A stretch of 64,000 bases of DNA from Auraticoccus monumenti (GTDB taxonomy: Bacteria > Actinomycetota > Actinomycetes > Propionibacteriales > Propionibacteriaceae): the NCBI RefSeq assembly GCF_900101785.1, contig NZ_LT629688.1, positions 1,612,001 through 1,676,000 of the forward strand. Direction: 5' to 3'. The notes beneath the pieces were generated by a model that saw only the letters and a list, made by a program, of their open reading frames with translations, was not told where the DNA came from and did no database searches. The position numbers and the translations under genes are program-made. This document shows positions 1-64,000 of the stretch, one piece after another. How positions within the stretch are numbered: the stretch's first letter is position 1; every line of letters starts with the position of its first letter.

Positions 1-147
1 GAGGGCGTCGTCGTCCTGAGGTTCCCGGACGCGGCGGCGGCCAGGGGCTGGTACCTCAGCGAGCAGTACCAGGAGGTGGTGCAGGACCGCCTCCAGGGAG
101 CGAGCTACCGGGCCGTGCTCGTGGACGGGGTGGACGCCGGAGCCTGA
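1..147 (+). CDS. DUF1330 family protein, C-terminal part (cut by window start)
   Basis: The first 48 codons read open into a TGA at 145-147. The peptide has the DUF1330 ending: a VVVLRFPD strand, an alanine-rich helix with GWYLSEQYQEVV, then a VLVDGVDA strand. DUF1330 proteins are small ferredoxin-like-fold (dimeric alpha-beta barrel) proteins of unknown role, about 95 residues long, so about half is missing. It converges on the GlxA-type regulator that ends 25 bases away. Confidence 0.7.
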   Translation, partial: EGVVVLRFPDAAAARGWYLSEQYQEVVQDRLQGASYRAVLVDGVDAGA

Positions 148-172
148 TCGAGCCCCGGGCTGACGGCGGTGG

Positions 173-1120
173 TCAGCTCCGCCCGGAGAAGGTGGCGCGG
201 TACTCCGAGGGTGACACCCCCAGGAGCCGGCGGAAGTGCAGCCGCAGGTTCGACCCGGTTCCCAGGCCGACCTGCTCCGCGACGCGGTCCACCGACAGTC
301 GGGTGCCCTCCAGCAGCTCGCGGGCGGTGTCGACCCGTGCCCGGAGGATCCACTGCAGCGGGGTGCTGCCGGTCTCCTCGGCGAAGCGGCGCAGGAAGGT
401 GCGGGGCGACATCTGCGCGTGCGCGGCGAGCCCGGCGATCGTGAGCGGCTCGTCCAGCCGCGTCAGCGCCCACTCGCGCGTCGCGGCGAGGGTCTCCCCG
501 TGGGTCGCCGAGCTGGTCCTCGGCAGGTACTGGGCCTGGCCCCCGCTCCGGTAGGGCGCGGTGACGAGCCCTCGTGCGATCTCGTTCGCCGCACCCACGC
601 CGAGGTCGCGCCGGACGATGTGCAGGCACAGGTCGAGACCCGCAGCGGCACCGGCGGAGGTGAGGACGGACCCCTCGTCGACGAAGAGCACGTTCGGCTC
701 CACCGTGATCTGCGGGTGCCGCTGCGCGAGCAGCTCCGCCGCGTCCCAGTGCGTCGTCGCCCGCAGACCGTCCAGCAGGCCGGCTTCCGCGAGGGCGAAG
801 GCGCCGTAGCAGATCGAGGCGATGCGTGCCCCGCGGGTTGCGGCGTCCCGGAGCGCGTCGCGCACCGCCACCGGTACCGGCCGACCCGCCGGGGCGTAGC
901 CCGGGACGACGACCGTGTCCGCCTCGGCGAGCGCGTCCAGACCTCGTGGGACCGCGTAGCCGAAGGACCCGTGGGACGGCACCGTCCCGGCGCTGACCCC
1001 GCAGGCCGACACCACGTAGGGGAACCCCGTCTCCGGGTGGAACACCTCCGAGGGGATCCCGACGTCCAGCGGGAGCGCCCCGTCGAGCACGAGGACCACC
1101 ACCCGGTGCGGTCGCTGCAT
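173..1120 (-). CDS. GlxA-family AraC-type transcriptional regulator with DJ-1/PfpI domain
   Basis: The N-terminal half (about residues 5-170) is a DJ-1/PfpI-like domain with the nucleophile-elbow motif SICYGAFALAEAG. The C-terminal 100 residues form an AraC double helix-turn-helix (MSPRTFLRRFAEETG, then a second HTH ending GVSPSEYR). The 315-residue length is normal for the family. These proteins are cytoplasmic DNA-binding regulators; the ligand cannot be read from sequence. The ATG at 1120 is chosen over an adjacent GTG at 1123 because GGAGG sits 6 bases upstream of the ATG. It follows the small membrane protein gene by 80 bases in the same direction and may share its transcript. Confidence 0.85.
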   Translation of the reverse strand: MQRPHRVVVLVLDGALPLDVGIPSEVFHPETGFPYVVSACGVSAGTVPSHGSFGYAVPRGLDALAEADTVVVPGYAPAGRPVPVAVRDALRDAATRGARIASICYGAFALAEAGLLDGLRATTHWDAAELLAQRHPQITVEPNVLFVDEGSVLTSAGAAAGLDLCLHIVRRDLGVGAANEIARGLVTAPYRSGGQAQYLPRTSSATHGETLAATREWALTRLDEPLTIAGLAAHAQMSPRTFLRRFAEETGSTPLQWILRARVDTARELLEGTRLSVDRVAEQVGLGTGSNLRLHFRRLLGVSPSEYRATFSGRS

Positions 1121-1200
1121 CACCCGCCTCCGATCCGGTCTCGTGCCGACCCGTCGTCAGCATGCTCGCACGTGCGGGCACCTCGGCCGGCAGCACCGGA

Positions 1201-1533
1201 TCACGTCTGGTCCTGCTCGCCGGGCAGGCGGGCGTCACGTCCGGGAGTCACCCGACCTCGACCGACGTCGCTCGAATGGCGCCAGGCCTGCGCCGCCATC
1301 AGGATGATGCACCCGGTGAGCGCGGCGATGACGACGGCATCGGTGGCCTGCCCGGAGCGGAGGACGCCGGCGACCACGAGCAGGGAGACGGCGAACGCAC
1401 CGACGCACAGGCCGACGTACAGCCGGTTCTGCACGCGCGCCCGGAGCGGTGGGTGGGCGGCGGTGCGGGCGTCCAGGAACAGGGCGATCATCAGCACCGG
1501 GACGACCTGCAGGGCGATCTCGTACAGAGCCAT
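1201..1533 (-). CDS. small hydrophobic membrane protein, 110 aa
   Basis: I recognise no family. About three transmembrane segments can be seen: EIALQVVPVLMIALFLDA, NRLYVGLCVGAFAVSLLVVA and DAVVIAALTGCIILMAAQ, followed by a polar, charged tail of about 28 residues. The ATG at 1533 has GAGGA 9 bases upstream. Its promoter (1584-1614) is one of five MerR-type promoters in the window and lies back-to-back with that of the CPBP protease gene, so the two divergent genes are probably co-induced. The assignment rests on hydropathy, start site and promoter rather than homology. Confidence 0.6.
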   Translation of the reverse strand: MALYEIALQVVPVLMIALFLDARTAAHPPLRARVQNRLYVGLCVGAFAVSLLVVAGVLRSGQATDAVVIAALTGCIILMAAQAWRHSSDVGRGRVTPGRDARLPGEQDQT

Positions 1534-1583
1534 CAGGGGGGTCCTCGATCTGGTCGGGTGGGGACGGACGTCGGTCCTCACCG

Positions 1584-1614
1584 ATCCAAGGGGGTGTTCC
1601 GGCCACAGGGTCAA
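1584..1614 (-). promoter_or_regulatory. MerR-type promoter of the small membrane protein gene (copy 1 of 5)
   Basis: Read on the minus strand, -35 TTGACC (1614-1609) is followed by exactly 19 bases and -10 TTGGAT (1589-1584). The spacer contains GTGGC-C-GGAAC, an imperfect dyad, then the conserved CAC. A 19-base spacer carrying a dyad is the hallmark of promoters untwisted by MerR-family activators. The same layout recurs at 1642, 3593, 9891 and 10984. Confidence 0.65.
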
Positions 1615-1641
1615 CCGTCGGGGTGCCCGCCGCCCCGGGAG

Positions 1642-1672
1642 TTGACCCTGTGCCGACGACACGGTGTCCGAT
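1642..1672 (+). promoter_or_regulatory. MerR-type promoter of the first CPBP protease gene (copy 2 of 5)
   Basis: -35 TTGACC at 1642-1647, a 19-base spacer starting CTGTG and containing ACAC, and -10 TCCGAT at 1667-1672. It is divergent from copy 1, whose -35 box lies 27 bases away, so one regulator could act on both genes. The inner dyad is less exact than in the other copies. Confidence 0.6.
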
Positions 1673-1701
1673 GGGATCTCCAGACCCGAGGAGATGACCT
1701 G

Positions 1702-2448
1702 ATGACCGTCGACGGCGCCACCCGCTCCCCCCACGACGCGTCCGCCCCCGACCCCGGCTCCCGCGCCCGGGTCGCCCGCCCCGGCTGGCCGGAGATCGCC
1801 GTCGGGGTGATCGCCCTGGTGGCGGCCGGGGCGGTCCTCCCGCTGGCTCGTCCGCTCACGGCGGAGATGGATCCCGTGGCCTACGGGCTCGTGCTGACCG
1901 CCTGGTCCGGGGTGGTGGGGCTGGTCGGCTTCACCGCGGCTGCGCTGGTCAGGATCCGCTCCTGGGCCGCGTTCAGCGTTCGCCGCACGACGTGGCGCTG
2001 GATGGCGATCGGGCTGGCGGGTGGCGTGGTCGCCTTCCTGCTCAAGGGCGTCCTCAACACGGTCGTCGTCACCGTGGCGGGATCCGACGCCGCCGACCCG
2101 CAGTCGGGCTACTACGGCGCGGCGGGTGGTGGTGTGCTGCCCCTGGTGCTGACCGTGCTCTTCCTCTCCGTGCTCACCCCGCTCGGTGAGGAGCTCTTCT
2201 TCCGCGGCGTGATCACCAACGCCCTGCTCCGCTACGGGGCGGTCGTCGGCGTCCTGTCCAGCTCGGTCGTCTTCGCCCTGTTCCACGGCATCAACCTCGC
2301 CCTCCCCTCCGCGCTCGTGGTGGGGATCGTGGCCGCCGAGGTGATGCGCCGCAGCGGGTCGATCTGGCCCGCCGTGCTGGTCCACGTGATCAACAACCTG
2401 GGCCTGCCGCTGCTGGTGCTGATCAGTGGTGCGACCGGTCCGGCGTGA
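1702..2448 (+). CDS. CPBP family intramembrane metalloprotease (paralogue 1)
   Basis: A 248-residue integral membrane protein with the CPBP (CAAX protease/bacteriocin-processing) motifs: LGEELFFRG (motif 1, catalytic Glu pair and Arg), VVFALFHGINLALPS (motif 2, His) and VLVHVINNLGLP (motif 3, His/Asn). Family members cleave within the membrane or act as chaperone-like scaffolds; the substrate is unknown. The ATG at 1702 follows GAGGAG at 1687-1692. It is clearly a paralogue of the gene at 3676, sharing the RPGW start, the VRIRS and RRTTWRW segments and nearly all of the C-terminal motif block. Both are behind MerR-type promoters. Confidence 0.85.
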   Translation: MTVDGATRSPHDASAPDPGSRARVARPGWPEIAVGVIALVAAGAVLPLARPLTAEMDPVAYGLVLTAWSGVVGLVGFTAAALVRIRSWAAFSVRRTTWRWMAIGLAGGVVAFLLKGVLNTVVVTVAGSDAADPQSGYYGAAGGGVLPLVLTVLFLSVLTPLGEELFFRGVITNALLRYGAVVGVLSSSVVFALFHGINLALPSALVVGIVAAEVMRRSGSIWPAVLVHVINNLGLPLLVLISGATGPA

Positions 2449-2616
2449 ACGGGGTCCTCACGGCTCTGAGGCGGGCGGGATCCGTGCTCCCGCTGAACCG
2501 GAGGAGCCCTCCGCCTGATGCGTAGCCTGGACCTGCTCACCACCAGGCCCGACACCGTTCGCACCGTGGTCTCGCAGGAGATCCGGTGACACCACCAGGA
2601 GAGGACAGGGACGCAG

Positions 2617-3543
2617 ATGCTGGCATGGACGACGACCCCCGGCGCGCCAGGGGGACTCACGCTCCGAGAGGTCCCCGACCCGGTCCCGCTCCACCACGAG
2701 CTGGTGGTGCGCGTCGAGGCGTTCGCTCCCAACCCCGGTGATCTCGCGATGGCGCCGACCCTGCCCGCGGGGTCGGTCCCCGGGTGGGACGGGAGCGGTG
2801 TGGTGCTCGCCGCAGCCGCCGACGGCCAGGGGCCCGGGGTGGGGGAGCGGGTCCTGTTCCTCGGTCTCGCCGGCGGGTGGGCGCAGCACCGGACGGTGCC
2901 GCACACGATGACCGCCGCGGCACCCGACGACGTGGCGTGGGAGCGCCTCGCCACGCTGCCGGTCCCGGCCACGAGCGCGCTGCGTGCCCTGCGGCGGCTC
3001 GGCTCGGTCCTGGGACGCCGCGTCCTGGTCGTGGGGGCGACCAGCGCGGTCGGCAGGATGGCCGTGCAGCTGGCGGCGCGGTCAGGGGCCGAGGTGGTGG
3101 CGGTGGCGCGGGACGAGCAGCAGCACGAGGCCCTCCGCGGGCTCGGGGCACGCGAGACCCACGCCTCCCTGGCCGGGGTCGGCGCCCGCGTCCACGGTGC
3201 GATCGACATCGTCGGCGGACACCACCTCGTCGACGCCTACGCCCTGCTCGAGCCCGGCGGGACGGTCATCGCCCTGGGGCACGCAGCCGGCGCGGACGAG
3301 CACTTCCCCTACGGGGCCTTCGTCGCCGACCCCACGACGGCCGACCGCTCGATCACGAGCTTCTTCCTCGGCACCGAACCCGGCCTGGCCGTCGAGATGG
3401 GGTACCTGGCGGCGGACCGGACGCTGGACGTCGGCGCCATCGACCTCCGGCCCTGGGCCGAGCTCCCGAGCTGGATCGAGGCAGCGGACCGACGACCAGC
3501 GGGACGGGTCGTCTTCCGGGTGGACCACACCGACCGTCCCTGA
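2617..3543 (+). CDS. zinc-independent medium-chain dehydrogenase / NADPH:quinone reductase-like protein
   Basis: A 308-residue GroES-like plus Rossmann protein. The N-terminal domain (1-110) has GWDGSGVV and GERVLFLG. The nucleotide-binding domain contains VLVVGATSAVGRMAVQLAA, an AxxGxxG-type NADPH motif. The cysteine/histidine set that binds structural and catalytic zinc is absent, as in quinone oxidoreductases (QOR/zeta-crystallin type). The start ATG has GGAGAGGA upstream. It lies between the two CPBP paralogues but has no MerR-type promoter; a TAGCCT at 2523-2528 could be its -10 box. The substrate is unknown. Confidence 0.8.
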   Translation: MLAWTTTPGAPGGLTLREVPDPVPLHHELVVRVEAFAPNPGDLAMAPTLPAGSVPGWDGSGVVLAAAADGQGPGVGERVLFLGLAGGWAQHRTVPHTMTAAAPDDVAWERLATLPVPATSALRALRRLGSVLGRRVLVVGATSAVGRMAVQLAARSGAEVVAVARDEQQHEALRGLGARETHASLAGVGARVHGAIDIVGGHHLVDAYALLEPGGTVIALGHAAGADEHFPYGAFVADPTTADRSITSFFLGTEPGLAVEMGYLAADRTLDVGAIDLRPWAELPSWIEAADRRPAGRVVFRVDHTDRP

Positions 3544-3592
3544 CCGACCCGCGGGACTCGTCGTGGTGCGGGTCCGGACCGGGGGCGGGGGC

Positions 3593-3623
3593 TTGACCCT
3601 GTGGTCGGAACACGCCCTTCCCT
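3593..3623 (+). promoter_or_regulatory. MerR-type promoter of the second CPBP protease gene (copy 3 of 5)
   Basis: -35 TTGACC at 3593-3598, a 19-base spacer with GTGGT-C-GGAAC followed by ACG, and -10 TTCCCT at 3618-3623. It matches copy 1 through TTGACCCTGTGG and GGAACAC. The start codon is 52 bases downstream of the -10 box. Confidence 0.65.
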
Positions 3624-3675
3624 GGGTGGAGGGACCCGCACCACCAGGGACGAGGTCGACGCCAGGAGGGGTGAC

Positions 3676-4401
3676 ATGACCCACGACACGCACGACAGCT
3701 CATCGCACGGGTCGACCGGACGCGATCTGCCCGAACGGCCCGGCTGGCTCGAGATCGTCGTCGGCCTGGGGGTGGCGGCTCTGGTGACGGGCGCACTCGT
3801 CCTCGTGGCCCCGGCCCTCCCGACCGACCCCGTGCTCCACGGGCTGACCCTGGCGGTGTGGTCCGTGGCCGTCGCCTTCCTGGGGTTCGGTGCCGCCGTG
3901 GTCGTCCGGATCCGGTCGCTGCGCCCCTTCGGGGTCCGCCGGACCACGTGGCGATGGGTCCTCGTCGGACTCGGGGTGGGAGTCGCCGCCTTCCTCCTCA
4001 AGGGTGTCGTCAACCTCGCGATCACCTCACTCACCGGCTTCGGCGAGGACGCTCAGGTCCCCTCCCAGGACGCCGCCAACGGCGGCGCGCTGGCGCTGGT
4101 GACCACCTTCGTGATGCTGTCCTTCCTGGTGCCCCTGGGCGAGGAGCTGCTGTTCCGCGGGGTCCTGATGCGCGGCCTGCTGCGCTACGGCGCCGTGGTG
4201 GCGGTCCTCGGCAGCTCCGTCGTCTTCGCGCTGTTCCACGGCTTCAACCTGGCCCTCCCGACCGCGTTGGTCGTCGGCATCGCCGCCGCGGAGGTGGCTC
4301 GACGTTCCGGGTCGATCTGGCCGGCGGTCGTGGTCCACGTCGTCAACAACCTCGGGCTCCCGCTCTTCGTCCTGCTGCTGGGTCTCGGCGGGGCGGTGTG
4401 A
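3676..4401 (+). CDS. CPBP family intramembrane metalloprotease (paralogue 2)
   Basis: A 241-residue membrane protein with LGEELLFRG, VVFALFHGFNLALPT and VVVHVVNNLGLP, the three CPBP motifs with all expected Glu, Arg, His and Asn residues. The ATG at 3676 has AGGAGG 8-13 bases upstream. Against paralogue 1 the N-terminal tail and the loop between segments 3 and 4 differ most, while the motif-bearing half is nearly the same, consistent with duplication around the intervening quinone-reductase gene. The promoter motif is also duplicated, so the regulatory region was copied or retained with it. Confidence 0.85.
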   Translation: MTHDTHDSSSHGSTGRDLPERPGWLEIVVGLGVAALVTGALVLVAPALPTDPVLHGLTLAVWSVAVAFLGFGAAVVVRIRSLRPFGVRRTTWRWVLVGLGVGVAAFLLKGVVNLAITSLTGFGEDAQVPSQDAANGGALALVTTFVMLSFLVPLGEELLFRGVLMRGLLRYGAVVAVLGSSVVFALFHGFNLALPTALVVGIAAAEVARRSGSIWPAVVVHVVNNLGLPLFVLLLGLGGAV

Positions 4402-4419
4402 GCCGGTAGCAGGCGGCGA

Positions 4420-4441
4420 GGTCCCGAACCTGTTCCGGACC
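4420..4441. terminator. possible bidirectional hairpin between convergent genes
   Basis: GGTCCCGAAC pairs with GTTCCGGACC with one mismatch and a 2-base centre, between the CPBP gene and the convergent TetR gene. There is no U-run, which is usual in this GC class, so the role as terminator is inferred from position and stem only. Confidence 0.35.
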
Positions 4442-4489
4442 GGGCTCCACCCAGGTGTCCACGCCGTGGTCGGCACCGCAGCCCGACTG

Positions 4490-5254
4490 CTAGGACATCC
4501 GCCCGCGGATGCGCGTCTCGATGCCGTCGAGGATGGTGTCGAGTCCGAACGCCAGGGCGTGCGCGGGGTTCTGCGCGGCGTCGAACGCCGACCCGACAGC
4601 ACTGCCGACCCGTGCGGCCACGACGAGGTCGTCGTCGGTCATCACCTGCTCCAGGACGGGGGCGACGACCCCCCACCAGTCGGCGTCGGACATGCCCGAC
4701 TCGTCCCGCGTGCTGGCCGAGCCCCGTCGCGCGCGAGCCGTCGCGTCGACCAGGCTCAGGATCAGGGTGAGGGCGGCGTCCATCTCGACGTCGGTGAGCC
4801 CGATGCCGTCGAGGGGGCGCAGCTCGGTCTCGTACTTGCGGCTCACGTGCGGCCCGACCGTCAGCCGGGACGGACGCAGGTCGAGCAACCACGGGTGGCG
4901 GGCGTACAGGTCCCAGTTGCGCTCGGCGATGAACCTCACCGCATCCCGCCAGTCGCCGACGCGGACCGCAGCCTCGACGTCGTCGTCGTAGAGCTCGGCG
5001 TAGACCGCGTCGAGCATCAGCGCGGTGAGGTCGTCCTTGCCGGGCACGTGCGCGTAGAGCGACATCGTGCCCACGCCGAGCCGTTCGGCGACCTTGCGCA
5101 TCGAGGCCGCGTCGAGCCCGTCGGCGTCAGCCACCTCGATGCCCGCCGCGACGATCGCCGAGAGGGAGAGGCCGGACCTGCCCGGGTTCGGGTGGTGCCC
5201 CCACAGCAGGTAGATGCTGCGGACCAGGTCGGGTGCCGGTGAACGTCCAGCCAC
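4490..5254 (-). CDS. TetR family transcriptional regulator
   Basis: A 254-residue protein with an N-terminal TetR helix-turn-helix (about residues 25-70; ASMRKVAERLGVGTMSLYAH) and a longer C-terminal ligand and dimer domain resembling the TetR_C tetracycline-repressor type. The GTG at 5254 is the first usable start after GGAGG at 5270-5266, an 11-base spacing that is a little long. It is divergent from the ABC exporter operon, and the shared 117-base region is packed with dyads, so it most likely represses that operon and itself. Confidence 0.85.
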   Translation of the reverse strand: MAGRSPAPDLVRSIYLLWGHHPNPGRSGLSLSAIVAAGIEVADADGLDAASMRKVAERLGVGTMSLYAHVPGKDDLTALMLDAVYAELYDDDVEAAVRVGDWRDAVRFIAERNWDLYARHPWLLDLRPSRLTVGPHVSRKYETELRPLDGIGLTDVEMDAALTLILSLVDATARARRGSASTRDESGMSDADWWGVVAPVLEQVMTDDDLVVAARVGSAVGSAFDAAQNPAHALAFGLDTILDGIETRIRGRMS

Positions 5255-5298
5255 GGTCGACGAGTCCTCCTGCGCGATCGGCGCGATGCCGTCCTTGC

Positions 5299-5353
5299 GA
5301 TACGCCGCAGCGTACCGTACGGTGCCGACGTACGCTGTACGATACGGCGTATC
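5299..5353. promoter_or_regulatory. nested dyads, probable TetR operator between regulator and ABC exporter
   Basis: GATACGCCG (5299-5307) is inverted exactly as CGGCGTATC (5345-5353). Between them lie the perfect palindrome CCGTACGG (5315-5322) and GTACGCTGTAC (5330-5340, one central mismatch). The segment is much richer in A/T than its surroundings. A TACGAT at 5338-5343 could be the -10 box of the ABC operon, inside the dyad. An 11-base string, GCGTATCGATT (5347-5357), recurs at 60162-60172. Confidence 0.6.
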
Positions 5354-5371
5354 GATTGAGGGGGAGCGCGA

Positions 5372-6373
5372 GTGGGCAGAGACGGGGACGACGTCGCTAT
5401 CGAGGCGCGAGGAGTGCGCAAGAGGTACGCCTCGGCGGGGGCCGGTGAGCCGGCTGCGCTGGAGGGGTTCGAGCTGACGGTGGCCCGGGGCAGCGTCCAC
5501 GGGCTCCTCGGGCCCAACGGGGCTGGCAAGACGACCGCGGTGCGCATCATGACGACGCTGCTCGACCCGGACGAGGGCGAGGTGCGGGTCGCGGGCCACG
5601 ACGTGGTCCGCGAGGGTCGCCAGGTCCGCCGGCGGATCGGGCTCGTCGGTCAGCACGCCGCCGTCGACGAGGAGCTGTCCGGCGTGCAGAACCTGATCAT
5701 GTTCGGTCGGCTCAGCAGGCTGTCGACCCGTGAGGCCCGCCGCCGGGCCTCCGAGCTGCTGGAACGGTTCGGGCTGGCCGAGACCGGGTCGAAGCGGGTC
5801 AGCGCGTACTCGGGCGGCATGCGCAGGCGGCTCGACCTCTCCGTCGCCCTCGTCGTGGACCCGCAGATCCTCTTCGTCGACGAACCCACGACCGGTCTGG
5901 ACCCAGCGGGCCGTCGTGACGTCTGGGACGCGATCCGCACCCTCGTGCGTGGCGGCACCACGGTCCTGCTGACGACGCAGTACATGGAGGAGGCCGACCA
6001 GCTCGCCGATCACATCTCGATGCTCGCCCACGGACGCGTCGTCGCAGGCGGGACCCCGGCGGAGCTGAAGGCACGGGTGGGCGACGACTGGATCGAGCTC
6101 GTGCCCCGCCGGGCGGCCGACGCCGCTCGGGTCGCCGAGGTCGTCGCCCCCTGGGCCAGCGGCAGCATCCACGCCGCGGACGGCCGGGTGCAGGTCCCGG
6201 TCGTCGACCGCACCGGCTCGCTCCTCGCGACCGCGGCCGCGCTCAGGGACTCCGGCATCGAGGTCGAGGACATCTCGATCCGCACCCCCACCCTCGACGA
6301 GGTGTTCCTCCAGCTCACCGGGTCGACCGCCGCCGACCCGCTCACCGACGAGACCGCGAGGAGCCACCCATGA
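5372..6373 (+). CDS. ABC transporter ATP-binding protein, DrrA-like
   Basis: A 333-residue ABC ATPase: Walker A GPNGAGKTT (about residue 49), Q-loop, signature YSGGMRRRLDLSVAL, Walker B ILFVDEPTTGLDP and a switch-region QYMEEADQ. The roughly 90-residue C-terminal extension ending TPTLDEVFLQLTG is typical of the DrrA/daunorubicin-resistance family. It pairs with the permease that overlaps it by four bases (ATGA) to form an exporter in the cell membrane. The GTG at 5372 follows GAGGGGGA. It is probably repressed by the divergent TetR protein and induced by an exported toxic compound. Confidence 0.9.
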   Translation: MGRDGDDVAIEARGVRKRYASAGAGEPAALEGFELTVARGSVHGLLGPNGAGKTTAVRIMTTLLDPDEGEVRVAGHDVVREGRQVRRRIGLVGQHAAVDEELSGVQNLIMFGRLSRLSTREARRRASELLERFGLAETGSKRVSAYSGGMRRRLDLSVALVVDPQILFVDEPTTGLDPAGRRDVWDAIRTLVRGGTTVLLTTQYMEEADQLADHISMLAHGRVVAGGTPAELKARVGDDWIELVPRRAADAARVAEVVAPWASGSIHAADGRVQVPVVDRTGSLLATAAALRDSGIEVEDISIRTPTLDEVFLQLTGSTAADPLTDETARSHP

Positions 6374-7194
6374 CCAGCCCCACGAGCACCCTGGACCGCC
6401 CGACCGACCAGCTCCGCCGGCTGCTGGCCGACACCTGGACGATCACCCTCCGCGACGTCACGCACTGGCGCAACCGGCCCGGGCTGATGGCCTTCGGCTG
6501 GTTGTTCCCCGTGCTCATGATGGCCGTCTTCATCGGCCTCCTCGGCGGTGCGCTCGGGATGGCCACCGGGGGTTCCTACCTCGACTTCGTGATGCCGGGC
6601 ATCTTCGCCATGACCATGTTCTTCGGGCTCGAGGGAACCATGATGGCCGTCTCGGCCGACGCCTCGAGGGGCGTCACCGACCGGTTCCGGTCCCTGCCCA
6701 TCAGCGGGCTGGCCGTCGTCGCCGGGCGGTGCGTGGCCGACATGGTCAGCTCCGTCGTCGGTCTCGCCGTCACCGTGCTCGCCGGGCTGGGGTTCGGGTG
6801 GCGCCCGGACGCCTCGGTGACCGCGGTCCTCGCCGCCCTGGTCGTCCTGCTGCTGCTCCGGTTCGCCATGCTCTGGGTCGGCATCTTCGTGGGGCTGCGC
6901 GTCAGGAGCCACGAGGGCGTCACGGCCGTCCAGGTCCTGGTCTGGCCGCTGCTGTTCCTGTCGAGCGTCTTCGTCGACACCAGCACGATGCCCCGGTGGC
7001 TGGGCACCATCGCCGACGCCAACCCGCTGTCCGCCACGGCGACAGCGGTCCGCCAGCTCCTCGGCGGTGTCGGGCCGGGTGGCCGGTCCTGGTTCACCGA
7101 GAACGCCGTGCTCCTGGCCCTCGCCTGCCCTGCCGTCCTCGTCGCGGTCTTCCTCCCGCTCTCGGCACTCGGCTACCGCCACCTCCGCCGATGA
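6370..7194 (+). CDS. ABC-2 type permease, DrrB-like
   Basis: A 274-residue membrane protein with about six transmembrane segments and the ABC-2 layout. A cytoplasmic N-terminus ends RDVTHWRNRPGL, the first segment is LMAFGWLFPVLMMAVFIGL, and the signature-like LWPLLFLSSVFVDTSTMP region is followed by NPLSATATAVRQLL. That last element is characteristic of the DrrB/NodJ class. It is translationally coupled to the upstream ATPase. The cargo cannot be deduced. Confidence 0.88.
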   Translation: MTSPTSTLDRPTDQLRRLLADTWTITLRDVTHWRNRPGLMAFGWLFPVLMMAVFIGLLGGALGMATGGSYLDFVMPGIFAMTMFFGLEGTMMAVSADASRGVTDRFRSLPISGLAVVAGRCVADMVSSVVGLAVTVLAGLGFGWRPDASVTAVLAALVVLLLLRFAMLWVGIFVGLRVRSHEGVTAVQVLVWPLLFLSSVFVDTSTMPRWLGTIADANPLSATATAVRQLLGGVGPGGRSWFTENAVLLALACPAVLVAVFLPLSALGYRHLRR

Positions 7195-7252
7195 CGTCCC
7201 GAGCGTCCGGGGAACCGGTGATCCCTTTGTCCCGCAACCCGGGGGAGACGAG

Positions 7253-7999
7253 GTGAGCGGCGAACGGACCTACCCGGTGCTGCCCTGCGCCGACCTGGAC
7301 GACGCGCTCGCGTTCTACAGCGCGCTCGGCTTCGTCGTCAGCTTCCAGCGGCGCCGCCCCAACCCCTGCGCCGTGGTGGAGCTGGACGACATCGCGATCC
7401 ACCTGTTCGCCATGGCCGGCTTCGACCCAGGGTCCTCCTACGGCAGCGCGATCATCACCGTCGCCGAACCCGGGGCGCGCCACGAGGCCTTCAGGGCCGG
7501 ACTGCGGGAGAGGTACGGCAAGGTCCCGGTCAAGGGCATCCCGCGGCTGCTCCCGCCGCGTCGCAAGGCCGGCACCGCGACCGGGTTCTCCGTCGTGGAC
7601 GTCGGCGGCAACTGGCTCCGCTTCTACCGGGACGGATCCTCCGACGACGACACCGCAGGACGGCGATCGGGCCTCGGCCGGGCGATCGACGTCGCCGCCC
7701 GGCAGGGCGACGCGCGCGGGGACGACGCCCAGGCGATCGCGGTCCTGGACGCCGGGCTCCTCCGGCACCCCGACGCGCCGCGGATCGAGGTGTTCGAGGC
7801 GCTGCTCTACCGCGCGGACCTCAGGGTGCGGACGGGAGTAGACGCGGCTCCCGACCTGGCCGCCGCGAGCGCGCTCCTCGCCGAGCACCGGCTCGGCGCG
7901 GAGGCCGAGCGGGCGCTGAAGCGGGCGGTCGAGACGGTACCCGTGGCAGAGCAGCAGCACCGGACCGGCAGGTCCGACGACGACGAGCGTCCCGGGTGA
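7253..7999 (+). CDS. VOC/glyoxalase-fold (bleomycin-resistance-like) protein with helical C-terminal extension
   Basis: A 248-residue protein. Residues 1-130 form a VOC domain (VLPCADLDDALAFYSALGF, VELDDIAIHLF, VVDVGGNWLRFYRDG). Residues 140-235 are alpha-helical and alanine-rich with a TPR-like feel (QAIAVLDAGLLRHP, VFEALLYRADLRVR). Some VOC proteins sequester drugs, but the cargo here is unknown. The GTG at 7253 follows GGGGGAG. It lies 58 bases after the ABC permease in the same direction and may belong to that detoxification operon. Confidence 0.75.
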   Translation: MSGERTYPVLPCADLDDALAFYSALGFVVSFQRRRPNPCAVVELDDIAIHLFAMAGFDPGSSYGSAIITVAEPGARHEAFRAGLRERYGKVPVKGIPRLLPPRRKAGTATGFSVVDVGGNWLRFYRDGSSDDDTAGRRSGLGRAIDVAARQGDARGDDAQAIAVLDAGLLRHPDAPRIEVFEALLYRADLRVRTGVDAAPDLAAASALLAEHRLGAEAERALKRAVETVPVAEQQHRTGRSDDDERPG

Positions 8000-8014
8000 G
8001 GGTGGAGGACGGCC

Positions 8015-8725
8015 TCACCCGCCGGCGAGGGCGGCGACGGCGTAGGCGGTGGCGTCCTGGGGGAGGGCGGCCTTGACGGCGCGGGTCCAGTCGTCGACGA
8101 GGACCTCCGTCGTCCCTGCCTCGATGCCGTCGAGGAGGGCGTTGGCGACGTCGGCAGCGGGGATCTTGTGGCCGTCGTAGTGGGCGGAGAAGTCGGTGTC
8201 GACCGCCCCGATGTGGACCGCGGAGACCAGGGTGCCCTGGTCGGCGAGCTCGAGGCGGATGCCGTTGGTCATGGCCCACGCGGCGGCCTTGGAGATGTGG
8301 TAGCCCGACATCCCGGGGATCGTGAACCAGCTCATCGCCGACAGCACGTTCGAGATCGCGCCACCGCCGTTGGCGCGCAGCGCGGGCGCGAAGGCGCGGA
8401 CGACGGACAGGGTGCCCCACAGGTGCGTGTCGAGCTCCCGCCGCAGCGGCTCCAGGTCACCGGCGGTGACCGCTCCGGGCAGGGCGATCCCCGCGTTGTT
8501 GACCAGCAGCGTGACGTCCGGGGCGGCGGCGGCTGCTGCGAGGACCTGGTCGTCGTCGGTGATGTCGAGCCTCAGCGGCACGACGCCCGGGACGTCGACC
8601 AGCTCGGGCCGTCGTGCGGCGGCGTAGACCTTCGTGGCGCCGCGAGCGAGGAGCTCCTCGACGACCGCGCGGCCGATGCCGCGGTTGGCGCCCGTCACGA
8701 GCGCGGTGGATCCGGTGACCTTCAT
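8015..8725 (-). CDS. short-chain dehydrogenase/reductase
   Basis: A 236-residue classical SDR: TGxxxGxG cofactor motif TGANRGIGRA near residue 10, NNAG at about 80, the catalytic Ser in NVLSAMSWF, and YxxxK as YHISK. The product ends AVAALAGG. It reads in the same direction as the saccharopine-dehydrogenase-like gene 40 bases upstream and probably shares its MerR-type promoter at 9861-9891. The substrate is unknown; co-regulation suggests a stress or detoxification role. Confidence 0.85.
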   Translation of the reverse strand: MKVTGSTALVTGANRGIGRAVVEELLARGATKVYAAARRPELVDVPGVVPLRLDITDDDQVLAAAAAAPDVTLLVNNAGIALPGAVTAGDLEPLRRELDTHLWGTLSVVRAFAPALRANGGGAISNVLSAMSWFTIPGMSGYHISKAAAWAMTNGIRLELADQGTLVSAVHIGAVDTDFSAHYDGHKIPAADVANALLDGIEAGTTEVLVDDWTRAVKAALPQDATAYAVAALAGG

Positions 8726-8765
8726 GGTGGAGCTCCTTGGTGTGCGAGGTGTCGGTGGGGGAGGG

Positions 8766-9788
8766 CTACGCAGCCGGCGCCTGGTCGCTGTGGTTCGTGA
8801 CCACTGCTCCCGATGCCGCGAGCTGGGAGAGGAACGGCTGGGGGGCCCACAGCAGCTCGGGGAGGTAGAGCCCGGGCCCGAGGGGCGCTCCACCGCCGGA
8901 CCCGAGCGCGACCTCGAGCGACAGGGTGACGCACAGGCCGGTGAGAGAGGCCTGCCCGGCGGCGAGCTCGAGGCTCCACCGGGCCAGACCGAGGTGACCC
9001 TCGTCGTCGCGGCCCCGGACCTCGACCACCATCTCCGCGGCGGGCGCTCCACCTCGTCGGCGGCTGGAGGAGGTGCCGGCGGCCAGGTCGAAGCGGATGT
9101 CGGGCGCTCGGGTGGCGGCGTAGAGGCTCGTGACGTCCAGCGGTGCGTAGGCGTCCGCGGCGACGGTCCGTCCGTCGATCGTCTGGATGGTGCCCGCAGC
9201 GGCGGCACCCGACACCCAGGAGCGACGGCCCGAGGCGAAGACCAGGGCGGCCGGGGCGTCTCGCTGCAACCGCTCCATGTCGTGCAGGGCCAGCGGGCCC
9301 GCCTCGTCCTCCTCGTCGAACAGGGCCCCGATGGTGATCGAGCGGACCTCGCTGAAGGCCTCCCCGGCCCTCAGGGCCAGGAACGTCGACGCCCCAGCCA
9401 TCCAGTGGCTGGCCAGCACCACGGGAGCTGCCTGTGGTCGGTGGGCGAAGGCGGCGAGCTCGGGGCCCAGCTCGACCAGCCCGTTGCCGATGTTGAGGTA
9501 GGGAACCTGCTGGTCCTGGGCCAGGGCCAGCCCGTGCAGCCCGTCGTCGGGGGCCAGCACCACCACGGCGGCCAGCGGCGGTACGTGTCCCAGTCCCATC
9601 CGTTCCCGGTCCATGTCGATCACCAGGCCCTCGGCGGTGCCCACCGTGTCGGCGACCTCACCCGCCGTAGCCGCGGACCGCCCACCCACCAGGACGGGCA
9701 CCTCGGGGTTCCGCTTCCGGAACCACTCGACCGCTCGTCGGCCGACCGTGCCGGTACCACCGGCGAACAGCACGGCAGCGTCCTGCAT
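8766..9788 (-). CDS. saccharopine dehydrogenase-like NAD(P)-binding protein
   Basis: A 340-residue protein starting with a Rossmann motif, LFAGGTGTVGRRAVEWF, followed by VLVGGRS and a D-rich strand. The later region is that of saccharopine dehydrogenase-like or trans-acting reductases with unassigned substrates. The ATG at 9788 is used because GAGGA lies 6 bases upstream; the open frame extends 26 codons further but that part overlaps the promoter. Expression is predicted from the MerR-type promoter at 9861-9891. Confidence 0.7.
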   Translation of the reverse strand: MQDAAVLFAGGTGTVGRRAVEWFRKRNPEVPVLVGGRSAATAGEVADTVGTAEGLVIDMDRERMGLGHVPPLAAVVVLAPDDGLHGLALAQDQQVPYLNIGNGLVELGPELAAFAHRPQAAPVVLASHWMAGASTFLALRAGEAFSEVRSITIGALFDEEDEAGPLALHDMERLQRDAPAALVFASGRRSWVSGAAAAGTIQTIDGRTVAADAYAPLDVTSLYAATRAPDIRFDLAAGTSSSRRRGGAPAAEMVVEVRGRDDEGHLGLARWSLELAAGQASLTGLCVTLSLEVALGSGGGAPLGPGLYLPELLWAPQPFLSQLAASGAVVTNHSDQAPAA

Positions 9789-9860
9789 GGGCGTCCTCTC
9801 CTCCGACGACGTGCTCGCCAGGAGCGGGGTGCTCCGGGGCGAGGAGGTGGTGCGGACACC

Positions 9861-9891
9861 AGTCAAGAGCGTGTTCCGGGAACCGGGTCAA
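9861..9891 (-). promoter_or_regulatory. MerR-type promoter of the saccharopine-dehydrogenase-like/SDR operon (copy 4 of 5)
   Basis: On the minus strand: -35 TTGACC (9891-9886), a 19-base spacer containing the near-perfect palindrome GTTCC-C-GGAAC followed by ACACG, and -10 TTGACT (9866-9861). This copy has one of the clearest inner dyads and best shows the likely operator. Confidence 0.7.
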
Positions 9892-9947
9892 GCCTCGGGC
9901 GCCGGCCGTCGCGCGAGGGCCCACCCACACCCTCGGGGCCACACCAC

Positions 9948-10868
9948 TCACGGGATGCGGACGCCGCCCAGGTCCATCAGCCGGGTCCAGACCCGTGCGG
10001 CGGTCCCCGGCGCCGGAGCAGCAGTGCGCACGTCGGCGGCGATGCGCGTGGGCACGCCGCGTGCTCCGTCGGCAGGGCCGTAGTACTCCCCGCCCTCGGC
10101 CCAGGGATCGGTGAGTGCCCTGACCCCCGGCCACGCCGCCGTGTCCTTGCCCTGCGCCCACGGGGTGTAGGGGTTGCGCTGGTGGCGCACGGTCTCGTCG
10201 CGGACACCGGGACGACGGGGCGTCCTGGCGTCCACGGCCACCCCGGGGTGGGTGACGATCGAGGCGAGGGAGAGTCCTGCTGCTCGGAAGCGACGATCGA
10301 GCTCGAAGGCGAACACCTCCGTCGCCGTCTTCGCCTTCACGTAGGCGCCGATCCCGGTGCGCGGTACCCGGTCGACGTCGGTCAGGCTCATCCGGAACTG
10401 CCGCACGAAGCTGGTCGAGGCGTGGACGACGCGGACCAGCCGTTCCCCACCCTGGTCGGTGAGGAACGGCATCAGCCGAGCGACGAGCGCGACGTTCGCG
10501 ACGGTGTGGGTGCCGAGCATCAGCGGCAGGCCGTCCTCGGTGCGGGCGGTGCGTGAGAACGGCATCGCCCCGCCGTTGAGGAAGAGCCCGTCCAGTCGCG
10601 GGAGCCTGGTCAGCTCGGTGGCCGCGGCGGCCACCGAGGCGAGGGACGTCAGGTCGATCTGCACGTGGTGGGTGATCGCGCCCGGCACCTGCTCGCGGAT
10701 GGCAGCGCTCGCCCGCTGCAGCTTCGCGGGCGAGCGCGAGGCCAGCACGACCTCCGCGCCGGCAGAGGCGAGCTGCTCGGCGGCGAAGTAGCCGATGCCA
10801 CCGGTGGCCCCGGTGACGGCGTAGACGCGACCACGCAGATCGGGCAGCTGCTCTGGATCCCAGGTCAT
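9948..10868 (-). CDS. short-chain dehydrogenase/reductase, retinol-dehydrogenase-like
   Basis: A 306-residue SDR with TGATGGIGYFAAEQLASAG (cofactor motif near residue 20) and LASRSPAK, indicating NADP preference. LDGLFLNGGA replaces the usual NNAG, HASTSF carries the catalytic Ser, and YVKAK supplies the Tyr/Lys pair. The C-terminus is longer than in small SDRs, as in the RDH/WWOX-like branch. The ATG at 10868 has GAAGGGGA upstream. It has its own MerR-type promoter at 10954-10984. Confidence 0.82.
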   Translation of the reverse strand: MTWDPEQLPDLRGRVYAVTGATGGIGYFAAEQLASAGAEVVLASRSPAKLQRASAAIREQVPGAITHHVQIDLTSLASVAAAATELTRLPRLDGLFLNGGAMPFSRTARTEDGLPLMLGTHTVANVALVARLMPFLTDQGGERLVRVVHASTSFVRQFRMSLTDVDRVPRTGIGAYVKAKTATEVFAFELDRRFRAAGLSLASIVTHPGVAVDARTPRRPGVRDETVRHQRNPYTPWAQGKDTAAWPGVRALTDPWAEGGEYYGPADGARGVPTRIAADVRTAAPAPGTAARVWTRLMDLGGVRIP

Positions 10869-10953
10869 GCACTTCCCCTTCGAGACGGGTGGAGCCGACG
10901 TCGTGGTGGTGCAGTCCAGCCGGGCCGCCGTCCGGTGCTCCGGCGTCGTCGTC

Positions 10954-10984
10954 AGTGAAGACCGTGTCCTCAGGACCGGGTCAA
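10954..10984 (-). promoter_or_regulatory. MerR-type promoter of the second SDR gene (copy 5 of 5)
   Basis: On the minus strand: -35 TTGACC (10984-10979), a 19-base spacer with GTCCT-G-AGGAC (palindrome around one base) then ACACGGTC, and -10 TTCACT (10959-10954). The dyad arms differ from copy 4 (GTCCT against GTTCC) but keep their symmetry, as expected of compensated operator changes. Confidence 0.7.
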
Positions 10985-11013
10985 GCAGCGGCTGCTTGGC
11001 GTGGCGGAGCAGC

Positions 11014-12117
11014 ATGATCGGCATGGTCCAGACGGCGCGCGAGAGCACCGTGACGTCGTCGCGCCCGCGTCTGGTCGGCGTGGACGCCGCCCGCGGGCTG
11101 GCCCTGCTGGGGATGTTCGTGGCCCACGCCGCACCCCGCGGGGCAGCCGACGGCTGGGACCACCTGCTGCTCGAGGCCGCTTCGGAGCGGTCGCGGCTGC
11201 TGTTCGCCGTCACCGCCGGGCTGGGGCTCGGGCTGCTGACCGGGGGGAGCGCGCCGTCGGCGGACCGCACGGGTCTGCGCCGCCGGATCGCGGTCCGCGG
11301 GCTCTTCCTGCTGGTGCTCGGCTCGCTGCTGACCCTGCTGGACCCACCGGTGCGGGTGATCCTGGACGAGTACGGGGCGGCCTTCCTGCTGGTGCTCCCG
11401 GTGCTCTTCCTGCCCCGCCGCTGGCTGCTCGGCGCCGGGGCCGCCGGGGTGGTGCTGCTGTCGGGGCTGGCCGCCGCCCTGGGCACGGTCCCCGCCGTCC
11501 GCGGCCAGCGGTCCGAGCCCTGGGGGTTCCTGGTCGACTGGCTGGTGACCGGGGCCTACCCGCTGCTGATCTGGGTCCCGGTGCTGCTGCTGACCCTGGG
11601 CTGCGTCCGGCTCGACCTGGCCCGGACCCGACGGGTCGCCGTGATCGCGGTGCTGGCGCTGGGGGCCGCGGTCGTCGGCCTCCTCGTCGGCGGGCTGGTC
11701 GCGACACCGGTGGAGGTGGCGGTCGGGTCGACGGTCCGGGGCGTGCCCCGGCTGGCCCTCGGCACCTCCCTCACCGTGGCCGGCAACGTCGCCCTCGGTC
11801 TGGCGGTCGCGCTCGGTCTGGTGCTGCTGACGTCCTCCGCGGGCCTCGTCGGCCGGGTGGCTCGCCGCGCGCTCTCGCCGCTGGCGGCCGCCGGGTCGAT
11901 GCCGCTCACCCTCTACACCGCCCACGTGCTGCTGCTGGAGCTGCTGGCCGGTGAGGACCGCCGTCTCGACGACTCCTGGGCGCTGGTGGCGGGCCTGGTG
12001 GTCGGCTCGCTGGTGGTCGGCTGGGCCTGGCGGCGCTGGATGGGACGCGGACCGCTGGAGCAGCTGGTCGTGGCGCTGTCCGCCCCGTCGCGACGAGGCC
12101 CGACCGCCACGCCATGA
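11014..12117 (+). CDS. DUF418/DUF1624-like (heparan-alpha-glucosaminide acetyltransferase-like) membrane protein
   Basis: A 367-residue protein with about ten transmembrane helices. It opens with the family signature RLVGVDAARGLALLGMFVAHAAP, in which the D and R of DxxRG are conserved, and ends with a SMPLTLYTAHVLLLELL helix. YeiB/DUF418 and related acyltransferase-like membrane proteins share this layout, and their activity is mostly unproven. The ATG at 11014 follows GGAG by 4 bases; ATG 11023 is an alternative. It is divergent from the SDR gene, with its start 30 bases from that gene's -35 box. Confidence 0.75.
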   Translation: MIGMVQTARESTVTSSRPRLVGVDAARGLALLGMFVAHAAPRGAADGWDHLLLEAASERSRLLFAVTAGLGLGLLTGGSAPSADRTGLRRRIAVRGLFLLVLGSLLTLLDPPVRVILDEYGAAFLLVLPVLFLPRRWLLGAGAAGVVLLSGLAAALGTVPAVRGQRSEPWGFLVDWLVTGAYPLLIWVPVLLLTLGCVRLDLARTRRVAVIAVLALGAAVVGLLVGGLVATPVEVAVGSTVRGVPRLALGTSLTVAGNVALGLAVALGLVLLTSSAGLVGRVARRALSPLAAAGSMPLTLYTAHVLLLELLAGEDRRLDDSWALVAGLVVGSLVVGWAWRRWMGRGPLEQLVVALSAPSRRGPTATP

Positions 12118-12154
12118 GGGGGACCTGGGGCCGCCGGGGGTGTCAGGATGAGTC

Positions 12155-12880
12155 ATGTCCGCTGCTGAGAGGCCTGCTGCCGCTGGACCGGGCTGGCGCC
12201 TGGACCAGGTGTCCTCGGCCGGCCGGGAGAACCTCGACCCCGTCCACGTCGCCCGCTACGACGCGATCGAGGACGCCGACGCCGAGGCCGAGGTCGCGCT
12301 GCTGGGACGGCTGGGCCTGGATCGGCAGTCGGTCGTGGTCGACGTGGGCACCGGCACCGGTCAGCTCGCGCTGGCGGTCGCCCCCCACTGCGCGCGCGTG
12401 GTGGCCGTCGACGTCTCGCCGGTGATGCGTGCGCGGCTGCGGGACAAGCTGGACCGGGTCGGGGCGCGGAACGTCGAGGTGGTGGCGGCCGGCTTCCTGG
12501 ACTACGAGCACCAGGGTCCGCCCGCCGACGTCGTCTACTCCCGGTACGCGCTCCACCACGTCCCCGACTTCTGGAAGGGGGTGGCCCTCGCCCGGCTGCA
12601 CGCCGTCCTGCGCCCCGGTGGCGTGCTGAGGCTCTGGGACGTCGTCTACCACTTCGAGCCGGCCGAGGCGGAGGCCCGGCTCGAGGCGTGGTGCGCCACC
12701 GGGGGACCCGAGGGTGGCCCGGGCTGGAGCCGGGGCGACCTCGAGGAGCACGTGCGCGAGGAGCACTCCACCTACACCTGGGTGCTGGAGGGACTGGCCG
12801 AGCGCGCCGGGTTCCGGGTCGAGCAGGCGCTCCACTCCGCGGACGGGATCTTCGCCAGGTACGTCTTCCGACGTCCCTGA
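12155..12880 (+). CDS. class I SAM-dependent methyltransferase
   Basis: A 241-residue methyltransferase: motif I VVVDVGTGTGQLALAVA, acidic end of strand 2 VAVDVSPVM, motif II region ADVVYSRYALHHVPDFWKG, and LRPGGVLRLWDVVYHF. This is the Methyltransf_11/25 type that acts on small molecules; the substrate is unknown. A CAGGAT five bases before the ATG could be the -10 box of a nearly leaderless transcript. It converges on the acetyltransferase gene with only 8 bases between stop codons. Confidence 0.85.
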   Translation: MSAAERPAAAGPGWRLDQVSSAGRENLDPVHVARYDAIEDADAEAEVALLGRLGLDRQSVVVDVGTGTGQLALAVAPHCARVVAVDVSPVMRARLRDKLDRVGARNVEVVAAGFLDYEHQGPPADVVYSRYALHHVPDFWKGVALARLHAVLRPGGVLRLWDVVYHFEPAEAEARLEAWCATGGPEGGPGWSRGDLEEHVREEHSTYTWVLEGLAERAGFRVEQALHSADGIFARYVFRRP

Positions 12881-12888
12881 CGGCCCGG

Positions 12889-13209
12889 TCACTCCTCCGG
12901 CGTGGCCGCGTTCCCGGTCCTCGGCGCGGAGCCGTAGAGCAGGTCGGCGTAGTCGGGGTGGCGCTCGATCCAGCCGCGCACGAAGGGGCACACCACCAGC
13001 ACCTTGACGTCGCGGCGGCGGATGTCGTCCAGGGCGTGGCGAGCCAGCGCGCCGCCCACCCCCTGCCCCTCGGAGGCGGGCAGCACCTCCGTGTGCATGA
13101 CCACCATCAGGCCGTCGGCCAGCTGGTACTCCAGGTAGCCGGCGAGCTCCTCGCCGGCGCGGGCCTCGAAGCGGGAGGCGGTGGCGACGTCGGTGAGAAC
13201 CAGGTCCAT
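12889..13209 (-). CDS. small GNAT-type N-acetyltransferase (YjdJ-like)
   Basis: A 106-residue minimal GNAT protein. It has LAGYLEYQL and VMHTEVLPASEGQGVGGALARHAL, where the GQGVGGAL loop binds the acetyl-CoA pyrophosphate. The short VLVVCPFVRGWIERHPDY ending is characteristic of the Acetyltransf_CG/YjdJ branch. The acceptor is unknown. The ATG at 13209 is preceded by -10 CAGAAT at 13222-13217 with a 7-base gap and no ribosome site, so it is probably leaderless. It is divergent from menC. Confidence 0.8.
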   Translation of the reverse strand: MDLVLTDVATASRFEARAGEELAGYLEYQLADGLMVVMHTEVLPASEGQGVGGALARHALDDIRRRDVKVLVVCPFVRGWIERHPDYADLLYGSAPRTGNAATPEE

Positions 13210-13216
13210 GGCCGCG

Positions 13217-13222
13217 ATTCTG
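13217..13222 (-). promoter_or_regulatory. -10 box of leaderless GNAT gene
   Basis: CAGAAT on the minus strand lies 7 bases before the ATG at 13209. This spacing puts transcription start at or next to the start codon, and no Shine-Dalgarno sequence is present. Confidence 0.45.
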
Positions 13223-13259
13223 GCAGAGCAGGGCGCGGAGGGCACCGGTCGACCACGGA

Positions 13260-13265
13260 TAGGCT
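13260..13265 (+). promoter_or_regulatory. -10 box of leaderless menC-menD operon
   Basis: TAGGCT is followed by 6 bases and the GTG start of menC at 13272. There is no room for a ribosome site, so the transcript should begin at the start codon. The same TAGGCT/TAGGGT-N6/7-start layout occurs at 32902, 53009 and 55889. Confidence 0.55.
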
Positions 13266-13271
13266 GACCGG

Positions 13272-14264
13272 GTGAGCCTCCCACCCCTCGACGACGCCGA
13301 CGTGGAGGTCTACGACGTCGCGATGCGCACCCGATTCCGCGGCATCGAACGGCGCCAGGGCCTGCTGGTGCGGGGCCCGGCGGGCTGGGGCGAGTGGAGC
13401 CCCTTCCTCGACTACTCCGGGGCCGAGCTCGTCCCCTGGTGGCGGGCCTGCCGGGAGGCCGCTGGCACGGGGTTCCCGGCGCCGGTGCGGGACCGGGTGC
13501 CGGTGAACTGCACCGTCCCCGCGCTGGACCCCGAGCCCGCCTCCGCCCTGGTCGCCGGCTCCGGCTGCCGCACCGCCAAGGTCAAGGTGGCCGAGCCCGG
13601 GCAGACCCTGGCCGAGGACGTCGCCCGGGTCGGGGCCGTCCGCGACGCCCTGGGACCCGACGGGGCGGTCCGGGTCGACGCCAACGGGGCCTGGGACGTG
13701 GACGGGGCCGAGCGGGCGATCGGTCTGCTGCGGCGGTACGGGCTGGAGTACGTCGAGCAGCCCTGCGCCCGCACCGAGGAGCTGGCCGAGCTGCGCCGTC
13801 GTCTGGCCCGCCGCGGCTGGGACGTCCCGGTGGCGGCCGACGAGTCGATCCGGCGCAGCGGGGACCCCGAGCGGGTGGTCGCCCTGGAGGCGGCCGACGT
13901 GGTGGTGCTCAAGGTGCAGCCCCTCGGCGGGGTGGCCGCCTGCCTGGAGCTGGCCGAGCGGCTCGGGCTGCCGGTGGTGGTCTCCAGCGCCCTGGAGACC
14001 TCGGTCGGCATCGCGGCGGGGCTGGCCCTGGCCGCAGCGCTGCCCGAGCTGCCCTTCGCCTGCGGGCTGAACACCGTCCCGCTGCTCACCGACGACGTGG
14101 TCGACCACCCGCTGCGCGCCGTCGACGGCGAGATCGTGCTGCGGGACGTCCGGCCCAGCGCGGAGCGGCTGGCTGCGGTCCGGGCCGACGAGGCGACCCG
14201 GGAGCGCTGGCTGGACCGGCTCCGGGCCACCCGGGAGCTCGACGCCGCCGGGTCCCGCCGGTGA
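13272..14264 (+). CDS. menC: o-succinylbenzoate synthase
   Basis: Dehydrates SHCHC to o-succinylbenzoate in menaquinone synthesis. The 330-residue enolase-superfamily protein shows the catalytic set: KVKV (Lys 103/105), RVDANGAW (Asp about 136), VEQP (Glu 162), ADES (Asp 190) and VLKVQPLGG (Lys 214). The divergent actinobacterial N-terminal capping domain (EVYDVAMRTRFRGIERRQG) is also present. The GTG start is leaderless. Its stop codon overlaps menD by four bases (GTGA), and menD supplies the previous pathway intermediate. Confidence 0.93.
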   Translation: MSLPPLDDADVEVYDVAMRTRFRGIERRQGLLVRGPAGWGEWSPFLDYSGAELVPWWRACREAAGTGFPAPVRDRVPVNCTVPALDPEPASALVAGSGCRTAKVKVAEPGQTLAEDVARVGAVRDALGPDGAVRVDANGAWDVDGAERAIGLLRRYGLEYVEQPCARTEELAELRRRLARRGWDVPVAADESIRRSGDPERVVALEAADVVVLKVQPLGGVAACLELAERLGLPVVVSSALETSVGIAAGLALAAALPELPFACGLNTVPLLTDDVVDHPLRAVDGEIVLRDVRPSAERLAAVRADEATRERWLDRLRATRELDAAGSRR

Positions 14265-15913
14265 GCGCCGTGGAGCCGGGGTCCGAGCAGCCGGTGAGCG
14301 TGCGGGCGGCGATGGTGCTGGTGGCCGAGCTGGCCGCCCTGGGGGTGCGGGAGGTCGTGCTCTCCCCGGGCTCGCGGAACGCCCCGCTGGCCTACGCGGT
14401 CGAGGCCGCCGACCGGGCCGGGCTGCTGCGGCTGCACGTCCGGGTCGACGAGCGCAGCGCCGGCTTCACCGCGCTGGGGATGGCCCGCGGCAGCGGCGCC
14501 CCGGTGGTCCTGGTGACCACCTCCGGCACGGCCGTGGCCAACCTGCACCCGGCGGTGCTGGAGGCCGACCACGCGCAGGTGCCGCTGGTGGTGGTCAGCG
14601 CCGACCGGCCCGCCGCCATGCTGGACACGGGCGCCAACCAGACCACCCGCCAGGTCGGGCTCTTCGCCGAGTCGGTGCGGGTGGCCGCCCGGCTGGCCGC
14701 CGACGAGCGGTCCCTGGACGCGCTGCCCGCGGTGGCGCGGCGGCTGGTGCTCGCCGCCCGCGGCGACCTGAGCCGCACCCCCGGACCGGTCCACCTCAAC
14801 CTCGAGCTCGACGACCCGCTGACCCCGACGGCCCCGCTCGACGCCCTGCCCGCCGGTCACCCGCTGCGGACCACGTCGGCGGCCCCCGCCAGCATCACCC
14901 TGCCCGCCGACGACGGCACCGTGGTGCTGGTCGGCGACGCCACCCCGGCGGCCGGGGCCGCCGCCCGCCGGCTGGCCGAGGAGGCCGGGGTGCCGCTGCT
15001 CAGCGAGCCCTCCGGCAACGCGCGCTCGGGACCGTCGGCCGTGGCCGGCTACCGGCTGCTGCTGGACGGGCCCCTGGGCCGGGGGATCACCCGGGTGGTG
15101 TGCGTCGGGCACCCGACGCTGTCCCGCCCCGTCACCCGGCTGCTGTCCCGCCGCGACGTCGAGCTGGTGGTGCTGAGCGACGGCAGCCGCTGGGTGGACC
15201 CGGGCCACCGGGCCTCCTCCGTCGCCCAGGCGGTCAGCATCCCCGCCGGCGACGGGTCCTGGCTGGACCGGTGGCGCACCGCGGACCGTGAGCTGGGTGC
15301 CCGGCTGGCCGACCTGCTGGCCGCCGAGCCGTGGCCGAACGGGCCGGCGCTGGCCGCGGCGGTGGCCGGGAGCCTGGGTGCTGCCGACATCTGGCTGCTC
15401 GGGTCCTCGCAGTCGGTCCGCGACGCCGACCTGGCGCCGGTGTGGGGGGCGAGCGCCCCGCAGGTGCACGCGAACCGGGGGCTGGCCGGCATCGACGGCA
15501 CCGTCTCCACCGCGGTCGGGCTGTCGCTCGGGACCGGCCGGGGGGTGACGGCGCTGGTCGGCGACCTGACCTTCCTGCACGACGCCAACGGGCTGCTGAT
15601 CGGACCCGACGAGCCCCGCGCGGACGTCCGCGTCGTGGTGGCCAACGACCGCGGCGGGGCCATCTTCGCCACCCTCGAGCAGGGACGCCCGGAGCTGGCC
15701 GCCCCCTTCGAACGCCTTTTCGGGACGCCGCACCGGGTCGACCTGAGAGCGCTGGCCGCGGCCCACGGGGTGAAGCACCGGCCGGTCCGGGACCAGGACG
15801 AGCTCACCGACCTGCTCAGCCGGCGCATCACCGGCCTGGAGGTCGTCGAGGTCGCCCTGGACCGCTCGGGCCGTCGCGACCTGGACGCCCGCATCCGCGC
15901 CCTCGCCCCCTGA
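14261..15913 (+). CDS. menD: 2-succinyl-5-enolpyruvyl-6-hydroxy-3-cyclohexene-1-carboxylate synthase
   Basis: A 550-residue thiamine-diphosphate enzyme that joins isochorismate and 2-oxoglutarate in menaquinone synthesis. Seen: LSPGSRNAPLAYA (substrate Arg/Ser loop), VDERSAGFTALGMARG (catalytic Glu of the ThDP enzyme), TTSGTAVANLHPAVLEA, and the C-terminal ThDP/Mg site LVGDLTFLHDANGLL with VVVANDRGGAIF. Length and domain order (PYR, middle, PP) match the family. The GTG at 14261 overlaps the menC stop. The isochorismate comes from MenF encoded at 31593. Confidence 0.95.
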   Translation: MSAVEPGSEQPVSVRAAMVLVAELAALGVREVVLSPGSRNAPLAYAVEAADRAGLLRLHVRVDERSAGFTALGMARGSGAPVVLVTTSGTAVANLHPAVLEADHAQVPLVVVSADRPAAMLDTGANQTTRQVGLFAESVRVAARLAADERSLDALPAVARRLVLAARGDLSRTPGPVHLNLELDDPLTPTAPLDALPAGHPLRTTSAAPASITLPADDGTVVLVGDATPAAGAAARRLAEEAGVPLLSEPSGNARSGPSAVAGYRLLLDGPLGRGITRVVCVGHPTLSRPVTRLLSRRDVELVVLSDGSRWVDPGHRASSVAQAVSIPAGDGSWLDRWRTADRELGARLADLLAAEPWPNGPALAAAVAGSLGAADIWLLGSSQSVRDADLAPVWGASAPQVHANRGLAGIDGTVSTAVGLSLGTGRGVTALVGDLTFLHDANGLLIGPDEPRADVRVVVANDRGGAIFATLEQGRPELAAPFERLFGTPHRVDLRALAAAHGVKHRPVRDQDELTDLLSRRITGLEVVEVALDRSGRRDLDARIRALAP

Positions 15914-16043
15914 ACCAGACACCCCTCCCGGCCCCGCCTCCTCCCGGTGGACGTGGTGCGCCCGACCCCAGTCGCCCGGCGCACTCATGGTCTCCTCACG
16001 GCCCGCCCGGCGGTGGCGCGCAGCGTTGGTCGAGGGGAGGAGC

Positions 16044-16466
16044 ATGGGGCGCATGGCCTCCGCACCCACCCCCACGCCGCTGACCGACGAGCTCACCACC
16101 CTGCTGCGTTCGGGGGCGACCTGCTACCTCAGCACCCTGATGCCGGACGGCTCGCCCCAGCTCACCCAGGTCTGGGTGGACACCGACGGCCAGGACGTCC
16201 TGGTCAACACCGTCGTGGGGCACCAGAAGGCGAGGAACGTCGCCCGCGACCCCCGCGTCACCGTGGCGGTGTCGGACCCGGCCCGGCCGTCGCGCTACTC
16301 CGAGATCCGGGGACGGGTCAGCGCCGCCACCACCGACGGTGCGGCCGAGCACATCGAGCTGCTGGCCCAGCGCTACCTGGGCGGGCCCTACCCGTGGTTC
16401 GGGGGCCGGGACCAGCAGCGGCTGCTGCTGACCATCACCCCGGAGCGCATCAACTCGATGGGCTGA
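16044..16466 (+). CDS. PPOX-class F420/flavin-dependent oxidoreductase
   Basis: A 140-residue split-barrel protein of the pyridoxamine 5'-phosphate oxidase-like superfamily. The core motifs are ATCYLSTLMPDGSPQLTQVWVD, VNTVVGHQKARNVARDPRVTV and YSEIRGRV. Actinobacterial members often use F420 and reduce or bind small molecules; the substrate is unknown. The ATG at 16044 has GGAGG just upstream; ATG 16053 is an alternative giving better spacing to the same site. Confidence 0.82.
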   Translation: MGRMASAPTPTPLTDELTTLLRSGATCYLSTLMPDGSPQLTQVWVDTDGQDVLVNTVVGHQKARNVARDPRVTVAVSDPARPSRYSEIRGRVSAATTDGAAEHIELLAQRYLGGPYPWFGGRDQQRLLLTITPERINSMG

Positions 16467-16619
16467 GACAGCGGGTCGCGACGAGCGGTGGCCCGGGCGA
16501 CCGGGGAGCGTCGACGGGCTCGAGCGGGGAGCGGCTTCGCCCACGTGACGCCCCGGTGTCGGCCGCCCGACGGGGGGTAGAGCAGCAGAACCACTCTTCC
16601 CGAGTACTGGAGGCTTCCC

Positions 16620-17096
16620 ATGTCCACCGCTGCATCCTCGCCCCGACCCGCCGACCACACCGACCGCACCGGCCGCACGGCCGTCCAGAAGGCCGCCATG
16701 GCCGTCGGCGTGGTGTTCCTCCTGGTCGGCGTCCTGGGCTTCGTCCCGGGCATCACCACGAACTACGACACCATGTCCTTCGCCTCGCACCACTCCGAGG
16801 CGCTGCTGCTCGGTCTGTTCCAGGTGTCGGTGCTGCACAACATCGTCCACCTGCTGTTCGGTGTCGCCGGTCTGGTGCTGGCCCGCTCGGTCGGCGCCGC
16901 ACGCAGCTACCTGGTCTTCGGCGGGATCATCTACTTCGTCCTGTTCATCTACGGGCTCGTCGTGCCGCACGACTCCGCGGCCAACTTCGTCCCGGTGAAC
17001 AACGCCGACAACGTCCTGCACCTGGTGCTGGCCATCGGCATGGTGGCCCTGGGTCTGGTCCTGAGCCGCCGGCGCACCGCGGACGCCACCGTCTGA
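16620..17096 (+). CDS. DUF4383 family membrane protein
   Basis: A 158-residue protein with four transmembrane helices in the DUF4383 pattern: AAMAVGVVFLLVGVLGFVPG, LLGLFQVSVLHNIVHLLFGVAG (conserved HNIVHL), LVFGGIIYFVLFIYGLVV, and the NNADNVLHLVLAIGMVALG helix. Function is unknown; such proteins are common and often abundant in soil actinomycetes. The ATG follows TGGAGG by 6 bases. The gene ends 32 bases before a strong hairpin. Confidence 0.85.
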   Translation: MSTAASSPRPADHTDRTGRTAVQKAAMAVGVVFLLVGVLGFVPGITTNYDTMSFASHHSEALLLGLFQVSVLHNIVHLLFGVAGLVLARSVGAARSYLVFGGIIYFVLFIYGLVVPHDSAANFVPVNNADNVLHLVLAIGMVALGLVLSRRRTADATV

Positions 17097-17128
17097 GCCG
17101 GTCGGCGCCCCCGGCGTCCACCTCGTCC

Positions 17129-17168
17129 GCAGCTCCCCGGTCCTCGCAGTCCTGGACCGGGGAGCTGC
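17129..17168. terminator. strong bidirectional hairpin terminator
   Basis: A perfect 14-base stem (GCAGCTCCCCGGTC at 17129-17142 with its complement at 17155-17168) and a 12-base loop, lying between the convergent DUF4383 and nuclease genes. It has no U-tract, so it is a structure-type terminator. Confidence 0.7.
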
Positions 17169-17227
17169 TGCATCCGGCCGCGGACGCGCGCACAAGCGAG
17201 CCCCGCCGAGTCGGCGTCCCGGAACGC

Positions 17228-18985
17228 TCAGGCCATCGACCGGAGCCACCGGCGCACCGCGGCGGTGGCCTGGACGTCGTCCTCGTTGTACTCCAGCACC
17301 CGGGTCCGTGCCGTCTCGCGCATTTCGGCGCTGGAGCCGTGCACGGCCTCGGCGAACCAGCGCTGGGAGTTGAGACCGCCCGGGTCCACGTCGCGCCAGG
17401 CGAACCCGGCGCCGGTGCTGGCCACCACCTTCAGCCCCAGCCCGTGCACCCCGAACAGGTGGTCGCGGACGGTCGCGAAGAGGTCGACGAACTGCCGGGC
17501 CCCCTCGTCGCGGGCCCAGGCCAGCACCTCGGCGGCCGGGTGGCCCTCGGAGGCCGCCCGCTCCGCCAGCTGGCCGATCCGGACCGTCTCGTAGTCGCTG
17601 TAGTGGAACACCAGGGTCGTCCGCGGCCCCTCGGCCAGCTCCCGCAGCCACGACAGCGCGCGCCCCGCGAGCTCCAGCTCACCGGCGGCGTCGAGGTCGT
17701 CCCAGGCCACGAAGGACTCGAACGTGCTGGAGCCCGTCACCGTGTCGCCGACCAGGAACCCCCACAGGTAGACCCGGTCCTCGGCCGAGGTCTCGATGTC
17801 CAGGTCGACCTCGACCTCGGCGGCCGGGACGTCCACCGGCCCGGACTCCAGCCGCTCCAGCAGGACGCCGTCGCTGATCAGCTGGGCCCGCCGCGCCGTC
17901 ACCCGCAGCCGTCGCTCCGCCTGCGCCCGGTGCGCCACCTCGGGCAGGTAGCGGGGGAGGAGCTCCTCGAGGTCGGCGCCGGCCAGGGCCCGGGTGGTGG
18001 AGACACCGAGGGAGCGCAGCACGCTGATCTCGCGGACGTCCAGCGGCGCCTTGGCGATCCGCAGGCTGATGTCCTCGGCGTCCAGCTGGGGACGGCAGTG
18101 CTCCCACCACTGGCAGCGGTCGCACTCGCTGACCCGGATGGGCTGGACCATCGGCTCCACCCCGGGCTCGCCCAGCCGCTCGGCCCGGCTGGCCACCGAC
18201 ACCCGGAACTGGTGCTCGTGGTCGTAGCGCTCCAGCCCGGAGCGGAGCCGCCAGCCGCCCTCGGCGCGCCGGGAGAAGGTGCGGAACCGGGGCTCGTGGA
18301 GACGGATCCAGGTGACCGCGGTCGGGTCGTCGGTGCCCACCACACCGCCCACCGGCTCCCCGTCGGCGGCGTGCCCGCAGGCCTGCAGCATCCGCCAGAA
18401 GTGGGCGAGCTGGAGCACGTCGCTCTCGCGGCGGGCGTTGCGGAAGCTCCAGCCGGGCAGCTCCTCCCCGGCCTCCCACGCCGGCGCGTCGAGCCCGGAG
18501 ACCCGCAGCAGGGTGGCCTCGGGGGGCACCGCACGGGGTTCGCGGACCTTGTGGCCCTTGACCTGGACGGGGGCGTAGCCGGGACGGCCGGGTGCGGCGT
18601 CGGCCCCGCGGACCAGCACGTCGCAGCGTCCGTACCGGTGGCCCCGCAGGTCGCGGGGGAGCTCGGCCCCGAGCAGCACCGGCACCCCGGCCCGCAGCGC
18701 CTCCAGCGTCCGGGCGGCACGCCGGCCGGGCGGGCCGTCGTCCCCGCGCAGGTCGACCGCGCCCTCGAGCCCGGCCAGCGCGTCGCTCACCTGGGTGCGC
18801 CACTCCTCCGTGCCGGCGAACAGCTCGCGCAGCGCCTCGTCCGGCACCGGCCGGGGCTGCTCGCCGACGATCCGGGGGTCGTGGGCGTTCTGGGTCTTGA
18901 CCGGGCAGCTCTGCGCCGCCCAGGGGCCGAGCACCAGACCCTCGACGCCCCGCCGGGGACCACCGCTGGGGGCAGCGTCCGTCAT
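17228..18985 (-). CDS. TM0106-family RecB-like nuclease with RNase H-fold domain
   Basis: A 585-residue protein of the TM0106 family. The N-terminal half has RecB-like nuclease strands ([23 protein letters not shown]). A four-cysteine Fe-S-type cluster is suggested by the [13 protein letters not shown] segment (Cys-x2-Cys-x5-Cys). The C-terminal 200 residues are an RNase H/DnaQ-like exonuclease: [17 protein letters not shown] (DxE), YSDYET and [16 protein letters not shown]. Its cellular role is unknown. Its ATG overlaps the menG stop by four bases, so it is translated with the quinone methylase although no functional link is evident. Confidence 0.82.
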
Positions 18986-19710
18986 GCCGCCGCGCGTCGG
19001 GCGACGGCGCCCGCGGTGGCCCGGTGCAGCGCGACGATGCCGCCGGACAGGTTGCGCCAGCCGACCTCGGACCACCCGGAGGCGCTCATCATCGCGGCCA
19101 GCTGCCGCTGCGGCGGCCAGGCCAGGATCGACTCGGCCAGGTACTCGTAGGCCGTCGGGTTGGAGGAGACCGCCCGGGCCACCCGGGGGAGCGCGGCGAG
19201 CAGGTAGTTGCGGTACGCGCCGCGCAGCAGCGGGGACGTCGGGGCGCTGAACTCGCAGGCCACCAGCCGGCCGCCGGGACGCGTCACCCGCCGCAGCTCG
19301 GCCAGCGCGCCGAGGGTGTCCTCGACGTTGCGCAGCCCGAAGGAGATCGTCACCGCGTCGAAGACCCCGTCGGCGAAGGGCAGCGAGAGGGCGTCCCCGG
19401 CCACGAACGGCAGGTCGGGCTGGCGGCTCTTGCCGACCCCGAGCATGCCCAGGGAGAGGTCGGTGGGCACCACCAGCGCGCCGGCGTCGGCGAAGGGACG
19501 GCTGGACGTGCCGGTGCCGGCAGCGAGGTCGAGGACCACCTGACCGGGCCGCGGGTCGACGCTCTGGACCACCAGACGGCGCCAGCGGCGGTCCTGCCCG
19601 AGGGAGAGGATGTCGTTGGTGGTGTCGTAGCGCTCGGCGACGTGGTCGAACATCGCGGAGACGTCGGCACGCCGCTTGGCGAGCGTGGCTCGGGTGGACG
19701 ATTTCGACAC
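18982..19710 (-). CDS. menG: demethylmenaquinone methyltransferase
   Basis: Catalyses the last step of menaquinone synthesis, C-methylation of demethylmenaquinone with SAM. The 242-residue protein has the UbiE/MenG signatures: [38 protein letters not shown] (motif I), [29 protein letters not shown], and YEYLAESI with the GIVALHRA ending. The GTG at 19710 has no ribosome site but a CAGAAT -10 box 7 bases upstream, so it is probably leaderless. It is divergent from the ABC/DUF6297 pair. Confidence 0.93.
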
Positions 19711-19717
19711 CTGTGGG

Positions 19718-19723
19718 ATTCTG
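19718..19723 (-). promoter_or_regulatory. -10 box of leaderless menG operon
   Basis: CAGAAT on the minus strand, 7 bases before the GTG at 19710; no Shine-Dalgarno sequence lies between. Confidence 0.45.
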
Positions 19724-19764
19724 CCACGTGGCTCCGACAGGTTCGCCAGAGCGCGGACGGAAGG

Positions 19765-19770
19765 CAGGAT
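19765..19770 (+). promoter_or_regulatory. -10 box of leaderless ABC/DUF6297 operon
   Basis: CAGGAT followed by 6 bases and the ATG at 19777. It is divergent from the menG -10 box 42 bases away. Confidence 0.45.
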
Positions 19771-19776
19771 CGACCC

Positions 19777-20421
19777 ATGGCCAAGAAGAGCACCGTGCTG
19801 AAGGTGTCCGGACTCCGGCGCGCCTACGGACCGGTCACCATCGTCGACGACTTCAGCCTGGAGGTGCGCGCCGGTGAGGCGGTGGCGCTCACCGGGCGCA
19901 ACGGCTCGGGCAAGTCCACCGTGCTGCGCTGCCTGGTCGGGGCGGACAAGGCCGACGAGGGCACGATCGAGGTGTGCGGCTTCCCCGTGATCGAGACCTC
20001 GCCCCGGACCCGCCGCGACGTGGCCACCGTGATCGACGACCTCGACTTCTTCCCCGACCTGTCGGTGGTCGAGCACCTGGACCTGCTGGCCCGGGCCCAC
20101 GGGGTCCCCGACGCCGACGCCCTGGTCGACGACGTGCTGGAGCAGGTGCAGCTGGTGCCGCAGTCCGGGCAGCTCCCCGGGACGCTCTCCTCCGGGCAGC
20201 GCCGCCGGCTCGGTCTGGCCACCGCCTTCGTCCGGCCGCGCCAGCTGCTGGTGCTGGACGAGCCCGAGGCGCGGCTCGACGTCGAGGGCGTCATCTGGTT
20301 GGCCAACCGGCTCCGCGCCGAGCGCCAGCAGGGCCTGGCGATCGTCTTCGCCAGCCACGAGCCGAGCCTGGTGGAGACCGTCGCCACCCGGGTCGTCGAG
20401 CTGGGGGCACCGCGCGGATGA
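19777..20421 (+). CDS. ABC transporter ATP-binding protein
   Basis: A 214-residue single ABC ATPase: Walker [16 protein letters not shown] (about residue 40), signature [15 protein letters not shown], Walker [13 protein letters not shown], and the switch His in FASHEPSL. It overlaps the DUF6297 membrane protein by ATGA, and the pair should form an exporter of unknown cargo. This pair next to menG is, to my knowledge, a recurring arrangement in Propionibacteriaceae-like genomes. Confidence 0.88.
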
Positions 20422-22343
20422 GCACGCCTGAGGAGCAGGACCGCCAGCAGCACCCCCTCGACGGGGGCGCTGACGGCGACGGCACCCGCGACCGCGTGGA
20501 CCCGGAGCCGGACGCGGTCGCCGCGGTGCCGCTGGAGACGGCCGGTACCGCCTCGACGGGCGGCGCCGCGCCAGGGCCGGGCGGCGGCGACCGTCCCATC
20601 CCCGCCGCGGTCACCCCCAAGGGCACCGGCCGGAAGAAGAAGCGCAGGAGCACCGGGACCGCCGCGGCGCCACCCGCACCCACCGGGGACGAGGCGCTGA
20701 CCGAGCGTCCGCTGGTCCTCGACGGGCGGGGGATTCCCGAGCCGACCGAGCCGGTCCCGGTGACCACCGTGCGGGCCGAGGACTGCGAGCCGGTGGACGA
20801 GCGCGAGCTGCTGCGGCTGATGAAGGACTGGCGCAAGGGTCGCGCCACCCGGAAGCTCGGCGAGATGCTCTCCGACGCCTACGTGATGGTCTTCGCGATC
20901 CTGCTGGTGGGCGCGATGACGGTGAACGTGGTGCTGCAGGCCCAGACGACCGTGTCCAACTGCAGCACCGTGGCCTGCACCTCCGCCCGGCTGTTCCTGC
21001 CCTGGGCCACGGTGGCGCTGGGGGCGGCGCTGGCGCTGTCCATGGCGCGGCTGTTCGGACCGGTGCTGGCATCCTCCGCGGAGGGGTCGTGGCTGATGTC
21101 GAGCCCCGTGCCGCGGGCGCGGATGCTCCGTCCCCGGTTGGTGACCGCGGTGCTGATCGCCTTCGCCGTGGGGCTGCTGCTCGGGGTGCTGGTCACCCTG
21201 CTGTCCGGCACCGGCGCGCGGGAGGTGATCGCCTGGACGCTCGCCTCGGGTCTGGTGACGGCGGCGATGGTGGCCTGGGCGGCGTCCCAGCAGGGGCTGG
21301 ACCGGGGCGCACCGACCCGCTGGGGGGCCCGGCTGTTCTCGCTGGTCGGGCTGGCGGTGCTGGGGCTCGTGGTGGCGCTGGCCGCCGGGTGGACCAGCGT
21401 CGACCTCCCCGGGGCGGCCCGGCTGGAGATCGCCGCCGCCGTCGCGGGGGCCGCGCTGCTGCTGCTCCTGGTCTCGCTGGTGCTGGCCAACCGGCGCCTG
21501 GACCGCATCCAGCGGCTGCGGCTGATGAGCGGCGGGTCCCTGGCCAAGGGGTTGTCCGGCGCGTTCTACGCCCTCGACCTGGGGCTGATCCACGACATCG
21601 TGGTGGAGCGGCGGGCCACCGAGCGCGGCCACGTCCGCGCGATGCGGGGCAGCGGTACCGGGATCGGGGCCCTCGTCGTCCGCGAGCTCCAGCGGACCCT
21701 GCGCACCCCGACCGCGGTCCCCGCGGTGCTGGCCACGGTGATCGTCCCCTACGCCGTCGACGCGCTGGGTCTGGCCACGGTGGCGCCGGTGCTCGGTGGG
21801 GTGGCGGTGTTCGTCACCCTGGTGCCGCTGACCGGTGGGCTCCGGGTGCTGACGCGCAACGGCGGGCTGGCCCGGACCCTGCCCTTCAGCACCGGCCAGA
21901 TCCGGCTGGCCACGGTCGCCGTCCCCGCCGCCGTGGCCCTGGTGTGGGGCCTGGCCTCGGCCGCGGCCTTCGTCGGGTTCGGCGACGGGGCCACGGTCCG
22001 CCCGGTCGGTGAGGCCCTGCTGGTCTCGCTGGTCACCGCGGCCGCCGGTCTGATGGGCGCCGTCCGCTGGACCACGGCCAAGCCGGTCAACTGGAGCGCC
22101 CCGATGGCCTCCACCCCCGCCGGCGCCTTCCCGCCCGGGCTGATCACCGCACCGATCCGCGGGTTCGACATGGTGCTGCTGATCACCGCCCCGGTCCTGC
22201 TCGGGGCCTCCCCGGTGTGGTCGCTGGTGCTGCTGGCCATCGTCTCCTTCGTGCTGCTCGGCGGCTTCAACGCCGAGGAGATGCGCGCCACCTCCGAGCA
22301 GCAGAAGCGCGAGCTGGCCAAGGCCAAGGCCGCCCGCCGCTGA
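20418..22343 (+). CDS. DUF6297 family membrane protein, ABC permease partner
   Basis: A 641-residue protein. Residues 1-135 are a low-complexity Pro/Gly/Ala-rich cytoplasmic tail with a basic GRKKKRRS patch. From about residue 150 there are some ten to twelve transmembrane helices in two halves ([41 protein letters not shown]; second half after [25 protein letters not shown]). [17 protein letters not shown]-type and [15 protein letters not shown] segments recall ABC-2-like permeases that use a separate ATPase. Coupling to the upstream ATPase gene supports an exporter. Confidence 0.72.
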
Positions 22344-22370
22344 CCGAGGGCCGTGACGGCCAGCTCTGGT

Positions 22371-22408
22371 GTGCGATCTCGCTGCGACTAGGCAGCGGAA
22401 GTGCACAA
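22371..22408. repeat. left copy of 38-base palindromic repeat at the DUF559 gene
   Basis: Contains GCTGCGACTAGGCAGC (22381-22396) and ends GTGCACAA. The core differs by one base from the right copy at 23427-23442, and the GTGCACAA end is inverted there. It overlaps the last codons and TAG stop of the DUF559 gene. Confidence 0.55.
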
Positions 22409-23347
22409 GGGCACACGCCGACAGCGTCGGCACGGTGTCACCAGGCCCGTCCAACCGCCCAGCTGAAGCATGTGCCCCACCTGCCGTGCAGCCGCGCAGG
22501 GCCGGGTCGTCAGGTCGAACCAGCCGTAGCGCAGGGTGCGCTCGCCGCTGAGCGTGGCGACGTTGTCCCGCTCCATGTCGCGCCAGCGCCCGGCGCCCTC
22601 GTGGAACCGCCCGTCCAGCTCCACCACGAGGCCGTGCTCCGGGTACCCCACATCGCGGTGCCGACCACCTGCGCCACGGAGCTGCCGCCGCCCCCGTGGC
22701 AGGCCGTGCGCCCGTTCCACCTCGTGGAGGTAGACCCGTTCCAGCGGGGAGTGCACGCCCTCAGCCGCTTCGGAGAGGAGGTCGAGCAGCAGGCGCCGGT
22801 GACGCAGCCTGGGTCGGCGCTGCACCTCCCGCCGCAACCGCTCCGGGGTGGTCCGGCGGGTCTGCACCGCAGCGAGCACCACGGCCGGGACGTCGTCACG
22901 GCTCAGCCCGTTCGCGTGGTCGATGACGGTGTCCTCGATGGACAGGCGCGGCGGTGCAGCGGTGGCCCGACGGCCGTGGGTGCCGGGCTGATCGCGGCGG
23001 AAGCGCCAGACCGTCCGCGCGATCCGCACCTGCTGCTGGCTCCACACGTCGACCTGCTCCGGGGGCTGGTCCAGCAGCCCGTGCAGGTGAGCAGCTGCGG
23101 CACCCCCGATGCGGGCACCGTCCCCGCTCAGCAGCACCCCCGCCCAGCAGAGGGTGGCGAAGCCGGCGGGCGGTGCGGTGGTCATCAGCACCCCCGGCGC
23201 GAGGCGGTGCCACCGTCCCTCGCCGACCAACCGCTGCACGCTGTTGCGTCCCAGGCCGTGACCGAGCGCCTGCTCGAGGCTGAGGACGCCGTCCTGCAGC
23301 GCGGCCAGCTGGAGCAGGGGCGGTGACGGCTCGACTCGACGGTGCAC
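22388..23347 (-). CDS. DUF559 (Vsr-like fold) protein with AbiEi-type N-terminal domain
   Basis: A 319-residue protein. Residues 15-60 resemble the AbiEi antitoxin-type winged helix (GVLSLEQALGHGLGRNSVQRLVGEGRWHRLAPGV, given here as two segments split at GLGR). The C-terminal 110 residues have the DUF559/endonuclease-like LVVELDGRFHEGAGRWRDMERDN motif, with a D/E/K-type active site in the restriction-endonuclease fold. Such proteins are abundant and often multicopy in actinomycetes; activity is unproven. The GTG at 23347 has only a weak GGGGG site. Near-identical palindromic repeats lie at both ends of the gene. Confidence 0.7.
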   Translation of the reverse strand: MHRRVEPSPPLLQLAALQDGVLSLEQALGHGLGRNSVQRLVGEGRWHRLAPGVLMTTAPPAGFATLCWAGVLLSGDGARIGGAAAAHLHGLLDQPPEQVDVWSQQQVRIARTVWRFRRDQPGTHGRRATAAPPRLSIEDTVIDHANGLSRDDVPAVVLAAVQTRRTTPERLRREVQRRPRLRHRRLLLDLLSEAAEGVHSPLERVYLHEVERAHGLPRGRRQLRGAGGRHRDVGYPEHGLVVELDGRFHEGAGRWRDMERDNVATLSGERTLRYGWFDLTTRPCAAARQVGHMLQLGGWTGLVTPCRRCRRVPLCTSAA

Positions 23348-23413
23348 GCCCCCACCGTGGTGACCATCCGCCGGTCCTGCTGCGATCCTCAGTGTCCTGT
23401 GGACGACGTCAGG

Positions 23414-23451
23414 TTGTGCACACCTGCTGCGACTACGCAGCAGGTTCGACC
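23414..23451. repeat. right copy of 38-base palindromic repeat beside the DUF559 gene
   Basis: Begins TTGTGCAC and contains a perfect 10-base stem with a 4-base ACTA loop (23422-23445). Its 16-base core matches the left copy at 15 of 16 positions. Aligned as inverted repeats the two 38-mers agree at about 25 positions, including all eight of TTGTGCAC. It could also act as a terminator for the DUF427 gene, whose stop lies 14 bases away, but that gene reads leftwards through it. Confidence 0.55.
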
Positions 23452-23464
23452 ACCGGTGCTGCCG

Positions 23465-23956
23465 TCACCAGCCGCGGGTGCCGGGGGCTCCCTTGAAGGG
23501 GCCGGTGACGCGGGAGGTGATCCAGCCGCCGTAGAAGTCACCCTCCTGGGCCCGGACCCGCTCGCCGGCCACGTCGATCTCGAAGGGGCCGGGGTAGAGG
23601 GCGACGTGGTCGGCGAGGACCTCGTAACCCGCCCAGGGCGTGGGGTAGATCCAGCCGGCCCGGGCCGTGGTGCGTCCACCTCCGCGGACGTCCAGGTAGG
23701 CCGCCCGCCCCTTGAACTCGCACACCGACGACCCGGCCGCCGGCGCCAGCGCGTCGGCCACGAAGGCCGCGCGCGGCAGGTAGTAGGTGGGCGGGTGGCT
23801 GGTCTCCAGCACCCTCAAAGCCGCGGTCGTGTCGGCCACGACGGCGTCACCGAGCCGGACCACCACCCGCTCCTCGCTCGGCGCCACCCGCGGTGGTCGG
23901 GGGTAGTCCCAGACCGACTCCTGACCCGGACCGGGGACCTCGCGTCGCTGTGCCAT
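23465..23956 (-). CDS. DUF427 domain-containing protein
   Basis: A 163-residue protein with the DUF427 pattern: VVVRLGDAVVADTTAALRVLETSHPPTYYLPR (given in parts: ADTTAALRVLETSHPPTYY), SSVCEFKGRAAYLDV, and AGWIYPTPWAGYEVLADHVALYPG, which carries conserved Trp/Tyr residues of its beta-tent fold. The biochemical role is unknown. The ATG at 23956 is preceded by GATGCT and 6 bases, so it may be leaderless. Confidence 0.8.
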   Translation of the reverse strand: MAQRREVPGPGQESVWDYPRPPRVAPSEERVVVRLGDAVVADTTAALRVLETSHPPTYYLPRAAFVADALAPAAGSSVCEFKGRAAYLDVRGGGRTTARAGWIYPTPWAGYEVLADHVALYPGPFEIDVAGERVRAQEGDFYGGWITSRVTGPFKGAPGTRGW

Positions 23957-24149
23957 GCGCCCAGCATCCCCGGCAGGCCCAAGGGGACGCCGACCTCCGC
24001 GGGCAGCCTGCCACCGACCCGCCCGGAGGACCCGGGCGCGCCGGGCGTCCGTCCAGCAGGGCAGCGGAGGTGAGCTCGCGATGCCACAGCGCCGCCGAAC
24101 CCGCCGCTGACCAGGGGTGACGCTGCGGGCGGCACCGCATGACGGAGCC

Positions 24150-24193
24150 CTCATGCCGCTTTCATGTCTCCTTCATCGGGCCTTCCTAGCGTC
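24150..24193 (+). promoter_or_regulatory. candidate PHO box (11-base direct repeats) with overlapping -10
   Basis: Four consecutive 11-base units: CTCATGCCGCT (24150), TTCATGTCTCC (24161), TTCATCGGGCC (24172) and TTCCTAGCGTC (24183). TTCAT at an 11-base period is the form of actinomycete PhoP boxes (GTTCAC-type direct repeats). The last, degenerate unit contains a possible -10 box, TAGCGT (24187-24192). Transcription would start about 30 bases before the ATG at 24231, which has GGAG 6 bases upstream. The sequence is seen; control by PhoP is inferred. Confidence 0.5.
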
Positions 24194-24230
24194 TGGGGTG
24201 TCCCGCTCGACCAGACCCACGGAGGCCGCG

Positions 24231-25316
24231 ATGACTGCTCCTTCTCTCACCCGCTCCCCGCTGACCAGCGAGCGGTTGCACCACGCCAAGCACGCCTACA
24301 CCACCCGTCACGTCGACACCCTGCGGTCCCGCGGGCTGCTGCTGGAGGCCACCCCGGCCGCGGGGGACCTGGTCCTGGCCCAGGTCGACCGGATCGGCCA
24401 GCACAAGCGGCTGGAGGACCGTCACGGCCGCCGGGCCACGCTCTTCCCCGGGGACGAGGTGGTGGTCTGCTACGGCGCCCGCTACGCCCCCGACCAGTTC
24501 CACGCCGTCGTGCCCGAGGACCTCTCGGCCTGCCACCTGGTGGCCGCCGGCGGGCTGGCCGGGCAGGTCCAGGCCGCCCACTCCGCGATGGCCCCGCCCA
24601 CCTCGCTGCTGCCCCTGGGGATCCTGCTGGACGGGGCCGGGGAGCGGATCAACCTGTCGCAGAGCGCCGCGCCGGCCGGGGCGGTGGCCGGCCTGCCGCC
24701 CACCATCGCGGTGGTCGGGTCGTCGATGAACTCCGGCAAGACGACCAGCGCCGCCCACCTGATCGGCGGGCTCCGCCGCGCGGGGCTGCGGGTCGGGGCG
24801 GCCAAGGTCACCGGCACCGGGGCCGGCGGGGACGTCTGGCTGATGCAGGACGCCGGGGCGGCGGTGGTGCTGGACTTCACCTCCGCGGGGGTGCCCTCGA
24901 CCTACCGGATGGGTCCCGACGAGGTGCTGCGCGTCTTCCGCACCCTGCTGTACCAGCTGTCCACCGCCGGCTGCGACGTGCTGGTGATCGAGGTGGCCGA
25001 CGGCATCTACCACGCCGAGACCTCCGCGCTGGTCTCCAGCCCCGACTTCGCCACCGCCGTCGACGCCGTCCTCTACGCCGCCGGGGACGCCGCGGGTGCG
25101 GTCACCGGAGCCACCTGGCTGGCCGGGCGCCAGCTCCCCGTGCTCGGCGTCACCGGTCTGCTGTCGGCCTCACCGCTGGCCGCGGAGGAGGCGCGGGGTC
25201 TGGTCGACCACCCGGTGCTCTCCCTGGCCGACCTGGGCGACCCCGTGCAGGCGCTGGCCCTGCAGCAGCAGGTCGCCGGCGGGCGCGAGGGGTCGTTCCC
25301 GTGCCCCAGCCGGTGA
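24231..25316 (+). CDS. DUF1611-like P-loop NTPase
   Basis: A 361-residue protein. The N-terminal 140 residues are a beta-rich domain of unknown role (LLEATPAAGDLVLAQV, ATLFPGDEVVVCYGARY). Then comes a P-loop domain: VVGSSMNSGKTTSAAHLIGG (about residue 165), AAKVTGTGAGGDVWLMQDAG, and CDVLVIEVADGIYHAET. This is the DUF1611/dethiobiotin-synthetase-like arrangement. A GTP- or ATP-dependent ligase-type step is possible but unproven. It is the first gene of the operon behind the PHO-box-like promoter. Confidence 0.65.
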   Translation: MTAPSLTRSPLTSERLHHAKHAYTTRHVDTLRSRGLLLEATPAAGDLVLAQVDRIGQHKRLEDRHGRRATLFPGDEVVVCYGARYAPDQFHAVVPEDLSACHLVAAGGLAGQVQAAHSAMAPPTSLLPLGILLDGAGERINLSQSAAPAGAVAGLPPTIAVVGSSMNSGKTTSAAHLIGGLRRAGLRVGAAKVTGTGAGGDVWLMQDAGAAVVLDFTSAGVPSTYRMGPDEVLRVFRTLLYQLSTAGCDVLVIEVADGIYHAETSALVSSPDFATAVDAVLYAAGDAAGAVTGATWLAGRQLPVLGVTGLLSASPLAAEEARGLVDHPVLSLADLGDPVQALALQQQVAGGREGSFPCPSR

Positions 25317-27049
25317 GCCTGCCCAAGCCCGTCGCCCGCGGCCGCCACGCCCTCTTCACCGGGCTGGTCGGCGTCGGGGTCGGTCAGGCCGGCTGCGCGC
25401 TGGGGATCGCCCTGCTCGTCCAGCGCGGTTTCGACGCCCTCATCGCCGACCCCACCCTGCCGCCGCCGTCGACCCGCACCCTGGTGCTGCTGGTGGTGGC
25501 CCTGGCCATGACCATCACCGCCGGCGCCTGGCTCCGCGGCCAGGAGCGCGTGGTGGGTGAGCAGCTCGGCCAGCACTACGTCCAGGACGTCCGAGCCACC
25601 CTCTTCGAGCACCTCACCCAGGTCCCGGCCCGCGAGCTCGGGCGGCGCCACCGGGGCAACCTGCTGCTGAAGTTCGTCGGTGACCTGGGTGCCCTGCGGC
25701 TCTGGGTCGCCCGCGGGCTGGCCCGGCTGGTGGTGGCGGTCGTGGCGGTCGCGGTGATCCTGACCGGGCTCGCGGTGGTCAGCTGGCCGCTGGCCACCGG
25801 GGTCGGCGGCGTGCTGCTGCTCGGCGCGGGCGTCACGCTGGTGCTGGGGCCGTGGCTGCAGCGCACCAGCCGGCGGTCCCGACGGGTCCGCGCCCGGCTC
25901 ACCGGTGAGGTCACCGAGCGGCTCCAGCAGCTGCAGGTGGTCCAGGCCTCCGGGCAGGAGCGCCGCGAGGGCCGCCGCGTGCACCGCCGCAGCGAGCGGG
26001 TGGCCGACGCCATGGTGCAGCAGGCCCGCGCGTCCGGGTCGATGCGGGCGATCGCCGAGGCGGCGGCCACCGCCGCCGGGGCGGTCGTGCTGCTGGTCGG
26101 CGCCCTCGAGGTGCAGTCCGGCCGGGCCAGCGCGGGGACGGTGGTGGCCGCCCTCAGCGTCACCGGGCTCCTCGGTGGCTACCTGCGCGACCTGGGACGG
26201 GTCAGCGAGTACGCCTCCCGCGCCTCGGTCGCGCGCCACGCGGCGAGGCGGTTCCTGACCACCCCGACGCTGCCCGACCCCGACGGCCTGCCGCCGCTGC
26301 GGGTCGAGCGCGGTGAGGTCAGGCTCGAGGGGGTGACGGTCGAGGGGGCCCTGCAGCAGGTCGACGCCACCGTCGGGCCCGGCGAGGTGGTCGCCGTGGT
26401 GGGTCCCAACGGTGCCGGCAAGAGCACCCTGATGTCGGTGGTGAGCCGGCTGATCGACCCCGACCGGGGACGCGTCGTCGTCGACGGCCAGGACCTCCGC
26501 GACCGCTCGCTGCGCTCGGTCCGCCAGGCCGTCGGGCTCGCCGGCCCGGACCTGCCGCTGCTGCGGGGCAGCCTGCGGCGCAACGTCTGCTACCGCCGGC
26601 CCCGGGTGGACGCCGAGGAGCTGGCCCGGATCACCCGGCTCTGCGACCTCGACGAGCTGGCCGAGGAGCTCCCCGACGGCTGGGACAGCGACGTCGGGGA
26701 GGGCGGGTCACGCCTGTCGGCGGGGCAGCGGGCCCGGGTCACCATCGCCCGGGCCGCGCTCGGACGTCCGCCGGTGCTGATCCTGGACGAGGCCGAGGCC
26801 CACCTGGACGCCCGGGCGGTCACCGTGCTGGAGCGGGTCCTCCGCGACCACCGCGGGGTGGCGCTGGTCGTCACCCACCGGCGTTCCGTGGTCGAGGCCG
26901 CCGACCGGGTCTGGCACCTGGCCGACGGCCGGCTGGTCGAGACCGGACGCCCCGACGAGCTCCTCGCCGGCTCCGGGCCCACCGCGCGGCTGCTCGCCGA
27001 GCGCGGCCCGGCCTCCGGGTCCGCCGCAGTCGTGGGGGTCGGGGCATGA
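25301..27049 (+). CDS. ABC half-transporter (fused membrane and ATPase domains)
   Basis: A 582-residue protein. The membrane domain (1-320) has the exporter pattern, including LFEHLTQVPARELGRRHRGN and a hydrophobic VVAVVAVAVILTGLAVVSW helix. The ATPase domain has Walker A VGPNGAGKSTLMSVV, signature LSAGQRARVTIARAAL, Walker B VLILDEAEAHLD, and VTHRRS with the switch His. It should act as a homodimer. GTG 25301 has AGGGG 8 bases upstream; GTG 25313 in the same frame would give a GTGA overlap with the preceding stop and is the main alternative. The cargo is unknown. Confidence 0.82.
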   Translation: MPQPVSLPKPVARGRHALFTGLVGVGVGQAGCALGIALLVQRGFDALIADPTLPPPSTRTLVLLVVALAMTITAGAWLRGQERVVGEQLGQHYVQDVRATLFEHLTQVPARELGRRHRGNLLLKFVGDLGALRLWVARGLARLVVAVVAVAVILTGLAVVSWPLATGVGGVLLLGAGVTLVLGPWLQRTSRRSRRVRARLTGEVTERLQQLQVVQASGQERREGRRVHRRSERVADAMVQQARASGSMRAIAEAAATAAGAVVLLVGALEVQSGRASAGTVVAALSVTGLLGGYLRDLGRVSEYASRASVARHAARRFLTTPTLPDPDGLPPLRVERGEVRLEGVTVEGALQQVDATVGPGEVVAVVGPNGAGKSTLMSVVSRLIDPDRGRVVVDGQDLRDRSLRSVRQAVGLAGPDLPLLRGSLRRNVCYRRPRVDAEELARITRLCDLDELAEELPDGWDSDVGEGGSRLSAGQRARVTIARAALGRPPVLILDEAEAHLDARAVTVLERVLRDHRGVALVVTHRRSVVEAADRVWHLADGRLVETGRPDELLAGSGPTARLLAERGPASGSAAVVGVGA

Positions 27050-28509
27050 GCAGCCGTCGCGCCTCCGTCGTCGGCTCCGGGCCCAACGGGCTCGCCGCCG
27101 CCGTCGTGCTCGCCCGCGCCGGTCTCGAGGTGACGGTGTGGGAGGCCGCCGAGGACGTCGGCGGGGCGGCCCGCTCCCGGCCGCTGCTCGGCCCGGGCAC
27201 CAGCGTCGACCTCGGCTCGGCGGTGCACCCCTTCGCGGTCGCCAGCCCGGTGCTGCGCTCCTTCGACCTGGAGCGCCACGGCCTGCGCTGGCTGCACTCC
27301 CCGGTGGTCATGGCCCACCCCCTCGACGACGCCCCGGCCGCGCTGCTGCACCGCTCCCTCGCCCTCACCGCGCAGGGCCTGGGACGCGACGAGGGCGCCT
27401 GGCTGCGGCTGCACGAGCCGGTGGTCCGGCGCTGGCGGGGGGTGGTCGACGCGGCACTCGGAGGTCTTGCTGTCCCGCGCGACCTGGTCGCTGCCGGCGT
27501 CCTCGGTGCGCCGGGCGCCCTGCCCGCTGCGGCCCTGGCCCGGCTGGCCTGGCGGGGACGGGCTGCCCGGGCCCTCTTCGCCGGCTCGGCCGCGCACTCG
27601 GTGCTCCCGCTGAGCCGGCCCGGGACGTCCGCCTTCGGGCTGCTCTTCGGCGCCGCCGCGCACACCGACGGCTGGCCGGTCCCCGCCGGCGGGGCGTCCT
27701 CGCTCACCCGTGCCCTGGTCGCCGAGCTGGTCGCCCACGGCGGCGTGGTCCACGTCGGGCACCCCGTCACCGCCCTCGCCGCGCTGCCGCCCGCCGACGT
27801 GGTGCTGCTGGACCTCGCCCCGCGGGCGGCCGCGGACCTGCTCGAGCCCGGGGCGGCGGAGCGGATGCGGCACCAGGTGCGCCGCTTCCGGCACGGGGTC
27901 GGGGTGCACAAGGTCGACCTGCTGCTGGACGGGCCCGTCCCCTGGCTCGACCCCGAGGTCGGCCGGGCCGCGACCGTCCACCTCGGCGGCGACCTCGACG
28001 AGGTGGGCCGCGCCCTGGCCGCACCGCACCAGGGCACGGTCGCCGGGCGTCCCTTCGTGATCCTCAGCCAGCCGTCGGTGGTCGACGCCTCCCGGGCGCC
28101 TGGCGGGCAGCACGTGGTGTGGGCCTACTGCCACGTCCCGCACGCCAGCCGGGCCGCCGCCGCGGAGCTGGTCGAGGCCCAGCTGGAGCGCTTCGCCCCC
28201 GGCACCGGGGCCCGGGTGCTGGCCCGCCGGGTGCACGGGCCGGCGGACCTCCAGGCCCAGAACGCCAACCTGGTCGGCGGGGACGTGGTCGGCGGTTCGA
28301 TGGCCGGCACCCAGCTGCTGCTGCGCCCCCGACCCTCGCTGCACCCGCACCGCACCCCCCAGCCCGGGGTGTTCCTGTGCTCGGCCTCCACCCCTCCCGG
28401 GGGCGGCGTGCACGGGATGAGCGGCTACCACGCGGCCACCGAGGCCCTGCACCACCTGGGCGCCGAGCGTCCGGGCGTCCGTCCCCCCGACCCGAGGAGT
28501 CCCCGATGA
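27046..28509 (+). CDS. FAD-dependent oxidoreductase, phytoene desaturase-like
   Basis: A 487-residue flavoprotein beginning with the dinucleotide motif ASVVGSGPNGLAAAVVLARAG and VTVWEAAEDVGGAARS, the phytoene dehydrogenase/amine oxidase type. A C-terminal FAD-contacting segment, STPPGGGVHGMSGYHAATEAL, is characteristic of the crtI/retinol-saturase-like branch. The substrate is probably a hydrophobic isoprenoid or lipid, by family. ATGA overlap with the ABC gene and a similar overlap with the next gene place it firmly in the operon. Confidence 0.82.
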   Translation: MSSRRASVVGSGPNGLAAAVVLARAGLEVTVWEAAEDVGGAARSRPLLGPGTSVDLGSAVHPFAVASPVLRSFDLERHGLRWLHSPVVMAHPLDDAPAALLHRSLALTAQGLGRDEGAWLRLHEPVVRRWRGVVDAALGGLAVPRDLVAAGVLGAPGALPAAALARLAWRGRAARALFAGSAAHSVLPLSRPGTSAFGLLFGAAAHTDGWPVPAGGASSLTRALVAELVAHGGVVHVGHPVTALAALPPADVVLLDLAPRAAADLLEPGAAERMRHQVRRFRHGVGVHKVDLLLDGPVPWLDPEVGRAATVHLGGDLDEVGRALAAPHQGTVAGRPFVILSQPSVVDASRAPGGQHVVWAYCHVPHASRAAAAELVEAQLERFAPGTGARVLARRVHGPADLQAQNANLVGGDVVGGSMAGTQLLLRPRPSLHPHRTPQPGVFLCSASTPPGGGVHGMSGYHAATEALHHLGAERPGVRPPDPRSPR

Positions 28510-28991
28510 CCCGAGCCGACCGTTCGCGCGCCACCGCCTACCTGTCCCTGGCCGCCCTGACCGCCGTCGTGCTGCTGCCGCTGCGCCAGAACGCGCGGCC
28601 GGCCGCGGAGCGTCGCGACGGCTTCCCGCTGTCCTACTTCCCCATGTTCAGCGCCCGCCGGTCCAGCACCGGCACCGTGGTCCACCTCGTCGGCCGGGAC
28701 GCCGAGGGCCGCGAGTCGGTGCTGCACCACCGCCACGCCGGGACCGGTGGGCTGAACCAGGTCCGCCGCCAGATCCGGCGGCGGGTCCGCGACGGCGGCG
28801 CGCAGCTCCTCGCCGAGGCGGTCGCCGCCTCGGTGGCCGCCTCGACGTCGGCCGCCGAGCGCGCCCTGTCGGAGGTGGCCGTGGTGACCAGCGTGTGCGA
28901 CTACGACCGGTTCTTCGCCGGCGACACCACGCCGCTGCGCCGCCGCACCCACGCCACCGCGCCCGTCCCGACCAGGGCGGGTGCCCGGTGA
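28506..28991 (+). CDS. single-pass membrane-anchored protein with FPMFS motif, HTTM-associated
   Basis: A 161-residue protein of no family I can name. One N-terminal transmembrane or signal-anchor segment (AYLSLAALTAVVLLPL) is followed by GFPLSYFPMFSARRS and a soluble domain with conserved-looking VVTSVCDYDRFFAGD. The SYFPMFS motif resembles sequences found in or next to HTTM-domain proteins, including C-terminal parts of vitamin-K-carboxylase-like proteins. That the next gene encodes such a protein supports a partnership. It overlaps both neighbours by four bases. Confidence 0.6.
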   Translation: MTRADRSRATAYLSLAALTAVVLLPLRQNARPAAERRDGFPLSYFPMFSARRSSTGTVVHLVGRDAEGRESVLHHRHAGTGGLNQVRRQIRRRVRDGGAQLLAEAVAASVAASTSAAERALSEVAVVTSVCDYDRFFAGDTTPLRRRTHATAPVPTRAGAR

Positions 28992-29995
28992 GGGCCTGGC
29001 TGCAGGCGCTGGACCGCGCCGCCCTGCCGGCCACGGCCGCCGCGGCGCCGGCCCGCCTGCGGGTCGCCACCGGTCTCTACACCAGCTGGTACCTCAGCCG
29101 CCGGGTGCGGATGTTCCGCCGGATCCACCGCACCGACCCCGCGCTGTTCGCCCCCGTGGGCCCGGTCCGGGTGCTCCGTCGTCCGCTGCCCCCGGTGCTG
29201 GCCGACGGGCTGCTCTACGCCACCCTCGCCTCGAACACGCTGGCCACGCTCGGCGTCGCCCACCGCTGGGTCGGTCCGCTGCACGCAGCGCTGGCCACCT
29301 GGACGCTGTCCTACCGCAACAGCTGGTCGATGGTCTTCCACAACGACAACGCCCTGGTCTGGCAGACCATCGCGCTGGGCTGCGGGGCGGCCGCGGACGA
29401 CCCGCGCTGGTCCCTCGGCCGCCGCGACGTCGCAGGGCCCAGCTGGCGCTACGCCGTCCCGGTCCGCGGCGCCCAGGCCACCACCGCGGCGGTCTACCTG
29501 CTCTGCGGGGTGGCCAAGGTCGCCGGCCCGCTGGGCTGGGGCTGGGCGAGCGGGGAGTCTCTGCGCAGCCAGATCGCCGCCGACGGCCTCCGCAAGCAGC
29601 TGCTCGGTGAGCCCGCGGCCCAGCTGGGGGTGCGGCTGCACCGCCACACCGCCCTGTTCCGGCTGCTCGCCGCCGGGTCGCTGGCCATGGAGCTGCTGGC
29701 CCCGCTGGCCCTGGCCGACCGGCGGGTCGGCTGGCTGTGGTCCGTCTCCGCCTTCGGGATGCACTGGGGGATCAAGGCGGTCATGGGCATCACCTTCCGC
29801 CACCAGCTCAGCGGGGTGGCCTTCCTGCCCTTCTTCGGCCTGCCCAGTGGCACCCCCGCGCCCGCGTCGCCGGTCACCGCGGCCGGCCGCGCCGGTCGGC
29901 TCGCCGCCGTCGCCCTCACCGGCCTGGCCGTCTCCCTGCCCCTAGGACGGATCACCCGCGCCCTCCGCCCCCGGCTCCGCCCCCGCCGCCACTGA
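28988..29995 (+). CDS. HTTM-domain-like (vitamin K-dependent carboxylase-related) membrane protein
   Basis: A 335-residue protein with about seven transmembrane helices. LRVATGLYTSWYLSRRVRMF opens the first helix region, RNSWSMVFHNDNALVWQTIA resembles the HTTM signature (a conserved polar HNDN on a helix), and FGMHWGIKAVMGITFRHQ is another conserved-looking helix. HTTM domains are related to the membrane part of vitamin K-dependent gamma-carboxylase. The motif match is by eye, so the family call is moderate. It is the last gene of the operon and is followed by a hairpin. Confidence 0.65.
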   Translation: MRAWLQALDRAALPATAAAAPARLRVATGLYTSWYLSRRVRMFRRIHRTDPALFAPVGPVRVLRRPLPPVLADGLLYATLASNTLATLGVAHRWVGPLHAALATWTLSYRNSWSMVFHNDNALVWQTIALGCGAAADDPRWSLGRRDVAGPSWRYAVPVRGAQATTAAVYLLCGVAKVAGPLGWGWASGESLRSQIAADGLRKQLLGEPAAQLGVRLHRHTALFRLLAAGSLAMELLAPLALADRRVGWLWSVSAFGMHWGIKAVMGITFRHQLSGVAFLPFFGLPSGTPAPASPVTAAGRAGRLAAVALTGLAVSLPLGRITRALRPRLRPRRH

Positions 29996-30012
29996 CCCCT
30001 GTAGCCGCCTCC

Positions 30013-30054
30013 AGTGCGACGTCCGGCCGGGTACTCGCGGCCAGACGTCGTACT
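30013..30054 (+). terminator. hairpin terminator of the HTTM operon
   Basis: AGTGCGACGTC-c-GGCC (30013-30028) pairs with GGCC-a-GACGTCGTACT (30039-30054): 15 pairs including one G-T wobble, one mismatch and a 10-base loop, starting 17 bases after the stop. A second perfect 18-base palindrome (30056-30073) follows at once. Confidence 0.65.
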
Positions 30055-30055
30055 G

Positions 30056-30073
30056 GCCGTGGACGTCCACGGC
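30056..30073. repeat. perfect 18-base palindrome
   Basis: GCCGTGGACGTCCACGGC reads the same on both strands and abuts the terminator hairpin. It could reinforce termination for the convergent transcription here, or be a protein-binding site; there is no further evidence. Confidence 0.5.
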
Positions 30074-30134
30074 TGACCCGGCGCCGGCGGACCCAGGGGT
30101 CGACCTTCCCTTAGCCACCAGCAGGACGGCCGGA
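30072..30134 (-). pseudogene. decayed duplicate of the 3' end of the AlkD-like gene
   Basis: This segment matches the last 20 or so codons of the AlkD-like gene (30904-30964) in the same orientation, including a 15-base identical run AGGGGTCGACCTT plus flanks and ACGGCCGGA. It has small indels that break the frame, and the stop codon has been lost. The duplicate and the intact end bracket the 30179-30872 repeat array, so they look like a duplication made when the array was placed or expanded. Confidence 0.6.
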
Positions 30135-30178
30135 GCACCGTCGCCTCGTTCGCCCCGTCCCTCATCGGGAGCGCGCTG

Positions 30179-30872
30179 GTGGCGACTGGCCCCGATGTGT
30201 CGTCACGCCCCGGCAGGAGGCGACGGGTAGGGGCGACTGGTCCCACGAGGTGGTGGCGAGTCGCTCTGCCACCGAGCTGGGGACGGGGGCCGGCCTGGTC
30301 CCAGCCCACGCCGTCGTCGACAGGGGTGGTGGTGGCGACTGGCCTGGATGTGTCGTCACGCCTGGGCGCGAGGCGACGGGTAGGGGCGACTGGCCCCAAG
30401 AAGCTGGAGAGTCGCCGTGCCGCCGAGCAGGCGACTGGCCTCGCGAGGTCGTGGGGAGTCGCCGCCTCCCACCGAGCTGGGACGGGGGGTAGTGGTGGCG
30501 ACTGGCCCCGATGTGTCGTCGCGCGTCGGTGGGAGGCGACGAGTTGGGGCGACTGGCCCCGCGAGGTGGTGGGGAGTCGCCCTCCCACCGAGCTGGGACG
30601 GGGGGTGGTGGTGGCGACTGGCCTCTATGTGTCGTCACGCCTGGGCGCGAGGCGACGGGTAGGGGCGACTGGCCCCGAGAAGCTGGAGAGTCGCCGTGCC
30701 GCCGAGCAGGCGACTGGCCTCGCGAGGCGGTGGCGAGTCGCCCTGCCCACCGAGCTGGGGACGGGAGTGGTGGTGGCGACTGGCCTCGATGTGTCGCTAG
30801 GCCTGGGCGCGAGGCGACGGGTAGGGGCGACTGGCCCGAGAAGCTGGAGAGTCGCCCTCCCACCGAGCTGGC
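30179..30872. repeat. intergenic tandem array, five units of 113-163 bases
   Basis: Units start at GTGGCGACTGG at 30179, 30332, 30495, 30611 and 30773. Each contains ATGTGTCG, GAGGCGACG, GGGGCGACTGG and GAGTCGCC followed by CACCGAGCTGG; units 2 and 4 carry an additional GCCGAGCAGGCGACTGG block. Unit lengths are not multiples of three, no frame keeps the same peptide across units, and there is no start site, so I treat it as noncoding. The core GGCGA-S-TCGCC is palindromic around one base. Reversed, the element order matches the 52.2 kb array. Confidence 0.8.
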
Positions 30873-30900
30873 CAGGGGCGGCGCCGGGGGAGTGGCTCGC

Positions 30901-31596
30901 TCAGCCGACCCAGCGACGGCGGACCGAGGGGTCGACCTTCTCCAGCGCCAGCCGGACGGCCGGACGCGCCATCGAGGCGGCGTGCTGGGTGAGGAAGCCG
31001 TTCAGCACCAGTGGCGCCCGCTCACCGGCGTGCTTGAGGAAGACCCCGACGGCCTGGTGCACCAGCGGGTCGGGGTCGGCGGCCAGCAGCCCGGCCACCT
31101 CGAACCCGTGCGCCAGGTCGGCGTCGGAGCCGCTGCGCACGAAGTACAGCGGTGCGGTGACGGCGGTCCGGCGGCGCAGCGGCTCCGGGGCGGCCGCCAG
31201 CTCGTGCAGCAGCTCCACCGAACGGCCGACCAGCGGGGCGCCGACCACCCGCGGCGCCGCCCGGTCCACCATGTCCCAGGTGGTGATGCGGTCGTGGCGA
31301 CGCAGGTACAGCTCCGACAGCGCCGGCTCGCCCAGGGACTCCCGGGCTGCGAGGTCGAGCACGCAGACCGCGCACATCCGGGCCTCGTAGGTGGGCTCGT
31401 CGAGCAGCCGGTCCACCTCCGCCAGCGGCATCCCGGTCGCCTCCCGGGCCAGGTCGAACAGGTCCCGCATCGCCATCCCGAGCGCGGGCTCGTCCGGGGC
31501 GAGCCGCTTGCGCACCGCCGCCAGCTGGGACGGGTCGGCGAGGGCCTCCAGCCGGGCCACCACCGCGGTGGCGGTCCTCGGCGCGACGGGGATCAC
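30901..31596 (-). CDS. DNA alkylation repair-like (AlkD/HEAT-repeat) protein
   Basis: A 231-residue all-helical protein resembling the AlkD family. Paired helices such as TYEARMCAVCVLDLAAR, DRITTWDMVDRAAPRVVG, LYFVRSGSD and LVHQAVGVFLKHAGER are typical, the last being the family's late HEAT-like repeat. AlkD excises bulky or cationic alkylpurines without base flipping. Whether the catalytic Trp/Asp set is complete I cannot confirm. Its GTG overlaps the menF stop by four bases, so the two are co-translated. Confidence 0.75.
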   Translation of the reverse strand: MIPVAPRTATAVVARLEALADPSQLAAVRKRLAPDEPALGMAMRDLFDLAREATGMPLAEVDRLLDEPTYEARMCAVCVLDLAARESLGEPALSELYLRRHDRITTWDMVDRAAPRVVGAPLVGRSVELLHELAAAPEPLRRRTAVTAPLYFVRSGSDADLAHGFEVAGLLAADPDPLVHQAVGVFLKHAGERAPLVLNGFLTQHAASMARPAVRLALEKVDPSVRRRWVG

Positions 31597-32894
31597 GGCT
31601 GCCCCGGGGCCAGGGCCCCGCGCATCGGGACCAGCTTGGCCTCGGACTCGGCCACCTCCGCGTCGGGGTCGGAGTCCGCGACGATCCCGCAGCCGGCGTA
31701 GAGCCGCAGCGAGCGCGGGTCGTCGCGGTCCAGCTCGCCGCAGCGCAGCGCGATCGCCCAGGCGCCGTCGCCCTCGCTGTCCACCCACCCCACCGGTCCG
31801 GAGTAGCGACCCCGGTCCAGCTCCTCCAGCTCGGCGATCAGCCGGCGTGCCACCTCGGTCGGGGTGCCGCAGACGGCCGCGCTGGGGTGCAGCGCCTCCA
31901 CCAGCTCCAGCACCGTCGTCCCCGTCCTCGACACGGCGGTGACGTCGGTGGCCAGGTGCAGCACGTTGGGCAGCTCCAGCACGTAGGGGGCGTCGGGGAC
32001 GTTCATCCCGGTGCAGTACTCGCTGAGCGCGCTGGCCACCGAGGCCACCGCGTACTCGTGCTCCTGCAGGTCCTTCGACGACGACGTCAGCGCCGCGGCC
32101 AGCGTCTCCGGCGTGGTGGCCCCGTGCACCCCGATGGTCCCGGCCAGCACCCGCGAGGTGACCAGACCCTCCTCCCGGCGCACCAGCATCTCCGGGCTGG
32201 CCCCGACCAGGCCGTCGACCAGGAACGTCCAGCAACGTGGGTAGTCCCGGTGCAGCCTCCGGGCCAGCCGGCCCAGCTGCACCGGCGCCTCCGCCGTCGC
32301 GGTGACCTGACGGGCCAGCACCACCTTCTCCAGGTCGCCGTCCAGGATGCGCTTGACCCCCTGCGCCACCCGGTCGGCCCAGGCGTCGGCGTCCAGGCCC
32401 TCGGCCCGCTCCTGCCAGGCCGGGGACGGCGTGGCCGGCGGACGCAGCGTGCGCAGCCGGCGGACGCGGGTGGCCGCCGGCGCGGTGAAGGGCGTGGTGG
32501 ACGCCTCGACCAGCACCGTGCGGCCGTGGCGGCGCAGCAGCACCCACTCCGGCAGCACCAGCACCGGCACCGCGCTGGTGTGGTCGGGGTCGAAGCAGAA
32601 GGAGCCGAAGGCGAGTGCGGCCGCCCCGGTGCTGTCCTCGGTGTGCTCCAGCCGCTCCCGCACCCCGGCCCACCAGGCGGAGGCCCCCGAGATGGGGTCA
32701 CCCGGCCCGGCGGTCCACCGGGCGGCCACCCCTCCGGCCACCGCGCCCGCGTCGCCCCGCACCCAGGCGTACTCGACCCCGGCAGCCGGTCCGGCCTCCA
32801 GCAGGTCGAGCAGGTCGTCCAGGCCGAGGTCGTCGAGGAGGGTGCTGCGCACGAACAGGGGAGTGGTGCTGTGCACGAGCAGGGGCGCGATCAC
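31593..32894 (-). CDS. menF: isochorismate synthase
   Basis: Converts chorismate to isochorismate, the entry step of menaquinone synthesis. The 433-residue chorismate-binding enzyme has KVVLARQV (catalytic Lys region), GASPEMLVRREEG, SRVLAGTIGVHG, LQEHEYAV, TDVTAVSRTGTTVLELVEALHPSAAVCGTP (in parts; ALHPSAAVCGTP carries the family His) and YSGPVGWVDSEGDG. It could in principle serve salicylate or siderophore synthesis, but no such genes are here and men/nuo genes surround it. The GTG start is probably leaderless (-10 TAGGCT at 32907-32902). Confidence 0.9.
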   Translation of the reverse strand: MIAPLLVHSTTPLFVRSTLLDDLGLDDLLDLLEAGPAAGVEYAWVRGDAGAVAGGVAARWTAGPGDPISGASAWWAGVRERLEHTEDSTGAAALAFGSFCFDPDHTSAVPVLVLPEWVLLRRHGRTVLVEASTTPFTAPAATRVRRLRTLRPPATPSPAWQERAEGLDADAWADRVAQGVKRILDGDLEKVVLARQVTATAEAPVQLGRLARRLHRDYPRCWTFLVDGLVGASPEMLVRREEGLVTSRVLAGTIGVHGATTPETLAAALTSSSKDLQEHEYAVASVASALSEYCTGMNVPDAPYVLELPNVLHLATDVTAVSRTGTTVLELVEALHPSAAVCGTPTEVARRLIAELEELDRGRYSGPVGWVDSEGDGAWAIALRCGELDRDDPRSLRLYAGCGIVADSDPDAEVAESEAKLVPMRGALAPGQP

Positions 32895-32901
32895 GGCGAG
32901 C

Positions 32902-32907
32902 AGCCTA
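32902..32907 (-). promoter_or_regulatory. -10 box of leaderless menF-AlkD-like operon
   Basis: TAGGCT on the minus strand, 7 bases before the GTG at 32894; no ribosome site lies between. Confidence 0.5.
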
Positions 32908-33041
32908 CGCGTCCGCCGCGGTGCCGCCGTCGGCGACGGACCTCAATTAGGGCACGGTCCCGTTGCGATATTGACACGCCGAACCAGCCTCCGACTAGGG
33001 GAGACGCCGACCCGGCCCCTGTCAGCAGAGGAGGGTCCGTT

Positions 33042-33095
33042 GTGCCTAGACTGACCGAGGTAGTGAAGGATTTCACGAGCGCCCAGGAGACCTGA
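33042..33095 (+). CDS. 17-codon leader ORF coupled to the geranylgeranyl reductase gene
   Basis: GTG at 33042 has GGAGG (33030-33034) 7 bases upstream, an excellent site. The frame runs 17 codons to a TGA at 33093-33095 whose last base is the A of the next gene's ATG (TGATG coupling). It uses codons that are rare in this genome (AGA, GTA, GAT). The peptide is polar and does not look like a signal peptide or an attenuator with runs of one residue. A TAGACT at 33047-33052 inside it could be a -10 box of an internal promoter that would skip the ORF. Confidence 0.45.
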   Translation: MPRLTEVVKDFTSAQET

Positions 33096-34372
33096 TGCCC
33101 CACACCCCGTCCGGGGTCGTCGACGCCGACGTGGTCGTCGTGGGAGCCGGCCCGGCCGGCTCCGCCACCGCCACGCACCTGGCTCGACGCGGGCTCGACG
33201 TCGCCCTGCTGGAGAAGACCACCTTCCCGCGCGAGAAGGTCTGCGGCGACGGCCTCACCCCCCGAGCCACCCGCCAGCTGATCCGGCTGGGCATCGACAC
33301 CTCCACCGAGGCCGGCTGGCTGCACAACCGGGGCCTGCGCATCTACGGCGGCGGCGGTCAGCCCTTCCACCTGGACTGGCCCGACCTGGCCGACTTCCCG
33401 CCCTACGGCCTGGTCCGCCCCCGCTCGGACTTCGACGACCTGCTGGCCCGCAACGCGGTGGCCGCCGGGGCCACGCTGTACGAGCAGGCCAACGTGGTCG
33501 AGCCGGTGCTGGACGCCCGCAGCGACCGGATCGTCGGCGTCCGGTGCAAGGACGGCCGGGAGTTCCGCGCCCCGCTGGTGGTGGCCGCCGACGGCAACTC
33601 CACCCGGCTCAGCGTGGCGATGGGCATCGCCAAGCGCGACGACCGCCCGATGGGGGTCGCGGTCCGCACCTACTACACCTCCCCGCGCAGCGACGACGAC
33701 TACCTGGAGTCCTGGCTGGAGCTGTGGGACGGCCCGCCCGGGTCGTCCAACCTGCTGCCCGGCTACGGCTGGATCTTCGGCATGGGTGACGGCACCTCCA
33801 ACGTCGGGCTGGGCATCCTCAACACCTCCTCGGCCTTCGGCCACACCGACTACAAGGCGCTGCTCAAGGCCTGGTTGGACACCACGCCGGAGGAGTGGGG
33901 CTACCGCGACGAGAACATGACCGCACCGGTCCGCGGGGCCGCGCTGCCGATGGGGTTCAACCGCCAGCCGCACTACAGCCGGGGCCTGCTCCTGGTGGGC
34001 GACTCCGGCGGCATGGTCAACCCCTTCAACGGCGAGGGCATCGCCTACGCGATGGAGGCCGGGGAGTACGCCGCGGACGCGATGACCGACGCGCACCGCC
34101 GCGGCGTCGGCACCCCGCAGGCCGAGCGTGCGCTGCAGGGCTACCCGACCCGGCTGAAGGCCGAGCTCGGGGGCTACTACCGCCTGGGCGGGATCTTCGT
34201 GAAGCTGATCGGCGACCCGCGGGTGATGCGGCTCTGCACCCGCTACGGTCTCCCACGGCGGACGCTGATGCGCTTCACCCTGAAGCTGCTGGCCAACCTG
34301 ACCGACGCCCGCGAGGGTGACGTGATGGACAAGGTCATCAACCAGCTGTCACGGCTGGCACCGGCGGCCTGA
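33095..34372 (+). CDS. geranylgeranyl reductase family protein, probable menaquinone tail reductase
   Basis: A 425-residue FAD protein: VVVGAGPAGSATATHLARRG at about residue 9, EKTTFPREKVCGDGLTPRA (GGR signature), and a GDSGGMVNPFNGEGIAYAMEAG FAD-contacting segment. GGR-family enzymes saturate isoprenoid double bonds; in mycobacteria MenJ reduces one unit of the menaquinone tail. Position between menF and nuoA favours that role over archaeal-type lipid reduction. AGGAG lies 6 bases before the ATG, so it can be initiated directly as well as by coupling to the leader ORF. I leave the symbol blank because function within the family varies. Confidence 0.85.
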   Translation: MPHTPSGVVDADVVVVGAGPAGSATATHLARRGLDVALLEKTTFPREKVCGDGLTPRATRQLIRLGIDTSTEAGWLHNRGLRIYGGGGQPFHLDWPDLADFPPYGLVRPRSDFDDLLARNAVAAGATLYEQANVVEPVLDARSDRIVGVRCKDGREFRAPLVVAADGNSTRLSVAMGIAKRDDRPMGVAVRTYYTSPRSDDDYLESWLELWDGPPGSSNLLPGYGWIFGMGDGTSNVGLGILNTSSAFGHTDYKALLKAWLDTTPEEWGYRDENMTAPVRGAALPMGFNRQPHYSRGLLLVGDSGGMVNPFNGEGIAYAMEAGEYAADAMTDAHRRGVGTPQAERALQGYPTRLKAELGGYYRLGGIFVKLIGDPRVMRLCTRYGLPRRTLMRFTLKLLANLTDAREGDVMDKVINQLSRLAPAA

Positions 34373-34420
34373 GGACGTCACGGACATGCACTGCAGGGCT
34401 TCGACGGAGAGGCAGGGACG

Positions 34421-34780
34421 GTGAACCTCTACACCCCGGTCATCGTGTTGCTGGCGATCGCGGCCGCCTTCGTGGCGGTCAGCGTCCTCACCAGCGTCAA
34501 CGTCGGGCCCCGGCGCTACAACCGGGCCAAGTACGACTCCTACGAGTGCGGCATCCAGCCCACCCCGCACGCCGTCGGTGGGGGCCGGGTGCCGATGAAG
34601 TACTACATCACCGCGATGCTCTTCATCGTCTTCGACATCGAGATCGTCTTCCTCTACCCCTGGGCGGTGAGCTTCGACCTGCTGGGCACCTTCGCCCTGG
34701 TCGAGATGGTGCTCTTCGTGGCCACCGTCTTCATCGCCTACTTCTACGTGCTGCGACGAGGGGGTCTGGAGTGGGACTGA
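34421..34780 (+). CDS. nuoA: NADH-quinone oxidoreductase subunit A
   Basis: A small membrane subunit of complex I (119 residues, three transmembrane helices). It shows [18 protein letters not shown], the conserved loop with the Cys that responds to active/deactive state in homologues, and [14 protein letters not shown] with the acidic residues near the quinone channel. First gene of a 14-gene operon, 48 bases after the tail-reductase gene, so read-through from there is possible. The GTG start follows GGAGAGG. Confidence 0.95.
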
Positions 34781-34847
34781 CCGGGCTGGACCAGGGGACG
34801 GTGCGGCACGACCGCACGGGCGCACACGACAGGACGGAGGCACGCTG

Positions 34848-35408
34848 ATGGCCGGTGGACTCGAGGACCAGGTCCCGAGCGGGTTGCTGCTCACCACGGT
34901 GGAGGGGCTGTTCGGCTGGATGCGGCAGGCCTCCTTCTGGCCGGCCACCTTCGGCCTGGCCTGCTGCGCGATCGAGATGATGACCTACGGCGCGCCCCGC
35001 TACGACTCCGGTCGTTGGGGCCAGGAGGTCTTCCGGGCCTCCCCGCGCCAGGCCGACCTGATGATCGTCGCCGGCCGGGTGAGCCAGAAGATGGCCCCGG
35101 TGCTGCGTCAGATCTACGACCAGATGCCCAACCCCAAGTACGTGCTCGCGATGGGCGTCTGCGCCAGCACCGGCGGCATGTTCAACAACTACGCGATCGT
35201 CCAGGGCGTGGACCACGTGGTGCCGGTGGACATGTACGTCCCCGGCTGCCCGCCCCGCCCGGAGATGCTGATCGACGGCATGTTCAAGCTGCGCAAGAAG
35301 GTGCAGGGCGCCCCGATCGGCATCAACGAGGAGCGCTTCTACGCCGAGCAGGAGTCGCGCCAGCTGGTGGCCCCGGCCACCTCCGAGCTCAAGGGGCTGC
35401 TGCGGTGA
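34848..35408 (+). CDS. nuoB: NADH-quinone oxidoreductase subunit B
   Basis: A 186-residue peripheral-arm subunit that carries cluster N2, the last 4Fe-4S centre before quinone. The ligand pattern is LACCAIEMM (tandem Cys), [11 protein letters not shown] and [32 protein letters not shown] is also diagnostic (R-x-S-P-R-Q). The ATG has GGAGG 7 bases upstream and 67 bases separate it from nuoA. Confidence 0.97.
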
Positions 35409-36225
35409 CCCCCGAGGAGCGGGGCCCGGAGGGCTCCAGCGAGGCCAAGGGCTCGGAGAAGGCCGAGGCCCAGCACCCCACCACCGGCGAGCGCGCCCCG
35501 GAGGCCGGCGTCGAGCGGCAGGACGCCGAGGCCTCCGACACCGACCTGGAGCCGTCCACCGGGAGCGACGACGTCCCCGGCGCCCGGCGCGAGGTGCTGC
35601 AGGTGCGTCGCGGCATGTTCGGCTCCGCCGACAGCGGCGACACCTCCGGCTACGGCCGGGTGCAGCGCATCGTGGAGATGCCCCAGCCGACCTCGCGGCC
35701 CTACGGCGGCTGGTTCGACGCCCTGGCCGACGAGATGGCCGGGGTGCTCCCGGCCGGCTCGGTGACCGGCGTCGTGGTGCACCGGGGTGAGATCACCTTC
35801 GAGGTGGCCCGGGCGCACCTGCTCGAGGTGGTGCGGGCGCTGCGCGACACCCCGACCCTGCGCTTCGAGCACTGCGCCTCGGTCTCCGGCGTGCACTTCC
35901 CGACCTCCCAGGGGGCCGAGCTGCACGTCGTCTACCACCTGCAGTCGATGACCCACAACCGGCGGATCCGCCTCGAGGTCAGCTGCCCCGACACCGACCC
36001 GCACGTGCCCAGCGTCGTGACGGTCTACCCGGCCGCGGACTGGCACGAGCGCGAGACCTGGGACATGTTCGGCGTGGTCTTCGACGGCCACCCCGCCCTC
36101 ACCCGGATCCTGATGCCCGACGACTGGCCGGGCCACCCGCAGCGCAAGGACTACCCCCTCGGCGGCATCGACATCGAGTACAAGGGCGCCGTCGTCGCAC
36201 CACCGGAGACGCGGAGGAGCTACAC

Positions 36226-36229
<4 letters not shown>
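35405..36229 (+). CDS. nuoC: NADH-quinone oxidoreductase subunit C, with long acidic N-terminal extension
   Basis: A 274-residue 30-kDa subunit of the peripheral arm. The core (from about residue 95) includes [33 protein letters not shown], and [41 protein letters not shown] (in parts; the [10 protein letters not shown] and RKDYPLGG motifs are diagnostic). Residues 1-80 are a low-complexity Glu/Ser/Gly/Ala tail not needed by the family. The GTG start overlaps nuoB by GTGA, which supports the extension being translated. Confidence 0.95.
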
Positions 36230-37577
<1,348 letters not shown>

Positions 37578-37581
<4 letters not shown>

Positions 37582-38507
37582 GCACCGACGCACCCGTCGG
37601 CCACATCGGGAACGAGCACCACTTCCCGACCCACTTCACCGAGTCCGGCGGGATCGACTTCAGCGGGGACCAGACCACCGCGCTGACCGAGGTGCACCTG
37701 GAGGAGATGCGCTCGATCGCCGCGCGCTACCCCCAGCCGCGCTCGGCCCTGCTGCCGATGCTGCACCTGGTGCAGTCGGTGGAGGGGCGGGTCACCCCGG
37801 CGGGGGTGGAGGCCTGCGCCGACGTGCTCGGGATCAGCGCCGCCGAGGTGAGCGGTGTCGCGACCTTCTACACGATGTACAAGCGCAAGCCGGTCGGACG
37901 CCACCACGTCGGCGTCTGCACCACCGCGCTCTGCGCCATCCTCGGCGGGGACGAGGTGCTGGCCGCGCTGCAGCAGCACCTCGGCGTCGGCAACGACGAG
38001 ACCACCGCCGACGGCACGATCACCCTGGAGCACATCGAGTGCAACGCGGCCTGCGACTACGCGCCGGTGATGATGGTCAACTGGGAGTTCTTCGACGACG
38101 TCACCCCCGGCAGCGCCGTGGAGGTGGTGGACGCCCTGCGTGAGGGCCGCGAGGTCGTCTCCAGCCGGGGCGCGCGGATCTCCTCCTGGCGCGAGGCCGA
38201 GCGGGTGCTCGCCGGGTTCCCCGACGGACGCGCCGACGAGGGCCCGACCGCGGGGGAGAAGTCCCTGCTGGGACTGAGGATCGCGAACGAGCGCGGCTGG
38301 TCCGCGCCGGACCCGCGCACCGCCGAGGCGGAGCCGGTCGAGGGGCCGGCGGCCTCGGAGGCCGAGGCGGTGGGCACCGGCCAGCCCGACGGCGGACGTC
38401 GTGGGGCGGCGGAGAAGAGCAGCGAGGACGCCGAGGCCGCGGCGAGCGGCGACCAGGGCACGACGGAGTCGACGAGGACGTCGACCGACGAGGGGGAGGC
38501 GAAGTGA
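37578..38507 (+). CDS. nuoE: NADH-quinone oxidoreductase subunit E, with long C-terminal tail
   Basis: The 24-kDa NADH-module subunit with a thioredoxin-fold 2Fe-2S cluster (N1a). The ligands are [12 protein letters not shown] (Cys-x4-Cys) and [15 protein letters not shown] (Cys-x3-Cys). The family core ends near residue 210; the remaining 100 residues are an acidic, Ala/Glu-rich tail. It overlaps nuoF (GTGA). Confidence 0.96.
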
Positions 38508-39832
38508 GCGACACCCTGACACCGGTGCTCACGGCCAACTGGGCCGACGAGCGGGCCTGGAAGCTCGGGAACTACGAGCGCACCGGGGGCTACACCGCCC
38601 TGCGCACCGCACTCGGCATGACGCCGGAGGAGGTGGTCGGCGTCGTCAAGGACTCCGGTCTGCGCGGTCGCGGCGGGGCCGGGTTCCCCACCGGCATGAA
38701 GTGGTCCTTCGTGCCCAAGGACAACCCGAACCCCACCTACCTGGTGGTCAACGCCGACGAGTCCGAGCCGGGCACCTGCAAGGACATGCCGCTGATGCTG
38801 GCCAGCCCGCACACCCTGGTCGAGGGCGTGATCATCTCCGCCTACGCGATCAAGGCCCGCTACGCCTTCATCTACGTCCGCGGCGAGGTGCTGCACGTGG
38901 TGCGGCGGCTGCAGCAGGCCGTCCGCGAGGCCTACTCCGCCGGCTACATCGGCAGCAACGTGCTCGGCACCGGCTACGACCTCGAGGTCGTCGTCCACGC
39001 CGGCGCGGGGGCCTACATCTGCGGTGAGGAGACGGCCCTGCTGGACTCCCTGGAGGGACGCCGGGGGCAGCCGCGGCTGCGGCCGCCGTTCCCCGCGGTG
39101 GCCGGGCTCTACGCCAGCCCCACGGTGATCAACAACGTGGAGTCGATCGCCTCGGTGCCCAGCATCCTGCGCGGTGGTGCGGAGTGGTTCTCCTCGATGG
39201 GGACCGAGAAGTCCAAGGGCATGACCATCTACTCCCTCTCCGGCCACGTGGCCCGGCCCGGGCAGCTCGAGGCCCCGCTGGGCATCACCCTGCGCCAGGT
39301 GCTGGAGCTCGCCGGCGGGATGCGGGAGGGGCGCCGGCTCAAGTTCTGGACCCCGGGTGGCTCCTCCACCCCGATCCTCACCGAGGAGCACCTGGACCTC
39401 CCGCTGGACTACGAGGGCATGGCCGGAGCCGGCTCGATGCTGGGCACCAAGGCCCTGCAGTGCTTCGACGAGACCACCTCGGTGGTCCGCAGCACGCTGC
39501 GCTGGGTCGAGTTCTACAAGCACGAGTCCTGCGGCAAGTGCACCCCCTGCCGCGAGGGCTCGTGGTGGCTGGTGCAGATCCTGATGCGGCTCGAGGCCGG
39601 GCAGGGCGTGGAGGGCGACATCGAGAAGATCCTCGACCTCTGCGACAACATCGGCGGGCGCTCCTTCTGCGCCCTGGCCGACGGCGCGGTGGCCTGCGTC
39701 ACCAGCGCCATCAAGTACTTCCGCGAGGAGTTCGAGCAGGGGATGCACACCCCGGCGTGGGAGCTGCTGCCCTACCAGCGCAGCACGGTGTTCGCCCCGG
39801 TGACCGCCGGGGCCACAGGAGGTCCGCGATGA
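38504..39832 (+). CDS. nuoF: NADH-quinone oxidoreductase subunit F
   Basis: The 51-kDa subunit that oxidises NADH with FMN and carries cluster N3 (442 residues). Motifs: [18 protein letters not shown] (FMN/NADH), [16 protein letters not shown], and the cluster motif [15 protein letters not shown], with the fourth Cys in [15 protein letters not shown] start overlapping nuoE; ATGA overlap with nuoG. Confidence 0.97.
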
Positions 39833-42420
39833 GCGTCACCGACAGGACGGGGGCGGGTGCGGAGCTGGAGCAGCGCGACGACCTGGTCACCCTCACCATC
39901 GACGACACCCAGGTGTCGGTGCCCAAGGGCACCCTGGCCATCCGGGCCGCCGAGCTGATCGGCGTGGCCATCCCCCGCTTCTGCGACCACCCGCTGCTGG
40001 ACCCGGTCGGCGCCTGCCGCCAGTGCCTGGTCGAGGTGCCCGACGCCGGCAACGGCCGGGGCATGCCCAAGCCGCAGGCCTCCTGCACCCTGGAGGTGGC
40101 CGAGGGGATGCAGATCCGGACCCAGGTCACCTCCCCGGTGGCCGACAAGGCCCAGCACGGCATGATCGAGATGCTGCTGCTCAACCACCCGCTGGACTGC
40201 CCGGTCTGCGACAAGGGCGGGGAGTGCCCGCTGCAGAACCAGGCGATGAGCAACGGCCGCGGCGAGTCCCGGTTCGAGGCCGTCAAGCGCACCTACCCCA
40301 AGCCGGTCTCCATCTCCGCCCAGGTGCTGCTGGACCGGGAGCGGTGCGTGCTCTGCGCCCGCTGCACCCGCTTCTCCGAGCAGGTGGCCGGCGACCCCTT
40401 CATCGCCCTGGTCGAGCGCGGTGCGCTGCAGCAGGTCGGGATCTACGAGCGCGAGCCGTTCGAGTCCTACTTCTCCGGCAACACCATCCAGATCTGCCCG
40501 GTGGGGGCCCTGACGTCGGCCGCCTACCGCTTCCGCGCCCGTCCCTTCGACCTCACCTCCACCCCCTCGGTCAGCGAGCACGACTCCTGCGGCTCCGCCA
40601 TCCGGGTGGACCACCGGCGCGGTGAGGTGATGCGGCGGCTGGCCGGGGACGACCCCGAGGTCAACGAGGAGTGGATCACCGACAAGGACCGCTTCGCCTT
40701 CCGCTACGGCCGCGGCGAGGACCGGGTCCGCACCCCGCTGGTGCGCGAGGGCGACGTGCTGCGTCCGGCGTCCTGGCCGGAGGCCATCGACGTCGCCGTC
40801 CGCGGTCTGCAGGCGGCGGCCGGCTCGGTCGGCGTCCTCACCGGCGGTCGGCTGACCCTGGAGGACGCCTACGGCTACTCCCGGTTCGCCCGCACGGTGC
40901 TGGGCACCAATGACATCGACTTCCGCTCCCGCCCGCACTCCGCGGAGGAGGCCGAGTTCCTGGCCTCGCACGTGGCCGGACGGGCCGACGTCGTCACCGC
41001 CGACCTGGAGCAGGCCTCGGGCGTGCTGATGGTGGCCTTCGAGCCCGAGGAGGAGGCCGGCACGATCTTCCTGCGCCTCCGCAAGGGGATGCGCAAGCAC
41101 GGCCTCCGCTCCTGGACGCTGGCGCCCTACCTCAGCAACGGCGCCCGCAAGATGGGGGCCGCGCTGGTCCCCACCGTGCCCGGTACCGAGGCACAGGTGC
41201 TCGACGGTCTGGAGCGCGCCCTCGAGCTGGACGCCGACTCGGTCGTGCTGGTCGGGGAGCGGGCAGCCACCTCGCCGGGCACGCTGACCGCGGTGGCGGC
41301 GCTGGTGCAGCGCACCGGCGCCCGGCTGGCCTGGGTGCCGCGCCGGGCCGGGGACCGCGGGGCGGTCGAGGCGGGCTGCCTGCCCGGGCTGCTGCCCGGC
41401 GGACGTCCGCTCGCCGACGCCCGGGCCCGGGTGGACTGCCTGAGCGTGTGGGAGCTCGGCCGTGAGCTGCCGGCCACCCCCGGCCGCGACACCGGCCAGA
41501 TGCTGGCCGCCGCGGCCACCGGTGGGCTGCGTGCCCTGGTGGTGGCCGGGGTGGAGCCCGCCGACCTGGCCGACCCCGCGGCCGCCCGCCGCGGGCTCGA
41601 GCAGGTGGGCTTCCTGGTCAGCGTGGAGCAGCGGCTGAGCGAGGTGACCGAGCGCGCCGACGTGGTGCTCCCGGTCTCGCTGGTCGAGGAGCGGCCCGGC
41701 ACCTTCGTGACCTGGGAGGGCCGCCGTCGCGAGTTCGGCGTGGTGATCCGCCAGGCCAACCCGATGACCGACCTGCGGGTGCTCGCCGCCCTGTCCGACG
41801 CCCTCGGCCACGACCTCGGCATCCGCACCGTGGCCGACGCCCGGCGCGAGCTGGCCCAGCTCGACCCCTGGACCGGAGCACGTCCGGCCGCACCCGCGCC
41901 GGCTCCCGCCACCGCGGCCGCTCCCGCTCCGGCGGGTGCGACGGGGGCGCGCCGGGCCCACGGCGCGGTGGCGATGACCGCCGACGGCGGCCCCACCCGG
42001 ACGGGTGCCGACCACCGCCTGACGCTGGCCACCTGGCGGATGATGCTCGACCCGAGCCGGGCGCTGGACGGCGAGCCGCACCTGCTCGCCACCGCCCGAC
42101 GTCCGGTGGCCCGGGTCAGCGAGGCCACCGCCCGCCGCACCGGGCTGGTCGAGGGCGGCGGGGTGCGGCTGCACGGCGCCACCGGCTCGGCCGTGCTGCC
42201 GGTGCACGTCACCCCGCAGATGGTCGACGGGGTGGTCTGGGTGCCGACGCTGGCGGCCGGCGTCTCGGTGAACGCGCTCGGTCTGTCCGCCGGTGCGCCG
42301 GTCGTGGTCAGCCCCACCGAGCTGCCCGCCAGCCCCGAGCCCGGGGCCCGGGTCCCGGTCGGCGAGGGCGCGCTGCCCGAGGTGGACGGACAGCACGAGG
42401 AGCAGGGAGGCGTGGCATGA
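39829..42420 (+). CDS. nuoG: NADH-quinone oxidoreductase subunit G
   Basis: The 75-kDa subunit (863 residues) with several Fe-S clusters. Seen: the 2Fe-2S N1b set ([21 protein letters not shown] and a later ASCTLEV), the His-containing N5 region ([20 protein letters not shown]) and an N4 set ([10 protein letters not shown]). A molybdopterin-oxidoreductase-like domain follows, here without active-site function. An Ala/Pro-rich linker at about residues 683-712 separates a C-terminal molydopterin-binding-like beta domain ([18 protein letters not shown]). ATGA overlaps on both sides. Confidence 0.96.
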
Positions 42421-43754
42421 CGCAGATGGACCTGAGCCTGTTCGGCAACGACCCGTGGTGGGTGGTGCTGATCAAGGCCGTGGCGGTGTTCGCCCTGCTG
42501 CTGCTCCTGACGCTGTTCAACATCGTCTTCGAGCGCAAGGTCGTCGGGCGGATGCAGCACCGCAAGGGCCCGACCATGAACGGCCCCTTCGGCTGGCTGC
42601 AGTCGCTGGCCGACGGCATGAAGCTGATGTTCAAGGAGGACTTCATGCCCTCCCGCGCCGACAAGCTGGTCTACAACCTGGCCCCGTTCCTGGCGGCGAT
42701 CCCGGCGCTGACCGCCTGGGCGGTGATCCCGGTGGCCGGCACCGTGACCATCCCGTTCACCGACCGGCAGACCCAGCTGCAGCTGACCGACCTGCCGATG
42801 GCGGTGCTGTTCATGCTGGCCATCGCCTCGATCGGCATCTACGGCATCGTCCTGGCCGGCTGGTCCTCGGGCTCCACCTACTCCCTGCTGGGCGGGCTGC
42901 GCTCCAGCGCCCAGATGATCTCCTACGAGATCGCGATGGGGCTCTCGTTCGTCACGGTCTTCCTCTTCGCCGGGTCGATGTCGACCTCGGAGATCGTCGA
43001 GGCCCAGCAGACCAGCATCGTGCTGCCCTTCGGCGACACCGGCATCCCCGGCTGGTACGCGCTGCTGCTGGCTCCCTCCTTCGTGATCTACCTGATCTCG
43101 ATGGTGGGGGAGACCAACCGCGCCCCCTTCGACCTCCCCGAGGCCGAGGGCGAGCTGGTCGGCGGCTTCCACACCGAGTACTCCGGCATGCGCTTCGCCA
43201 TGTTCTTCCTGGCCGAGTACATCAACATGGCCACGGTCTCCGCGATCGCGGTCACCCTCTTCCTGGGCGGCTGGCACGCCCCCTGGCCGCTCAGCGGCAT
43301 CGAGGGCATCGACGCCGGTTACCTCGGCGCGGTCTGGTTCCTCGGCAAGGTCATCCTGCTGATCTTCGGCTTCGTCTGGCTGCGCGGCACCCTGCCCCGC
43401 TTCCGCTACGACCAGTTCATGAAGCTGGGCTGGAGCTGGCTCATCCCGCTGTCGCTGGTCTGGATCGTCGCCATCGCGATCGTCCGCTCGCTGGACCGCA
43501 GCTCCTTCTCCAGTCCCACCTTCCTCATCGTCGCCGGGGTGGTGCTGGTGCTGGCCCTCGCGCTGGCCCTCTTCGGCGGTCGCCAGGAGGAGGACGAGGA
43601 GGAGGTCGAGGAGGACTTCGACCCCTGGGCCGGCGGGTACCCGGTGCCACCGCGGGCCGGCCAGCAGCTGCCCGAGCTGGCCGGGGTGCTCCGCCCCGAC
43701 GAGCCCACCGCGACCCGGCGCGCCGGGTCCGACACCGCAGAGGAGGAGTCCTGA
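42417..43754 (+). CDS. nuoH: NADH-quinone oxidoreductase subunit H
   Basis: The membrane subunit that joins the peripheral and membrane arms and forms the quinone entry (445 residues, eight helices). Motifs: [25 protein letters not shown] (in parts; [14 protein letters not shown]), [31 protein letters not shown], and [29 protein letters not shown] with the conserved Glu-rich loop. The C-terminal 75 residues are a hydrophilic, acidic extension ([14 protein letters not shown]). Confidence 0.97.
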
Positions 43755-44410
43755 TGGGCGTGTTCGACTCCGTCGCCGGCTTCGGCGTGACGTTCAAGAC
43801 GATGTTCCGCAAGACCTTCACCGAGGACTACCCGAACAAGCCGAAGATCACCGCCCCGCGCTTCCACGGACGGCACCAGCTCAACCGCTGGCCCGACGGC
43901 CTGGAGAAGTGCGTCGGCTGCGAGCTCTGCGCCTGGGCCTGCCCGGCCGACGCCATCTACGTCGAGGGCGCGGCCAACACCGAGGAGGACCGCTTCTCCC
44001 CGGGGGAGCGCTACGGCCGCGTCTACCAGATCAACTACCTGCGCTGCATCCTGTGCGGGCTGTGCATCGAGGCCTGCCCGACCCGGGCGCTCACCATGAC
44101 CAACGAGTTCGAGCTCGCCGACGACTCGCGTGAGTCGCTGATCTACGAGAAGGACCAGCTGCTGGCCCCGCTGCTGCCCGGCATGGAGCAGCCGCCGCAC
44201 CCCCGCCGGCTCGGCTCGGACGAGCAGCAGTACTTCCTCGGGCTGCCCAGCACCGGCACCAGCGACACCCGGATGGGCAGCGCCCAGCACCCGGACACCC
44301 GCACCGGCGGCCGGACGCCCGGCCCCACCGGTGAGCGGGTCGGGGAGTCCCGGGAGGCCGAGGCCCGGGCCAAGACCGGTGCGGCGGAGACGCAGGGGGG
44401 CGCGCGATGA
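43754..44410 (+). CDS. nuoI: NADH-quinone oxidoreductase subunit I, with C-terminal extension
   Basis: The 23-kDa ferredoxin-like subunit (218 residues) with two 4Fe-4S clusters, N6a and N6b: [20 protein letters not shown] and [20 protein letters not shown], each CxxCxxCxxxCP. The family core ends near residue 150; the last 65 residues are polar, with several Arg/Thr/Gly repeats. Its ATG shares one base with the nuoH stop (TGATG). Confidence 0.96.
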
Positions 44411-45336
44411 CGGTGATGGTGACGAGCGCGTCGGTGGCCTTCTGGCTGCTGGCCCCGCTGATGGTGCTGGCCGCGATCGGCATGGTGCTGGCCCGCAAGG
44501 CCGTCCACTCCGCGCTCTGCCTGGCCGGGGTGATGGTGGCCCTGGCGGTGCAGTACGCGGCGCTGGACGCCCCCTTCCTCTTCGCGGTGCAGATCATCGT
44601 CTACACCGGCGCCATCCTGATGCTGTTCCTCTTCGTGGTGATGCTGGTCGGGGTCGACTCCAGCGACTCCTTCGTGGAGACGCTCCGCGGCCAGCGGGTC
44701 TGGGCCGCGCTGGTCGGCGCCGGGTTGCTGGTGATGCTGGTGGTGGCCGTCGGCCACGACGTGGTCACCGACGGCGGGACCGCACCGGTCGGCGTTGCGG
44801 GGGCCAACGAGCAGTACGGCGGCAACGTGCAGGGTCTGGCCGCGCTGATCTTCGTCCGCTACGTGTGGGCCTTCGAGGCCACGTCGGCGCTGCTGATCAC
44901 CGCCGCCGTGGGCGCCATGGTGCTGACCCACCGCGAGCGGCTGGTGGCCAAGCGCGGCCAGCGCGAGCGGGCGGTCGAGCGGATGAGGGCCTACGCCGAC
45001 GCCGGCGTGCACCCCGGCCCGCTGCCCACCCCCGGCGTGTTCGCCCGGCACAACTCCGTCGACATCCCGGCGCTGCTGCCCGACGGCTCGGTGGCCGAGA
45101 GCTCGGTCTCCCCGACGCTGCGCTCCCGGGCCACCATCCGGACCCCGGAGGAGCTGCTGGCCCCGATGGCCACCCGGCACGCCGAGATCGCCGGCGACCG
45201 CGACCCCCAGCCGCAGGTCGGCCACCGGCGCGACCCGCGTCCGGGGGAGCCGCTGCACGAGCACGGTCTCGGCAACGAGCAGGACGTCCGGGACAACACC
45301 TCGGTGCGCGACGACTCGGACGAGGAGCGGATCTGA
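44407..45336 (+). CDS. nuoJ: NADH-quinone oxidoreductase subunit J, with C-terminal extension
   Basis: A membrane subunit (309 residues). The core has five helices, with the conserved [19 protein letters not shown] helix whose pi-bulge rotates during turnover. It ends near residue 185; the remaining 120 residues are hydrophilic and likely cytoplasmic. ATGA overlap with nuoI, TGATG with nuoK. Confidence 0.95.
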
Positions 45337-45635
45337 TGGACCCGAACCACTACCTGGTGCTGTCGGCGATCCTCTTCACCATCGGCGCCGTCGGCTTCCT
45401 GGTGCGACGCAACGCGATCGTGGCCTTCATGTGCGTGGAGCTGATGCTCAACGCCGCCAACCTGGCGCTGGTGACCTTCTCCCACGCCTGGGGCGTCCTC
45501 GACGGGCAGGTGGCCAGCTTCTTCGTGATGGTGGTGGCCGCCGCCGAGGTCGTGGTCGGGCTGGCCATCATCGTCTCCATCTACCGCACCCGTCGTTCGG
45601 CCTCGGTCGACGACGCGAACCTGCTGAAGCTCTGA
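45336..45635 (+). CDS. nuoK: NADH-quinone oxidoreductase subunit K
   Basis: A 99-residue membrane subunit with three helices. The family signature is [19 protein letters not shown] (buried Glu of the proton path) and a second Glu in [21 protein letters not shown]. Normal length, unlike many of its neighbours. Confidence 0.97.
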
Positions 45636-45645
45636 GGGAGCGCAC

Positions 45646-47562
45646 GTGACCCCGTTCGACGTGGTGGCCCCGCAGCTGGCCACCGGACCCTTCACCCTCG
45701 CCTGGCTGCTGATCGCGCTGCCGGCGCTCGGTGCCGCCGTGCTGCTGCTCGGGGGCCGCCGGACCGACCGCTGGGGCCACCTCCTGGCCACCGCGATGCC
45801 GATCGCCTCCTTCGTCCTGGCCGCGGTGCTGCTGGTCGACCTGCTGGGTCGCGGCGCCGAGGCGCGCGCCGTCGGCGTCCCGCTGTACCGGTTCATCGAG
45901 GCCGGCGGCTGGAGCATCTCGGTCGGGCTGCTGGTGGACCAGCTGTCGATCCTGTTCGTGCTGCTGATCACCGGGGTCGGCTCGCTGATCCACGTCTACT
46001 CGATCGGCTACATGGCCCACGACCCCGGCCGCCGGCGGTTCTTCGCCTACCTCAACCTGTTCGTCGCCGCCATGCTGCTGCTGGTGCTGGCCGACAACTA
46101 CCTGGTGCTTTTCGTCGGCTGGGAGGGCGTCGGTCTGGCCTCCTACCTGCTGATCGGGTTCTGGTCCTACAAGCCGAGCGCGGCCGCCGCGGCCAAGAAG
46201 GCCTTCGTGGTCAACCGCGTCGGCGACATGGGCATGGTGCTGGCCATCGGCCTGATGCTGGCCACGGTGGGCTCCTCGGCCTTCGTCGACGTCGCCGCCG
46301 CCGCCCCGGGGATGACCGCGGGCACGGCCACGGCGCTGGGTCTGCTGCTCCTGCTCGGGGCCTGCGGCAAGTCCGCCCAGGTGCCGCTGCAGTCCTGGCT
46401 GCTGGACGCCATGGAGGGCCCGACCCCGGTCTCGGCCCTGATCCACGCCGCCACCATGGTCACCGCCGGGGTGTACCTGATCGTGCGCAGCAACGCCGTC
46501 TTCACCGTCAGTGAGGCCGCCAGCACCGCGGTCGTGGTGGTCGGCACCGTGACGCTGCTCTTCGGGGCCTGGATCGGCTGCGCCAAGGACGACATCAAGA
46601 AGGTGCTGGCCGGCTCCACCATGAGCCAGATCGGCTACATGGTGCTGGCCGCGGGGCTGGGCCCGGCCGGGTACGCCTTCGCCATCTTCCACCTGCTGAC
46701 CCACGGCTTCTTCAAGGCGACGATGTTCCTCGGCGCCGGCTCGGTGATGCACGCGATGGACGACGACGTCGACATGCGCCGCTACGGCGGTCTGGCCCGG
46801 GTGCTGCCGATCACCTTCGGCACCTTCGCGGTGGGCTACCTGGCCATCATCGGCGTCCCGCCGCTGGCCGGGTTCTTCTCCAAGGACCACATCATCGAGA
46901 CCGCCTTCGACCACAACGTGGTGGTGGGGGTGCTCGCCCTGCTGGGCGCCGGGGTGACCGCCTTCTACATGACCCGGCTGATGCTGATGACCTTCCTGGG
47001 CCGTCGGCGCTGGGCCGAGGGGGTCCACCCGCACGAGTCCCCGCTGGTGATGACCGTCCCGCTGATCCTGCTGGCGGTGCCGTCGGCGCTGGCCGGGCTG
47101 GCGCTGAACAACTGGATCGGCGGCTGGCTGGAGCCGGTGGTCGGTCACGGCGAGGACCACGGCGAGCCGAGCCTGTTCCACATCACCCCCGTCGGGCTGC
47201 TGACCATGGCCGTGGTGGCCGCGGGCATCGTGGTGGCCGGGCTGCTGTTCGGCCGCCGCGAGGTGCCGGCCACCGCGCCGCGCACCCGCTCACCGCTGGT
47301 GCTGGCCGGGCGGAACGACCTCTACGGCGACGCCTTCAACGAGGCCGTGGTGGTCCGGCCCGGGCAGCGTCTGGTCCGGGGCCTGCTGGCCGCCGACGAC
47401 AAGGTGGTCGGGGGCGGCTGGAACCTCTCCGGGGACGCCCTGGCCGGTCTGTCGCAGGTGTCGCGGCGGGCGCAGAACGGTTACGTGCGGACGTACGCGC
47501 TGACCATGGTGGGCGGGGCCGCCCTGGTCGCCGTGGTGCTGATCCTCGGCCGGCTGGCCTGA
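45646..47562 (+). CDS. nuoL: NADH-quinone oxidoreductase subunit L
   Basis: The distal antiporter-like proton pump (638 residues). Seen: [21 protein letters not shown] (conserved Glu), [20 protein letters not shown] (broken-helix Lys region), [18 protein letters not shown] (His), [21 protein letters not shown], and the C-terminal lateral helix. The GTG follows GGGAG; a 10-base gap separates it from nuoK. Confidence 0.97.
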
Positions 47563-47574
47563 GGGAGGAGGATC

Positions 47575-49266
47575 ATGAACTGGACGTTGACCGCACTCGG
47601 TCTGCTGCCGCTCGTCGGTGCCCTGGTGGTCGTGCTGGTGGGGGACCGCCTGGCCAGGACCGTCGGGCTGGTGGTCTCGCTGCTCGCCCTCGCGCTGGCC
47701 GGCTGGGTCGCCGCGGCCCACCTCGGTGGCACCGACCTCGGGGTGCAGGTGCCCTGGATCCCGACCATCGGCGCCTGGTGGGCCCTGGACGTGGACGGCC
47801 TGGGTCTCACCATGGTCGCCCTGACCGTGCTGCTCACCCCGGTGGTGCTGCTGGCCAGCTGGCGTGCGGAGGACCGTCGCGGCGGCGCCTCGGAGGGCGT
47901 GCTGGCCGGGGCCCTCGGGCGCGGCCGCGCTGCCGGGAGCTCCTCGGCCGACGGCAACGACGCCCTCGGCGCCGGGCCCCGTCCCGGGGTGGCGGCGACC
48001 GCGCTGGCCGATCGGCCCGACGTGGCCGAGCGGGAGACCGGGGGCGAGGACCGGCCCCAGCCGCGCCGCTGGGGTGCCCGCGCCTTCTTCGCGCTGGTGC
48101 TGGCCCTGGAGGGCTTCGCCCTGCTGGCCTTCCTCACCACCGACGTGCTGCTGTTCTTCCTGCTCTTCGACGCGATCCTGCTGCCGATGTACTTCCTGAT
48201 CGGGGCCTTCGGCGGGACCCACCGCAAGCGGGCGGCCAGCCGGTTCCTGATCTTCGCCCTGGGTGGCGGTCTGATCATGCTGGCCTCGGTGATCGGCCTC
48301 TACGTGGTCTCCGCCCGGGCCGGGGCGCCGTCGTTCCTGGTCGCCGACCTGGCCGCGCTCGACCTCGGTGGCGACCTGGGCCGCTGGCTCTTCGCCGGCT
48401 TCTTCATCGCCTTCGCGGTGAAGGCACCGATGGTGCCGGTGCACTCCTGGCTGCCCGACGCCGCCGAGGAGTCCAACCCCGCCACCGCCGCCCTGCTGGT
48501 CGGCATCCTGGACAAGCTGGGCACCTTCGGCATGATCCGGTTCTGCCTGGGCCTGTTCCCCGAGGCGAGCCTGTGGGCCACCCCGGTGGTGCTGGTGCTG
48601 GCGCTGGTCTCGATCATCTACGGGGCGCTGGCCGCCATCGGGAGCAAGGACCTGATGCGGCTGATCGCCTTCACCTCGATCAGCCACTTCGGGTTCATCG
48701 TGCTGGGCATCTTCGCCTGGACCAGCCAGTCGATGACCGGCTCGATCCTCTACATGCTGAACCACGGCTTCTCCACCGCGGCCCTGTTCCTGGTGGTCGG
48801 CTACCTGGTCAAGCGCCGGGGCTCGCGCAGCGTGGACGCCTTCGGCGGGGTGCAGAAGGTGGCGCCGGTGCTGGCCGGGCTGCTGCTGTTCGCCGGGCTC
48901 TCCTCGCTGGCCCTGCCGGGGCTGTCCAGCTTCGTCTCGGAGTTCCTGGTGCTGTCGGGCACCTTCTCCCGCTACCCGGCGGTCGCCGCGGTGGCCACCC
49001 TGGGCATCGTGCTGGCGGCGCTCTACATCCTGATCATGTACCAGCGCACCATGACCGGGCCGCTGACCGAGGACGTCCGGGCCCGCGTCGGCCGCGACCT
49101 CGGCACCCGCGAGCGGTGGAGCCTGGCCCCGCTGGTGCTGCTGATCATCGTGCTCGGGTTCTTCCCCGCGCCCGTGCTGGACGTCATCGCCCCGACGGTC
49201 ACCGCGACCCTGGAGGGGGCCGGCGTCGCCGACCCCGTACCGCCCCTCGGGCAGGAGGCCAACTGA
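47575..49266 (+). CDS. nuoM: NADH-quinone oxidoreductase subunit M, with inserted hydrophilic loop
   Basis: The middle antiporter-like proton pump (563 residues). Motifs: VLALEGFALLAFLTTDVLLFF (conserved Glu), VKAPMVPVHSWLPDAAEESN, ALLVGILDKLGTFGMIRFCL and ISHFGFIVLGIF. Between about residues 98 and 163 there is a roughly 65-residue Gly/Ala/Arg-rich hydrophilic insert in a loop where most homologues are short. The ATG follows GGGAGGAGG. Confidence 0.96.
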   Translation: MNWTLTALGLLPLVGALVVVLVGDRLARTVGLVVSLLALALAGWVAAAHLGGTDLGVQVPWIPTIGAWWALDVDGLGLTMVALTVLLTPVVLLASWRAEDRRGGASEGVLAGALGRGRAAGSSSADGNDALGAGPRPGVAATALADRPDVAERETGGEDRPQPRRWGARAFFALVLALEGFALLAFLTTDVLLFFLLFDAILLPMYFLIGAFGGTHRKRAASRFLIFALGGGLIMLASVIGLYVVSARAGAPSFLVADLAALDLGGDLGRWLFAGFFIAFAVKAPMVPVHSWLPDAAEESNPATAALLVGILDKLGTFGMIRFCLGLFPEASLWATPVVLVLALVSIIYGALAAIGSKDLMRLIAFTSISHFGFIVLGIFAWTSQSMTGSILYMLNHGFSTAALFLVVGYLVKRRGSRSVDAFGGVQKVAPVLAGLLLFAGLSSLALPGLSSFVSEFLVLSGTFSRYPAVAAVATLGIVLAALYILIMYQRTMTGPLTEDVRARVGRDLGTRERWSLAPLVLLIIVLGFFPAPVLDVIAPTVTATLEGAGVADPVPPLGQEAN

Positions 49267-50978
49267 TGGAGATCACCGCTCCCACCCTGGAGTACCTGCG
49301 GCTGCTGCCGCTGATCCTGGTCTTCGCCGGCGCCTGTCTCGGCGTGCTGGTCGAGGCCGTGGTGCCGCGTCGGCTGCGCTGGCCGGTGCAGGTGGGCCTG
49401 ACCCTGCTCACCCTGGTGGTGGCCCTCGCGGTCACCGTGACCGGCTTCCGTGACGCCGACACCGGCATCTCCGCCGTCGGGGCGCTGGCCGTGGACGACC
49501 CCTCCTACTTCGCCTGGATGGCGCTGCTGGGGCTGGGGCTGCTGTCGCTGCTGCTGTTCACCGAGCGCACCCTCAACGGCGGCGTCAGCGCCTTCGCCCC
49601 GCAGGCCGCCGCGGTGCCCGGGAGCGCGGACGAGGAGCTGGCCCTGCGGGCCCGCACCGAGCACTCCGAGGTCTACCCGCTGGTGCTGTTCTCGCTGTTC
49701 GGCATGATGCTGTTCGCCTCGGCCAACGACCTGCTGATGCTGTTCGTCGCGCTGGAGGTCCTCTCCCTGCCGCTGTACCTGATCTGCACGCTGGCCCGCC
49801 GCCGTCGCCTGCTCAGCCAGGAGGCCGGGCTGAAGTACTTCATGCTCGGTGCGCTGGCCTCGGCGTTCTTCCTCTACGGGGTGGCGCTGCTGTTCGGCTA
49901 CTCCGGCTCCTTCACCCTGGCCGACCTCGACGCCGCCGTCACCCGCGGCACCGGCTCGGACTGGATGCTGCTGGCCGGTCTGGCCGGGGTGGTGGTCGGT
50001 CTGCTGTTCAAGATCGGCGCCGTCCCCTTCCACGCCTGGACCCCCGACGTCTACACCGGTGCCCCGACCGCGGTGACCGCGTTCATGTCGGCCTGCACCA
50101 AGGTGGCGGCCGTGGTCGCCCTGCTCCGCGTCCTCTACGTCGGCCTCGGCGGGATCCGCTGGGACTGGCAGCCGCTGATCGCGGTCGTCGCCGTGCTCAC
50201 CATGGCCGTCGGCTCGCTGCTGGCCATCACCCAGGACGACGTGAAGCGGATGCTCGCCTACTCCTCGGTCACCCACGCCGGCTTCATGCTGACCGCGGTC
50301 AGCGGGGCCAGCCTCGCCGGCGGCCCGCGCCAGCTGAGCAGCGTCGGGTCCACCCTGTTCTACCTGGTGGCCTACGGCGTGGCCTCCATCGGCGCCTTCG
50401 CCGTGGTCACCCTGGTCCGCGACCGCAACGGCGAGGCCAGCCGGCTCTCGGACTGGGCCGGGCTGGGTCGACGCCACCCGTGGCTGGCCGGGGCGTTCTC
50501 GGTGTTCATGCTGAGCTTCGCCGGCATCCCGCTGACCAGCGGCTTCATCGCCAAGGTGAGCGTCTTCGAGAGCGCCTGGAGCGGGGGCTTCCCGTGGCTG
50601 GTGGTCGCCGGGGTGGTGCTCAGCCTGCTGGCGGCCTACTTCTACCTGCGGGTCATCGTGACCCTCTTCTTCGCCGAGCCGACCGAGCGCCCGACCCAGG
50701 TCCGGGGCGCGGCCGGCGGAGGGGGCCCGACGCCCGCGGCCAGCGGCACCGGCACCGGCGGCGGGGGCGGCGCGACCGCGATGGCCACCACCGACGTCCT
50801 GCAGCTCGGCGGCGAGCGCACGGCGGCCTCGGTCGACCCGGGCGCGGTGGGGGCGGGGCGGGCCAGTGTGGCAACCTATGGGGCAGTGGCGGTCGCCGTG
50901 GTCGTCACCATCGTCTTCGGTCTGGTGCCGGGTCCGCTGCTGGAGCTGGCCGTCCAGGCCGGGGTCTTCCTGAGGTGA
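49266..50978 (+). CDS. nuoN: NADH-quinone oxidoreductase subunit N, with two loop insertions
   Basis: The antiporter-like pump nearest the quinone site (570 residues). Motifs: LLMLFVALEVLSLPLYLICTL, FKIGAVPFHAWTPDVYTGAPTAVTAFM, YSSVTHAGFML and SFAGIPLTSGFIAK. Two hydrophilic, Gly/Ala-rich loops are larger than usual: about residues 100-135, and about 470-527, the latter with Gly-Thr-Gly repeats. The ATG shares one base with the nuoM stop (TGATG). Confidence 0.96.
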   Translation: MEITAPTLEYLRLLPLILVFAGACLGVLVEAVVPRRLRWPVQVGLTLLTLVVALAVTVTGFRDADTGISAVGALAVDDPSYFAWMALLGLGLLSLLLFTERTLNGGVSAFAPQAAAVPGSADEELALRARTEHSEVYPLVLFSLFGMMLFASANDLLMLFVALEVLSLPLYLICTLARRRRLLSQEAGLKYFMLGALASAFFLYGVALLFGYSGSFTLADLDAAVTRGTGSDWMLLAGLAGVVVGLLFKIGAVPFHAWTPDVYTGAPTAVTAFMSACTKVAAVVALLRVLYVGLGGIRWDWQPLIAVVAVLTMAVGSLLAITQDDVKRMLAYSSVTHAGFMLTAVSGASLAGGPRQLSSVGSTLFYLVAYGVASIGAFAVVTLVRDRNGEASRLSDWAGLGRRHPWLAGAFSVFMLSFAGIPLTSGFIAKVSVFESAWSGGFPWLVVAGVVLSLLAAYFYLRVIVTLFFAEPTERPTQVRGAAGGGGPTPAASGTGTGGGGGATAMATTDVLQLGGERTAASVDPGAVGAGRASVATYGAVAVAVVVTIVFGLVPGPLLELAVQAGVFLR

Positions 50979-50986
50979 GGTGAGGT

Positions 50987-52030
50987 GTGACCGTGGCCCG
51001 AGCCGAGTCCGATCGGTCGGCGCTCGACGCGGGGTCCGTCCTCGCGACGGACACGGCATCTCCCGACAGCCGGGACCGGCTGGAGGCCGACGTCCGTCGC
51101 CGCCTCGAGCGGGTCGAGACCGGTCTGCTGGCGGCCGCCGAGGCCAACAGCGACCTGGTCACCGAGGCCGCCCAGCACATCATCCGCTCCGGCGGGAAGC
51201 GCTTCCGCCCGCTGCTGGTGGCCACCGCCGCCGGCCTCGGTGAGCAGGTCGCCGAGGACGCCCTCGTGGTCGCCGCCGAGGTGGTCGAGCTGACCCACGT
51301 CGCCAGCCTGTACCACGACGACGTGATGGACGAGGCCGAGGTGCGCCGGGGCGCGGAGAGCGCCAACCAGCGCTGGCAGAACAGCATCGCCATCCTGGTC
51401 GGGGACTACCTCTTCGCCCGGGCCAGCGACCTGGTGGCCGACCTCGGCCCGGTGTGGGTGCAGCTCCAGGCGCGCACCTTCGCCCGGCTGGTGCAGGGCC
51501 AGATCGCAGAGACCGTCGGGCCCGCCGCCGGTGACGACCCGCTGGAGCACCACCTGCGGGTGCTGGCGGACAAGACCGGCTCGCTGATCGCCACCTCCTG
51601 CGTCTTCGGCGGCATGACCGCCGGGCTCTCGCAGCCCGAGCTGGACGCCCTCGGTGCCTACGGCGAGGAGATCGGTCTGGTCTTCCAGCTCAGCGACGAC
51701 CTGATCGACATCACCAGCGACCAGACCGGCAAGGAGCCCGGCACCGACCTGCGGGCCGGGGTGCCGACGCTGCCGACGCTGATGCTGGCCGGCTCCGACG
51801 ACCCCGAGGACCGGGCGCTGACCGAGCTGATCGGCTCCGACCTCAGCGACCCCGACCGGCTGGACGAGGTGCTGACCCGGCTGCGCGCCCACCCCGTCAT
51901 CGGCCGGGCCCGCGACCACGTCCGCGGCCGGGCGGCGACGGCCCAGCAGCACCTGCAGCAGCTCCCCGACCGGGCCGCCCGCGCCGCCCTGGCCGAGATC
52001 GCCGACCAGCTCGTCGACCGCGTCCACTGA
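50987..52030 (+). CDS. long-chain polyprenyl diphosphate synthase (probable menaquinone tail synthase)
   Basis: A 347-residue trans-prenyltransferase with both aspartate-rich motifs: LYHDDVMDEAEVRRG (DDxxD) and FQLSDDLIDITSDQTGKEPG (second DDxxD), plus GGKRFRP for IPP binding. The residues before the first motif (HVASLYHDD) are small, as in long-chain (C35-C50) enzymes; exact chain length cannot be read. It starts 8 bases after nuoN, which favours the quinone side chain over other isoprenoids. GTG with GAGGTGAGG upstream. Confidence 0.9.
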   Translation: MTVARAESDRSALDAGSVLATDTASPDSRDRLEADVRRRLERVETGLLAAAEANSDLVTEAAQHIIRSGGKRFRPLLVATAAGLGEQVAEDALVVAAEVVELTHVASLYHDDVMDEAEVRRGAESANQRWQNSIAILVGDYLFARASDLVADLGPVWVQLQARTFARLVQGQIAETVGPAAGDDPLEHHLRVLADKTGSLIATSCVFGGMTAGLSQPELDALGAYGEEIGLVFQLSDDLIDITSDQTGKEPGTDLRAGVPTLPTLMLAGSDDPEDRALTELIGSDLSDPDRLDEVLTRLRAHPVIGRARDHVRGRAATAQQHLQQLPDRAARAALAEIADQLVDRVH

Positions 52031-52061
52031 GCCCCTGTGGCCCCGCGTCGGGCCTCCGGAT

Positions 52062-52130
52062 GTCGAGTGCGCCCGGACCGTCGTCGGCCCCGTCGTCCGG
52101 GCGACGATCCCGCCGCAGTGACGGCAGCGG
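52062..52130. repeat. left 69-base direct repeat flanking the 52 kb array
   Basis: Matches 52912-52980 at about 60 of 69 positions, including a shared CCCGTCGTCCGGGCGACGAT. It starts 31 bases after the polyprenyl synthase stop. Confidence 0.75.
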
Positions 52131-52215
52131 TGGGGCCCACCGCCAGCGCCTTGCCTGAGGCCTCGCCCACCAGCTCGCGGACTTCCGCCCACCAGACGCC
52201 TGAAGCGTCCGCCTC

Positions 52216-52895
52216 GTCGGGCGGCGACTCGCCCCGCGACGTCGCCTCAGCCGCTCCCGATCCGACTACTCGCGGCCACTCGCCACTGCTGGTGGACGTC
52301 CTGGACCCGGGACCCTCCACGTGCCCACGCCCGCACCCTCCCACCCCGTCGGGCGGCGGCTCGCCCCAGGACGTCGCCTCAGCCGCTTTCGATCCGACCA
52401 CTCGCGGCCACTCGCCACTACCGGCGGACGTCCCGGAGCCGAGCCGCCACGTCCTACGCCCGCACCGTCCCAGCTTCGTCGGGCGGCGACTCGCCCTAGG
52501 ACGCCGCCCGAGCCGCTCTCGGTGCGACCACTCTTGGGCACTCGCCACTGGCGGACGTCCTGGGCGTGGGAGCGGCCACGTGCCCTACGCCCCTCCAGTC
52601 CCACCTCGTCGGGCGGCGACTCGCCCCCGGACGTCGCCTCAGCCGCTCTCGGTGCGACCACTCGCGGCCACTCGCCACTGACGGACGTTCCTGGACCCGG
52701 GAGCGGCCACGTGCCCACGCCCGTCCAGTCCCACCCCGTGGGGCGGCGACTCGCCCCGTGACGTCGCCTCAGTCGCTCCGGATACGACCTCTTGCGGCCA
52801 CTCGCCACTGACGGACGTCCCGGACCCGGGCCCCCTCACGCGTGACGCCTGCACCGTCTGAGCTCCGGCGGGCGGCGACTCGCCTTCGGACGTTG
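52216..52895. repeat. intergenic tandem array, five full 130-base units plus a partial sixth
   Basis: GTCGGGCGGCGACTCGCC-type unit starts occur at 52216, 52348, 52478, 52608, 52738 and (diverged) 52867: spacings 132, 130, 130, 130 and 129. Each unit holds GGCGACTCGCC, GACGTCGCCTC, a GACCACTC-type block and GGCCACTCGCCACT. Since 130 is not a multiple of three, any frame shifts from unit to unit, and open frames here on either strand carry no start signals. It is noncoding as far as I can see. The minus-strand order of elements matches the 30.2 kb array. Confidence 0.85.
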
Positions 52896-52911
52896 GCGAC
52901 GCGCTGGAGCC

Positions 52912-52980
52912 GTCGAGTGCGGCCGTTTCGTCGTCGGTCCCGTCGTCCGGGCGACGATCGGGCCGCAGTGGCCGCAGCGG
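52912..52980. repeat. right 69-base direct repeat flanking the 52 kb array
   Basis: Second copy of 52062-52130 in the same orientation with about 9 mismatches; it ends 28 bases before the promoter of the amidase leader ORF. Confidence 0.75.
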
Positions 52981-53008
52981 CAAGGGAGCGCCGGAGTGGG
53001 CCGGCTCG

Positions 53009-53014
53009 TAGGCT
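53009..53014 (+). promoter_or_regulatory. -10 box of leaderless leader ORF and amidase
   Basis: TAGGCT followed by 6 bases and the ATG at 53021. The same layout occurs before menC and recQ. Confidence 0.5.
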
Positions 53015-53020
53015 GCTCCG

Positions 53021-53083
53021 ATGAGCGAAGCACGCGGTCGGTCCGAGCTGAGCCCGTCGTCGTCTGACGGGGCGCGCTCGTGA
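53021..53083 (+). CDS. 20-codon leaderless ORF coupled to the amidase gene
   Basis: ATG at 53021 sits 6 bases after a TAGGCT -10 box. The frame runs 20 codons and its TGA (53081-53083) overlaps the amidase GTG as GTGA. The peptide is Ser/Arg-rich with no recognisable motif. The amidase itself has no good ribosome site, so its translation may depend on ribosomes finishing this ORF. Confidence 0.45.
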   Translation: MSEARGRSELSPSSSDGARS

Positions 53084-54498
53084 GCGGGCTGTCCCCGCTC
53101 GGGGTGCGCGACCTCGCCGCCGCGGTCCGCTCTGGCGAGGTGAGCGCGGTCGAGGTGGCCGAGGAAGCCCTCGCCCGCGGGGAGCAGCTGGGTACCGCCC
53201 TCGGGGTGTTCGTCGAGACGACTCCCGACCTGGCGCTCCGGCAGGCGGCGGAGACCGACCGGCGGCTGCGCACGGAGCCGGACCGGGTGGGCCCGCTGGC
53301 GGGGGTGCCCTGTCCGGTCAAGACCCTCAGCCGCGTGGCCGGGGTGGCGACCCACGGGGGCAGCGGTGCGCTGGACCCGGTGGTGCCCGACGTCGACGAC
53401 GGGGTGGTCACGCTGCTCCGCGAGGCCGGCACCACGATGACCGGCACCACCTCCGCGCCCGAGCTCGGCCTGCCCTGCTACACCGAGCCCGAGGGGCTGC
53501 CACCGGCGGCCACCCCCTGGGACCCGGACCGCTCGGCGGGCGGGTCCAGCGGCGGTGCGGCGGCGGCGGTCGCCGCCGGCCTCGCCCCGGTGGCCTCCGC
53601 CAGCGACGGCGGCGGCTCGATCCGCATCCCGGCCGCCTGCTGCGGGTTGGTCGGGCTCAAGCCGACGCGCGGTCTGGTCTCGGCCGGACCGTGGGGCCAG
53701 CCCGGCCCGGGGCTGGTCAGCCAGGGGGCGCTGACCCGTGACGTCGCCGACACCGCCCTGCTGCTGGACGTCCTGGCCCACCCCTGGCCCGGGGACGCAC
53801 CGGTCGGACGTCCGGGCTCCTTCCTGGCCGCCCTGCAGCGTCCGCCGGGGCGGCTGCGGGTCGGCGTGCTGACCGAACCCCTGATCGCCGCCGACGCGCC
53901 GGTGCACCCGGGGGCGCTGCGGGCGGTGGCCCGCACGGCGGCGTCGCTGGAGGCCCTCGGGCACTCCGTGGAGCCGCTCACCCGACCTTTCGGGCCGGAG
54001 GCCTGGCTGCCGTTCCGGGCGCTGTGGGCCGTCGGTGCCCTGTCCGCACCGGTCCCCGCCGACCGCGAGCACCTGCTCCGACCGCTGACCCGCTGGCTCC
54101 GTGGGCTCGGCCGGGAGGTGGCCGGGCTGGAGTACGCCGAGGCCGTCCGGGCCACGCAGGTCCTCACCCAGCAGGTGGGTACGGCCTGGCAGCACGTCGA
54201 CGTGGTGCTGACCCCGACGCTGGCGCAGCCGCCCTGGCGGCACGGGGAGGTCCGCGACGACGACGACCCGGCCGCGGACTTCCTGGCCCAGACCGCCGTC
54301 ACGCCGTGGTCCAGCGTCTGGAACATCACCGGGGCGCCGTCGATCAGCCTGCCGCTGCACACCGAGGTGGTGGACGGCGTACGGCTCCCCTTCGGCGTGC
54401 TGCTGGGGGGCCGTGCGGGTCGCGACGCCGAGCTGCTCGCCCTGGCCGCCCAGCTCGAGCAGGCCGACCCGCCCGAGCCGCTGCCGTTCCTGCGCTGA
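53080..54498 (+). CDS. amidase signature family protein
   Basis: A 472-residue amidase-signature hydrolase. The Ser-cisSer-Lys triad is visible: Lys in GVPCPVKTLSR (about residue 80), the Gly/Ser-rich AGGSSGGAAAAVAAGLAP with the first Ser, and ASDGGGSIRIPAACCGLVGL with the nucleophile Ser. It hydrolyses an amide or a related substrate that sequence does not reveal. It is unlikely to be GatA because no gatC or gatB lies nearby. The GTG start is coupled to the upstream leader ORF. Confidence 0.88.
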   Translation: MSGLSPLGVRDLAAAVRSGEVSAVEVAEEALARGEQLGTALGVFVETTPDLALRQAAETDRRLRTEPDRVGPLAGVPCPVKTLSRVAGVATHGGSGALDPVVPDVDDGVVTLLREAGTTMTGTTSAPELGLPCYTEPEGLPPAATPWDPDRSAGGSSGGAAAAVAAGLAPVASASDGGGSIRIPAACCGLVGLKPTRGLVSAGPWGQPGPGLVSQGALTRDVADTALLLDVLAHPWPGDAPVGRPGSFLAALQRPPGRLRVGVLTEPLIAADAPVHPGALRAVARTAASLEALGHSVEPLTRPFGPEAWLPFRALWAVGALSAPVPADREHLLRPLTRWLRGLGREVAGLEYAEAVRATQVLTQQVGTAWQHVDVVLTPTLAQPPWRHGEVRDDDDPAADFLAQTAVTPWSSVWNITGAPSISLPLHTEVVDGVRLPFGVLLGGRAGRDAELLALAAQLEQADPPEPLPFLR

Positions 54499-54577
54499 GC
54501 GGGTGACCCTCACCGAGCGGGGGCCTCGCCGACGACCCACCGGCGTGGGATCCTCGACCCCGGAGGAAGGAGAGCTC

Positions 54578-55102
54578 GTGGAACCACCACCGGGCAGCGT
54601 CCCGCACCCCATCGGCCAGGGTCTCGCCGTCGCCGTCCGGCCCCGTCGGGCCCGGGCGCGGCTGCTGGCGGTCCTCTCGGTCGTGATGGGCCTGGTCTAC
54701 CTGGCGTCCGGGGCCGTGCTCGTGGGGTTGACCCGGGGTGTCGCGCTGCCCGCGCTCCTCCTGCTGGTGCTCGGCGTGGTGGTCACGGTGCAGATGGCGG
54801 TGCTCATCGGCCAGGCCGTGGTGATGCGCGGACCCGCGCTGGTCGTCGACGACGCCGGCATCCGCGTCCGCGACCTCCTCGGGTGGCTCCAGGTCCCGTG
54901 GGCCACCCTGCAGCAGCTGTCGGTCACCCGCGGGGGAGGGGTGCTGGTGCTCGAGGCGCCGGGTGGGATCTACCTCAACGACAACCGGCTGCGACGTCCC
55001 CTGCAGCGCTACACGATCACCGGCCTGGAGACCGAGCCGCACCACCTGCTGACCTACCTGCAGCACCGCCGCTCCGTGGCCCGGCAGGCGGTGTCCCGAT
55101 GA
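54578..55102 (+). CDS. PH-domain membrane protein (bacterial PH-like)
   Basis: A 174-residue protein. Two adjacent transmembrane helices (LLAVLSVVMGLVYLASGAVL and LPALLLLVLGVVVTVQMAVL) are followed by a soluble domain, RGPALVVDDAGIRVRDLLGW, VPWATLQQLSVTRGG and the TITGLETEPHHLLTYLQ end, which resembles bacterial PH domains. Function is unknown. The GTG at 54578 has a run of GGAGGAAGGAG upstream. ATGA overlap with the next gene. Confidence 0.65.
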   Translation: MEPPPGSVPHPIGQGLAVAVRPRRARARLLAVLSVVMGLVYLASGAVLVGLTRGVALPALLLLVLGVVVTVQMAVLIGQAVVMRGPALVVDDAGIRVRDLLGWLQVPWATLQQLSVTRGGGVLVLEAPGGIYLNDNRLRRPLQRYTITGLETEPHHLLTYLQHRRSVARQAVSR

Positions 55103-55830
55103 GCGCGCTCACCGTCGACCTCGTGGTCAACGACGCCGCCATCTGGGCCGGCGCCGGGCAGCTCCGGCTCACCAACCAGCTCGAGGCGGTGCTGGGGGAG
55201 GGGCACGTGTTCGGTCTCGACCTCGAGGACCCGGCCCGGCTGTGGTTCAGCCGACCCGACGACCCGCAGGGGACGTCCTCCCCGCGGGTGGACTTCGTGC
55301 CGCACCTCATCGCCTCGGTCGCGCCCGGCCCCGGCACCGTCCGCTGGGGCTGGTCGCTGGAACCGCTCTCGTCGTTGCCCACCACCTCCCTCAGCCGCCG
55401 GCTGGCCGAGTTCGGCCGGAACCACGGGCTGGACGCGCTGACCGACCCCGAGCCGGCGATCAGCCGCCTGGCCCCCGAGGGCACCGAGCTGGCCGACGTC
55501 GCGCACCGGATCGCGCTGATGGCCTGCCAGGTCGTCGGCGAGGTGCCCTACTACACCTTCCCCGCCGGTGGCGGGACCCGTGGTGTCGTGCTGCTCCAGC
55601 CCACCGCGCCCATGCCCCCGGTGACCGCCCTGGACGTCTCCCTGGCCACCACCCGCGCCCTGGCCGACGGCCTCCTGGTGGACCACCAGCGAGCCGTGTC
55701 GGCGGCCGTCCAGCGGCTGGGCTGGCGGTGGCTGGGCAGCGGTCCGCCGTGGCGGGCCACGTCGGGCACCGAGGTGCTCACGTTCACCTTCGACGACCTG
55801 GGGCGGCTGACCGGCTGGAGCAGTCCCTGA
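55099..55830 (+). CDS. DUF6882-like protein of unknown function
   Basis: A 243-residue soluble protein. The segments GTVRWGWSLEPLSSLPTTSL, LADVAHRIALMACQVVG and FPAGGGTRGVVLLQP recall DUF6882, whose members have a Trp-rich (W-x-W) middle strand; the match is by eye only. No catalytic motif is evident. It is co-translated with the PH-domain protein (ATGA). Confidence 0.5.
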   Translation: MSALTVDLVVNDAAIWAGAGQLRLTNQLEAVLGEGHVFGLDLEDPARLWFSRPDDPQGTSSPRVDFVPHLIASVAPGPGTVRWGWSLEPLSSLPTTSLSRRLAEFGRNHGLDALTDPEPAISRLAPEGTELADVAHRIALMACQVVGEVPYYTFPAGGGTRGVVLLQPTAPMPPVTALDVSLATTRALADGLLVDHQRAVSAAVQRLGWRWLGSGPPWRATSGTEVLTFTFDDLGRLTGWSSP

Positions 55831-55888
55831 GTCGCGACCCCGTCCACAGACCGGCGCCCACCGGTCGGAGGAGGCGCGCCCGTCCTCG

Positions 55889-55894
55889 TAGGGT
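55889..55894 (+). promoter_or_regulatory. -10 box of leaderless recQ
   Basis: TAGGGT followed by 6 bases and the GTG at 55901. Confidence 0.55.
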
Positions 55895-55900
55895 GTCCGG

Positions 55901-57877
55901 GTGAGCGAGCCGTCGTGGGGAGCACCGGAGGACCGCGAGCCCCCGGAGGACTGGGAGCCCCCCGAGGACTGGGAGCCCCCGCAGGACTGGGTGGCACCGC
56001 AGCACCGGGGCGGGCACGAGGACGCCCCGGGAGCGGGCTCCGCGGGGGCGCCGGTCCCTCTCGTGGCGGAGCCGGTCCCGGCCCGCACCCCGTCGGAGGC
56101 GCTGCAGCGCGTCTGGGGCTACGACGCCTTCCGTGGCCAGCAGGCCGAGATCGTGGACACCGTGGTGGCCGGCGGGGACGCCGTGGTGCTGATGCCGACC
56201 GGTGGCGGCAAGAGCCTCTGCTACCAGGTGCCGTCGCTGGTGCGTGCCGGCACGGGGGTGGTGATCAGCCCGCTGATCGCCCTGATGCACGACCAGGTGG
56301 ACGCGCTGGAGCAGGTCGGCGTCCGTGCGGCCTACCTCAACTCCAGCCAGGACCCGGACCAGCGCCGCGACGTGGAGCGACGGCTGCTGGCCGGGGAGCT
56401 GGACCTGCTCTACCTCGCCCCGGAGCGGCTCGGCGCCGCGACGGGTCTGCTCCAGCGCTGCCGGATCGCGCTGTTCGCCATCGACGAGGCCCACTGCGTC
56501 AGCTCCTGGGGCCACGACTTCCGCCCCGAGTACCTGCAGCTCTCGGTGCTGCACGAGCGCTGGCCCGACGTCCCGCGGATCGCCCTGACCGCCACCGCGA
56601 CCGTGGAGACCCGGGCCGAGATCGCCGAGCGGCTGGCCCTCACCGACGCCCGGGTCTTCGTCTCCAGCTTCGACCGGCCCAACATCCAGTACCGGATCGC
56701 CCCGAAGAACGACGCCCGCAACCAGCTGCTCCGGCTGCTGCGCGAGGAGCACCCGGGGGAGGCCGGCATCGTCTACTGCCTGAGCCGCGCCTCGGTGGAC
56801 AAGACCGCGGAGTGGCTGGCCGGCCAGGGCGTCACCGCGCTGCCGTACCACGCCGGCCTGGACGCCCGGACGCGCTCGCTGCACCAGTCCCGGTTCCTGC
56901 GCGAGGACGGCGTGGTGATGGTGGCCACCATCGCCTTCGGGATGGGCATCGACAAGCCCGACGTCCGCTTCGTGGCCCACCTGGACCTGCCGAAGTCGGT
57001 CGAGGGCTACTACCAGGAGACCGGTCGGGCGGGACGCGACGGGCTGGCCTCCACCGCCTGGCTGGCCTACGGGCTGCAGGACGTGGTCCAGCAGCGCCGG
57101 ATGATCGCCGAGGGCGAGGGGGACCGGCAGCGCAAGCGGGTCCAGACCCTGCACCTGGACGCGATGCTGGCCCTCTGCGAGACGGTGGAGTGCCGGCGTC
57201 AGCAGCTGCTGGCCTACTTCGGGGAGGAGAGCGGGCGCTGCGGCAACTGCGACACCTGCCTGTCCCCGCCGGAGTCCTTCGACGGGACGGTGCCGGCGCA
57301 GAAGCTGCTCTCCACCGTGGTCCGGCTGCAGCGCGAGCGGGGGCAGGCCTTCGGGGCCGGGCACCTAGTCGACATCCTGCTCGGCAGGGACAACGAGCGG
57401 GTGCGGAAGTTCCGCCACGACCAGCTCTCCACCTACGGCATCGGCACCGAGCTGGACGACGCCGGCTGGCGCGGCGTGGTGCGCCAGGTGCTGGCCCAGG
57501 GGCTGCTGGAGGTGCAGGGGGAGTACGGGGTGCTGGCGGTCACCGAGCCGGCGCTCGCGGTGCTGCGGGGCCGGCGGGAGGTGCGGCTGCGGAAGGAGCA
57601 GCAGCGGGAGCGGGTGCAGCGTAGCCGGAGGACCGGGGCGGCCCCACCCGACCTGGACGAGGACGCCCAGGCGCTGTTCCAGCGGCTGCGCACCTGGCGG
57701 TCCCAGGTGGCCAAGGAGCAGGCGGTGCCGGCCTACGTCGTCTTCTCCGACGCCACCCTGGCGGGCATCGCCGGTGCCCGTCCGACCACCGAGGCCGAGC
57801 TCCGCGCCGTCTCCGGGGTCGGGGAGGCCAAGCTGACCCGCTACGGCGAGGCCGTCCTCGAGCTCCTGGCCACCTGA
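55901..57877 (+). CDS. recQ: RecQ family ATP-dependent DNA helicase
   Basis: A 658-residue 3'-5' DNA helicase. Motif 0 [13 protein letters not shown], Walker [17 protein letters not shown], Walker [21 protein letters not shown], motif [14 protein letters not shown], motif [20 protein letters not shown] and motif [15 protein letters not shown] are all present. A zinc-binding region ([23 protein letters not shown], given by its last part GRCGNCDTC), a winged helix and a C-terminal HRDC domain ([19 protein letters not shown]) follow. Residues 8-32 contain tandem PPEDWE repeats, an unusual N-terminal addition. Leaderless GTG start. Confidence 0.93.
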
Positions 57878-57918
57878 CCCCGCCCCGTCCCCGCCCCGCC
57901 CCTCGTCCTCCGGACCGA

Positions 57919-57985
57919 GGAGGCGACTGGCCGCGTGCTGTCGCCTCCGGTGAGGACGAGGCGACCACCCGGGGCGACTCGCCAC
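57919..57985. repeat. single short copy of the GGCGACTSGCC repeat family, with hairpin
   Basis: GGCGACTGG, a GTCGCCTCC block, GAGGCGACC and GGCGACTCGCCACC follow one another in the order seen in the 52 kb units. The first part forms a perfect 9-base stem (57919-57927 with 57940-57948) and a 12-base loop, so here the element could act as terminator between the convergent recQ and peptidase genes. Confidence 0.6.
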
Positions 57986-58069
57986 CGGGCGGGGTCCGGG
58001 GACGTGCTGGTCGGGGTCAGGCGGGGCCCGACCGCCCCGGGGTGGGGCGGAGCGGTCGAGGCGCCCGCC

Positions 58070-60037
58070 TCACCAGATGGAGACCCGCTCGGACTCGTCC
58101 AGCCACAGGGCGTCGGTCGGCGTCACGTCGAAGGCGGTGTAGAAGTCGTCGACGTTGCGCACGATCTGGTTGCAGCGGAACTCCGGCGGGGAGTGCGGGT
58201 CGGTGGCGATCCGCTGCCGGACGGTCTCGGGACGCATCTTGCTCTGCCAGACCGTCGCCCAGCTCAGGAACAGCCGCTGCTCACCGGTCAGCCCGTCGAT
58301 CTCGGGCACCTCGGTGCCCTCGGTGGCGATCCGCCAGGCCTTCAGGGCGATGGAGAGACCGCCCAGGTCGCCGATGTTCTCCCCGATGGTGAGCGCGCCG
58401 TTGACGTGCAGCTCGGAGGCGCCCTCGGGGGAGAGCTCGTCGTACTGGGCGATCAGGGAGCCGGTGCGGGCCTCGAAGGCCTCGCGGTCGGCGGCGGTCC
58501 ACCAGTCCCGCAGCCGGCCCTCGCCGTCGCAGGTGGAGCCCTGGTCGTCGAAGCCGTGCCCGATCTCGTGCCCGATCACCGCGCCGATGCCGCCGTAGTT
58601 GACCGCGTCGTCGACCGTCTCGTCGAAGAACGGCGGCTGCAGGATGGCGGCCGGGAAGACGATCTCGTTGCGCAGCGGGTGGTAGTAGGCGTTGACCGTC
58701 TGGGGGGTCATGAACCACTCGTGCTGCTCGATCGGCTGGTCGATCTTGGCCAGCTGGAAGTCCAGGTCGAAGGCCACCGAGGCCAGCACGTTGGCCAGCA
58801 GGTCGTCGGGGACGACGGTCAGGCCCGAGTAGTCGCGCCAGCGGTCGGGGTAGCCGATCTTGGGGGTGAAGTTGCCCAGCTTGGTCAGCGCCTCGGCCTT
58901 GGTGGCCTCGGTCATCCACTCCAGGTCGGTGATCGAGCGGCGGTAGGCCTCGATCAGGTTGGCCACCAGCTCGTCCATCCGCTCCTTGGCGGTGGGGGAG
59001 AAGTGCCGCTCGACGTAGATCTTGCCGACGGCCTCGCCCAGGACGCCCTCGACCAGGTCCACCCCGCGCTTCCACCGCTCCTTGAGGACCGGGGTGCCGG
59101 ACAGCGTGGTCCCGTAGAAGGCGAAGCGCTCGGCCACGAAGGCCTCGCCGAGGTAGGGGGAGCGGCCGGTGACGACCTTCCAGCGCGCCCAGGCCCGCCA
59201 GGCGGGGAGGTGGTCGTCGCTGACCAGGCTGGCCACGTCGGTGAAGAAGGAGGGCTGGGCGTTCACCACGTCGCTCGCCGTCGCCGGCACCCCGACCGAC
59301 GCGAGCAGCTCGGCCAGCCCGAGCTCCGGCGCGCTGTCGGCGAACTCCTGCAGGGTCATCGGGTTGTACATCTGGCGCATGTCGCGGGTGCGCACCTTGT
59401 CCCAGTGGCGGGCGGCGATCTCGGTCTCCAGCGCGAAGGCCAGCTCGGCCTGGCCGGCGGCGTCCTCGATCCCGGCCAGGGCCAGCGAGCGCTCGATGTG
59501 GCCCCGGTAGGCGGCGCGGATGTCGGCGTACTCGTCGGCGCGGTAGTACTCCTCGTCCGGCAGTCCCAGTCCGCCCTGGCCGGCGAAGAGCACGTAGCGG
59601 CGGGGGTCGCCCGGGTCGGCGTCGACGTCGACGCCGACCAGCGAGGGCAGCCCGCGCCGGGTCAGGTGACCCAGCAGCCGGGGGAGCGCGGAGGTGCTGC
59701 GCATCGCAGAGACGGCGGCGAGGTCCTCGGCCAGCACGCCGGTGCCGGCGGCCTCGATGGCGTCGGTGTCCATGAAGGAGGTGAAGAGGTCGGCGATCTT
59801 CGCCGCCTCGGTGCCGGCCTCGGGGGTGGCCCCGTCGGTGCTCAGCCCGGTGATGATGTCGCGCACCGCGGCCTCGGCCTCGTCGCGCAGCACCAGGAAG
59901 GCGCCGGTGCCCGGCTTGTCCTCCGGGATCTCCGCCGTCCGCAGCCACGGGCCGTTGACGTGGCGGTACAGGTCGTCCTGGACGCGGACGGTCTGGTCGA
60001 AGGTGCGGGGGTCGAGGGCAGGCATCGAATCGGTCAC
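58070..60037 (-). CDS. M13 family zinc metallopeptidase (neprilysin-like)
   Basis: A 655-residue M13 peptidase of normal bacterial length. Motifs: VNAYYHPLRNEIVFPAAIL (substrate-binding NAYY), VIGHEIGHGFDDQG (HExxH, about residue 488), and ENIGDLGGLSIA (ExxxD, third zinc ligand). There is no signal peptide, so it is probably cytoplasmic like other actinobacterial members. The GTG start is preceded by -10 TAGAGT at 6 bases, so it is leaderless. Confidence 0.92.
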   Translation of the reverse strand: MTDSMPALDPRTFDQTVRVQDDLYRHVNGPWLRTAEIPEDKPGTGAFLVLRDEAEAAVRDIITGLSTDGATPEAGTEAAKIADLFTSFMDTDAIEAAGTGVLAEDLAAVSAMRSTSALPRLLGHLTRRGLPSLVGVDVDADPGDPRRYVLFAGQGGLGLPDEEYYRADEYADIRAAYRGHIERSLALAGIEDAAGQAELAFALETEIAARHWDKVRTRDMRQMYNPMTLQEFADSAPELGLAELLASVGVPATASDVVNAQPSFFTDVASLVSDDHLPAWRAWARWKVVTGRSPYLGEAFVAERFAFYGTTLSGTPVLKERWKRGVDLVEGVLGEAVGKIYVERHFSPTAKERMDELVANLIEAYRRSITDLEWMTEATKAEALTKLGNFTPKIGYPDRWRDYSGLTVVPDDLLANVLASVAFDLDFQLAKIDQPIEQHEWFMTPQTVNAYYHPLRNEIVFPAAILQPPFFDETVDDAVNYGGIGAVIGHEIGHGFDDQGSTCDGEGRLRDWWTAADREAFEARTGSLIAQYDELSPEGASELHVNGALTIGENIGDLGGLSIALKAWRIATEGTEVPEIDGLTGEQRLFLSWATVWQSKMRPETVRQRIATDPHSPPEFRCNQIVRNVDDFYTAFDVTPTDALWLDESERVSIW

Positions 60038-60043
60038 GCGACG

Positions 60044-60049
60044 ACTCTA
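60044..60049 (-). promoter_or_regulatory. -10 box of leaderless M13 peptidase gene
   Basis: TAGAGT on the minus strand, 6 bases before the GTG at 60037. Confidence 0.5.
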
Positions 60050-60140
60050 CCGAGCGCCTCCGACGTCGCCGCGGGTGGCGGACGGGGCGCTCACCGCGGA
60101 CGGCCGACAGGGCTCGACGGGGAAGCCCCTTGCTCGCGCG

Positions 60141-60178
60141 AATCGATACGCGTATCGTTTTGCGTATCGATTTACGCA
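60141..60178. promoter_or_regulatory. A/T-rich double palindrome, probable operator of the small gene at 60197
   Basis: CGATACGCGTATCG (60144-60157) is a perfect 14-base palindrome. TGCGTA-N6-TACGCA (60161-60178) is a second dyad. The region stands out by its A/T content and ends 18 bases before the ATG at 60197. GCGTATCGATT (60162-60172) also occurs in the TetR operator region at 5347-5357, which suggests the same repressor binds both. Confidence 0.55.
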
Positions 60179-60196
60179 CGAGATCAGGAGCCCACC

Positions 60197-60430
60197 ATGT
60201 ACCTCTTCCACACCACCGAGCAGGCCCTCCGCTTCCCGACCTCCGCCGCCGCGGACCGGGCCGGGCGCGACGGGCTCGAGGCCGACCACCTCGCCAGCTG
60301 GGGGGTCGTGCTGGCCAGCGTGGCGCCGGTGGCGCCGTCCCGGCCGGCGCCCGCCCGGCGCGCCCCCCACCGTGCCGCCACCGGCCGGGCCGTCCTGGCC
60401 GAGCCCGCCTGCGCGGTGGCCCGCGGCTAG
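60197..60430 (+). CDS. small protein of unknown function, 77 aa
   Basis: An ATG with CAGGAG 7-12 bases upstream opens a 77-residue frame ending in TAG. The first 37 residues (MYLFHTTEQALRFPTSAAAD, then LEADHLASWGVVLASV) look like a folded, weakly helical segment; the rest is Ala/Arg/Pro-rich and basic. I recognise no family. The strong double palindrome just upstream implies a controlled transcript, which is the main reason to accept the gene. Confidence 0.5.
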   Translation: MYLFHTTEQALRFPTSAAADRAGRDGLEADHLASWGVVLASVAPVAPSRPAPARRAPHRAATGRAVLAEPACAVARG

Positions 60431-60467
60431 GATCGGCTCACTGCAGGGTGAGCCGGGGGGAGCGGGC

Positions 60468-61526
60468 GTGGGGTCGGTGACCATGAAGGACGTCGCCACC
60501 CGTCTCGGCGTCTCGGTCACCTCGGTTTCCAACGCCTTCAGCCGCCCCGACCGCATCTCCGCCGACCTGCGGTCCCGCATCATCGACGGCGCCGCCGACC
60601 TGGGCTACCACGGCCCGGACGCCGCCGGGCGCGTGCTCAGGTCCGGGCGGGCCAACGCCTTCGGGGTGGTCTTCAACGACCGGCTCTCCTACGTCTTCAC
60701 CGACCCGTACGCCATCGCTCTGCTCGCCGGTTTCACCGAGGTGCTCGAGGAGGCCGGGGTCGGGGTCTTCCTGGCACCGCTCCCGGTCGGTCCGCAGGGC
60801 TCGGAGGCGGACCCCGGCGCCATCGCCACCGCCGTCGTGGACGGCGTCGTCGGCCTCTGCGCGGGCCCGTCGCACCCCGGGATCGTGGCGGCCACGCGGC
60901 GCCAGCTGCCGGTGGTGCTGACCGACACCTCACCCGACCACGACTACGTGTCCATCGACGACCGCGCGGCCGGACGGCTGGTCGGCCGGCACCTGGCCGG
61001 GCTGGGGCACCGGGTGGTGGGCCTGGTCTGCGACACCCCCGACGGGGACGAGGTGCGGGTGCTGCACCGGGCCGACCTGCCGGCGGAGATCGAGTCGTTC
61101 CGCCGCCGGGGGTGGGCCGACGCCTCCAACCGGCTGGAGGGCATCGTGGAGAGCGTCGCCGACCGCGACGTCGTCGCCGTGACCGCCGGCCGCAACACCC
61201 GTGACAGCGGCCGGCGGGCTGCCGCCGCCCTGCTCGACCGCGACCCGCGTCCCACCGCGGTCGTCGCGGTCAGCGACGTGCTGGGGCTCGGTGTGCTCGA
61301 CGAGGTGCGTTCCCGCGGCCTGGTGCCCGGCGTGGACGTCTCGGTCACCGGGTTCGACGGGATCCCCGAGGCCGTGGCCGCGGGGCTGACCACCGTGGTG
61401 CAGCCGATCGCGGAGAAGGGCCGTCAGGCCGCCCGGCTGCTGCTGGACCCGACCTCGGACCGTCGCCAGGTGGTGCTCCCGACCGAGCTGCGGGTCGGGA
61501 CGACCACCGGCCCAGCCCCTCGCTGA
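60468..61526 (+). CDS. LacI family transcriptional regulator
   Basis: A 352-residue LacI-type protein: MKDVATRLGVSVTSVSNAFS helix-turn-helix, hinge region, and a periplasmic-binding-like effector domain (FGVVFNDRLSYVF, GLCAGPS, VAVSDVLGLGVLDEV, VSVTGFDGIPEA). The effector is probably a sugar. GTG 60468 follows GGGGGGAG by 5 bases; GTG 60477 and ATG 60483 are alternatives in the same frame. The perfect palindrome at 61639-61654 before the sulfatase gene is its likely operator. Confidence 0.9.
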   Translation: MGSVTMKDVATRLGVSVTSVSNAFSRPDRISADLRSRIIDGAADLGYHGPDAAGRVLRSGRANAFGVVFNDRLSYVFTDPYAIALLAGFTEVLEEAGVGVFLAPLPVGPQGSEADPGAIATAVVDGVVGLCAGPSHPGIVAATRRQLPVVLTDTSPDHDYVSIDDRAAGRLVGRHLAGLGHRVVGLVCDTPDGDEVRVLHRADLPAEIESFRRRGWADASNRLEGIVESVADRDVVAVTAGRNTRDSGRRAAAALLDRDPRPTAVVAVSDVLGLGVLDEVRSRGLVPGVDVSVTGFDGIPEAVAAGLTTVVQPIAEKGRQAARLLLDPTSDRRQVVLPTELRVGTTTGPAPR

Positions 61527-61638
61527 GCCGGATCTCCGCGCGGTCGACCCCTGGTGCCCGGGGGTGCCCGACCGCCGGTCGCCCAGCCCTCGGCCGGCAC
61601 CCCTGCACGACGCGACCCGATCCCCTCGAGGCCGGCTC

Positions 61639-61654
61639 TTTACAGCGCTGTAAA
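61639..61654. promoter_or_regulatory. perfect 16-base palindrome, probable LacI-family operator
   Basis: TTTACAGCGCTGTAAA reads identically on both strands. The central AGCGCT is the core typical of LacI/GalR operators. It lies 113 bases after the LacI gene and 42 bases before the sulfatase start; a CAGACT at 61662-61667 could be the -10 box just downstream. Confidence 0.75.
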
Positions 61655-61695
61655 TCTGACGCAGACTAGGCGGCCACGACGACGTGGGGAGCAAC

Positions 61696-63243
61696 GTGGC
61701 ACCGACCGAGCCGACGAGGCCGACGGCTGGACGACGGCCGGACGTCCTGCTGGTGATGACCGACCAGCACCGCGCCGGGCTGACCGCCCGGTCGGGCTAC
61801 CCGCTGGACACCATGCCGTTCACCGACTCCCTGGCCGCGGGTGGCACCGACCTGGTCCGGGCCTACACGCCCAACCCGACCTGCGTGCCGGCCCGCACCA
61901 GCATGCTCACCGGGCGCTTCCCCTCCGCCCACCGGGTGCGGCAGAACAGCACCGCCCGGCACGCCTGCTACGACGCCGACCTGCTGGACGTCCTTCGGGG
62001 GGCCGGTTACCGGCTGCACTTCGCCGGGAAGCCCCACATCCACCGCGGCCCGGACGACTTCGACGCGTGGGCCGGGCCCTACTGGCACACCGGGGGTCCG
62101 CAGCACAGCGAGGAGCACGCCGCCTTCGACGCCTGGCTCGACGGGCTGGACCACGGCCCGAGCGAGGTGGCTACCCCGTTCCCGGTGCAGGCGCAGCTGC
62201 CGCACCGCATCGTCGACCAGGCCCTGGCCGACCTGGCTCGCCACACCGGTCCGGAGCCCGTCTTCACCTGGGTCTCCTTCCCCGAGCCGCACAACCCCTA
62301 CCAGGTGCCCGAGCCCTACTTCTCCCTCTTCGCCGAGGAGGACGTCCCCGACCGGCTCGCCGGGCCGGAGGTGGCCGAGCGGAAGGGCGGTGACACGGCC
62401 TGGCTGCGACGCCTGGTGGAGGAGAAGCGCCCCGGCTACGACCTGCTGTGGCGCCGCTACGCGGCCAGCTACCTGGGCATGCTGCGGCTGCTGGACGACG
62501 AGCTCCGGCGCCTGGTCACCGCGGTGCGCGAGCGGCGTCCGGACACCCTCGTGCTGCTGGTCAGCGACCACGGCGACTACGTCGGGGAGTACGGGCTGCA
62601 GCGCAAGGGCGCCGGTCTGCCCGAGCTCCTGGTCCGGATCCCGATGGTGGTCCACGGTCCCGGCGTCGCGGCGCAGACGCGCGAGGAGCTGGTGTCCCTG
62701 GTCGACGTCCTGCCCACCCTCTGCGAGCTCCTCGGCGCCGACGTCCCCGCCGGCGTCCAGGGCCGCAGCCTCGCCCCGCTGCTGGCGGGGGAGGCGGTGC
62801 CGCCCGGGGAGTTCGGCAGCATCTACGCCGAGGTCGGCTTCGGCGGTGCCCGCTACGGGCCGGAGGAGCGGCCGCCGCTGCACTTCGACTACGCCGGCAC
62901 CAGCTACGACGAGCTCAACTCGGTCACCATGAGCGGCGGCCAGCGGATGGTCCGCGCGGGGGACTGGAAGCTCGTCGCCGACGACGAGGGCCGGTTGGAG
63001 CTGTACGACCTGTCCGAGGACCCCGTCGAGCTGGTCGACCTCTCCGAGGACCCGGCCCGCGCGGGTGTCCTGCTCGCGCTGACCCGGCTGCTCGCCGCCT
63101 GGATGATCCGGGTCGGCGACGAGCTGCCCACGGGCGCCTACACCGCCAAGCGCCCACCGCACGGCTGGCGCTGGGCCGAGCACGGCCCGCCGCTGCCCGC
63201 TGCGGAGCACCACACCGACCGCTCACCGAGGAGAGACCGATGA
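61696..63243 (+). CDS. sulfatase (alkaline phosphatase superfamily)
   Basis: A 515-residue type I sulfatase. It has the metal-binding DVLLVMTDQHRAG start and the CxPxR signature NPTCVPARTSMLTGRF, whose Cys 63 would be converted to formylglycine. VLLVSDHGDYVGEYGL is the DH metal pair and RIPMVVHGPG is also typical. No signal peptide is seen, so it should act in the cytoplasm on an imported sulfated sugar. GTG 61696 is preferred (GGGGAG 4 bases upstream); GTG 61684 in frame is possible. It overlaps the next gene by ATGA. Confidence 0.88.
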   Translation: MAPTEPTRPTAGRRPDVLLVMTDQHRAGLTARSGYPLDTMPFTDSLAAGGTDLVRAYTPNPTCVPARTSMLTGRFPSAHRVRQNSTARHACYDADLLDVLRGAGYRLHFAGKPHIHRGPDDFDAWAGPYWHTGGPQHSEEHAAFDAWLDGLDHGPSEVATPFPVQAQLPHRIVDQALADLARHTGPEPVFTWVSFPEPHNPYQVPEPYFSLFAEEDVPDRLAGPEVAERKGGDTAWLRRLVEEKRPGYDLLWRRYAASYLGMLRLLDDELRRLVTAVRERRPDTLVLLVSDHGDYVGEYGLQRKGAGLPELLVRIPMVVHGPGVAAQTREELVSLVDVLPTLCELLGADVPAGVQGRSLAPLLAGEAVPPGEFGSIYAEVGFGGARYGPEERPPLHFDYAGTSYDELNSVTMSGGQRMVRAGDWKLVADDEGRLELYDLSEDPVELVDLSEDPARAGVLLALTRLLAAWMIRVGDELPTGAYTAKRPPHGWRWAEHGPPLPAAEHHTDRSPRRDR

Positions 63244-64000
63244 TCACCACCCGCCGCACGTTCCTGGGCCTGGCCGCCGCCGGCGCCGGGGCGCTCGCCC
63301 TCCCCGGCTGCACCAGCGAGGCCGGAGGCGGAGGAGGGTCCGGGCCCGTCCGGGTCGCCTGGTACGGCGGCGCGCCCGTGCACGAGGGGGTGGAGGGCGC
63401 GCTGGCGGCCTGGGGGTCGAGTCACCCCGACCAGCCCTACGCCGTCGAGCGGGCCCCCTTCGACGACTACTGGGACAAGCTCGCCACCCAGACCGCCGGC
63501 CGCGACGCCCCCGACGTGTTCCGCATGTCGATGAGCTACTTCTCCGACTACGCCGGCCGGGGCGCGCTGCGTGACCTCTCCGGCGCCGTCGGCGGCACCA
63601 TCCGCACCGCGGACCTCGACCCCGACGTGGCCTCCAGCGGCCAGGTGGGCGACGAGCTGTTCGGGATCGGCCAGAGCTCGATCTCCCACGCGGTCTTCGT
63701 CAGCTCCGCCGTGCTCGAGGAGGTCGGGGCGTCGCTGCCGGCGGACTGGACCTGGCAGGAGTTCGGCGAGTTCGTGCGCGGGTTCGCCACCGAGGCCGGA
63801 CCCGGCTCCTGGGGCAGCAACGACCTGGGCGGCAACCTGCAGCTGTTCGACGTGTACGCCCGGCAGCGGGGCACCGACCTGTTCAACCCCGGCGGCGCCG
63901 GTCTGGCCGTCGCGGTGGACACCGTCGCGGAGTGGTTCGGGCTGTGGGACGACCTGCGTCGCGCCGACGCCGTCCCGCCCGGTGACGTCTCGGCCGAGAC
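63240..64000 (+). CDS. ABC transporter extracellular solute-binding lipoprotein (cut by window end)
   Basis: At least 253 residues. The N-terminus carries a twin-arginine-like RRTFLG followed by ALALPGC, a lipobox with Cys 24, so the protein is exported and lipid-anchored. The mature part starts with a Gly/Ser linker and VRVAWYGGAPVHEGVEGAL, the family-1 sugar-binding protein pattern, with APDVFRMSMSYFSDYAGRGALRDLS (in parts; DVFRMSMSYFSDYAG). It is co-translated with the sulfatase and probably followed by permease genes outside the window. Confidence 0.88.
   Translation, partial: MITTRRTFLGLAAAGAGALALPGCTSEAGGGGGSGPVRVAWYGGAPVHEGVEGALAAWGSSHPDQPYAVERAPFDDYWDKLATQTAGRDAPDVFRMSMSYFSDYAGRGALRDLSGAVGGTIRTADLDPDVASSGQVGDELFGIGQSSISHAVFVSSAVLEEVGASLPADWTWQEFGEFVRGFATEAGPGSWGSNDLGGNLQLFDVYARQRGTDLFNPGGAGLAVAVDTVAEWFGLWDDLRRADAVPPGDVSAE

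Follow-up and report, generated by a model that had tools for sequence, protein, structure and literature searches.

A dispersed family of rigid 62-bp dyad elements, clustered in tandem arrays, in the genome of Auraticoccus monumenti

The array at 52 kb and its neighbours

The window analysed here, a stretch of 64,000 bases from the genome of Auraticoccus monumenti, carries near 52 kb an array of five tandem units (52167-52814; start spacings 132, 130, 130 and 130 bases) that occupies the 1,049-base gap between a polyprenyl synthetase gene (PF00348) and an amidase gene (PF01425). Gene boundaries and gaps, here and below, are those of a simple purpose-made gene caller. TRF delimits the array as 52215-52884, with a period of 130, 5.1 copies, 80% matches and a score of 728, in agreement with the earlier note, which had described five units of about 130 bases between these two genes. 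The direct repeats that it saw on either side are also present, at 52062-52130 and 52912-52980, with a measured identity of 87% over 69 bases; they are not the ends of one composite element, but copies of a second dispersed family described below. Long open frames cross the array, without codon support. The features of the locus, all on the + strand, are as follows.

50987-52030, +, polyprenyl synthetase (PF00348), upstream neighbour
52065-52120, +, family-2 dyad element (56 bp) in the left bounding repeat, family-2 match
52223-52284, +, family-1 dyad element, array copy 1, 62-bp pattern match
52355-52416, +, family-1 dyad element, array copy 2, 62-bp pattern match
52485-52546, +, family-1 dyad element, array copy 3, pattern match with 3 mismatches, the most among the five
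52615-52676, +, family-1 dyad element, array copy 4, 62-bp pattern match
52745-52806, +, family-1 dyad element, array copy 5, 62-bp pattern match
52874-52884, +, sixth copy, truncated after its left box, left-box match
52915-52970, +, family-2 dyad element (56 bp) in the right bounding repeat, family-2 match
53080-54498, +, amidase (PF01425), downstream neighbour

The best 80 named relatives of the polyprenyl synthetase belong mainly to the Propionibacteriaceae, followed by Nocardioides and Nonomuraea. In the genome of a species of the same genus, the aligned ends of the two flanking genes are 26 positions apart, a distance too short for the array.

The 62-bp element and its copies

The conserved object within each 130-base unit is a 62-bp dyad, GGCGASTSGCC-N7-GTCGYC-N14-GRCGAC-N7-GGCSASTSGCC, in which a half-site of about 26 nt, with the consensus GGCGASTSGCC-SCGAGNN-GTCGYCTC, is present twice in inverted orientation; we refer to it as family 1. 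The window contains 19 occurrences of the 11-mer GGCGACTSGCC where 0.87 would be expected, and none of 100 shuffles reaches that number. Three family-1 loci lie in the window (30181-30836, 52223-52806 and 57922-57983), and the copies outside the array at 52 kb are these:

30181-30242, +, family-1 element of the second array, 62-bp pattern match
30334-30395, +, family-1 element of the second array, 62-bp pattern match
30497-30558, +, family-1 element of the second array, 62-bp pattern match
30613-30674, +, family-1 element of the second array, 62-bp pattern match
30775-30836, +, family-1 element of the second array, 62-bp pattern match
57922-57983, +, solitary family-1 element between convergent recQ-like and M13 peptidase genes, 62-bp pattern match

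The array consensus gives at least 32 match rows in its own genome among the best 40 of 91 candidates, and within that set the matches at other loci fall inside query positions 1-88, mostly 6-70, of 126. The genome-wide search proposed in the earlier note, which held that absence of the unit elsewhere would count against a defined element, thus has a divided outcome: the 130-base unit as such is absent from other loci among the candidates scored, while its 62-bp core, with at most 3 mismatches, is found at 89 places per strand in the 4.46-Mb genome (reversed-pattern control 0). A slightly looser pattern, with at most 5 mismatches, matches 95 places at 28 loci (control 0) in 227,028 bases, made up of the window and 28 stretches fetched around matches, to which the count of copies with 4-5 mismatches applies. 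Loci hold from 1 to 10 copies. A 63-bp copy in L013 stands outside the 95 and was added by hand to the counts of context and position, which for that reason comprise 29 loci and 30 gaps.

Two smaller observations belong here. In L060 (2974-3086) two family-1 elements overlap, with one 11-bp terminal box in common and starts 51 bp apart; and near the start of the recQ-like gene in the window there is an 18-bp tandem repeat (55925-56002), its period a codon multiple.

Genomic context

No element lies wholly within a called gene, and at loci outside the window none overlaps one. The 30 gaps that hold elements comprise 12 between convergent, 15 between co-directional and 3 between divergent genes; for the 214 background gaps of the sample (minimum length 40 bases) the numbers are 34, 125 and 55, respectively. 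The excess of convergent gaps (12 of 30 vs. 34 of 214, not length-matched) has a p of 0.0044, and the deficit of divergent ones is not significant (p 0.068). Where the flanking genes are co-directional, the elements are closer to the 3' end of the upstream gene in 13 of 15 cases. Along the chromosome the positions of family 1 do not depart from uniformity (KS, p 0.52).

Pfam matches were obtained for 54 of the 59 flanking ORFs, mostly to metabolic, transport and regulatory families, the remaining five having none at E 0.001. No neighbour gene common to the 59 is evident, and at the same threshold none of them belongs to a transposase or integrase family. Two encode DUF222-HNH proteins. DUF222 is present at 12 places in the genome (13 matches, two of them in one gene region), of which two are within 3 kb of a family-1 locus, so that a link with family 1 is not significant (binomial p 0.086) and was set aside; none of the 12 is near a listed place of the second or third family. 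One of these DUF222-HNH genes, close to a family-1 array in L017 (1-1512; genome 2931121-2932183), matches in two separate stretches and is perhaps a broken copy.

Fixed length and conserved boxes

The length of the element is held almost to the base pair. With the spacing left free between 58 and 68, a length of 62 is seen in 99 of 110 rows, a count over both strands, the other 11 having other lengths; convergent half-sites within 30-120 bp of each other form 106 pairs, of which 94 are at exactly 62 and two each at 61 and 63. Of 225 half-sites scoring at least 10 bits, 37 are without a partner at 62 bp. Lengths other than 62 may be under-represented in these figures, since the loci were fetched by the consensus or by the 62-bp pattern. 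Across 400 kb of the same genome, sampled at roughly even intervals, three half-sites reach a score of 8 bits and none 10.

Between loci, the 26 box positions are 93.5% identical, while the ten central bases, at 34.7%, are near the chance level of 32.6%. The 14 middle positions are intermediate (44% against 27% by chance), so some of the likeness between loci may be due to descent. Inside arrays, the boxes have diverged less than the non-box positions in all 21 arrays with two or more copies (Wilcoxon p ~1e-6). This box divergence is biased low, because the copies were collected by box match; the bias looks limited, however, since decayed half-sites are few, 210 of the 234 that score at least 8 bits still scoring at least 15. 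Judged from the sequences, the conservation of the boxes probably reflects selection on sites in place. At positions 6 and 8 of the half-site, 371 of 380 cells hold C or G, yet the two arms are not matched there; a protein that reads bases could produce such a pattern.

The earlier note had preferred a defined element to random slippage, and the recurrence of the 62-bp core at 28 loci with conserved boxes bears this out. An ordinary functionless tandem repeat produced by slippage would fit the likeness of inter-element sequence within many arrays (mean difference 7-57% by array), and it would fit the finding that at other loci the matches to the array consensus hardly extend past the element, as expected from tandem duplication; but the recurrence of one core at 28 loci, with a central spacer near chance between boxes of such high identity, tells against it, and for the core it is contradicted by the 89 places in the genome. 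We consider slippage very improbable indeed.

Other dyad families

The bounding repeats of the 52-kb array are copies of a second family, a 56-bp dyad composed of GAGTGCG-CC-G-CGTCG and its inverse, found with at most 3 mismatches at 7 places (control 0) and as 55-bp forms at two further places. The exact pattern gave no match in 26 other relatives.

A third family (CASAACCGGTC-CTCAGC-GAC plus its inverse) gives at least 36 match rows in its own genome, among the best 40 of 54 candidates and with some places counted on both strands, and no match in the same-genus genome, in a search that scores at most the best 40 candidates. At 22 fetched loci it forms 53 pairs, 37 at 68 bp and 16 at 69 bp, with no other distance between 40 and 130, and the two lengths are largely two subtypes. 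These alternate strictly at three loci that have four or five copies each (L054, L197 and L199) and in a four-copy cluster of L204, whereas L214 is all 69 bp and L215 all 68 bp; the alternating array of L054 lies at 1009-1464. The arms of the 68-bp subtype do not covary (median p 0.93 for positions 1-22 and 0.15 for positions 23-34). Its two central bases are paired in 84% of copies against 40% across loci, a single-position contrast with no p value of its own; of 37 copies, 19 have AT there and 7 have TA. The same-genus genome has a family of its own of about 68 bp, with at least 14 match rows, in which a place is often counted once per strand, and none in the genome studied here.

Further dyads were seen in passing. 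Beside the second array in the window (30005-30062) there is a different dyad, CCAGTGCGACGTCCGGCC-N10-GGCCAGACGTCGTACTGG, and short palindromes that resemble it by eye occur in L078 and L060. An intergenic array in L094 (18439-19614), following a small ORF that by eye is like ribosomal protein bL28, is built of dyads of about 70 bp, ACTTCGCCCCGTCT...AGGCGGGGCGAAGT, and possibly represents a further family.

Pairing between the arms

Folded as RNA, the family-1 elements have a median energy of -34.2 kcal/mol, with a z of -3.1 against dinucleotide shuffles and 73% of elements below a z of -2. A signal of this kind can follow from the consensus dyad itself, without selection on pairing. When the arms of an element are compared with arms from other loci (other-length candidates from the free-spacing scan being left out), own-arm pairing is no better than cross-locus pairing, with a median p of 0.65 in the middle, 0.97 in the boxes and 0.81 for positions 25-31; and native elements gain no stability over chimaeras that combine the arms of different loci, the native minus chimaeric energy being +0.9 kcal/mol (p 0.49). 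Arms without covariation do not support selection for a hairpin. The covariance check that the earlier note suggested is thus negative, and its proposal of a structured RNA is disfavoured further by Rfam, 4227 families of which gave no match at the gathering score over the window.

A folded RNA or single-stranded DNA hairpin, acting as a transcription terminator, an mRNA-stabilising REP or similar, would agree with the position of the elements 3' of genes, with their enrichment between convergent genes and with the low folding energy. On the lack of covariation and of any energy gain over chimaeras it was rejected as the main cause, and the rigid length and the Rfam result also speak against it, as does the third family, which likewise lacks covariation apart from the two central bases of its 68-bp subtype. 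We regard this explanation as improbable.

Distribution and the question of mobility

Family 1 was not found in any other genome searched. With at most 2 mismatches it gave no match in 56 other genomes, one of them of the same genus; its exact pattern gave none in viral contigs, nor in a genome-contig collection that may omit this genome or near ones; and a single 611-base query matched nothing in phages and plasmids. The surroundings of the polyprenyl synthetase in named relatives (80 loci, 536,518 bases) contain no half-site of at least 10 bits. A sample of about 410 kb from the same-genus species holds six half-sites at 8 bits, three at 10 and none at 12. The absence of family 1 from that species argues against an essential role in the host. 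Among titles and abstract openings, with few subscription journals covered, we found no account of such repeats in Propionibacteriaceae.

These results bear on the suggestion of the earlier note that the array might be a non-autonomous mobile element, which fits the dispersal over 28 loci and the absence from relatives; no candidate mover is found among the 59 flanking ORFs or, in the form of a Y1 transposase, in the genome. In its fuller form, the explanation would be a selfish replicator like a REPIN or MITE, with inverted 26-nt ends recognised by a transposase encoded elsewhere, the conservation of the boxes representing only what the mover can copy. The chromosome-wide dispersal of family 1 and its restriction to one of the genomes searched agree with this, as do the coexistence of several families in this genome, the separate family of the same-genus species, and the gap between the polyprenyl synthetase and amidase genes, at most some tens of bases there vs. 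about 1,050 here. It is opposed by the lack of RAYT, the Y1 transposase (PF01797), which has no match in the genome although the control search gave matches in 5 of 14 named genomes, and a RAYT link was rejected. Nor does any flanking ORF match a transposase or integrase family, although the DUF222-HNH type is represented twice, and the lower divergence of the boxes also holds between the copies within a single array, whose probable origin is duplication in place. A selfish replicator is possible but, in our judgement, rather unlikely.

Comparison with known repeat systems

MITEs are short, non-coding and dispersed, with inverted ends, and 62 bp would be unusually short for one. Family 1 is like them in all four respects; it differs in that no transposase family is represented among its 59 flanking ORFs. 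A CRISPR array, in which unique spacers would separate near-identical repeats, was also considered and rejected, the stretches between the elements of the 52-kb array differing by only 17% on average.

According to the main text of PMC3733652, in which the words actinobacteria and Streptomyces do not occur, REPs are palindromes of 20-40 bp that carry at one end an unpaired tag, GTAG or CGTC. The GTAG- and CGTC-tagged superfamilies of REP/BIME are described there as intergenic, for the most part 3' of genes, in gaps whose neighbours are convergent or co-directional; REPs form inverted dimers and clusters repeated in tandem together with flanking DNA, with several families per genome, some of them species-specific, and those of CGTC type apparently have no dedicated transposase (PMC3733652). 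As far as that account goes, family 1 resembles REP/BIME in being extragenic and 3' of genes, in its tandem clusters and inverted dimers, and in the number of families. It differs from them in its rigid 62-bp dyad, which bears no sign of selection on pairing, and in having no conserved tag like GTAG or CGTC: the dyad begins with GGCGA at both ends, and CGTC appears only within the 35% of half-sites that have C at position 18.

REPINs, in the passages of PMC3116915 that treat them, accompany RAYT genes and commonly show compensatory changes. Family 1 shares with REPINs, so described, a variable spacer of set length flanked by inverted, conserved ends (the 94 of 106 pairs at 62 bp), the dispersal through one genome and the clustering, and it differs in lacking both PF01797 in the genome and compensatory changes between the arms. 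Since its distribution is REP-like and it departs from REPINs on these two points, we file family 1 as a variant of the dispersed-palindrome repeats.

Interpretation

The earlier note had left three options for the array: a structured RNA, a non-autonomous mobile element and an array of protein-binding sites. The last fits best, given the rigid length, the conserved half-sites and the lack of covariation between arms, although the binding itself is inferred. We suggest that the array is a cluster of REP-like, dispersed 62-bp sites that would be bound by a putative protein, and that it grew by tandem duplication; on present sequence data this proposal has, in our estimate, about an even chance of being correct. 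Each half-site would be contacted by one subunit or dimer of a putative sequence-specific DNA-binding protein encoded elsewhere, which would recognise the half-sites in duplex form, with the two halves kept in register by the constant spacing of 62 bp. Single elements would seed new locations through some copying step, and arrays would then enlarge by local tandem duplication of an element with its flank, after which selection would retain the boxes and the remainder would drift. Such retention might reflect either a benefit to the host or a selfish drive.

The putative protein may move the sites, as a transposase-like enzyme would, or use them, for instance in chromosome organisation or termination, and both may hold. 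The turnover of sites between species speaks for moving, the constraint on boxes in place for use.

The usual explanation for small dispersed palindromes is a hairpin mobilised by a RAYT transposase. Here a similar distribution is found without RAYT, in a case where the length is fixed to the base pair and conservation follows two independent half-sites, not pairing. A 62-bp bait with about 26 fixed positions would offer a testable handle on the binding protein. The families tested are not common to two species of one genus, which suggests that such repeat sets can turn over quickly. Tentatively, and as something we think less probable than the binding of family 1 itself, the genus may carry a fast-evolving system of several families of long, rigid dyad sites, each with its own length (62; 56; 68 and 69 bp), kept and spread as double-stranded sites by sequence-specific proteins. 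If true, this would be a chromosome-wide site system outside the world of RAYT and REPINs, and each species would have its own set of sites.
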